From: Isotricha intestinalis
Taxonomy: Eukaryota; Ciliophora; Litostomatea; Vestibuliferida; Isotrichidae
NCBI GenBank assembly: GCA_023807065.1
Contig: JAJJLU010003681.1
Span: 1-38,750, forward strand
Reading direction: 5' to 3'
Length of the DNA stretch: 38,750 nt
In this document: positions 1 through 38,750 of the stretch, in pieces
Numbering within the stretch: position 1 is the stretch's first letter
Layout: the number at the start of each line of letters is the position of its first letter
Translations under genes and position numbers: made by a program
The notes under the pieces: model-generated
The model's input: the letters and a program-made list of their open reading frames with translations, nothing else
Told to the model about the DNA's origin: nothing
Database searches by the model: none

Positions 1-110
1 ATTTTTTATTTTTGAAAAAATTAAAAATTACTTAAATAAATGAATTAAATTTTATTTAAGTTTAATAAAATATTTGATTTATATTAAAAAAATTTTTTAT
101 TTTTTTATTA

Positions 111-1523
111 ATGAATAGATTTGATAATGGAGTATTGATAAGGGAAATTATAAATGGAATTAATAATATTTCAAATTTTAATGATTTTCTAAGAATAAAA
201 ACAGATGTAATAAATAAACTAGAAATTATAGAAAGAAATATTGGAAATAATAAAGGAAAAAATAATAATTTTGAAGATTATTTAATCAAAGCAAATCAAT
301 ATATTTCTCAATATAAACCTCAAAGTGGTTTTTCATCAGGTTATTCAAATTTATTTAATATTCCAAATAATTCAAATGAAAAAACTGATTAATCTATTCA
401 AGAAGATTTCAATTATAATAAAAATAATATTGAAAATAATAATAATAATGATAATTACATTAATAATAATGAAAATATAAACTTAAAACAAGTAAATTTC
501 CAAAATCAAAACATAATATTAAATAACCAAATAAATAATACTTTAAATTATAATAATAATTCAAAAAACATTTATAATATAAATAATAATAATTTAAATA
601 ATAATTATAACATAAGTAACAATATCAATTATAATTTCAATCCAAATTATAATATTCAAGAAGATTACCAATCAAATAGAAAAAATATAGAAATTGATTC
701 TCCAATTCCTTTACAATCACCTCCAAAAAAAATAGAATATACTCCTTTGAATTTAACAGAACAAACAAAATCTTTATTTCAATCAAATAATCCAATAAAA
801 ATAAATCAATATAACAATAATAACATTATAAATAATAACAATTTTAATAAAGAATTATATGAATTTAATAATGAATTAATGAATGAAAATCAACATTATA
901 ATTCAAGTCCTTCATTACAACAATATCTTTCTAATAATATAAATAATTCAGAATATAAATATAAACCTAATGAAAAATTATCAAATAATCCAATTGAAAC
1001 AATGAATAAAGGAAATAGAATAACTAATATTATAATGAAAATAAATGAAAATGATGAATTAAATAATATGATAAAAAAATTATTTAGTGATGATTTCATA
1101 GATAAAATGATGGATCCTCATTGTCCAAATAATTATATTACTAAAATTGAAGAATCAATTAAACAAATTGAAATTTTACAAGAAAAAGATAAAAATGAAA
1201 ATAAAGTTATTTATTCTTATCAAAGTAATAATGATAATAATAACAATGAAAGTAGTAAAAATAAAAATTTACAATCAATTCCAAAAAGAGCTCAAATTAA
1301 AAGTAAGAAAGATAATTTATCCTTAAATTTATCAAATAAAAATTCTATTATGAATAATTCTAAAAATTCATTAAACAATAATAATTATAGTAAAAATAAA
1401 GTTAAACCTAAATCATATGCAGATAATTTATTATTAGCACATGGGCTTCCACTTGGAATTAGTAATGAAGAAAATAATAATAAAAGTTTATCTTTTCAAA
1501 CAAAAAAAAAATTAAATAAATAA
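111..1523 (+). CDS. Asn-rich protein of unknown function, frame interrupted by one TAA
   Basis: A single reading frame runs from ATG at 111 to TAA at 1523 with only one interruption, TAA at 390-392. Bases 393-746 are open in the same frame and encode the same Asn/Ile/Tyr-rich low-complexity protein. No ATG occurs in frame until about 879, so the two halves belong together. The N-terminal 70 residues look helical and less biased. The C-terminal part contains a Pro/Leu-containing stretch near 1420-1480 (ADNLLLAHGLPLG) that may be a conserved motif. Removing a candidate intron at 340-402 would give 449 aa; reading TAA as a sense codon would give 470 aa. I do not recognise the family. It converges on the kinase gene, with 168 bp between the stop codons. 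Confidence 0.6.
340..402 (+). other. Candidate 63-nt intron spanning the in-frame TAA
   Basis: GT at 340-341 (after TCAG) and AG at 401-402 (TATTCAAG) bracket the TAA at 390-392. The length is a multiple of three, so splicing keeps the frame. CTGAT at 385-389 could serve as a branch point. The donor GTTATT is weaker than the GTAAGT and GTAAAT of the two clearer introns here, and the candidate is longer. A simple CAA-to-TAA nonsense change (Gln) is an equally good explanation. Confidence 0.35.
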
Positions 1524-1691
1524 AAAAAATTATTTTATTTTAAATTTTTGAAATTTAAACTTAATTTTTACCACATAAATAGTATCTAATAGATTTAATA
1601 AAATAACTACTCAATAAAATATTATTTACTTTTCCTAAAAAATATATTTAATCATATTAACAAAAAAATAATATACCAAAAAAAAAATATT

Positions 1692-2777
1692 TCAATATAA
1701 GATGCCATGAATTAAATCTTGAAAATCAGATAAAAAGAGAATATTATTTCCTTTATATTTATCAAAATTAATATTAAATTTTTTATAAAAGAATTTAACC
1801 TGTTCAAAAGTAACATAACCTAAATTTTGATTATCAATTCTTTTAAAATCTTTTCGAATTTTAATCCAAACATCATCATTACAATTTTTTTCATAAATAT
1901 CATAAGCTTGATTTAAAGCTTTAATAGCATTTAATCTAAAATCAGGATGTTTTTCTAATAAACCTTGACATAAATTTCTTATATCAGGATTATAAATTTG
2001 ATCAAAATCAATATTATCATATAAAATTTGTTCTTCTAATTTATTTCTATCTTCATTATTAAAAGGAGGATATCCTAATAACATAATATATAATAAAATC
2101 CCAGTTGACCATAAATCAATCATTTTACTATATTTTTCCCTTTCTAATACTTCTGGTGCTTGATAATGAAGTGTTCCTACAAATTCATTCATAAAATTAT
2201 TTTGTGGAATATAACAACTTAAACCAAAATCTATTAATTTTATTTTTGGTTTATTATTTATTATACTTACTAAAAAATTTTCTAATTTTATATCTCTATG
2301 ACATATTTTTAATATGTTATGAAGATAATTTAATGTTTCTAATATTTGAATTAATATTTCTAAGGATAATATTTCATCTAAATGCTTTCCTGGGAATTTT
2401 ATTATAAAATCAAATAAATCTCCTCCTTCAATTAATTCTAAAACAAAACTTATTGTTTTTAAATCTTCATATACTCCATAACATTTTACTATATGTTTAT
2501 GATTTACATTTTTACTTATTTTTACTTCTGAAATTATACTTTCTTTATATTTAATATGTAATTTATTTATTGTTTTAATTGCAAATTTTTCACCTTTTTT
2601 ATTTCTTGCTATATATACTTCTCCTGATCCTCCTTTTCCTATAAAATTACTATCCATTGTGTAATCTAAAGATATTTTTTTTCTTATTGAATATTCTATT
2701 GGTAAAATATAATTTGAATCTTCTTTTATATTATTTATTTTCTGTATTTTGTTTTTTGGTTGATTACATATTCCCAT
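1692..2777 (-). CDS. Ser/Thr protein kinase, CDPK-like with degenerate EF-hand
   Basis: This 361-aa protein phosphorylates Ser/Thr and is probably membrane-anchored. It begins MGIC, with Gly2 suited to myristoylation and Cys4 to palmitoylation. The kinase domain is complete: glycine loop GKGGSGEVY at about 47-55, Lys68 in AIK, Glu84, HRDIKLEN at 160-167, DFG at 183-185, APE at 207-209, and DLWSTGILLYIMLLGYPPF in subdomain IX. That last segment is typical of the calcium/calmodulin-dependent and CDPK group. After the kinase, residues 303-331 contain one EF-hand-like loop (DNQNLGYVTFEQ) whose last position is Gln instead of Glu. Calcium control is therefore doubtful, and full CDPKs carry four EF-hands. 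The gene ends in TGA, which matters because TGA encodes selenocysteine elsewhere in the window. The subfamily call is inference. Confidence 0.9.
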   Translation of the reverse strand: MGICNQPKNKIQKINNIKEDSNYILPIEYSIRKKISLDYTMDSNFIGKGGSGEVYIARNKKGEKFAIKTINKLHIKYKESIISEVKISKNVNHKHIVKCYGVYEDLKTISFVLELIEGGDLFDFIIKFPGKHLDEILSLEILIQILETLNYLHNILKICHRDIKLENFLVSIINNKPKIKLIDFGLSCYIPQNNFMNEFVGTLHYQAPEVLEREKYSKMIDLWSTGILLYIMLLGYPPFNNEDRNKLEEQILYDNIDFDQIYNPDIRNLCQGLLEKHPDFRLNAIKALNQAYDIYEKNCNDDVWIKIRKDFKRIDNQNLGYVTFEQVKFFYKKFNINFDKYKGNNILFLSDFQDLIHGILY

Positions 2778-3119
2778 TTTTTTTATATGTTTTTTTTAGA
2801 ATATGAAATGAGTCACTTTTAAACATTATAAAATATTAATGGAAATTAAATTGTATTAATGATGAAAATATTTTATATATTATTTAGTTTTTAATTATAA
2901 ATATTATATCTCATTTTTCAATTTTAGAAATATTATTTCTTTGTTTATTAGGTTATATTCTTTAACTTATTAAAACTAATTTTAGGGCTCAAAAATTATA
3001 TATTTTTAAATATATTCATATAATTTCTTATATCAAATAGGTTTTTATTTCCTAATTCTTCTTTATAAAAGATAATAAAGATTTAATGATTACAATTATT
3101 ATTTTCATTATTATTTATC
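2778..3119. other. Intergenic region between kinase start and ATPase pseudogene
   Basis: About 340 bp, very AT-rich, with no intact reading frame. It lies upstream of the kinase (minus), so the promoter of that gene should be here. Short minus-strand stretches in the right half could be residual C-terminal codons of the ATPase pseudogene, but I cannot align them to the family. No tRNA or structured RNA was seen. Confidence 0.4.
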
Positions 3120-6100
3120 TTATCATGAATATATTTATTAATTTTAGGAATCAATTTCTTTTCTCCATACATAGAAACAAAAAAATTAATAACATCTAAA
3201 AGAATAAATTGAAACTTGAATTTTTATCATCAAATGCAACAATATGAAAAATATTATTTAAATTACTATTATCAACTAAAATCATATAAAAACTAAATAA
3301 AACAGAAATAATTAAATAACTTAATAACATTTTATTTTTTGAAATTTCTTTTTTAAAAGGAGTATCAATACAAAAAACAATAACAGCAATTAGTAATTGT
3401 GGGTGTGAAATAATAAATAATAAACTATTTTCAAAAGATATACCAATTGAATTTTTATTTATCATTTCTTTGAAATTGAAAATACCAATTTCTTTGTTTT
3501 AATAAATAAATACTAATAAATTGAAAAATAACCATAATAAAATTTTGAAATAATAAGCTTCCAACAATAAAATTTAAATTATCTTTTGGGTGTTTTATCT
3601 TCACTTAAAAGTTTAATAGGAGAAGTTCTTGCAATTAAGAAAGCAATAGGGAAAATTAAGAATAAATAAGTTAAAATTATTTGATAAGTATGAAAAATAG
3701 AATTAAAACTTAATAAAATAAGAGAAAAGAGAATTTAATAATACTACATAAAATAACATATTTGTAGCATTCAAAAGTATTAGCTAACATCTTTTACCTT
3801 CACAAATAATATTTATAATTTATATCTGAATTTTTTGGAATAAAATGTGGTGAAATTGAAGTTTCATCTAAATTTAATGATATTCCTATATCTGCTATTC
3901 TTAATGCTCTATATCATTTATTCCATCTCCTATCATTGCTATTATATATTTTAAATTTTTTATGAAATCTATTAATAATATTTTATACTTTGGTAACTTT
4001 CTTGCAAATATTAATGACTTATTTAATATTAAAATAAATATTTCATAATATTCTTTATCTCACTTATTGGATTATTTAAATATCTTAATGATAATTTGTG
4101 TATTATTTTAAAAGTATCTCCTGTTATTGCAAAACATGATATTGATTTTATTTTCATATCTGGAATTTTTAAACTTTTTAATTCTATTTGAGTTTGTTTT
4201 TTAATTATTAAATGAATATCATCGTTTTCTTCATAAGAATCTTTTTCACTATCAAAATCATCTTCACATAAACTTTTAACGGGTAAATTTTTAGTTAATT
4301 TACTATATTTTCTTTTAATCGAATTTTCTTCAAAAAGAATTATCAGAAGAAGAATCATCATCATCTTCATCATCAGGTAAATCAATAATTAATTCTTTAA
4401 AATTTAATTCATAATACAGTAATTTTTAAATTAAATTAACATTAATTTGATAAATAATTTGAGCTTCAGGAACAATAAAACTTTCTTTGATAACCAAAGA
4501 AGCAGTAAAAACATTATCATCAATAGACACTATTGTTTTTATTCCTGAATCTTTTAATATATTTATTGTTTTTTTTGTTTTTAGTATTAATTTATTTACA
4601 ACTTTCAAAAAACCTAAAAAAATATTTCATGTTAGGCACTTTCTCAAGTTATTTTTTGGATTTTCTGAAATGTTGTTTTTATCATTTTAAATTATAACGC
4701 TAAAATTATTAAACCTTGATTTGAATAGTGTGTTACTATTCTATTAAAATTTGAAGAAATTGTTTCTGCATAACATAATTCTCTTATTTTTTCTGGGGAA
4801 CCTTTATAATATATTTTAAATATTCTTCATTTAAATTTTTCACTAAAACACTCATTCTTTGTAAAGATATAAATTCAAATCTTCTTATTAAACCTATTTC
4901 ATATTTAATATTATTTTCTTTAAGGAATTATTATCATTTATTAAAGATATATTTATATTGTTTAATTGAGAAAATAATGGATTTTGAATATTTTCTTCGA
5001 TTATAAATTTTGATGAAGAATACATTTCTAAATCAATTGGATCTCCAATTAAAATTCCTTTTACTCTTGTTAATGAATTAAAGCAAGGTAAAGCTTCAAT
5101 ATAAAATAAATTTAATTGTTTTATTCTTTCATGATGCTCTCCATTTAATAGTAATTTAGTTGAAATTTTATTGTAATTTTCAAAATAAAATTTAATGTTT
5201 TCATCAAATTAATTAGAAATATCATTGAAAAATTTTCCAAAGAAAAAATTTCCTTTAAAAAAATTATAGGAAGAAAGCCAAACACTTCAAAATGATCTTG
5301 ATTTAAATTTCTATCTAAACAATTAATTCCTTTTTTCTTTACTCTAAATATTGAAAATGTAAATCCAATTCCAACAAAAAGAATTGGTATTTTTTTAGAT
5401 TTTGTTAATATCTTTTTATTATTATTTTAGTAATTTTTATTATTACTGTAATTCATATTTAATTCTAATTGACTGCTTTCAATTTTATCAAGAGTACTCT
5501 TAAGTCTATCTGGCAAATCTTTTATCAGATGTTCTATTTTTACAATATAATTAAACCCTCCATCTATAATATCATTAATTTCTTAATAGTTTTTTTTTCT
5601 TTGAATAAAAAAGCTCTAATTAAATTTCCTTTTTCAGTATCAAAACAATTCCAATAACTATACCTAAAGCTTTATTTCTAGTTTAATAATTTTAGTACAT
5701 GAATATAAAATATTTTTTGACATTTTTTAATATTAAATTTATCATTTGAATTAGGAATATGACTTTTAAAACAGGATTACTGTCTCTGTTAAAATTCATT
5801 CATTATCCCTGAACCTGAAACTAAAAGAATATCACATGGAATTATAAAATTTAATTCATCTGGAATTTCTATTTTATTTCCTGTAACTAAATTTTCTGAA
5901 TTTGAAAAAATTTTTATTTTTTTTATTCTTTATTATTCTATTTATTGTTATTGGACAATTAAATGATGATAATTTTATTTATTTATGATAAACTTTATTT
6001 TGTTTCATATATTGATAAAATAGTGTGACATTGATGTTAGAAATAATATTATTGAATAAATTTTGTAATTGTAATTTAATTATACTTATTAATTGAATTA

Positions 6101-6230
6101 AATCAAATGTATTTGATATTTCATTTGATATAATACTTATTTTTTTTTTTAGTTCTTTTATATCTTTAATTTTATAAATATTTTTTGATTGTTTAATTCT
6201 TCTTAATTTTTCATTTTAAAGTAAAAAAAT
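3120..6230 (-). pseudogene. P5-type (ATP13A-like) transport ATPase pseudogene
   Basis: Reading the minus strand from about 6230 to 3120 gives, in the correct order, the signature blocks of P5-type ATPases, broken by many stops and frameshifts. Seen are: PCDILLVSG and IMNE (about 5800-5840); a decayed LTGES-like block; TEKGNLIRAFLF (about 5600-5640); TM4 into FRVKKKGI (about 5320-5380); LIGDPIDLEMY (about 5025-5060); RFEF and LQRMSVLV (about 4840-4900); KIRELC (about 4770-4790); ILKDSGIKT (about 4535-4565); CFAITG (about 4110-4140); GDGIND (3913-3930); and the C-terminal membrane region to about 3190. The phosphorylation motif DKTGTLT has shrunk to DRNLN near 5310, and TGDN has become IDDN (4513-4530), so no active pump could be made. 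The CFAITG block leans towards the P5B (polyamine/lysosomal) subgroup, which is inference. Intact paralogues probably exist elsewhere in the genome. Confidence 0.88.
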
Positions 6231-6300
6231 TTTTATTAAATATTAATAATTTCATTTAATTAATATTTCTAATAAAAAATAATTTTAATTGATTTTAAAG

Positions 6301-8001
6301 ATGAATAACAGTGAAAAGTAAGTTTATATTATTTGAAATATATCAATTATTTTCAGACTTAATATAATAGGTAAAACATGGATAAAAGATTCAAATGAAT
6401 TAATAGATTATAACAACGACGATTATTGTGATTCAGAATTTAAAATAAATAGAGAAAAATTAATATTTAGAGTTAAAAATGATATTGAATTAAAAGATTT
6501 AGATTTTCAATTATTAAGTAATTCAGAAGAAGATTATGAATTATTAGGTAAAATAAATATAAAAAATGAAAAATATTATTTTATTTCAAATTCATTAAAT
6601 GATAATGAAATTAAAATGAATAATTTATCTTGGTTTGTTTTTAGAAATCCAGATTTAAAAAAAGTATATCAATATAAAATTTCAGAAGGTGATATTTTAA
6701 AAATTGGAAGAATATGGTTATTTGTTAAAAAGATAAATTTAATAAATAAAACAAAATTAAATTCTTCTTTAAGTGGATGTACAAATGGAATTTTAAATGT
6801 AAATGAAGATTTTAATTATTATATAAATCCTTCAAAAATAAAAATAAATAATAAAAATAATGATGCTAAAGATTTAATAAAAAATAGATTAAATAGAAAA
6901 ATAAATTTATCTAAAAAAGATACAACTATATCATTAAGTAAACAAGAAAGTATATCAAATATATTAAATAATAATTCAGAAATGGATTTTCAAAAAAATT
7001 TTCAATCAAAAAATAAATTAATAAAAACTCCAAAAATAAAAGAAAAAAAAAATAATAAAATATGTAGAATATGTTATATTGAAGATAATAATATAAATAA
7101 TCCCTTAATTAAACCTTGTAAATGCTCTGGAACAATGAAATATATTCATATAAATTGTTTAAATCAATGGATAAAAACAAAAATTGAAATAAAAAGAATA
7201 AATAATAATCCATTGTTATTGACTTTTAAAATAAAAAAAATAAATTGTGAATTATGCAAAGAAGAATTTCCAGATTATATAAAATATCATGAAAAAATAT
7301 ATAGTTTAATTGATTTTGAAGAAATAGATGTTTTAAATAATAATTATATTATTTTTGATTCTTTGGAAGATGAAAAAAATGTTGAAAGAACAAGATATAT
7401 AATTAAATTTAATAATGAAAATACAATTAAAATTGGAAGAGGAATAGAATCTAATTTAACTCTTAATGAAGTTTCAATAAGTAGAATCCATTCAATATTA
7501 ACTTTAAATAATGATAATGAGATTTATTTAAGTGATTATAATTCTAAATTTGGAACTTTAGTTTTGGTTCAAGAAAATAATTTAGAAATTTCACCTAACT
7601 ATAATTTGACTCTTCAAATTGGAAGAACTAGTTTAATCATTAATATTATAAAACCTTTTTCTTTTTTTGGTTGTTGTAAAGCAGAAGTTTTAAATAAAGA
7701 CAAAACTTATGAAAAAAAAAATAGAAAATATATTAGAAATAAATATAAAAATGATAATGAAATTAAAATTTTATATAATGAAGAAAGCGAAAAAGAAAGT
7801 GAAAATAATTTTAGTGAAAAGAATGTTGATGAAAATAATATTAATGAACTTAGAATTATTGAAGAAGAAACAAAAAATAATGGGATTATTCTTTTAAATG
7901 ATTTTAATAGAAATAATATTGAAATTTTTGGTTCGCCTGATACAAAAAGAACTAATGCTTTAAAAGAATTTTCTACTTTCAATTCAAATAATTATCAATA
8001 A
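6301..8001 (+). CDS. RING-CH (RINGv) and FHA domain protein, spliced
   Basis: Likely an E3 ubiquitin ligase that binds phosphothreonine. Exon 1 is 6301-6317 (MNNSE plus two bases of a Lys codon), an intron occupies 6318-6356, and exon 2 runs 6357-8001, giving 553 aa. Splicing adds 92 residues before the ATG at 6616, all in frame and with matching composition, which is why 6301 is chosen as the start. Domains: an N-terminal region with an FHA-strand-like segment (GDILKIGR, about 140); a RING-CH finger from Cys242 (CRIC, then PCKCSGT, HINCLNQWI, CELC); and an FHA domain at about 345-430 with the GR, SRIHS and NSKFGT motifs. The C-terminal tail is acidic and low-complexity. RINGv plus FHA is a combination I associate with ciliate proteins. 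The substrate is unknown. It is divergent from the ATPase pseudogene. Confidence 0.88.
6318..6356 (+). other. 39-nt spliceosomal intron
   Basis: The intron begins GTAAGT and ends TTTTCAG. Without splicing the frame stops at once (AAG TAA). With splicing it joins a short ATG exon to the long RING-CH/FHA frame. Phase 2, strong consensus at both ends. Confidence 0.9.
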
Positions 8002-8337
8002 TTTCAATGTTATGAACAAAATTAAAAAATGAAAATGTTTTTTGATTTTATTTTTCCAAATTTAAGTAAATTATAAATAAGATTATTTTTGTTTTTTAAA
8101 ATGAAGAAAGAAATGTTCTTGTTTTTCAAAAAAAACAATTTTTATTTTTAATTTTATACATAAACTATATCTTAAATATAATAAAAGTATTTTTTTTATT
8201 CAAAAAATGAATAATTATATATTAAATTTGCTAAATTTTATAAAAAAAAGTATATATTAAAACAAAATAAAATTAAAACAAAAAAAAGAATGTATAAAAT
8301 ATTTTAAAAATTAAAAAAAAATAAAAAAAATAATAAA
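8002..8337. other. Intergenic region upstream of the HPt gene
   Basis: About 336 bp of A/T with poly-A and poly-T tracts and two weak A/T hairpins (around 8120-8155 and 8195-8220). No reading frame or RNA gene was seen. The A-rich last 60 bp before 8338 are also recognisable upstream of the decayed HPt copy at 37167-37190, so that duplication included the leader. Confidence 0.5.
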
Positions 8338-10707
8338 ATGTCAACAGATTATTGTGAAATAAATTATGATGACGCAATAGATGATTTTGATGAAGAAATA
8401 GTAAATTCAGCAATAATTTATTTTGTTCAAAATACATATCAAGAATTAAAAACAATAATTCCAGTAGCATACGAAAAAAAAAATTATAAAGAAATAAAAG
8501 CAAGATTACATAAATTTAAAACAACAAGTAGATATATTGGAGCAGTAAATTTTTCTGTTTTATGTAATAAAATTCAACAATGTTGTGAAGAAGGAAAATT
8601 AAATGTTGAAGCTTTAGAACCTTTATATAAAATTTTCACTGATAATATTGATTCTTTATATCAAGAAGCAAAAAAAATTTACGATAGTAGAATTAAAAAA
8701 GATGATAAAGAAGAAGAAAAAGAAGAAAATAAAAATGAAGAAAATAAAGAAAAAAATGAAAATAAAGAAAATAAAGAAAAAGAACAAAATGAAGAAAACA
8801 ATAATAATAAAGAAAAAGAAAATAAAGAAATAGATAATAACAATAATAACAACAATATTAATAATAATAATACTAATAATAATAACAATAATAATAATAA
8901 TAATAATATTAATAATAATAATAATAATATCAACGATAATAATAATAATAATATTAATGATGATAATAATAATAATGATAATAATAATAATGATAATAAG
9001 AATAATAATACTAATAATAATAACATTAATAATAATAATACTAATAATGATAATAATAATAATAATGATAACAATAATACTAATAATGATAAAAAAAATA
9101 ACAATAATAATAACAATGATAATATTAATGACAATAATAATAACAATAATACTAATATTGATAAAAATAATAACAATAATAATAAAAATGAAAATAGTAA
9201 TAACAATAAAAGTAATAATAATAATGAGAATAGTAATAATAAATTAACTTTTAAACAAATAGAAGAAAATATAACAATTACATCACAACATAAAAAAAAC
9301 TTATCAGTTTCAAATTTATCAGATTTTTTAATAGTTCATCTAATAGAAAATACAAAGTTAAATTCAAACACAAATTTAAACAATCAAAAAAATAATAATA
9401 ATATAGAAAATATTTTTGAAGAAGATAATGAATTAATAATTAATTATGATGATGCAGTTGAAACTTTTTCAAAACCAAAAGTTGATGATGTTATAATTAA
9501 TTTCATTGATGATAAAGTAGGTAAAATTAAAGAAGATATACAAAATTTTCGTGATAATTTACATAATTATAATTATAAAAATAAAATTTTTAGAGTTATT
9601 GAAATTTTAAAAGAAGTATCTAAAAAAGTGAAAGCAGATAATTTTTCTAAAAAAATTAATTTATTAGGAAATTTATTAAGTTCAACAGAGAGAATAAAAA
9701 AAATAAATAAAATATTAAATCAATTATTAACTAGAGTAGAATCACTTGAAAAAGAATTTTTAAGAATAATGAAAATAAAAATGAAAATAAATAAAAGTGA
9801 AATTAATGTTAAAAAATATGCTGAAAATATAGAAGAAAAACAGGTAAAAAATTCTCGTTTTGTAGTTCCAAAAATTTCAGTTAATGATATTTTAATAGAT
9901 AATATAAATGAAAATAAGGAAAAAATAAAAGATTCAAATGGAAAAAATAATTATAAAAAACAAAATGACACAAATGTAAAATTAAGAGAATTAGAAAATT
10001 TAAATTCTTCAAAATTTGAAAGTGTTAAAATTATTAATCCTGTTAATGAAAAATTATTTAATATTAATAATGAATTTTTATGTTTAGATAAAAATAATAG
10101 AACTCCTTTTAAATTATTTGATAATGATATTTCTAAATATTATATTAAATTTAAAAATGTAATTGAATTAAAAGATTGTAATGAATTATTTCAAGTAATT
10201 ACTTCTTTTAAATATGATATTGCTATGAAATATAATTTTACTAAATTAATTAACTTTTGTGATATTTGGTTAAATAGAATTCAAAAAGAAGAAAATTTTG
10301 ATAGTATAAATGCTAATTTTAATGATATTCAAAAAATTTTAAATATTATGAAATATCAATTTAATTTTTATAATAATTCTAAAAATTCTTCTGAAAATTT
10401 ACCTGGTCAAAATGAAAATATTTTAAGTATTTATATGAAAAATGATGATAATATTTTAAGAAAATTAAGAGCTTTTAAATTTTCTTATTTGAAAGAATGT
10501 TCTGATGAACAATTAGAAAAAGGAATTAAAAAATTATTAATTTCTGAAAAAAACAAAAATAAAAATGAAAATGAAAATAATAATCAAAAAGCACAAATTA
10601 AATTAAGAAATAATAAAAATTTATCTAAAAGATATCATAATATAAGAAATGAATTTATTGATAGTAATCCATTTAATCAAAATAATGATTTATGTAAAAT
10701 ATTTTAA
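8338..10707 (+). CDS. HPt-domain phosphorelay protein with a second, His-less HPt-like domain
   Basis: A 789-aa protein. Residues about 8-115 form a four-helix histidine phosphotransfer (HPt) domain with the phospho-accepting His58 in RLHKFKTTSRYIGA. It would receive phosphate from a hybrid histidine kinase or response regulator. A Glu/Lys then Asn-rich linker follows (about residues 120-305). A second domain from residue 368 starts with the same INYDDA motif (8-13 in the first domain) and aligns through NFS, but has Glu422 where His58 sits, so it should not carry phosphate. The C-terminal 300 residues are unrecognised and include a region rich in charged and aromatic residues. The start at 8338 is supported because a decayed paralogue at 37166 aligns from this codon onward. 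HPt role: established for the fold. Dual-domain logic: inference. Confidence 0.8.
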   Translation: MSTDYCEINYDDAIDDFDEEIVNSAIIYFVQNTYQELKTIIPVAYEKKNYKEIKARLHKFKTTSRYIGAVNFSVLCNKIQQCCEEGKLNVEALEPLYKIFTDNIDSLYQEAKKIYDSRIKKDDKEEEKEENKNEENKEKNENKENKEKEQNEENNNNKEKENKEIDNNNNNNNINNNNTNNNNNNNNNNNINNNNNNINDNNNNNINDDNNNNDNNNNDNKNNNTNNNNINNNNTNNDNNNNNDNNNTNNDKKNNNNNNNDNINDNNNNNNTNIDKNNNNNNKNENSNNNKSNNNNENSNNKLTFKQIEENITITSQHKKNLSVSNLSDFLIVHLIENTKLNSNTNLNNQKNNNNIENIFEEDNELIINYDDAVETFSKPKVDDVIINFIDDKVGKIKEDIQNFRDNLHNYNYKNKIFRVIEILKEVSKKVKADNFSKKINLLGNLLSSTERIKKINKILNQLLTRVESLEKEFLRIMKIKMKINKSEINVKKYAENIEEKQVKNSRFVVPKISVNDILIDNINENKEKIKDSNGKNNYKKQNDTNVKLRELENLNSSKFESVKIINPVNEKLFNINNEFLCLDKNNRTPFKLFDNDISKYYIKFKNVIELKDCNELFQVITSFKYDIAMKYNFTKLINFCDIWLNRIQKEENFDSINANFNDIQKILNIMKYQFNFYNNSKNSSENLPGQNENILSIYMKNDDNILRKLRAFKFSYLKECSDEQLEKGIKKLLISEKNKNKNENENNNQKAQIKLRNNKNLSKRYHNIRNEFIDSNPFNQNNDLCKIF
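8836..9240 (+). repeat. Asn-codon (AAT/AAC) low-complexity tract inside the HPt gene
   Basis: Roughly 400 bp dominated by AAT and AAC codons with interspersed Asp, Ile, Thr and Lys. It codes for a poly-Asn linker between the two HPt-like domains. It produces long spurious antisense Leu-rich frames. It is a likely site of length variation and read-alignment error. Confidence 0.9.
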
Positions 10708-10823
10708 TTGTCTTTAAAAAATATAATTTCCATTTTAAATAAATAATTATAATTTATATTTAAATTAAATATAAAAAAACATAAATATCCAAAAAAAAAA
10801 TATATATATATAAAATTTTAAAA

Positions 10824-13800
10824 ATGAATAACCCTGTTTCAAACCAAGAACAGGAAGATTCTGAAACTTCTGAAATAAATATACAACCATTAATTGAATA
10901 CATAACAAACTTATCGATGTTAATGATAGATATAGAAAAAGAAAAACTTCATCAATTTTTAGAACAACAAAATCATTTAAATCTTTTGAAAAAATTTGCG
11001 GTAGATCCTACTTTAAAATTAATTTCAATAACAAAAAATGAGAATGAATCAAATGAAGGAATAGATGATATTTTTTTAGAAACAGAACTTCAATATAAAC
11101 CAATGAAAACATCAACTGTAGTTTTTATAAAGAAAGTTCCAAATATAAATTGTAAAAATATTTCATCAATAAAAAAAGATTTACAAGTATTGAATTTTTC
11201 AAGTGAAGGAAATGATAATAGTATATTTCAAAATATGCAAAATTACATTCAAAATACATTTTGTCCTTTATTTAATTCATTTTCAGAAAAGATGATAGAA
11301 AAAAATGAAAGTCAAAATTTACGTTCAAATGCAATTCAAACAGTAAAAAAAAATATAAATGAATTAGTAATATTATTATCTCAAGCTCAAAAAAATTCAA
11401 ATATTCCAACAGTAAAATTAGAAACAGAAGCAAATTTAAAATCAAAAATAGAAGAAATAAGAAATAAAACTGGAAAAGAACCTTCAATAGAGGAATTAAG
11501 TAAAATTTATAATGATGATGATATAACAAAATTATGTGAAATTATTAATAAATGGAAAGCTGATATAAGTAATTTAATTAAATTTGAAAGAGAAGTTTCT
11601 CAAGGTGATACAATGGAAGAAATAAATTTTTGGAGAGATTATGAAATAACTTTAAAAAATGTTAAAATTCAAATTGAATCTCCTGAAGTTAAAATTACTT
11701 TAGGTTTAGTTGCAAATGCTAAAAAATTTTTTATTACAAAAGGTTTTGAAGAAGATTCTAAGTTAGATGAACCAATTAGAAAAGTAGAATTCAATAATTT
11801 ATTATTAAAAGAATTACCAATTTCTCCTTTATTAGTTTCTACTAAAATTCCTGATATAACAATGTATTTACAAAAAATTTTTGAACATATTAAAAATAAA
11901 ATGAAACTTTCTTGGTATCCTGTTCAGAGAATGATGAATTTAATTGAAGTCATTTCTAAAGATTTAAATTCTCATTTAATTAGTATTTTAGGTAATAAAT
12001 TAATGATTATGAAATTCCCAGATTTTATTAATTTATATAAAGAATGTAAAGAATTATTTTCTAATGGATGGGATGCTGAATATGAAAAATTAAAAAAGGA
12101 AATTCCTTTAATTACAAAATTAAGAAATGAAAAAAGTTTAATTATTTATCCTAAATCTTTTGAACATGATAATTTAAAAAAGAGATTGAAAGAATTAAAA
12201 AAATTTAGAGTAGAACATCAAAATTTAATTGATATAACAACAAGTTTAAGTGGAGGAAATGAAACAGAAAATAATGGAGGTTTAGTAAAAGAAATTCAAT
12301 TAGCATATGATAAAATATGTGAAATTAATATATTAGATTTATCTAAAAATGGAGAAGTTAATTGGGTAAATGCAAAATCAGAATATTCTAAAGTTACTGA
12401 AAAAATAGAAGGTCAAATTTCTAATTCTTTAAGTGATCAATTAGCAAGTGCTCAAAGTGTAAATGATAAATTTAAAATATTTAATAAATTTTCTAAATTA
12501 ATGAAAAGACAAAGAGTCCAAAATGCTATTCAAGAATATCAAACTCAAATTTTAGAATCAATTGAAAAAAATTTATTAGAATTAAGAGATAAATTATTAA
12601 ATGAATATGAAAATGATTCAGCTTCTCAAATGAGTAAAATTAAAGGAATTCCTGATGTTTCTGGTAAAACTATTTGGTATCATCAATTTAATAGAAAAGC
12701 TAATGTTTATAAAAAAAGAATTGAAGTTATTTTAGGTGAAAATTGGGAAAGCTTAAATAATGGAAAAAAATTAAAAGAAATTATAGATTTTATTATATCT
12801 AATTCAAATTCCAAATCTAAAGATTTAGATAAATTTAATAATTCTATTATTCAACTTGATTCATCAAATTATAATTTAGATAAAATATATTTAATAGAAA
12901 ATAAACAAAATAAATATGAAATAAGAGTAAATTTTGATCCAAAATTAATTGATTTATTCCAAGAAGTTCGTTTAATTCAAAAATTTAAAAATGTATCAAC
13001 AATAGTAATTTCTCGTTCAATGGAAAATAAAACAAATTATCCTTTTGCAATAGCATTAGGAGATGCATTTAGAACATTTAATAATTGTTGTGAAAAAATA
13101 AAGAGTGAACCAAAAATAACTAAATTAATAGCAAAACAAAAACGAGATATTCAAGATTTAATTAAAAATAATGTTCTAACAACTTGGTCAAATTTTCCAA
13201 AATTAGATAAATTTACTAAAGATATATGTGAGAAAGTATCTTCTTTTGAAGAAACAGTCCGTGATTTAATATCAAAAATAAGTCAAATAGAATCTTTATT
13301 TGTTCAAATTCAAAAATCTCCATTACAGAAAAATTTAATAAGTGAAAAAATACATAATATTCAAAATATAATAGATGAAATAGTCACATGTTCAAATATG
13401 AAAATATGGATAAAAGAAGTAGATACAAAATTAGAGGGAATTTTAATAAAGAAATTAGAACAAGTTATTTCAACTTGGATTGAAGAATTTAAAGCTCCTA
13501 AACCTTTAGAAAATGCCGTTTTATTAAATGAATGTGAATCACTTAAAATTAAAATTACTGATCAAATTATTAACATTCAACCTTCATTACAAGAAGCAAG
13601 AGAATATTGGTATAATCAATTAAATCTAGCTATGTCAATTATATTATCTAATAAGAGATTAAGTTATAGAATTGTTTCTCAAAAAGAAGTTAATTTAGAT
13701 AAGGAAACTACTTATAGAGATATTATCAAATTAATAGATATTAATTTATTGAGAAATAGTTATAATGATATTGAAAATGAATTCTCAAAATGTGAAGAAT

Positions 13801-16800
13801 ATGTAAAAACTTGGTTATCTTATCAAGTTTTATGGGACATTCAACCTAAAACAATTTATGATAAACTAGGTGATGATATGGAAAAATGGCAACAATTAAT
13901 GACTGAGTTGAAAGAAGAAAGAAAAACTTTTGATAATTCAGAATCAGAAAAAATTTTTGGTGCAATTTGTATTGATTATAGTGCTGTTCAAGCAAAAGTT
14001 AATAATAAATATGATTCATGGCATACTGAAATAATGAATAAATTCGCAGAAACTACAAATGAAAATTTAAAATCATTTTATACAAAAATTACAGAAGCAA
14101 AAACAAAATTAGAAAATAGTAATTTAGAAAATTTAAATACTGACATAATAGAATGTATCACAGATATTCAAGAAATAAAGAAAAATATGAATAATTGGAA
14201 AAATGATTTAACAAGATATAAAAATTGTAAGAATATATTAGAAAAGCAGAAATATAGATTTTCAAATGATTTTATAGATATGGATAAAGTAGAATCTGAA
14301 TGGTCGAAATTACAACAAATATTAGAAAAAAAATGGAAATTAATGGAAGAACAAATACCAACATTACAAGGAAGAATTCAAGCAGATGAAAGTAGAATAA
14401 ACGAAAGAATAAAGAAATTAGATAATTATTGGAATGAAAAAAATCCAGAAAAAGCAAATTCACCTTCAGAAGCATTAAAAATATTAAATGAAGCAAATAC
14501 TCAATTAGTAAATGTTAAAGATGATTATATTAGAAATTGTAAAGCTAAAGAATTATTAGATATGGATATTGGAGATCCTAATAGATTAAATCCTATTGAA
14601 GAACAAATTGCTAGTTTAAGAGAAGTTTGGAATGCTTTAAATAATATTTTCAGTAGAGTTGAAAGTTATAAGGATACTCCTTTTGTTGCTGTTAATCCTG
14701 AAAAAACTAAAAAAGAAATTGAAGAAGCTTTAATTGAAATTAATAATTTACCTCCTAAAATTAGAAATTATGAAGCTGCTGAAATTGTTAAAAAAAGATT
14801 AGAACAAATGAAAAAAGAAAATAATATTATTAGTGATTTAAGAACTGAAGCTATTAAAGCTGATAGACATTGGCCTCAAATATTAAAATTATTACAAATA
14901 AAGAAAAGTTATTCAAATGATTTAATTTTAGAAGATTTTTGGAAATGTAATTTATTACAAAGAGAAAAGAAATTATATGAAATAATAAATCAAGCAACAG
15001 GAGAATTAGTATTGGAAAATTATATAAAAAAATCAAAAGATTTTTGGGAAGAATATGAATTAGAATTAGTACGTTATAAAGATAAATGTAAATTAATAAG
15101 AGGATGGGATGATTTATTTACAAAATTAGATGAACATATAAATAGTTTTCAATCAATGTCAAATTCACCTTATTATGGAGTTTTTAAAGATTTAATAGAA
15201 CCTTCAAAAGATAAATTAGAAAAAATAAGATTATTATTTAATGAATGGGTTGATATTCAAAGAAAATGGGTTTATTTAGAAGGAATTTTTTTCGGAAGTG
15301 CTGATATAATGAATGAATTACCAGCTGATTATAATAAATTTAAATCAATTGACAGTGAATTCACTCAATTAATGAAAAAAGTTTCTAATAAACCTTTAAT
15401 TTTTAAAGTAATGGAAATTCCAAATTTAAAAAGTACATTAGAAGAAAAAATAAAAACTGCTTTGGAAAGAATTCAAAAAGCTTTATATAATTTCCTTGAA
15501 AAACAAAGACAAAATTTTGCAAGATTTTATTTTATTGGTGATGAAGATTTATTAGAAATAATAGGAAATAGTAAAGATGTGATGAAAATAACAAGACATT
15601 TTAATAAAATGTTTGCAGGAATGAATGCACTTATATGTAAAGATGGAAATGAAATGTCAGGAATGATAAGTAGAGAATTTGAAGAAGTTCCTTTTGAAAA
15701 AAGTGTAAAAATTTCTGATGATCCAGTTGTTTATCAATGGTTAACTAAAGTTGAAGATCAAATGCATTTTACTTTAGCAACAAGATTAGAAAAAGCTGTT
15801 TTAGAAATTTCTGAAATGGATTATATTAATAAAGTTGATGAATTTATTTCTTGGATTGAAAAGTATCCTGCTCAAATTACTGTTTTATCTTCTCAAGTTT
15901 TATGGTCTGCTTCTATTGAATGTGCTTTAACTGGAAAAAAAACTCTTCATAGTCTCCCTGATAATTTCCAATTAAAAGATGAAGAAAATGTAATTAATAA
16001 TATGCTTAGTGCTTTATCAGATCAAGTATTAAAAGACATAAAAGTAGATATGAGAAAAAAATTAGAACAATTAATAACTGAATTAGTTCATCAAAGAGAT
16101 GTAGTTAGATTATTAGAATTAAAAGAAGTTTCTAATGTAGATGCATTTGAATGGTTATATTACATGAGATTTTATTTCTATCCAAAAACAAAAGATGTTC
16201 TTAAAAGACTTCAAATTAAAATGTCAAATGCTTCTTTCGATTATGGTTTCGAATATTTAGGAGTTGCAGAGAAATTAATTCAAACTCCTTTAACTGATAG
16301 ATGTTATTTAACTTTAACACAAGGATTATATTTCAGATTAGGAGGAGCTCCTTTCGGTCCTGCAGGAACAGGTAAAACTGAATCAGTAAAAGCTTTAGGA
16401 GGTCAATTAGGTCGTTTTGTCCTTGTTTTTAATTGTGATGAAAATTTCGATAATAAAGCTATGGAACGTATCTTCGTTGGTTTATGTCAAGTCGGTGCTT
16501 GGGGTTGCTTTGATGAATTTAATAGATTAGAGGAAAGAATATTATCTGCTGTTTCACAACAAATTCTTATTATTCAATTAGGGTTGAGAGAATATGCTAA
16601 AACTATTGATTTAATGGGAAAAATTATTAAATTAAATCATCAAATGGGAATTTTTGTTACTATGAATCCTGGTTATGCTGGAAGAAGTCAATTACCTGAT
16701 AATTTAAAACAATTATTTAGACAAATGGCTATGGTTAAACCTGATAAAGATATGATTGCTCAAGTAACTTTATATAGTCAAGGTTATAAAACTGCAGAAA

Positions 16801-19800
16801 GATTATCTTCAAAAATGGTTTCTTTATTTGAATTGTGCTTTAATCAATTAAGTAGTCAAAGTCATTATGATTTTGGTTTAAGAGCTTTGAAAAGTGTTTT
16901 AGTCAATGCTGGAAATTTAAAAAGAAGAGAAGACGCAGAAAGGAAAATTACCCATAAAAATGAAGATATGCCAATTGAACAATGGGAACAAAATATATTA
17001 TTAAAATCAGTTTGTGATACATTAATCCCAAAATTAGTTTCAGAAGATATAACATTGTTTAATTCTTTATTAATTGGAGTTTTCCCTGATTGTAAAGTAG
17101 AAGAAGTAAAAGAAGATGAATTAAGAAGTAAAATAGAAGAATTATGTAATTTGAGGAATTTACTTCCAGAAGAAAAATTCATAAATAAAATAATTCAATT
17201 ATACTCAATTCAAAAAATGCATCATGGAGTAATGATGGTAGGACAAAGTGGAACAGGAAAATCAGCAGCATGGAAAATATTATTAGAAGCTCTTCAATTA
17301 ATAGATGGAATAAAAGGAGAGTCATATATAATAGATCCAAAGGCAGTAAATAAAGATAATTTATATGGTAAATTAGATCCAACAACTTTAGATTGGACAG
17401 ATGGAGTTTTCACAGGTACATTAAGAAAAATATTAGATAATCAAAGAGGTGAAAGTGGGAAAAGACATTGGATTATTTTTGATGGAGATGTTGATCCTGA
17501 ATGGGCTGAAAATTTAAATTCAGTTTTAGATGATAATAAATTATTAACTTTACCACATGGTGATAGATTACAAATACCACCTAATGTTAGAATTATGTTC
17601 GAAGTTGAAAGCTTAAAATTTGCTACTTTAGCTACTGTATCTAGATGTGGTATGGTTTGGTTTTCTGAAGATATTGTTACAACTGATATGATGTTTTCAC
17701 ATTATTTAAAAAGACTTACTCAAGCTAATTATGATGATTCTATGAATTATTTAAGTAATCAAAGTGGAGGAATGAATGAATTTGAAAATAAAAATGAAAA
17801 TGATGATGAAAGCCAAGTAAGACATCAATCTGTTGAAGCTTTAAAACCATTTTTTGAATCTGGATGTTTTGTTCAACAAGCTTTAGATGAAGTTGAGAAA
17901 TATAATCATATAATGGACTTTACAAAAATAAGGGTTATTGAATCTATGTTTGCTCTTCTTAGAAAAGGTACTTCAAATATAATTGAATATAATGATAATC
18001 ATAGTGAATTTCCATTTACTGAAGATCAAATTTTTACTTATATGAGTAAATGGTTAGTCATTTCTATTATTTGGGGATTTGGAGGTTCTCTTTCTTTAGG
18101 TAATCGAACTGATTTTTCAAATAAATTAAAAGGATTAACTTCTGAAATTGATTTTCCAAATGATAATAATTTCGCAATGATTGATTATGAAGTGAAAATG
18201 GGAGAGAATAAATGGCAACCTTGGAAAATGAAAGTTCCTAATACTGATATAGAACCTTCTAAAGTTTCAGATGCTGACATTGTTATTCCTACAGTAGATA
18301 CTGTGAGACATCAAGAAATTTTATGTAGTTGGATAAGTGAACATAGACCTTTCATTTTATGTGGTCCTCCAGGTTCAGGTAAAACAATGACATTAATGGC
18401 AACACTTAAAATTTTAACAGATTTCGAAATGGTTTTCATTAACTTTTCATCAAGTACAACTCCAGATTTAATTTTAAAGACATTTGATCATTATTGTGAA
18501 TATGTAAAGAGTTCAAATGGAATAATATTAAGACCAAAGCAAAGTAATAAATATTTAGTGGTATTTTGTGATGAAATAAATCTTCCAGAAATGGATAAAT
18601 ATTCAACTCAAGTAGTAATAACATTCCTCCGTGAGATAACAGAACAAAATGGTTTCTGGCGTCCATTAGATAAGCAATGGATAAAATTAGAAAGGATTCA
18701 ATTTGTAGGAGCATGTAATCCACCAACTGATGTAGGAAGACATCCACTTAATAATCGTTTTCTTCGACATTGTCCTTTACTTTATGTTGATTTCCCAGGA
18801 AAAGATTCATTGAAGCAAATTTATGGAACTTTCAATAGAGCTCTTTTAAGAAAAGGTACTTCAGATATGCATCAATATTCAGAAGCTTTAACTGATGCAA
18901 TGGTTGAATTTTATACTGAATGTCAATTACATTATACTCCTGATATTCAACCTCATTATATTTATTCTCCTAGGGAACTTACCAGATGGAAACATGCTTT
19001 AAATGAATCTATTGAAAGTATGAATAGTATGGATGATTTAGTTAGATTATGGGCTCATGAAGCTTTAAGATTATTCCAAGACAGATTAGTTCTAGATGAA
19101 GAAAAACAATGGTGTGATCAATTAGTTGATAAAATAGGAGGAAAATTTTTCGCTACTTCTTCTCCAAATACTTTATCACGTCCAATCCTATTTACAAATT
19201 TAATAACTAAAACATATGTTTCATGTGATAAGGATGAATTAGTAAAGAATATAGAAGGTAAATTAAAAATATTCTATGAAGAAGAATTAGATGTTCCTCT
19301 TGTAATATTTGATTCAGTATTAGAACATATTCTCCGTATAGATAGAGTATTAAAACAACCAATAGGTCATTTACTTCTAGTAGGTCAAAGTGGAGTTGGT
19401 AAAACAACTTTATCACGTTTTGTTGCATGGATGAATAACTTAACTGTTTTTCAAATAAAAGCAGGAAGAAATTATGGAGTGGCTGACTTTGATGCCGATT
19501 TACGTTCAATTATGAAAAGAGCTGGTTGTAAAGGAGAAAAAATTTGCTTTATTTTCGATGAAAGTAATGTCTTAGGACCTGCTTTCTTAGAAAGAATGAA
19601 TGCTCTTCTAGCTTCTGGTGAAGTCCCTGGTTTATTTGAAGGAGATGAATATATTTCTTTAATTAATTCTGCTAAAGAATTTATAATAAAAGAACAAAAA
19701 GCTGCTGATACTGAAGAAGAAATCTATAAAGCTTTTATCAAAGGAGTACAAAGAAATCTTCATGTTGTTTTTACTATGAATCCATTATCTCCTGATTTTT

Positions 19801-22800
19801 CTAATAGAGCTGCTTCTTCACCAGCTTTATACAATAGATGTGTTATTGATTGGTTTGGTGATTGGTCAAGAGATGGTTTATATCAAGTTGCAAATAAATT
19901 AACAGAATATGTTGAATGTAGAAATGAAAATTTCAGTAAACCTGGTTTAGATAGTGAATCCATGCATGGATTAATTGTTGATTCTATTACTTCTTATCAT
20001 ATGATTATTAAAGATTTAAATGATAAATTAATGAAAAATGCTAAAAAATTTAATTATATTACTCCAAGAGATTTCCTTGATTTTATTAAACATTTCATTA
20101 ATTTACAAAAGGAAAAAAGTGAAGAATTAAATGAACAACAAGTTCATATAAACAAAGGTCTCCAGAAAATTATAGAAACAGAAAACACAGTAAATGAGTT
20201 AAAGCAAAGTTTAGCAGTGAAAAAGATAGAATTAGATAAAAAGCAAATAGAAACGAAAGCAAAATTTGAGAAAATAATGGAAGATACAGAAAAAGCACGT
20301 GTGAGTAAAGAGAAGGCAGAGAAGCAGAGAATAAAAGTTGAAGAAATGAAATCTCAAATAGAAGAAAGACAGAAAAAGGTAGAATATGAATTATCAACTG
20401 TGGTTCCAAAAATGGAAGCAGCAAAAGCAGCAATAGGAAATATGTCACCAAAGAGTGTTGCAGCATTAAAAGGTTTAAGAAAAGAAACAGAAAATACAAG
20501 AACAGCACTTAAATTAACAGCTATAATATATTTAGCAGTATCTCAGAAAAAAATAGTATCAACAATAGATTGGAATGGTATTCGTTCATGTATTATGAAA
20601 GAAGATTTTATATCAACAATAAAAAATATGAGAGCTGAAGATTTAAATGAAAAAGTTACAGATATAATTAAAAAAGAAATGTATAATCCTGCAAATCATT
20701 GGGATATAAATACAATATCAAGTGCTTTTAAAGAAGTTGGATTACTTGCAGAATGGATTCAATCTACTGTTGAATGTAGTTCTATTAATAATCAAATGGA
20801 ACCTCTTAAAAATGAAATTAAAGGTTTAGCTTCTCAAGCTGAAAAATTAGAAAATGAATATAATACTATTGCTAAAGAAATTCAAGATTTAGAAGCTAAT
20901 ATTGCTCAATTAAAAATTAATTATGAAGAATCTGTTGTTGAAAGTAATAATATTAAAACTGATATGGAAGAAGTTAAAAACAAAGTAGAAAGATCTGAAA
21001 AATTACTTGAAAATTTATCCTCAGAAAAAAATCGTTGGAGTGAACAAATGAATGAATTTAAAATTCATATATATAATTTATTAGGAGATACATTTTTATC
21101 ATCATCATTTTTAGCATATATAGGATTTTATGATGCATATTATAGGAAATATTTAAGAGAAAATGGAAGAGAAATTTTAAAGCAACATGATATCATTTTT
21201 AGTCATGATTTAGATGAAGTTGAATGGTTAACAAAACCAAATGATAAAGTAATTTGGCAAAAATGTTCTTTACCAGCAGATAATATTTGTACTGAAAATG
21301 CAACAATACTTCAAAGATTTAATAGATATCCTTTAATAATTGATCCTGCTGGTCAAGCGACTGAATTTATTAAAATTTTTTATCAATCTAAAAAACTAAA
21401 TACTACTTCATTTACTGATTCTAATTTCTTAAAAACTTTAGAAAGTGCTTTAAGATTCGGTTATCCTATTTTAGTTCAAGATGTTGAAAAAATTGATCCA
21501 ATAATGAATTCTCTTTTAAATAAAGAAATTCATAAACAAGGAGGTAGAAATTTAATTAGAATTGGTGATCAAGAAATTGATTTTTCATTAACTTTCAATA
21601 TGTTTATGGTAACTAGGGATTCTTCATGTCATTTCACTCCTGATTTATGTTCAAGAGTTACTTTCTTAAATTTCACTATCACTCCTTCTTCACTTCAAAA
21701 TCAAATTTTATCTATTATATTAAAAAGCGAAAGACCTGAAGTAGATAAAGCAAAAGAAGATTTAGTTAAAGCACAAAGAGATTTTAAATTACAATTAAGA
21801 CAATTAGAAGAAGATTTATTAACTGCTTTAAATAGTGAAGGTAATTTATTAGAAAATGATAAAGTTATGAGTAGATTAGAAGAAATTAAAAAAAAATCAT
21901 ATGATATTAGTATTGAAGTAAGTAAATCTGAAGATATAATGAAAGAATTAGAAACTACTATGAATGAATATATGCCTATTGCAACTATGAGTTCTAGAAT
22001 TTTCTTCGCTTTAGATTCTTTAGATACTATTTTTTACTTATATAAATTTTCACTTACTTTCTTTATGGATGTTTTAAATTTCGTCATTAAAAGCGAAAAA
22101 TTAGAAGAAATTCCAAAAAATAATTATACTGATAGGCAAAATTTCATTATTTCAGAATTATTTAAAATTATTTATCATAGAGTAGGTTTTTCTTTATTAA
22201 ATAAAGATGTGTTAATTTTCGCAATGAGATTAGCACAAATTCGTCTTGGAGATAAATTTAAAAATGAAATAAATGTATTATTAAAAATAAATTCAAATAT
22301 AATGAACGATGCTTCAGATATAAGTGCTCAAATAATGGGAGGAAAATTAACCTTAAACCAAAGAAAACAAATAAGTGAATTAATAAAAAATGAAACATTC
22401 AAAGATTTATATCAAGATATAAATTCCAAAAATGAAAACTGGATAAATTTCTTAAATGATCCTCAAGCAGAAAATTCAATTCCAATAGAATTTCTAAATA
22501 AAGAAAGAGAGAAAATAAAAAACGAAAAAGATCAGAAAATCTTTGATGAATTAACAAAATCAATAATTCTTCTAATATTTAGACCAGATAGAATGATGAC
22601 AAAAATATATTCATTCCTAAAGGAAATATTCAATGAAGAATTTGTTACAATTCCTGAATTAGATTTAGTAAAAGTAGTTCAAGAAGAAAGTAATTGTAAA
22701 TCACCAATTTTATTCTGTAGTGCACCTGGATTTGATGCATCTACAAAAATAGAAAGTTTAGCACGTCAATTAAACAAAAAATTCCTTTCTATTGCAATTG

Positions 22801-24509
22801 GATCAAATGAAGGATTTGAATTAGTAGAAAAGAACTTCCCAAATAAAATAAAAAGTGGTGAATGGTTAGTATTAAAAAATGTTCATTTAGCACCACAATG
22901 GTTAAATGAATTAGAGAAAAAATTATATTCAAATGAACCAAACCCAAACTTTAGATTATTTTTAACTATGGAATTTAATCCAAAAATTCCATCAAATGTA
23001 TTAAGAATATCTCGTAAATTTGTATTTGAATTACCATCAGGAATAAAGCATTCTTTAGTAAGATCATATGCAAATGTATTATCAGCTCAAAAGAGTGAAA
23101 AAGCACCAATTGAAAGATGTAGATTACATTTTCTTCTCTCATGGTTCCATGCTGTTATTGGTGAGAGATTAAGATATGTTCCGATTGGTTGGAGTAAATT
23201 TTATGAATTTAATGAAAGTGATCAAAGATGCGCTTTAGATGCTATTGATGAATGGATTAATATTCATGGGAAAGATAAAAGTAATATTGATCCTCATAAA
23301 ATTCCATGGGACGCTATTAGAACTATTATTCATCAATCTATGTATGGCGGAAAAATTGATAATGAGTATGATATGAAAATTTTAGAATCACTTGTTAATT
23401 TGTATTTCAATGAAAAAACTTATGAATTAAATTATCCTCTTTATAAAACATCAAATATTAATAATAGTAATGTTTTAACTGTTCCAGAAAAGAGAAATAA
23501 TGCAGGATATATTGAATGGATTAATCAACTTCCTTCTGTTGAAAGTCCTGAATGGAGTGGTTTACCTAATAATGCTGAAAAATTAGTTAGAGAAACTGCA
23601 GCTAGAAGATTTATCACTGAAATTAATAAAATTCAAGGTGTTGAAGATGAAGAACTTTCTAGTGGAAGTGAAAAAAAAGCTGTTAGTTGGTTAGTTTTAG
23701 TTCAACAAAAAAGCGAAAAATTACTTCAAAATTTACCAATGGAAGTGAATTATCTTGAAGGAAATGAAAATAGTAACAATGATCCAATATTCCGTTTTTT
23801 AAAAAGAGAAGTAGGAATAGCAAGTAAATTATTAATTAGAGTAAGAGATGATTTATCAAAATTAATAAGTATGTGTAAAGGAGATATAAAATCAACAAAT
23901 GAATTAAGAGAAGTTGCAAAAAATGTTTTCAATGATTCAGTTCCAAAATCATGGCAATTATATAATACATTAGAATTAAATGTTACAGAATGGGTTCTTG
24001 ATTTTGGAAATAGAATAAAGCAATTGAATAAAATAACAAAAGAAGAAGATTATGGTAAAAGTTCTCTTTGGTTAGGAGGATTAATATTTCCAGAAGCATA
24101 TTTAACTGCAACAAGACAAAGTGTAGCTCAAGAATTAAAAGTTCCATTAGATGAATTAATTTTAAGTGTTGAATTACCTAAAACAATTACTGATATTCCA
24201 AATACTAATTATGTTCTTAAAGGATTATGTATTGAAGGTGCAGAATGGAATTATGATTCAAATAAATTAATTATGACTGATAATTTATTCTGTCAATTAC
24301 CTCCTTTCATGATTAAATGGTCTGTTAAAGATGATAAAGGAATTAATGGAATGTTTCCTATTCCTGTTTATTTAAATACTATGAGAAAAAATCTACTTTT
24401 TTCTGTTTATATTAATAATGAAAGTGAATTGTCTAATGAAGATTGGTATCAAAGAGGAATTGCACTTATTTCTTGGAATAAAACTTATGAATATAATAAT
24501 GATAATTAA
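10824..24509 (+). CDS. DYNC1H1: Cytoplasmic dynein 1 heavy chain
   Basis: A 4561-aa minus-end-directed microtubule motor, close to the usual length of about 4600, in one uninterrupted exon. The N-terminal tail resembles cytoplasmic dynein 1 rather than axonemal chains: FIKK near 105-109 followed by a tail dimerisation region. AAA1 P-loop GPAGTGKT starts at residue 1845, followed by CFDEFNR. AAA2 P-loop GQSGTGKS starts at 2140, AAA3 GPPGSGKT at 2514 and AAA4 GQSGVGKT at 2854, so all four Walker A motifs are intact. The stalk coiled coil leaves the ring at about 3097-3190, the microtubule-binding domain is about 3193-3312, and the return helix about 3323-3412. AAA5, AAA6 and a C-terminal domain follow (about 3900-4561). 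It would carry cargo and position nuclei and spindles. The subtype call rests on overall tail and head resemblance recalled by eye. Confidence 0.95.
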   Translation: MNNPVSNQEQEDSETSEINIQPLIEYITNLSMLMIDIEKEKLHQFLEQQNHLNLLKKFAVDPTLKLISITKNENESNEGIDDIFLETELQYKPMKTSTVVFIKKVPNINCKNISSIKKDLQVLNFSSEGNDNSIFQNMQNYIQNTFCPLFNSFSEKMIEKNESQNLRSNAIQTVKKNINELVILLSQAQKNSNIPTVKLETEANLKSKIEEIRNKTGKEPSIEELSKIYNDDDITKLCEIINKWKADISNLIKFEREVSQGDTMEEINFWRDYEITLKNVKIQIESPEVKITLGLVANAKKFFITKGFEEDSKLDEPIRKVEFNNLLLKELPISPLLVSTKIPDITMYLQKIFEHIKNKMKLSWYPVQRMMNLIEVISKDLNSHLISILGNKLMIMKFPDFINLYKECKELFSNGWDAEYEKLKKEIPLITKLRNEKSLIIYPKSFEHDNLKKRLKELKKFRVEHQNLIDITTSLSGGNETENNGGLVKEIQLAYDKICEINILDLSKNGEVNWVNAKSEYSKVTEKIEGQISNSLSDQLASAQSVNDKFKIFNKFSKLMKRQRVQNAIQEYQTQILESIEKNLLELRDKLLNEYENDSASQMSKIKGIPDVSGKTIWYHQFNRKANVYKKRIEVILGENWESLNNGKKLKEIIDFIISNSNSKSKDLDKFNNSIIQLDSSNYNLDKIYLIENKQNKYEIRVNFDPKLIDLFQEVRLIQKFKNVSTIVISRSMENKTNYPFAIALGDAFRTFNNCCEKIKSEPKITKLIAKQKRDIQDLIKNNVLTTWSNFPKLDKFTKDICEKVSSFEETVRDLISKISQIESLFVQIQKSPLQKNLISEKIHNIQNIIDEIVTCSNMKIWIKEVDTKLEGILIKKLEQVISTWIEEFKAPKPLENAVLLNECESLKIKITDQIINIQPSLQEAREYWYNQLNLAMSIILSNKRLSYRIVSQKEVNLDKETTYRDIIKLIDINLLRNSYNDIENEFSKCEEYVKTWLSYQVLWDIQPKTIYDKLGDDMEKWQQLMTELKEERKTFDNSESEKIFGAICIDYSAVQAKVNNKYDSWHTEIMNKFAETTNENLKSFYTKITEAKTKLENSNLENLNTDIIECITDIQEIKKNMNNWKNDLTRYKNCKNILEKQKYRFSNDFIDMDKVESEWSKLQQILEKKWKLMEEQIPTLQGRIQADESRINERIKKLDNYWNEKNPEKANSPSEALKILNEANTQLVNVKDDYIRNCKAKELLDMDIGDPNRLNPIEEQIASLREVWNALNNIFSRVESYKDTPFVAVNPEKTKKEIEEALIEINNLPPKIRNYEAAEIVKKRLEQMKKENNIISDLRTEAIKADRHWPQILKLLQIKKSYSNDLILEDFWKCNLLQREKKLYEIINQATGELVLENYIKKSKDFWEEYELELVRYKDKCKLIRGWDDLFTKLDEHINSFQSMSNSPYYGVFKDLIEPSKDKLEKIRLLFNEWVDIQRKWVYLEGIFFGSADIMNELPADYNKFKSIDSEFTQLMKKVSNKPLIFKVMEIPNLKSTLEEKIKTALERIQKALYNFLEKQRQNFARFYFIGDEDLLEIIGNSKDVMKITRHFNKMFAGMNALICKDGNEMSGMISREFEEVPFEKSVKISDDPVVYQWLTKVEDQMHFTLATRLEKAVLEISEMDYINKVDEFISWIEKYPAQITVLSSQVLWSASIECALTGKKTLHSLPDNFQLKDEENVINNMLSALSDQVLKDIKVDMRKKLEQLITELVHQRDVVRLLELKEVSNVDAFEWLYYMRFYFYPKTKDVLKRLQIKMSNASFDYGFEYLGVAEKLIQTPLTDRCYLTLTQGLYFRLGGAPFGPAGTGKTESVKALGGQLGRFVLVFNCDENFDNKAMERIFVGLCQVGAWGCFDEFNRLEERILSAVSQQILIIQLGLREYAKTIDLMGKIIKLNHQMGIFVTMNPGYAGRSQLPDNLKQLFRQMAMVKPDKDMIAQVTLYSQGYKTAERLSSKMVSLFELCFNQLSSQSHYDFGLRALKSVLVNAGNLKRREDAERKITHKNEDMPIEQWEQNILLKSVCDTLIPKLVSEDITLFNSLLIGVFPDCKVEEVKEDELRSKIEELCNLRNLLPEEKFINKIIQLYSIQKMHHGVMMVGQSGTGKSAAWKILLEALQLIDGIKGESYIIDPKAVNKDNLYGKLDPTTLDWTDGVFTGTLRKILDNQRGESGKRHWIIFDGDVDPEWAENLNSVLDDNKLLTLPHGDRLQIPPNVRIMFEVESLKFATLATVSRCGMVWFSEDIVTTDMMFSHYLKRLTQANYDDSMNYLSNQSGGMNEFENKNENDDESQVRHQSVEALKPFFESGCFVQQALDEVEKYNHIMDFTKIRVIESMFALLRKGTSNIIEYNDNHSEFPFTEDQIFTYMSKWLVISIIWGFGGSLSLGNRTDFSNKLKGLTSEIDFPNDNNFAMIDYEVKMGENKWQPWKMKVPNTDIEPSKVSDADIVIPTVDTVRHQEILCSWISEHRPFILCGPPGSGKTMTLMATLKILTDFEMVFINFSSSTTPDLILKTFDHYCEYVKSSNGIILRPKQSNKYLVVFCDEINLPEMDKYSTQVVITFLREITEQNGFWRPLDKQWIKLERIQFVGACNPPTDVGRHPLNNRFLRHCPLLYVDFPGKDSLKQIYGTFNRALLRKGTSDMHQYSEALTDAMVEFYTECQLHYTPDIQPHYIYSPRELTRWKHALNESIESMNSMDDLVRLWAHEALRLFQDRLVLDEEKQWCDQLVDKIGGKFFATSSPNTLSRPILFTNLITKTYVSCDKDELVKNIEGKLKIFYEEELDVPLVIFDSVLEHILRIDRVLKQPIGHLLLVGQSGVGKTTLSRFVAWMNNLTVFQIKAGRNYGVADFDADLRSIMKRAGCKGEKICFIFDESNVLGPAFLERMNALLASGEVPGLFEGDEYISLINSAKEFIIKEQKAADTEEEIYKAFIKGVQRNLHVVFTMNPLSPDFSNRAASSPALYNRCVIDWFGDWSRDGLYQVANKLTEYVECRNENFSKPGLDSESMHGLIVDSITSYHMIIKDLNDKLMKNAKKFNYITPRDFLDFIKHFINLQKEKSEELNEQQVHINKGLQKIIETENTVNELKQSLAVKKIELDKKQIETKAKFEKIMEDTEKARVSKEKAEKQRIKVEEMKSQIEERQKKVEYELSTVVPKMEAAKAAIGNMSPKSVAALKGLRKETENTRTALKLTAIIYLAVSQKKIVSTIDWNGIRSCIMKEDFISTIKNMRAEDLNEKVTDIIKKEMYNPANHWDINTISSAFKEVGLLAEWIQSTVECSSINNQMEPLKNEIKGLASQAEKLENEYNTIAKEIQDLEANIAQLKINYEESVVESNNIKTDMEEVKNKVERSEKLLENLSSEKNRWSEQMNEFKIHIYNLLGDTFLSSSFLAYIGFYDAYYRKYLRENGREILKQHDIIFSHDLDEVEWLTKPNDKVIWQKCSLPADNICTENATILQRFNRYPLIIDPAGQATEFIKIFYQSKKLNTTSFTDSNFLKTLESALRFGYPILVQDVEKIDPIMNSLLNKEIHKQGGRNLIRIGDQEIDFSLTFNMFMVTRDSSCHFTPDLCSRVTFLNFTITPSSLQNQILSIILKSERPEVDKAKEDLVKAQRDFKLQLRQLEEDLLTALNSEGNLLENDKVMSRLEEIKKKSYDISIEVSKSEDIMKELETTMNEYMPIATMSSRIFFALDSLDTIFYLYKFSLTFFMDVLNFVIKSEKLEEIPKNNYTDRQNFIISELFKIIYHRVGFSLLNKDVLIFAMRLAQIRLGDKFKNEINVLLKINSNIMNDASDISAQIMGGKLTLNQRKQISELIKNETFKDLYQDINSKNENWINFLNDPQAENSIPIEFLNKEREKIKNEKDQKIFDELTKSIILLIFRPDRMMTKIYSFLKEIFNEEFVTIPELDLVKVVQEESNCKSPILFCSAPGFDASTKIESLARQLNKKFLSIAIGSNEGFELVEKNFPNKIKSGEWLVLKNVHLAPQWLNELEKKLYSNEPNPNFRLFLTMEFNPKIPSNVLRISRKFVFELPSGIKHSLVRSYANVLSAQKSEKAPIERCRLHFLLSWFHAVIGERLRYVPIGWSKFYEFNESDQRCALDAIDEWINIHGKDKSNIDPHKIPWDAIRTIIHQSMYGGKIDNEYDMKILESLVNLYFNEKTYELNYPLYKTSNINNSNVLTVPEKRNNAGYIEWINQLPSVESPEWSGLPNNAEKLVRETAARRFITEINKIQGVEDEELSSGSEKKAVSWLVLVQQKSEKLLQNLPMEVNYLEGNENSNNDPIFRFLKREVGIASKLLIRVRDDLSKLISMCKGDIKSTNELREVAKNVFNDSVPKSWQLYNTLELNVTEWVLDFGNRIKQLNKITKEEDYGKSSLWLGGLIFPEAYLTATRQSVAQELKVPLDELILSVELPKTITDIPNTNYVLKGLCIEGAEWNYDSNKLIMTDNLFCQLPPFMIKWSVKDDKGINGMFPIPVYLNTMRKNLLFSVYINNESELSNEDWYQRGIALISWNKTYEYNNDN

Positions 24510-24634
24510 ATTTTCTAACATTTAAATTTTCAATTTAATTGAAAGAATTTTATCTAATTATTATAATAAAAATTTATTTTTAATTTTTATTTTTTTATTA
24601 TAAATACTTTATAATTGAAAATAATATCTAATAA

Positions 24635-25222
24635 ATGCAGAAATGGAATATTAAATCAATAATATTTACTGCATTTATTCTCGAATTAATTCAATCAATT
24701 AATTCAAAAACAATAAATGAAAATAAAAATGAATCACCAAAAAGCAAAAAAGATGAAGAAAAAAATAATTTAATATATTTAACAATTCAACTATGTCAAT
24801 CCTGATCTTATAAAAGTTACTTTATGGAAATTCAACAAATCATGGAGAAAAATTTTAAAAATGTGATAGTGAATGGAGAAGAATATCCTTTATCACAAAC
24901 ACGAAAATTTTTATCTTATTCAGTAATGGCAATTCAATTTTTAATATTTACATTATTAATATTATGTAATTTTAAAAATATTATTAATTCAATACTACCA
25001 AATAATTTAATTGATTGGATTGGAGAGAATAAATTGCGTACTTTCTTTATTACTTTTTTTATGGGAAATTTATTACAAAGTAATATTTCTAATACAGGAG
25101 CTTTTGAAATTTTTTATAATGGAAATCAAATTTGGTCTAAACTTAATATGGGTGATGTACCTAATATTAATCAATTAATTCAAATGCTTATTCAGAATGG
25201 AGCTAATTTTATTAAAGTTTAA
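24635..25222 (+). CDS. SELENOT: Selenoprotein T (UGA read as selenocysteine)
   Basis: A 195-aa thioredoxin-like ER oxidoreductase, the same length as typical SelT. From ATG 24635 the frame crosses TGA at 24803-24805 and continues to TAA at 25220-25222. The redox motif is CQSU (Cys54, Sec57), compared with CVSU in animals. Residues 1-24 form a signal peptide or anchor. A hydrophobic segment lies at about 96-113. The C-terminal SelT signature includes WIGENK, NTGAFEI (about 153-159) and IWSKL. An internal ATG at 24824 opens a TGA-free frame of 132 aa, but starting there would discard the signal peptide and the whole active site. A SECIS follows 36 nt after the stop. It lies 125 bp downstream of dynein on the same strand. 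Confidence 0.94.
24803..24805 (+). other. Selenocysteine codon (TGA)
   Basis: The in-frame TGA sits at the C-x-x-U position of SelT (residue 57), followed by SYKSYF. Conservation of the flanking SelT sequence on both sides and the SECIS about 470 nt downstream show it is recoded and not a stop. Confidence 0.93.
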
Positions 25223-25258
25223 AAAATTTTTATGATATAATAGAAAAGTTTTTTATTG

Positions 25259-25343
25259 TTATTTAATTCTTTTTTTGTGATAATTTGAATAAAAATCTTC
25301 TTTTTAAGATTTATTCAAATTTGATTTTATTTGAATTAAATAA
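25259..25343 (+). promoter_or_regulatory. SECIS element, type II form
   Basis: Helix I pairs 25259-25269 with 25333-25343 (11 bp). After an internal loop, the non-Watson-Crick quartet is formed by GTGA at 25277-25280 plus T25281, opposite T25322 and GAT at 25323-25325 (U·U, G·A, A·G, U·U). Helix II pairs 25282-25291 with 25312-25321 (10 bp). AA at 25292-25293 is unpaired on the 5' side. A mini-helix pairs 25294-25299 with 25306-25311 (6 bp) around a 6-nt loop. The unpaired AA below an extra apical stem is the type II arrangement. It lies in the 3' UTR of the SelT gene and directs Sec insertion. Confidence 0.93.
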
Positions 25344-25455
25344 TTTGATTTTTTTTCTTAATAAATTTTTAAATAGCATTTTTTAAATTTTTTTTCTGTT
25401 TAATTTACTTATTATATTTTTATTACTTTTAAAAATAGAAGAAAAAATCATTTAT

Positions 25456-27343
25456 TTATTTTTTTGTTGGCAACTTTTTATTTGAATTTTGTTTAATACC
25501 TTTAGCAATAATATTTTGTTTATTACTATTAATAGAAACACTAGGTCCAGAAGGAGGAACTAATTTTTTATTATTATTACTAATATTTTTATTTCCAACA
25601 TTAACATTTTTCTTAATAGAATTATTTGAATTAGAAATATTTTTATTATTAACCATTATATTAGTATTAGAAACAGTAGAATAATTAGAAATTTTAGAAG
25701 GAATATTCATATTAAGTTGAATATTATTATTATTCATAAAGCCAGAATTATTAAATGAATCTTCCATAATAGAATTAGATTTAATAGCACTAAATTCATT
25801 TTTAATATTTGCTAAATCTAAAACAATTAAAAAAAATAAATTTACTTTTTTGCATTTCATCATAATAACTTTGAGAATTATTTTGAGGTAAATGACTAAT
25901 AGGTTGAATATCATGAGGAAAATTGTTTCCTTGAATATAATTTCTTTCAACAGGATTTGTAGGAATTAAATTATAAGGTTTACTATTTAAATCATCATTT
26001 AAATCACTTTCAATAAAAACATCTCCATGTTCAGTATCATGAATTTCCATATTATATTCTTCAGTATTTGAATTAATTAATAAATTATTTTTCATATTCA
26101 TTGGAACTGAAGAAGCATTAACCCAATTATTATCTTTAATAATTGGATTATTATTGTTTATATTATTATTAATCATTTCATTATTTGGTTGAAAACTTTG
26201 ATTAACAGGAAATTGATTTTGATTATATAAATTATTATTATTATTAATGTTATTATTATTATTATTAATATTTCCTGTTATATTTATATCATTTACAATA
26301 TTTGAAGCTGCATTTGAAACTAAATCTGTTTTTACTTGATTTGTATCTAAAACATTCATTGCTTCCATATTCATAGCCATTACTCCTCTCATTACTACTT
26401 TTTTTAAATTTTCTTGAATTAAATTTCTTGATGCTAATAATTGCTCATTCTTCATATTTACTTCTGATAATTTATTTCTTAAATCTGATATCTCTTTACC
26501 ATAATATTGAGCCATTTCATTTAATTTATCTTCACATTCTTTCTCTTTTAAAGATATAATTTTATATATTTTCATTTCTTTCCAATTTCTCTTTAAATTA
26601 TCAAATATAAAACGTTTTAAATTATCATTATGTAATTTTTTAATTTTTTTTTCTTTATCTTTTTTATTTTTCTTTTTATCATGAAATTTTTTTAAAACAT
26701 TATAAAAAGCTTGAGACTTTAATTTTCTATTATAAGCGTTGACTTTCTGATTAAAAATAATATTATTAATTCTTTCTTTAATAATAATTTGTGAATTTAA
26801 TAATTTCTGAGTTTTAGTTAAATCATCTTTTAAATGTTCAATTAAATCACTTTTAGTACTTAATAAAGCATCACATTTTTGTCTTTCACTTTCAATAATA
26901 GATTTTTGTTCAATTAATAAATTTCTTTTAATACTCATAAAATCTTTTAAAGTATCAGTTCTAAAATTTTTAATCATAATATCTAATCTTCTTTTAAAAT
27001 TTTCAACATCTTCATCAATAATTTGAATATGATGATAAGTTTCTTTATTATTATTTGAATCTTGTCCACTAACTTGGGGAATATTTGATATATCATTTTC
27101 ATTTAATTCCATATTTGAAAAATTCACTTCTGATATATTGTTATTTAAAGTTTGAGGATTTATTTGATTTAAATTTTCATTTTCATTATTTATTTTTGAA
27201 ATTTGACCAAAGTTATTATTTGAATTAGTAAATATTACTTCTGATTGATTTCGCATTTCATTGGAATTATCATTTATTTTTTCATCGTTGGAATCCTTAT
27301 CAAATGATTCATCTTCAATCTTATATTTTTTAATATGTTCCAT
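25456..27343 (-). CDS. POC5: POC5-like centriolar/basal-body protein, spliced
   Basis: Exon 1 is 27343-25846 and exon 2 is 25817-25456, joined across a 28-nt intron, giving 619 aa. POC5 binds centrin and is part of the inner scaffold of centrioles. Seen: an Asn/Glu-rich N-terminus; a long coiled coil (about residues 85-330); short Trp/Phe-containing helices such as FDNLKRNWKEM resembling Sfi1-type centrin-binding repeats; and the hallmark block KKVVMRGVMAMNMEAMNVL around 314-332, equivalent to the FMRGVCALNLEAM block of animal POC5. The C-terminal half is Asn/Ser-rich and disordered, ending in a basic tail. The downstream frame at 25456-25950 is the same gene's second exon. It lies 120 bp downstream of the telomerase RNA candidate on the same strand. 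Confidence 0.85.
25818..25845 (-). other. 28-nt spliceosomal intron in POC5
   Basis: On the minus strand it starts GTAAAT and ends TTTTAG. Unspliced, the frame ends 13 residues later. Spliced, MQK joins NLANIKNEF and runs on for 120 residues of matching Asn-rich composition. Confidence 0.85.
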
Positions 27344-27462
27344 ATTTTAAATTAAAAATAATTAAAAATAAAAAAATAAAACAAAAAAAAATAAAAAATT
27401 AAATAAAAGAAATATTGAAATAATTTCAATATATAAATATGCTTTTTTTTTACTAATATTAT

Positions 27463-27617
27463 AAAAAGAAATGGGAGTAGACCCTATTTCAAAATTTAGG
27501 TTCTTTTCAACTCTCCCTTGGACTGGTTGGGTAAGATTAATTCTCTTTTTTGAGATGTTTAATTACATGGGGATTATAGACGACTTAAAAGTCGAGTTTT
27601 TTCCAATACCAGTCATA
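27463..27617 (-). ncRNA. TER: Candidate ciliate telomerase RNA
   Basis: About 153 nt, within the roughly 150-210 nt seen for ciliate telomerase RNAs, and clearly richer in G+C than its surroundings. On the minus strand, in order: stem I 5' strand 27614-27603 (GACTGG, then TTGG after a TA bulge) pairing with 27530-27521; stem II 27594-27581, a 5-bp hairpin CGACT/AGTCG with a 4-nt loop; a 5-nt spacer; template candidate AATCCCCA at 27575-27568; a region with alternative A/T hairpins where the pseudoknot would be (27567-27531); the stem I 3' strand; then 3' stem-loop IV, whose base pairs 27517-27513 with 27477-27473; and a terminal T5 at 27467-27463, a Pol III stop. The block from stem II into the template, GTC-x2-T-x-A-x-CCCCA, parallels Tetrahymena. 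The pseudoknot was not resolved by eye. Confidence 0.82.
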
Positions 27618-27635
27618 TTAATTTATTCATAACTC

Positions 27636-27677
27636 TTTATATATGATTGTAAAGATTAAAAAAATTTTTATGGGTTA
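27636..27677 (-). promoter_or_regulatory. Pol III type 3 promoter of the telomerase RNA: PSE and TATA box
   Basis: On the minus strand, TAACCCATAAA at 27677-27667 differs at one base from the ciliate PSE consensus TGACCCATNAA as I recall it. TATATAAA lies at 27643-27636. Taking 27616 as the first base, the PSE is at about -61 to -51 and the TATA at about -27 to -20, the spacing of U6-type Pol III genes. It occupies the gap behind the stop of the WD40 gene (27768). Confidence 0.8.
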
Positions 27678-27767
27678 ATAATAATTATATTGTTTATTTT
27701 TTTAATTTGAAATAAAAAATAAATTAATAAAAATATTTAAATTAAAAAAAACAAAAATAAATAAAAA

Positions 27768-29789
27768 TTAATTTACATTAATATTATTTTCTTCATTTAA
27801 ATCCCAAATTTTAATTAAAGTATCATCACTTCCAGAAGCAATAAATCCATTTCCAATATCACATAAACATAAAACTTCATTAGAATGTCCAATTAAGTTT
27901 TTATAAATAAGGAATTTATTGTTATCATTAATTTTCCAAACTTTAATTATTTTATCCCAAGAAGAACTAATAAAACTATTATTATTAAAAGAAATAATAC
28001 TTTGAATAGCTTGTGAATGACCAAAAATAATTTGTTCTTGAATTTTTTCTTTTAAATTCCATATTATTATTGTTTTATCATATGAACCAGAAGCCATTAA
28101 ATTTTCTTTTAATAAACATAAACAATAAATCCATCCTTTATGTCCTTTTAACTCACATTCATTTTCTAAATTTTCTATATTCCATATTTTTATTTCTTCA
28201 AAGGATGAACTTGCTATTTTATTTTTATTTATTATTATTATATCATATATATATTTTATATGTGCTTTTATTATTTTTTTATTGTTTATATCATTTAAAT
28301 CCCATATTATTAATTTTCCATCAAATGAACATGATATTATTTTTGAATTTTCTATTTCTATTATTTTATTTACTGAATTATTATGACCTTTTAAAATGTA
28401 TAATTCTTTTATTTCATTTAAATTAGATATATCAAATATTCTTATTGTTTTATCTTTTGAACATGATATTAAATTTCCATTTTTTAATTGTAATATATTA
28501 TTTATTGAATCTGAATGTGCTTTTATTGTTTTTCTTAAAAAATAATTATTTGATAATACATTATTTTTTTCTAAATCCCAAATTCTTATTGTTTGATCAG
28601 ATGATGATGATGCTAAATTTCCATTATTTAATTTAATTATACTTAATACACTCCATGAATGACCTTTTAAAGTTACTTCACATTCTTTATTTATATTATT
28701 TTTGAAATTATTATCATTTATATTTTTATTTTTTTTTATTTGATTTTCATTCATTGAATTTGTGATTATTGTAAAATTATATTTTGATTCTATATTATTT
28801 ATTATCTCTTCTATTGAATTTAATAATCCTTCACTTGAAAAAAAATGAAATTTAAAATCAGTAAACTTTGAGTTTATTTCTGATAAATAAATAGAATCTG
28901 AATCTAAATAAACATTTGATTTATCTAAATCTTTATAAAAATGTAACGACAGTAATTTTATTATTTTAAATATTCTTCCAAAATTATGTATATCATCATA
29001 TAATTGAGATATATATTTTGAACACATTTGATGTAAATATTCAATTAATTGTTCAATTCTATTTTTGACAAAATAAATTTCATCATTAAATTTATTTGTT
29101 ATTTCTTTTTCTTTTAAATTTAACAAAGATAGGAAATCTTTATATTCTTTATATTTTAAATTTCTTTGAATCATAATTATTTTTTCCTTTAATTTTGAAT
29201 AATATTTATATTCATTTATATGTTCTAATTTTTTTTCTTTTTCTTCATTTTCACATTTTTCACATAAAGAATTATAACATTTTTTACAAAATAAAATATA
29301 ATTTTTATTATGTTTTTTACATTTAATTTTATCTTCATCAAAAATAAATTGATTAATTATTTTATGATTATAAGTATTTTCTTTATGATTCGTTAAACAT
29401 AAATTACATAAATTTAAATTACAATTTTCACAAAAATATTCATACTTTAAATTATGTTTTGAGCATATTTCTTTTTTTTTTTCAGTATTATCTTTAGAAT
29501 TATTTATTTCATAACTATTTAATATTTTAATTAAATGTTCTAAAGATATATTTAATTTTCCTTTTTTATTACATTTACAAATTAATTCAATTTTATTTTT
29601 TTTTATTATTTCAGATGATAAAATTGCAAATTGTGTTTCAATAAGAAATTGAATAAAACATTTATAACATAATTGATGATTACATGAAAATGAAATTATA
29701 TTAAAATTTTCATTATTAATTATGATTGAATTAATTTTACATTTACATAAATAACAATGAGGAACACCATCTAAAATATTTTCTTCCAT
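27768..29789 (-). CDS. RING-like, double B-box and WD40-repeat protein
   Basis: A 673-aa protein, probably a TRIM-like E3 ubiquitin ligase or scaffold. The N-terminus has a RING-like Cys/His cluster (YLCKCK at 13-18, SCNHQLCYKCF near 35-45, ICKCNKK near 70). Two B-box-type zinc fingers follow (CSKHN...CENCNLNLCNLC from about 108, and CKKHN...CKKCYNSLCEKC from about 155). A coiled-coil region spans about 185-340. Seven WD40 repeats fill the C-terminus from about 370 to 670, each with a GH or AH and a WD/WN/FD ending, enough for one propeller. RING/B-box proteins ending in WD40 repeats are common in ciliates; the target is unknown. It shares a 57-bp divergent start region with the gene at 29847. 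Confidence 0.85.
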   Translation of the reverse strand: MEENILDGVPHCYLCKCKINSIIINNENFNIISFSCNHQLCYKCFIQFLIETQFAILSSEIIKKNKIELICKCNKKGKLNISLEHLIKILNSYEINNSKDNTEKKKEICSKHNLKYEYFCENCNLNLCNLCLTNHKENTYNHKIINQFIFDEDKIKCKKHNKNYILFCKKCYNSLCEKCENEEKEKKLEHINEYKYYSKLKEKIIMIQRNLKYKEYKDFLSLLNLKEKEITNKFNDEIYFVKNRIEQLIEYLHQMCSKYISQLYDDIHNFGRIFKIIKLLSLHFYKDLDKSNVYLDSDSIYLSEINSKFTDFKFHFFSSEGLLNSIEEIINNIESKYNFTIITNSMNENQIKKNKNINDNNFKNNINKECEVTLKGHSWSVLSIIKLNNGNLASSSSDQTIRIWDLEKNNVLSNNYFLRKTIKAHSDSINNILQLKNGNLISCSKDKTIRIFDISNLNEIKELYILKGHNNSVNKIIEIENSKIISCSFDGKLIIWDLNDINNKKIIKAHIKYIYDIIIINKNKIASSSFEEIKIWNIENLENECELKGHKGWIYCLCLLKENLMASGSYDKTIIIWNLKEKIQEQIIFGHSQAIQSIISFNNNSFISSSWDKIIKVWKINDNNKFLIYKNLIGHSNEVLCLCDIGNGFIASGSDDTLIKIWDLNEENNINVN

Positions 29790-29846
29790 ATTTTAAATTT
29801 TTTTTAAATTTCAAAAAAAAAATTAACAAAATTAATATAAAAAATA
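29790..29846. promoter_or_regulatory. Short divergent promoter region
   Basis: Only 57 bp of A/T separates the start codons of the WD40 gene (minus) and the Lys-rich gene (plus). The two must share or overlap promoter elements. No recognisable TATA or other motif stands out from the A/T background. Confidence 0.5.
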
Positions 29847-31502
29847 ATGTTAAATGTATTAAATTTAGAATTTGGTTATAATAAAAATAATACAAATAAA
29901 GAAAAAACAATATATAACAAAGGTAAAATAATAAGACCATTATCATCAAATGAAAAATTCAAAAATGAGAAAATAAAAGAAGAAAAAGAATTAAAAAAAT
30001 TAAAAAGACCAATAGAAAGTGCAAGATTAAAAATAATAAGAAAAAATTATTTAGATGAAAATGAAGAAGAAAAATTTTATATAGGAGAAATATTAAAATC
30101 ATCTTTTGAAGAAAATGAATTAGAAGATACTTTTGAAATAAATGCAGATCCAAGAATAAACAAATTAAATTATTTAAAAAAAATTGGTAAAATTATTGGA
30201 TTAAAAGAACCTAAATTAAAACCTTATTTACCTCCTAATTATATTTATGAAAGTAAAAAAAAAAATGATAAAAGTAAAGATTATATTAAAAGAGATCTTC
30301 AAAGAACTATTAAAATGTATAAAGAAAATATTAGAATTGAAAATAAAATTATTGATATGATTCATAAAAGTAAATTTATTAATGATGATGATGATGATAT
30401 TACTTTTAAAAATAAAAAATATGAAAATGTTGAAAAGGAAATTCAAATATTAAAAGATTTTAAAAAGAAATTAAAGAAAGAAAGAGAAAAAAAGAAAGAG
30501 AATAATAAAGATAATAAATTTCAATTTATTGAAGAAGAAATTAAAGGTGATAATGTTGAATTTAATAAAAATGAAAATTTAAATAATAATATAAAAGAAG
30601 ATAATATTGAAGAAAAAATAAAAGAGAAAATAAAGAAAAGAAAAAAAAATAAAAATGAAAAAGAAGAAAATAAAAAAATAAAAAAAAATAAAAAAGAAGA
30701 AGATAAAGAAAAAATATTAGAAAAGAAAGAAAAAGAAAAATTATCTTTACCTAAAGTACCAAAATCAGAAATTTACAAAAAAATTACAAAAATGAATCAA
30801 GATAAAAAATATAAAGAAGCATTAAAAGATATAAAAAAAGATAATGAAAATTGTGAAAAAATAAAAGAAAAAATATTAGATTTTAATGAACAATTAAAAA
30901 AAAACACAATAAATGAAAATAAACCAAAACAAATTTTAACAAAAAAACAAGAAGTTATAATAAATGAAAAAGCACAAAAAATAATAGATAATATAAAAGA
31001 AAATATAAATCCAGATAATTTTAATATAGAAAATTTAAGTCCTGAAGAACAAAAATTAATTAAAGGAAGAGAAAGATATAAACCAAAGAAAAAAAAGAAA
31101 AAAAAATATGAAAAAGATATTGAAAAAATAAAAGAAAATTTTAATGATTATATTTATTTAAAATCTGTTAATTCAATTAATGAATTAATAGAAAGTCAAA
31201 ATAATATGGAAAATACTTTTAAAAAAATACATAAAATTGGAAGAGAATATAAAAAAGTTAATGAAAATTTAAACAATAAAATTATTTTTACTAATGCTTA
31301 TTTAAATAATATGAAAGAAGGTCAAAAAATTAATTTAGAAAAAGTATCTTTAAGAAAAAATACTAGTTTTAATACTAAAGAAGATATATATGATTATATG
31401 TATTTTGGAAAATATGAAAAAAATAATAATAATAATAGTATTAATGAAAGTGATAATACAGAAGAAACTAATTATTATCATCCTTTTCTTATTTATGATT
31501 AA
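29847..31502 (+). CDS. Lys/Glu-rich coiled-coil protein of unknown function
   Basis: A 551-aa, strongly basic protein. Residues 1-150 are the least biased (for example a segment KPYLPPNYIYESKKK near 125-140). Residues about 150-330 are almost entirely Lys, Glu, Asn and Ile and predict long charged helices. A calmer region with a PEEQKLIKGRERYKPKKKKKKK stretch lies near 390-425, which could act as a nuclear or nucleolar signal. The C-terminus (about 430-551) is helical and ends in an Asn/Tyr-rich tail. No catalytic motif was seen. The start ATG is the first in the frame, 57 bp from the divergent gene. The stop is 29 bp from that of the convergent gene at 31532. Confidence 0.7.
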   Translation: MLNVLNLEFGYNKNNTNKEKTIYNKGKIIRPLSSNEKFKNEKIKEEKELKKLKRPIESARLKIIRKNYLDENEEEKFYIGEILKSSFEENELEDTFEINADPRINKLNYLKKIGKIIGLKEPKLKPYLPPNYIYESKKKNDKSKDYIKRDLQRTIKMYKENIRIENKIIDMIHKSKFINDDDDDITFKNKKYENVEKEIQILKDFKKKLKKEREKKKENNKDNKFQFIEEEIKGDNVEFNKNENLNNNIKEDNIEEKIKEKIKKRKKNKNEKEENKKIKKNKKEEDKEKILEKKEKEKLSLPKVPKSEIYKKITKMNQDKKYKEALKDIKKDNENCEKIKEKILDFNEQLKKNTINENKPKQILTKKQEVIINEKAQKIIDNIKENINPDNFNIENLSPEEQKLIKGRERYKPKKKKKKKYEKDIEKIKENFNDYIYLKSVNSINELIESQNNMENTFKKIHKIGREYKKVNENLNNKIIFTNAYLNNMKEGQKINLEKVSLRKNTSFNTKEDIYDYMYFGKYEKNNNNNSINESDNTEETNYYHPFLIYD

Positions 31503-31531
31503 ATTTATATTTTTCTTTTTTTTATTATTAT

Positions 31532-32611
31532 TTATTCATTAAAATATTTTTCATAATCTTCACCTAAAATATTTTCTATTATTTCATCATAAATTATTTC
31601 TCCACAAAAACATTTAATTGTTTTTTCTTTATTTTTCATTTGTTCTTTAATTTTTTTTTTAATACAATGAGAACAAAAACAATTATTACAACAAAAACTT
31701 ATAATAAAAAGAGACATTTGATCTTTATTTATTATAACATTACAATTTCTACATTGAACTTGATTTTTCTTTAATATTCTATTATTAGGATTACATTTAT
31801 CACATAAAAATAAATTAAATTTCTTATTAAATAAACTTCTTTTTTTTTTTCCACAATTTTCACAGTAAAATTTTTCCACATTTACATTTATTTTATCAAA
31901 ATTTCTTGAAGATAAAATTTGTAAAATAATAATTGATTCATCATTAAAATCTTTTGAATCGAAAGAATATAATTCAAAAGAATTAAAAATGTCAAAAAGT
32001 GCTTCTTCACTTTTTGAATTTAATTCAATATATTTTCTAAAATATTTACTAAATTTATTATAATAATTTTCTTTTGAGCATTTTATAAATTCTTTATATT
32101 TTGAATGTAAAGGATATATTTGATTAAAAAATTTAAAAATTTTTTCATCAATTGAATTATCATTTAAACTTATTATTGTATTATTTTCTAAAATTTCACA
32201 ATTTAATTGTTTATTATCTGGTTTAATAAGACAATAATTATTATTTGAAATAGATATTAAATATTCAATTAAAAATTTAATATTATCATTGTAAATGAGA
32301 AAATAATAATCAATTTCTTTTTTAAAGTTTTTATTTAAATATTTTTTTATTTCTAAATCACTTTCTTTTAATTCTTTTAATAATTGTAAATAATTATTTT
32401 CTGATTCTGGAAAATGAGCCATTATATTAAATATTCTACTATTATTTTTAAAAGAAATTTCTTTTTCAAAAAATCCTTTAAATTCATTATCATCAAAATG
32501 ATCATATGTCACTTCAAAATTACTTAATTGAACTATAATTTGTCTAATTGTATTTATTATATCCTTTGCATAAAAACCAAAGAAAGCAATATTTAATTTT
32601 ATTTCTTCCAT
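31532..32611 (-). CDS. Cys-rich zinc-finger protein of unknown function
   Basis: A 359-aa protein. The N-terminal 230 residues are globular without a motif I recognise. They begin with a beta-strand-like hydrophobic segment (LNIAFFGFYAKDI), reminiscent of the start of a nucleotide-binding or small-GTPase-like fold but lacking a P-loop. Residues about 245-275 hold a CENC...CDKC four-Cys zinc site. Residues about 285-345 hold a RING-like Cys/His cluster (CRNC, CCNNCFCSHC, CFC). This arrangement would suit an E3 ligase or a B-box-type protein, but the spacing does not match a textbook RING. It is convergent with the Lys-rich gene. The 215-bp gap to the SHIPPO gene start (32612-32826) is divergent and A-rich. 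Confidence 0.65.
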   Translation of the reverse strand: MEEIKLNIAFFGFYAKDIINTIRQIIVQLSNFEVTYDHFDDNEFKGFFEKEISFKNNSRIFNIMAHFPESENNYLQLLKELKESDLEIKKYLNKNFKKEIDYYFLIYNDNIKFLIEYLISISNNNYCLIKPDNKQLNCEILENNTIISLNDNSIDEKIFKFFNQIYPLHSKYKEFIKCSKENYYNKFSKYFRKYIELNSKSEEALFDIFNSFELYSFDSKDFNDESIIILQILSSRNFDKINVNVEKFYCENCGKKKRSLFNKKFNLFLCDKCNPNNRILKKNQVQCRNCNVIINKDQMSLFIISFCCNNCFCSHCIKKKIKEQMKNKEKTIKCFCGEIIYDEIIENILGEDYEKYFNE

Positions 32612-32826
32612 TTTATGAAGAAAAAAATAAAATAGTTAAAATAAAAATTGGAAAGAAATAAATTGAAAATGAAAATGAAAATGAGGAATTAATAAAATAT
32701 AAATAAAAAATAACATAAAAAATTAAAAATAATTAAATAAAAAAATATTTTTAAAAAGCAATTTATTCTTCTCAAAATAATTCTTAAAAAAAAAACTAAA
32801 AACCGTATTAAAAAATTAAAAAAAAA

Positions 32827-34560
32827 ATGGCATTTGTAACTCGTTCAGATCGTGAAATAACGTTATCAACATTAGAGCCAAACAAACTAGGTCCAGGCCA
32901 ATACACAACAAATTCAGAAAGGACATTAAAAACAGAGCCACATGCTCCCTTTAACACAACTACAAAAAGAGAATCAAATTATGAATCAAATAGTCCTGGT
33001 CCTGCAGCATATGATACAAGGAAAAATATATTAAAAAAAAATTTTGGAATAAATAATACTTCTCCAGAAAGAAAAAATATTGATTTATATTCAAATGAAC
33101 AAAAAGAAAATTTATTCATTTCAAGTGAACCTAGGTTTAAACCAGAAAATTTAATATATTTAAATCCTGGACCAGGAACTTATAATTTAAATGATAGATA
33201 TAACACCAATAATAATAATATAAATTTAATTCCTAAAAAAACTATTAAAAATGATTCTTTATCTCCTAAAAGAATTTCTTCAATTCCTTCAAAAGAAAAT
33301 TGTTATGGATATTTATATAATAAAGATGGAGAATTAAATTTACAGAAAGATCCAAAAATAAATGAAAAATATTCAGGTGAAAAAAATAATTCTGTTGGTC
33401 CAGGAAGATATGATATAATAAATAAAAAGAAAATAACAGGTAATGTAAATTTTGAAAAATCTCTTGGTCATGACAATAATTTAATAAAGAATGAGAATAA
33501 TATAGAAAAAGAATTAGAAAATTCATTATCATCAGAAAAACTCAGAAATAAAATAATTTCAGAAATAAAAAAAGAAAAAATGAAAAAGAATAAATTATAT
33601 AAAAATGGAGAATTAAAATATGAGAATGAAATTAAGAAAGAAATAGATTTAGATAATCAAAAACAATCTAGAAATAAAAATGAAATGCCAGGACCAGGAA
33701 GTTATTATAGTGAATATGGAAATGCAATAATAATGCCGAAATCAAAAGATATAAAATTTCAAAATTTTGGTTCTTCTCTTTCAAGAAGTTTAAATTCAAT
33801 ACCAAGAAATTATATAAATTCTCCTTTAGACAATATTATGGTATATCCTTCATTAAAAGAAAATAATATTATTAATAATACTTATAATTATAAAAATCAA
33901 ATAAGACCAAATTCAAATATTAAAGAAATTGAACATCAAAAAAATATAATAAATCAATTGAAAAAAATAAAAAAAAAAGAAAGTTCCTTAGTAGGACCAG
34001 GGACATATAATGTAGAAAATAAATTTAAAAGACCAACATCAAATATTCAATTATTTAATTCAATGGAAGTTCGTTTTAAAGAAAATGAATTTGATAATAA
34101 AAACCCAGGAGCAGGATCATATTTAAGTTTATTAAATTGGATTCCTCCTCATCAAGAATTTAATAAAGAAAAATTTCAAGAAGAAATGATAATAATAGAA
34201 TTAGAAAGAAAAAGAAAGAAAAATATTGTTACTGGTCCTTCAGCAGCAGATTATTCAGTTGAGAAATGTAAAAGTATTGAAAGTGATATTAAAAAAGATA
34301 TAAATAAAAATAGACCTCCTTTTAATTTTTCTGAAAAAAGATTTAATAATTTTGATAATAAATTTAATAATGGTCCTGGCTCTTATAATTTAAGGAAAGA
34401 TAATTATGGTTTTAAAAATAATAAAGTTCCTTTCTCTGTTGGAGCTAAAAGAGTTAATAATAATTTTGAACTTAATGATTATAATGCTAGTCCTGCAAGT
34501 TATGATAGAGATTCTTATTTTGATTGGAATAAAAAATCTTTTAATGTTCTTTTTGTTTAA
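32827..34560 (+). CDS. SHIPPO (sperm-tail PG-rich repeat) protein, STPG-like
   Basis: A 577-aa protein with about ten SHIPPO-type motifs: GPGQY at 22-26, SPGPAAY at about 56-62, then NPGPGTY, VGPGRY, MPGPGSYY, VGPGTY, NPGAGSY, a divergent GPSAADY, NGPGSY and SPASY along the chain. Proteins of this family associate with ciliary or cortical microtubules; several are axonemal inner-junction or luminal proteins. Between the repeats are Lys/Asn-rich linkers. ATG at 32827 is the first in frame and begins the conserved MAFVTRS segment. Codons about 117-153 (33176-33284) recur at the right end of the window after a rearrangement junction. Confidence 0.88.
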   Translation: MAFVTRSDREITLSTLEPNKLGPGQYTTNSERTLKTEPHAPFNTTTKRESNYESNSPGPAAYDTRKNILKKNFGINNTSPERKNIDLYSNEQKENLFISSEPRFKPENLIYLNPGPGTYNLNDRYNTNNNNINLIPKKTIKNDSLSPKRISSIPSKENCYGYLYNKDGELNLQKDPKINEKYSGEKNNSVGPGRYDIINKKKITGNVNFEKSLGHDNNLIKNENNIEKELENSLSSEKLRNKIISEIKKEKMKKNKLYKNGELKYENEIKKEIDLDNQKQSRNKNEMPGPGSYYSEYGNAIIMPKSKDIKFQNFGSSLSRSLNSIPRNYINSPLDNIMVYPSLKENNIINNTYNYKNQIRPNSNIKEIEHQKNIINQLKKIKKKESSLVGPGTYNVENKFKRPTSNIQLFNSMEVRFKENEFDNKNPGAGSYLSLLNWIPPHQEFNKEKFQEEMIIIELERKRKKNIVTGPSAADYSVEKCKSIESDIKKDINKNRPPFNFSEKRFNNFDNKFNNGPGSYNLRKDNYGFKNNKVPFSVGAKRVNNNFELNDYNASPASYDRDSYFDWNKKSFNVLFV

Positions 34561-34624
34561 AAATTTTTTTATAATTTTTATTTTTACTTTTTTTATTTCA
34601 TAAAAATTATATTTAATAAGTGTA

Positions 34625-36940
34625 ATGGATGAAAGTTGGCTTATTTCTAAAACATTGAATTATCAAGATTTACAAAATATAGTTGCATTTGAAAATCATG
34701 AGGGTATGTTAATGAATATAGAAGGAGAATTAATTGAAAATGAAGAAGAACTTGATAAATATATAAAATTTGAAGAATATCAAGATTTTTTAAATAAATT
34801 TGAAGAATATTTTAAACAAAATCAAATTGAGCTTTTGAACAATGAAAAAGATATTTTAAAATATTTTTACGAAAATGAAATAAAATGTTTAAAATACATT
34901 TATATTTTTTATAAAGATAAACAAAAACAAAAACACTTATTAATTAAAGTCTTAGATTATCTTTTAATATCATTATTTAGAATGAATTCAAGTATAATTG
35001 AAAAAACTCAAGAAATAGAAAATAAATTTTCACTGATTAATGAAGAATATTATACAGGAGAAAAGAATTTAGATTTAAGTCCTGAAACATATAAAAGTAA
35101 AATTAAAAAAGTCTTTCAAAATGAAAATATTCCTCATTTTTTATTAAGAAGAGGAATAAAAATTTTAAAAGAAATTCAAAAATATTATGAAAAAAATTTT
35201 TTAGATTTAGAAAATGAAAATGAAAATGAAGAAAAAATAAATGAAAATTTTGATTATGATAATAATATTAAAGAGTCTTCCAATCAAGAAAATATTTTTG
35301 ATATTATTAAACAATTTTATTCTCAAGAAAAAAAACCTTTTCTTGAAGATTATGACTTAGAATTAATTCAATATTTTTTTATTATTTTTGTTTATGTAGT
35401 AAAAAAAATAAATAATAATGAAGGGATTAACCAAATAAACAATAATTTAGATATATTAGAAAAACATTTCCGTTTTAAATTAAAAGAAAAATTATCTGAA
35501 TTAGATTATTCTGATGAAGGAATTGAAATCACTTTTCAATATTACATAAGAGAAAACTTTGAAAATAAAAAAAATTTATTTCCTTTTATTATTGCATCTT
35601 TTTGTTATATTCTTTTTGAATTAAAAAATATGAATAATCAAATTGAAATATTCACTGAATTAGTTATTTTATTTATTAATAATATTAAATATTTTGATTT
35701 CTCTGGTATTTTAAATACTTTTTTAAATCAAGTTGAAAAAATAGAAGATTATTATAATATCTTTCAAATAAAAAATGAAAGTAATAAAAAAAAAAAAGTT
35801 ATTAATCGTTATAAAGTAGATAATAATTTTGAAGAAAATCAAAATTTCAAACTTTATGAAAAAGAAAATAATATTTTTGAAAATAATTTTGACTATTATG
35901 ACAAAAATAAATCTGAAAATAATAATAATATAAACAATAATATCTTAATAAATAATAATAATAATATTATAAACAATTATTACATAATAAATAATAATAA
36001 TAATAATAATGAGAATAAAATAGAAAAAAAAGAAAGAAAATTACAAAATTTTAAATTATTTCATTGCAAAGATATAATAGCGGTAATGAAAGGATGTAAA
36101 GATAATATGATAAAAAGAAGATTTGAATCTTTAGTGGAAGAAGAAGAAGAAATAGAATCAAAAGAAAAAAGCAATTTGTTGTTGAACATATTAAATTGGG
36201 CAAAAGCAAAATTTAAAATGGTAGATGATAAAAAAAACACAATAGAAAAAAAATTAAGATTATATCCTTTAAATAAGGAAATAAAAGGGAATATAATAAC
36301 AATATTTATATCAGGTTTCTATTCATCAGATTCAGAAAAAGAGAAAGAATGGGAAAATTTTACAAATGAATATTTAAAATATTTTCCAAATTCAAATATA
36401 TATTATTATAATTGGCCATCAAGTAATTTAAATATATTTGATTTTGTGTCTGAATTATTAATTCATAGAGGAGAATTTGAAAGAGCAACAAAAAGAGCAG
36501 AATGTTGTGGAAGAATTTTAGGTAATTTAATTCAATCTAAATTATTTTTTGATGATTTTAAAATAAATTTAGTTGCTTTTAGTTTAGGTAATCATGTTAT
36601 TAAAAATTGTTTAAAAGAATTATATGAACAAAAAATTTTCAATGTTATTAATAATATTATTTTTATTGCTGGAGCTACTAATATTAGTCAAGATGAAGAT
36701 TTTATCAAAATTTTTAATCATTGTAGTGGAAATATTATCAATTGTTATTCTAAAAGAGATTTAGCTTTAGTTTATAGATTTTCCATTGATTTAAATTTAG
36801 CTATTGGAAGACATAAATTAATAATTAAAGGCTGTGACAACATTTATAATTATAAATCTTCAAATTTACATCTTTTATATAGAAAAAATATGGGAAAAAT
36901 TTGTAAAGATATTATTAAAAATTTAAAGAACAATAATTAA
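34625..36940 (+). CDS. DUF726 (TMCO4-like) alpha/beta-hydrolase protein
   Basis: A 771-aa protein. The N-terminal 470 residues are acidic and helical with an Asn-rich tract near 430-465, and are not recognised beyond that. The C-terminal domain (about 550-770) resembles the DUF726/TMCO4 hydrolase family: an opening strand into FISGFYSS, YYYNWPSSNL, the nucleophile elbow AFSLGNH with Ser653, YSKRDLAL with Asp712, and SNLHLLY with His749. Together these give a plausible Ser-Asp-His triad. The elbow has Ala in place of the first Gly of GxSxG. Family members in animals carry transmembrane segments, but I see no convincing one here. The substrate is unknown. The last 420 codons are repeated at 37223-38487. 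Confidence 0.82.
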   Translation: MDESWLISKTLNYQDLQNIVAFENHEGMLMNIEGELIENEEELDKYIKFEEYQDFLNKFEEYFKQNQIELLNNEKDILKYFYENEIKCLKYIYIFYKDKQKQKHLLIKVLDYLLISLFRMNSSIIEKTQEIENKFSLINEEYYTGEKNLDLSPETYKSKIKKVFQNENIPHFLLRRGIKILKEIQKYYEKNFLDLENENENEEKINENFDYDNNIKESSNQENIFDIIKQFYSQEKKPFLEDYDLELIQYFFIIFVYVVKKINNNEGINQINNNLDILEKHFRFKLKEKLSELDYSDEGIEITFQYYIRENFENKKNLFPFIIASFCYILFELKNMNNQIEIFTELVILFINNIKYFDFSGILNTFLNQVEKIEDYYNIFQIKNESNKKKKVINRYKVDNNFEENQNFKLYEKENNIFENNFDYYDKNKSENNNNINNNILINNNNNIINNYYIINNNNNNNENKIEKKERKLQNFKLFHCKDIIAVMKGCKDNMIKRRFESLVEEEEEIESKEKSNLLLNILNWAKAKFKMVDDKKNTIEKKLRLYPLNKEIKGNIITIFISGFYSSDSEKEKEWENFTNEYLKYFPNSNIYYYNWPSSNLNIFDFVSELLIHRGEFERATKRAECCGRILGNLIQSKLFFDDFKINLVAFSLGNHVIKNCLKELYEQKIFNVINNIIFIAGATNISQDEDFIKIFNHCSGNIINCYSKRDLALVYRFSIDLNLAIGRHKLIIKGCDNIYNYKSSNLHLLYRKNMGKICKDIIKNLKNNN

Positions 36941-37101
36941 AATTACATTTATTTTTTTAATATTTTATTTATTTTTTCAAGAAATTGAGTTTTAAATTGT
37001 AATATAAATAGTTTTTTCTATGTTTATTAATTATGCTTCTGGATCAATGGTTTATAATTCTTGATATATATTTTGAACAAAATAAATTATTGTTGAACTT
37101 A
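35676..37101 (+). repeat. Direct repeat, copy 1 (1426 bp)
   Basis: Matches 37223-38648 at a constant offset of 1547 with no difference in the stretches compared by eye; the encoded proteins are identical over the 284 residues available. It contains codons 352-771 of the hydrolase gene, its 3' flank, and the 3' part of the HPt pseudogene. The match ends abruptly on both sides. Confidence 0.95.
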
Positions 37102-37166
37102 ACTCTTTCTTCAACAAAATCATTTATTACGTCATCATAATTTATTTCACAATAGTCTTTTGACTT
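36960..37166 (-). pseudogene. Decayed 5' fragment of the HPt gene
   Basis: Read on the minus strand from 37166, this segment aligns with the start of the HPt gene at 8338. The start codon is changed to AAG, then DYCEINYDD and, after a frameshift, IIYFVQNIYQEL are recognisable, followed by in-frame stops. By eye roughly four bases in five match over 37021-37140, and similarity fades near 36975. The A-rich leader (37167-about 37190) also resembles that before 8338. It ends before the HPt histidine region can be read with confidence. It lies tail-to-tail with the hydrolase gene and is split by the repeat boundary at 37101. Confidence 0.85.
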
Positions 37167-37222
37167 TTTATTATTTTTTTATTTTTTAAATTGATATCTA
37201 TTTTTTCTGAATATTTTTTTAT
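37102..37222. other. 121-bp unique spacer between the direct repeats
   Basis: It holds the 5' part of the HPt pseudogene and its leader, which are not repeated at the right end. Its right edge joins hydrolase codon 352 at 37223 within a short A/T stretch. Confidence 0.8.
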
Positions 37223-38487
37223 TTAATAATATTAAATATTTTGATTTCTCTGGTATTTTAAATACTTTTTTAAATCAAGTTGAAAAAATAGAAGATTATT
37301 ATAATATCTTTCAAATAAAAAATGAAAGTAATAAAAAAAAAAAAGTTATTAATCGTTATAAAGTAGATAATAATTTTGAAGAAAATCAAAATTTCAAACT
37401 TTATGAAAAAGAAAATAATATTTTTGAAAATAATTTTGACTATTATGACAAAAATAAATCTGAAAATAATAATAATATAAACAATAATATCTTAATAAAT
37501 AATAATAATAATATTATAAACAATTATTACATAATAAATAATAATAATAATAATAATGAGAATAAAATAGAAAAAAAAGAAAGAAAATTACAAAATTTTA
37601 AATTATTTCATTGCAAAGATATAATAGCGGTAATGAAAGGATGTAAAGATAATATGATAAAAAGAAGATTTGAATCTTTAGTGGAAGAAGAAGAAGAAAT
37701 AGAATCAAAAGAAAAAAGCAATTTGTTGTTGAACATATTAAATTGGGCAAAAGCAAAATTTAAAATGGTAGATGATAAAAAAAACACAATAGAAAAAAAA
37801 TTAAGATTATATCCTTTAAATAAGGAAATAAAAGGGAATATAATAACAATATTTATATCAGGTTTCTATTCATCAGATTCAGAAAAAGAGAAAGAATGGG
37901 AAAATTTTACAAATGAATATTTAAAATATTTTCCAAATTCAAATATATATTATTATAATTGGCCATCAAGTAATTTAAATATATTTGATTTTGTGTCTGA
38001 ATTATTAATTCATAGAGGAGAATTTGAAAGAGCAACAAAAAGAGCAGAATGTTGTGGAAGAATTTTAGGTAATTTAATTCAATCTAAATTATTTTTTGAT
38101 GATTTTAAAATAAATTTAGTTGCTTTTAGTTTAGGTAATCATGTTATTAAAAATTGTTTAAAAGAATTATATGAACAAAAAATTTTCAATGTTATTAATA
38201 ATATTATTTTTATTGCTGGAGCTACTAATATTAGTCAAGATGAAGATTTTATCAAAATTTTTAATCATTGTAGTGGAAATATTATCAATTGTTATTCTAA
38301 AAGAGATTTAGCTTTAGTTTATAGATTTTCCATTGATTTAAATTTAGCTATTGGAAGACATAAATTAATAATTAAAGGCTGTGACAACATTTATAATTAT
38401 AAATCTTCAAATTTACATCTTTTATATAGAAAAAATATGGGAAAAATTTGTAAAGATATTATTAAAAATTTAAAGAACAATAATTAA
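37223..38487 (+). pseudogene. 5'-truncated duplicate of the DUF726 hydrolase gene
   Basis: It carries codons 352-771 of the gene at 34625 unchanged, including the Ser-Asp-His residues and the stop codon. The original promoter and first 351 codons are missing. The first in-frame ATG is at 37633 and would give 284 aa containing the complete hydrolase domain, so expression is conceivable if a promoter is provided by the spacer. It may also be an assembly or amplification artefact rather than a real locus. Confidence 0.8.
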
Positions 38488-38506
38488 AATTACATTTATT
38501 TTTTTA

Positions 38507-38648
38507 ATATTTTATTTATTTTTTCAAGAAATTGAGTTTTAAATTGTAATATAAATAGTTTTTTCTATGTTTATTAATTATGCTTCTGGATCAATGGTTT
38601 ATAATTCTTGATATATATTTTGAACAAAATAAATTATTGTTGAACTTA
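38507..38648 (-). pseudogene. Second copy of the 3' part of the HPt pseudogene fragment
   Basis: Identical by position to 36960-37101 (offset 1547). Truncated at 38648 by the rearrangement junction, so it lacks the degenerate start region. Confidence 0.75.
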
Positions 38649-38750
38649 TAATTTAAATGATAGATATAACACCAATAATAATAATATAAATTTAATTCCT
38701 AAAAAAACTATTAAAAATGATTCTTTATCTCCTAAAAGAATTTCTTCAAT
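38642..38750 (+). repeat. Partial repeat of the SHIPPO gene at the window end
   Basis: Bases 38642-38750 match 33176-33284 (offset 5466), which is SHIPPO gene codons about 117-153. The first seven bases, GAACTTA, also belong to the end of the hydrolase repeat, so the junction has 7 bp of microhomology. The copy runs off the window. Confidence 0.93.

Follow-up and report, generated by a model that had tools for sequence, protein, structure and literature searches.

The window, the whole stretch of 38,750 bases that was analysed, is one complete contig of an assembly of 57.3 Mb in 2,153 contigs. Its GC content lies between 14 and 31% in 500-base steps. It encodes a dynein heavy chain of 4,561 residues, a sperm-tail-repeat protein, a kinase and a WD40 protein. 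The first-pass annotation had assigned the DNA to a ciliate using the standard genetic code, and all 13 of the long frames inspected (from 21 listed) are indeed open in that code, with TAA as the stop codon in 12 and TGA in one. A small frame at 24824-25222, adjoining the dynein gene, matches Rdx (selenoprotein W/T-like) with an E-value of 1e-7. Two genes at 34625-38487 match DUF726, and the same region contains a 300-nt repeat, 99% identical and with a spacing of 1547 bases (35665-35964 and 37212-37511), which points either to a recent tandem duplication or to an artefact of assembly close to the contig end.

The minus strand carries a candidate telomerase RNA with the following parts, numbered from nt 1 at position 27613.

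27463-27613, minus strand: candidate telomerase RNA, 151 nt; 3' end set by T5
27603-27613, minus strand: stem I, 5' strand (nt 1-6 and 9-11), from the fold
27522-27530, minus strand: stem I, 3' strand (nt 84-92), from the fold
27581-27594, minus strand: stem II, putative template boundary hairpin (nt 20-33), from the fold; C-G pair at its base
27568-27575, minus strand: putative template AAUCCCCA (nt 39-46), an exact permutation of the CCCCAAT telomere repeat
27536-27563, minus strand: stem III region, hairpin with an A6 loop (nt 51-78), from the fold with the template kept open
27473-27517, minus strand: stem IV, terminal hairpin (nt 97-141), from the fold
27463-27467, minus strand: T5 terminator and U tail (nt 147-151), from the sequence

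On this strand the first-pass annotation had read, in order, stem I, a 5-bp hairpin, a template 5 nt further on, the return strand of stem I, a terminal hairpin and T5. Every one of these parts was found: the boundary hairpin lies 5' of the template, stem I encloses both, and the terminal stem IV follows. Stem I pairs ACUGGU with ACCAGU (6 bp) and UGG with CCA (3 bp). Stem II (CGACU-UUUA-AGUCG) consists of 5 bp with a 4-nt loop, and the five nucleotides UCUAU separate this hairpin from the template AAUCCCCA. The terminal hairpin is closed by GGGAG/CUCCC, after which the RNA ends in U5. The GC enrichment that had marked the island was borne out: the GC fraction is 0.338 (34%) across the 151 nt and falls to 0.095 and 0.130 (9.5% and 13%) in the 200 nt on either side. 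The distribution of T-runs was likewise as annotated, the plus strand containing two T6 runs and the minus strand two internal T4 runs, with nothing longer before the final T5.

The probability of such a fold arising by chance was estimated by holding the template fixed and dinucleotide-shuffling the sequence on both sides of it 4000 times. The hairpin arose in 192 shuffles, stem I with 6 bp or more in 1139 and the terminal helix in 2801; all three elements occurred together in 26, making the fold only moderately improbable. The folding energy of the candidate was unexceptional (z = −1.39, with 20 of 200 shuffles equally good) and was dropped as evidence because that of the plus strand is no worse (z = −1.66; equalled by 12 of 200 shuffles). 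The fold by itself would not be decisive; the weight of the assignment rests on the telomere match and the promoter. Enumeration of H-type pseudoknots 3' of the template (nt 47-86) gave strained candidates only, none of them convincing; in the best of these, a 5-bp stem would need to be spanned by a loop of 1 nt. The pseudoknots of ciliate telomerase RNAs are described in PMC5855555 as small and possibly dependent on TERT for their formation.

The template had been noted as containing C4, and it proved to match the genome's own telomere repeat exactly. Other contig ends of the same genome are capped by (CCCCAAT)n; CCCCAAT is absent from the window's own contig. A sample of telomeres was drawn from 60 contig starts and from 5 right ends selected for their match, and 59 of these 65 ends were parsed as capped (54 of the 60 starts and the 5 selected right ends). 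They contain 262 units, comprising 250 CCCCAAT, 7 CCCCAT, 4 CCCCAAA and a single CCCCAAAA. The CCCCAT units are spread over 5 ends, and the CCCCAAA and CCCCAAAA units over 3 ends; the CCCCAAA units are not explained by the template. The candidate template AAUCCCCA (octamer AATCCCCA) is an exact 8-nt permutation of CCCCAAT, one nucleotide over the length of the repeat. There is one other site with a telomere octamer in the window, within the dynein gene. Synthesis of the main unit, CCCCAAT, would involve realignment on one base pair only, which is very short and is the oddest feature of the candidate. The base following the template is U47, through which a product ending in GGGGAT could realign by two pairs; such a realignment would give the observed CCCCAT units.

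Telomeres of CCCCAAT have been reported in the litostome Entodinium caudatum (PMC6211341). Two further papers describe them in the litostomes Balantidium ctenopharyngodoni (PMC10978948) and, together with the standard code, Muniziella cunhai (PMC11316547). The repeat and the standard code of the present genome suggest that its source, too, is a litostome. A query of a viral contig collection with the CCCCAAT repeat returned 18 stretches, two of which were inspected. IMGVR_UViG_3300010998_001116 (3253 bases) has CCCCAAT at both ends, flanking one frame of 928 residues that by eye resembles an SNF2-type helicase. IMGVR_UViG_3300028833_000049 (2299 bases) carries CCCCAAT telomeres in an internal, head-to-head arrangement. 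Both look like ciliate nanochromosomes filed as viruses.

Two promoter-like features lie upstream of the candidate.

27666-27677, minus strand: TAACCCATAAAA, a PSE/USE-like upstream element at −64; the same 12-mer precedes U2 by 58 nt
27635-27643, minus strand: TATA box TATATAAAG, at −30; the identical word lies at −30 in both U6 genes

Two U6 genes were located in the genome with a covariance model, and both share with the candidate the words CCATNAAAA at −60 and TATATAAAG at −30. The start of each U6 RNA was taken from the Rfam model; the 5' end of the candidate was placed at 27613 on the basis of the 21-nt distance from TATATAAAG common to both U6 genes, and this position is the first base of stem I. 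The promoter points in the direction of the candidate RNA, and the U6-type words and their spacing, together with the terminal T5, predict a Pol III type 3 promoter. The pattern CCATNAAAA-N20-22-TATATAAAG, which was written with the candidate locus in view, occurs at 3 sites in 57.3 Mb (both U6 genes and the candidate), against 2 for the reversed control; a looser pattern occurs at 4 sites in the genome against 7 for its control. At the control rates, such a site would fall in a given 100-nt stretch about two to six times per million. With a word derived from the U6 genes only, the candidate locus has 1 mismatch in 18 and an unrelated site in the window has 2. An initial guess at the promoter (AACCCATAA, a gap of 25-45 nt, TATATA) gave 15 sites, the candidate locus not being among them; the right spacing came from U6.

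U2, brought in afterwards as a check, carries TAACCCATAAAA at −58, against −64 in the candidate, and TATATAAA at −32. The gap between the two elements is 8 nt shorter in U2 than in the U6 genes and the candidate (27635-27677), and, as in plants, this distance may be what sets Pol III genes apart from Pol II genes. TAACCCATAAAA is found at 23 sites in the genome against 32 for the reversed control and, being no commoner than the control, has its value in its position. Among these 23 sites, a telomere 7-mer or 8-mer follows the element at the candidate locus alone; neither occurs downstream of the element at U2 or at the 21 other sites, and those 21 gave no Rfam match. An upstream element with a template within 200 nt is a published search rule for telomerase RNAs (PMC12133305). 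In insects the same rule yielded candidates by the thousand, for which support was difficult to obtain in the absence of relatives (PMC9841428), whereas here it leaves one site of 23.

The covariance search suggested by the first-pass annotation, with the Rfam model of ciliate telomerase RNA, gave no match. RF00025 (Telomerase-cil) remained below its gathering score in the window, with nothing on the island up to an E-value of 10, and no match was present among the 48 scored of 3968 candidates in the genome. By this test the candidate is not a member of RF00025, a mismatch that we do not count against its functional class. The result would also fit a different Pol III product, an snRNA-like or snoRNA-like small RNA in which a telomere-like octamer is present by chance. 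The U6-type promoter alone does not specify telomerase, and shuffling the whole candidate 20000 times produced a telomere octamer in 850 cases. However, no Rfam family reached its cut-off in the window, the best weak matches to the island (E-values of 4.2 and 5) being on the other strand, and the octamer occupies the template position, 5 nt past the hairpin and within stem I. Moreover, U6, U2 and RNase MRP RNA were all located elsewhere; the last of these was considered as an identity for the candidate and rejected, the 110 nt upstream of its model match being without the element. We regard another Pol III RNA as very improbable.

At E ≤ 0.001 the locus matched only itself in the genome. This bears on whether the locus could be a copy that has decayed or lost its activity, the working telomerase RNA gene lying at another place or in sequence left out of the assembly. 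The assembly is possibly incomplete, and both the short realignment part and the want of a convincing pseudoknot would be in keeping with decay. A sole match in the genome argues against this, as do promoter words that are as intact as those of the U6 genes, and an inactive copy seems to us exceedingly improbable. RNA relatives of the candidate were sought in two further collections. In the viral contig collection the search patterns returned 0, 51, 12, 16 and at least 120 stretches; the 51, the 12, the 16 and 80 of the at least 120 listed were inspected, and none combines promoter, template and stem. The genome contig collection yielded 13 stretches, all recorded as bacterial or archaeal. The neighbouring WD40 protein, used as a query, had no relative in the viral contig collection. 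Telomerase RNAs evolve too fast for ordinary similarity searches. As no RNA relative was found in these collections, the stems offer no covariation, the usual proof.

The genome encodes both TERT and a partner of the p65 type. A single TERT match was found, in a frame of 1,110 residues whose best match among solved structures is Tetrahymena TERT (6.9e-31). A search of the protein collection identified 36 TERT homologs among 7,991 scored candidates, none with a name. Six La-domain sites were found in the genome, and of three proteins scanned against Pfam one contains La, RRM and xRRM domains. The best solved match of this protein is Tetrahymena p65 (1.1e-19), followed by LARP7 (7.8e-17), which we take to be of the human type.

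On the strength of its copy of the genome's own telomere repeat and of a promoter of the same kind as that of the U6 genes, we conclude that 27463-27613 on the minus strand is very probably the gene for the telomerase RNA of a ciliate, and most likely of a litostome. This was the central proposal of the first-pass annotation, and it is supported by the telomere-matching template, the U6-type promoter and the presence of genes for TERT and a p65/LARP7-like protein. Transcription, protein binding and copying, as predicted from the sequence, would proceed as follows. RNA polymerase III would start at 27613, directed by the upstream element and the U6-kind TATA box, and stop at T5. TERT would grip the RNA at stems I and II, and the p65/LARP7-like protein would grip stem IV and the U tail. 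TERT would then copy AAUCCCCA into TGGGGATT, adding GGGGATT to chromosome ends, with stem II setting the end of copying. The rare CCCCAT units would arise when copying halts one nucleotide early and the product ending in GGGGAT realigns on A46-U47.

No telomerase RNA of a litostome, Entodinium included, was found in the literature searched, mostly papers outside subscription, and the candidate is perhaps the first of its class. A more specific reading, which we offer tentatively, is that this is the first Litostomatea telomerase RNA and that it has a minimal template of 8 nt for a 7-nt repeat, producing CCCCAAT by 1-bp realignment and the rare CCCCAT by a better-paired realignment of two bases. 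If this is true, the product would be positioned by TERT and anchor sites and not by pairing with the template, perhaps with a much reduced pseudoknot. A short template with a minor CCCCAT unit would provide a simple case in which to study telomerase realignment with minimal pairing. With a litostome example, the known ciliate telomerase RNAs would reach into a class of gut-dwelling species whose chromosomes end in CCCCAAT, and covariance models for ciliates of the rumen and of other guts could be seeded with it.

The closest comparison is with the telomerase RNA of Tetrahymena thermophila, of the RF00025 type, as described in PMC5855555. The two RNAs are similar in length (159 nt in Tetrahymena, 151 nt in the candidate) and share the order of stem I, helix II, template, stem III, return strand of stem I, stem IV and U tail, as well as a C-G pair at the foot of helix II. 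The Tetrahymena RNA is a Pol III transcript, and the predicted promoter suggests that the candidate is one too. The template spans 9 nt for a repeat of 6 nt in Tetrahymena and 8 nt for one of 7 nt in the candidate. Helix II has about 8 bp and a pentaloop in Tetrahymena but 5 bp and a 4-nt loop in the candidate, which, unlike the Tetrahymena RNA, does not match RF00025 and gave no convincing pseudoknot. In plants, algae and other Diaphoretickes, the telomerase RNAs of the Pol III type 3 class studied by Fajkus and colleagues have an upstream element and a TATA box in common with snRNA genes, and a template within 200 nt downstream, as the candidate does; the comparison covered promoter and search rule (PMC12133305). 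The telomerase RNA of Paramecium, according to the same source as for Tetrahymena (PMC5855555), produces a minor telomere variant via template slippage, as the candidate would. The repeat and its variant are different ones in Paramecium, and the candidate's variant is one base shorter.
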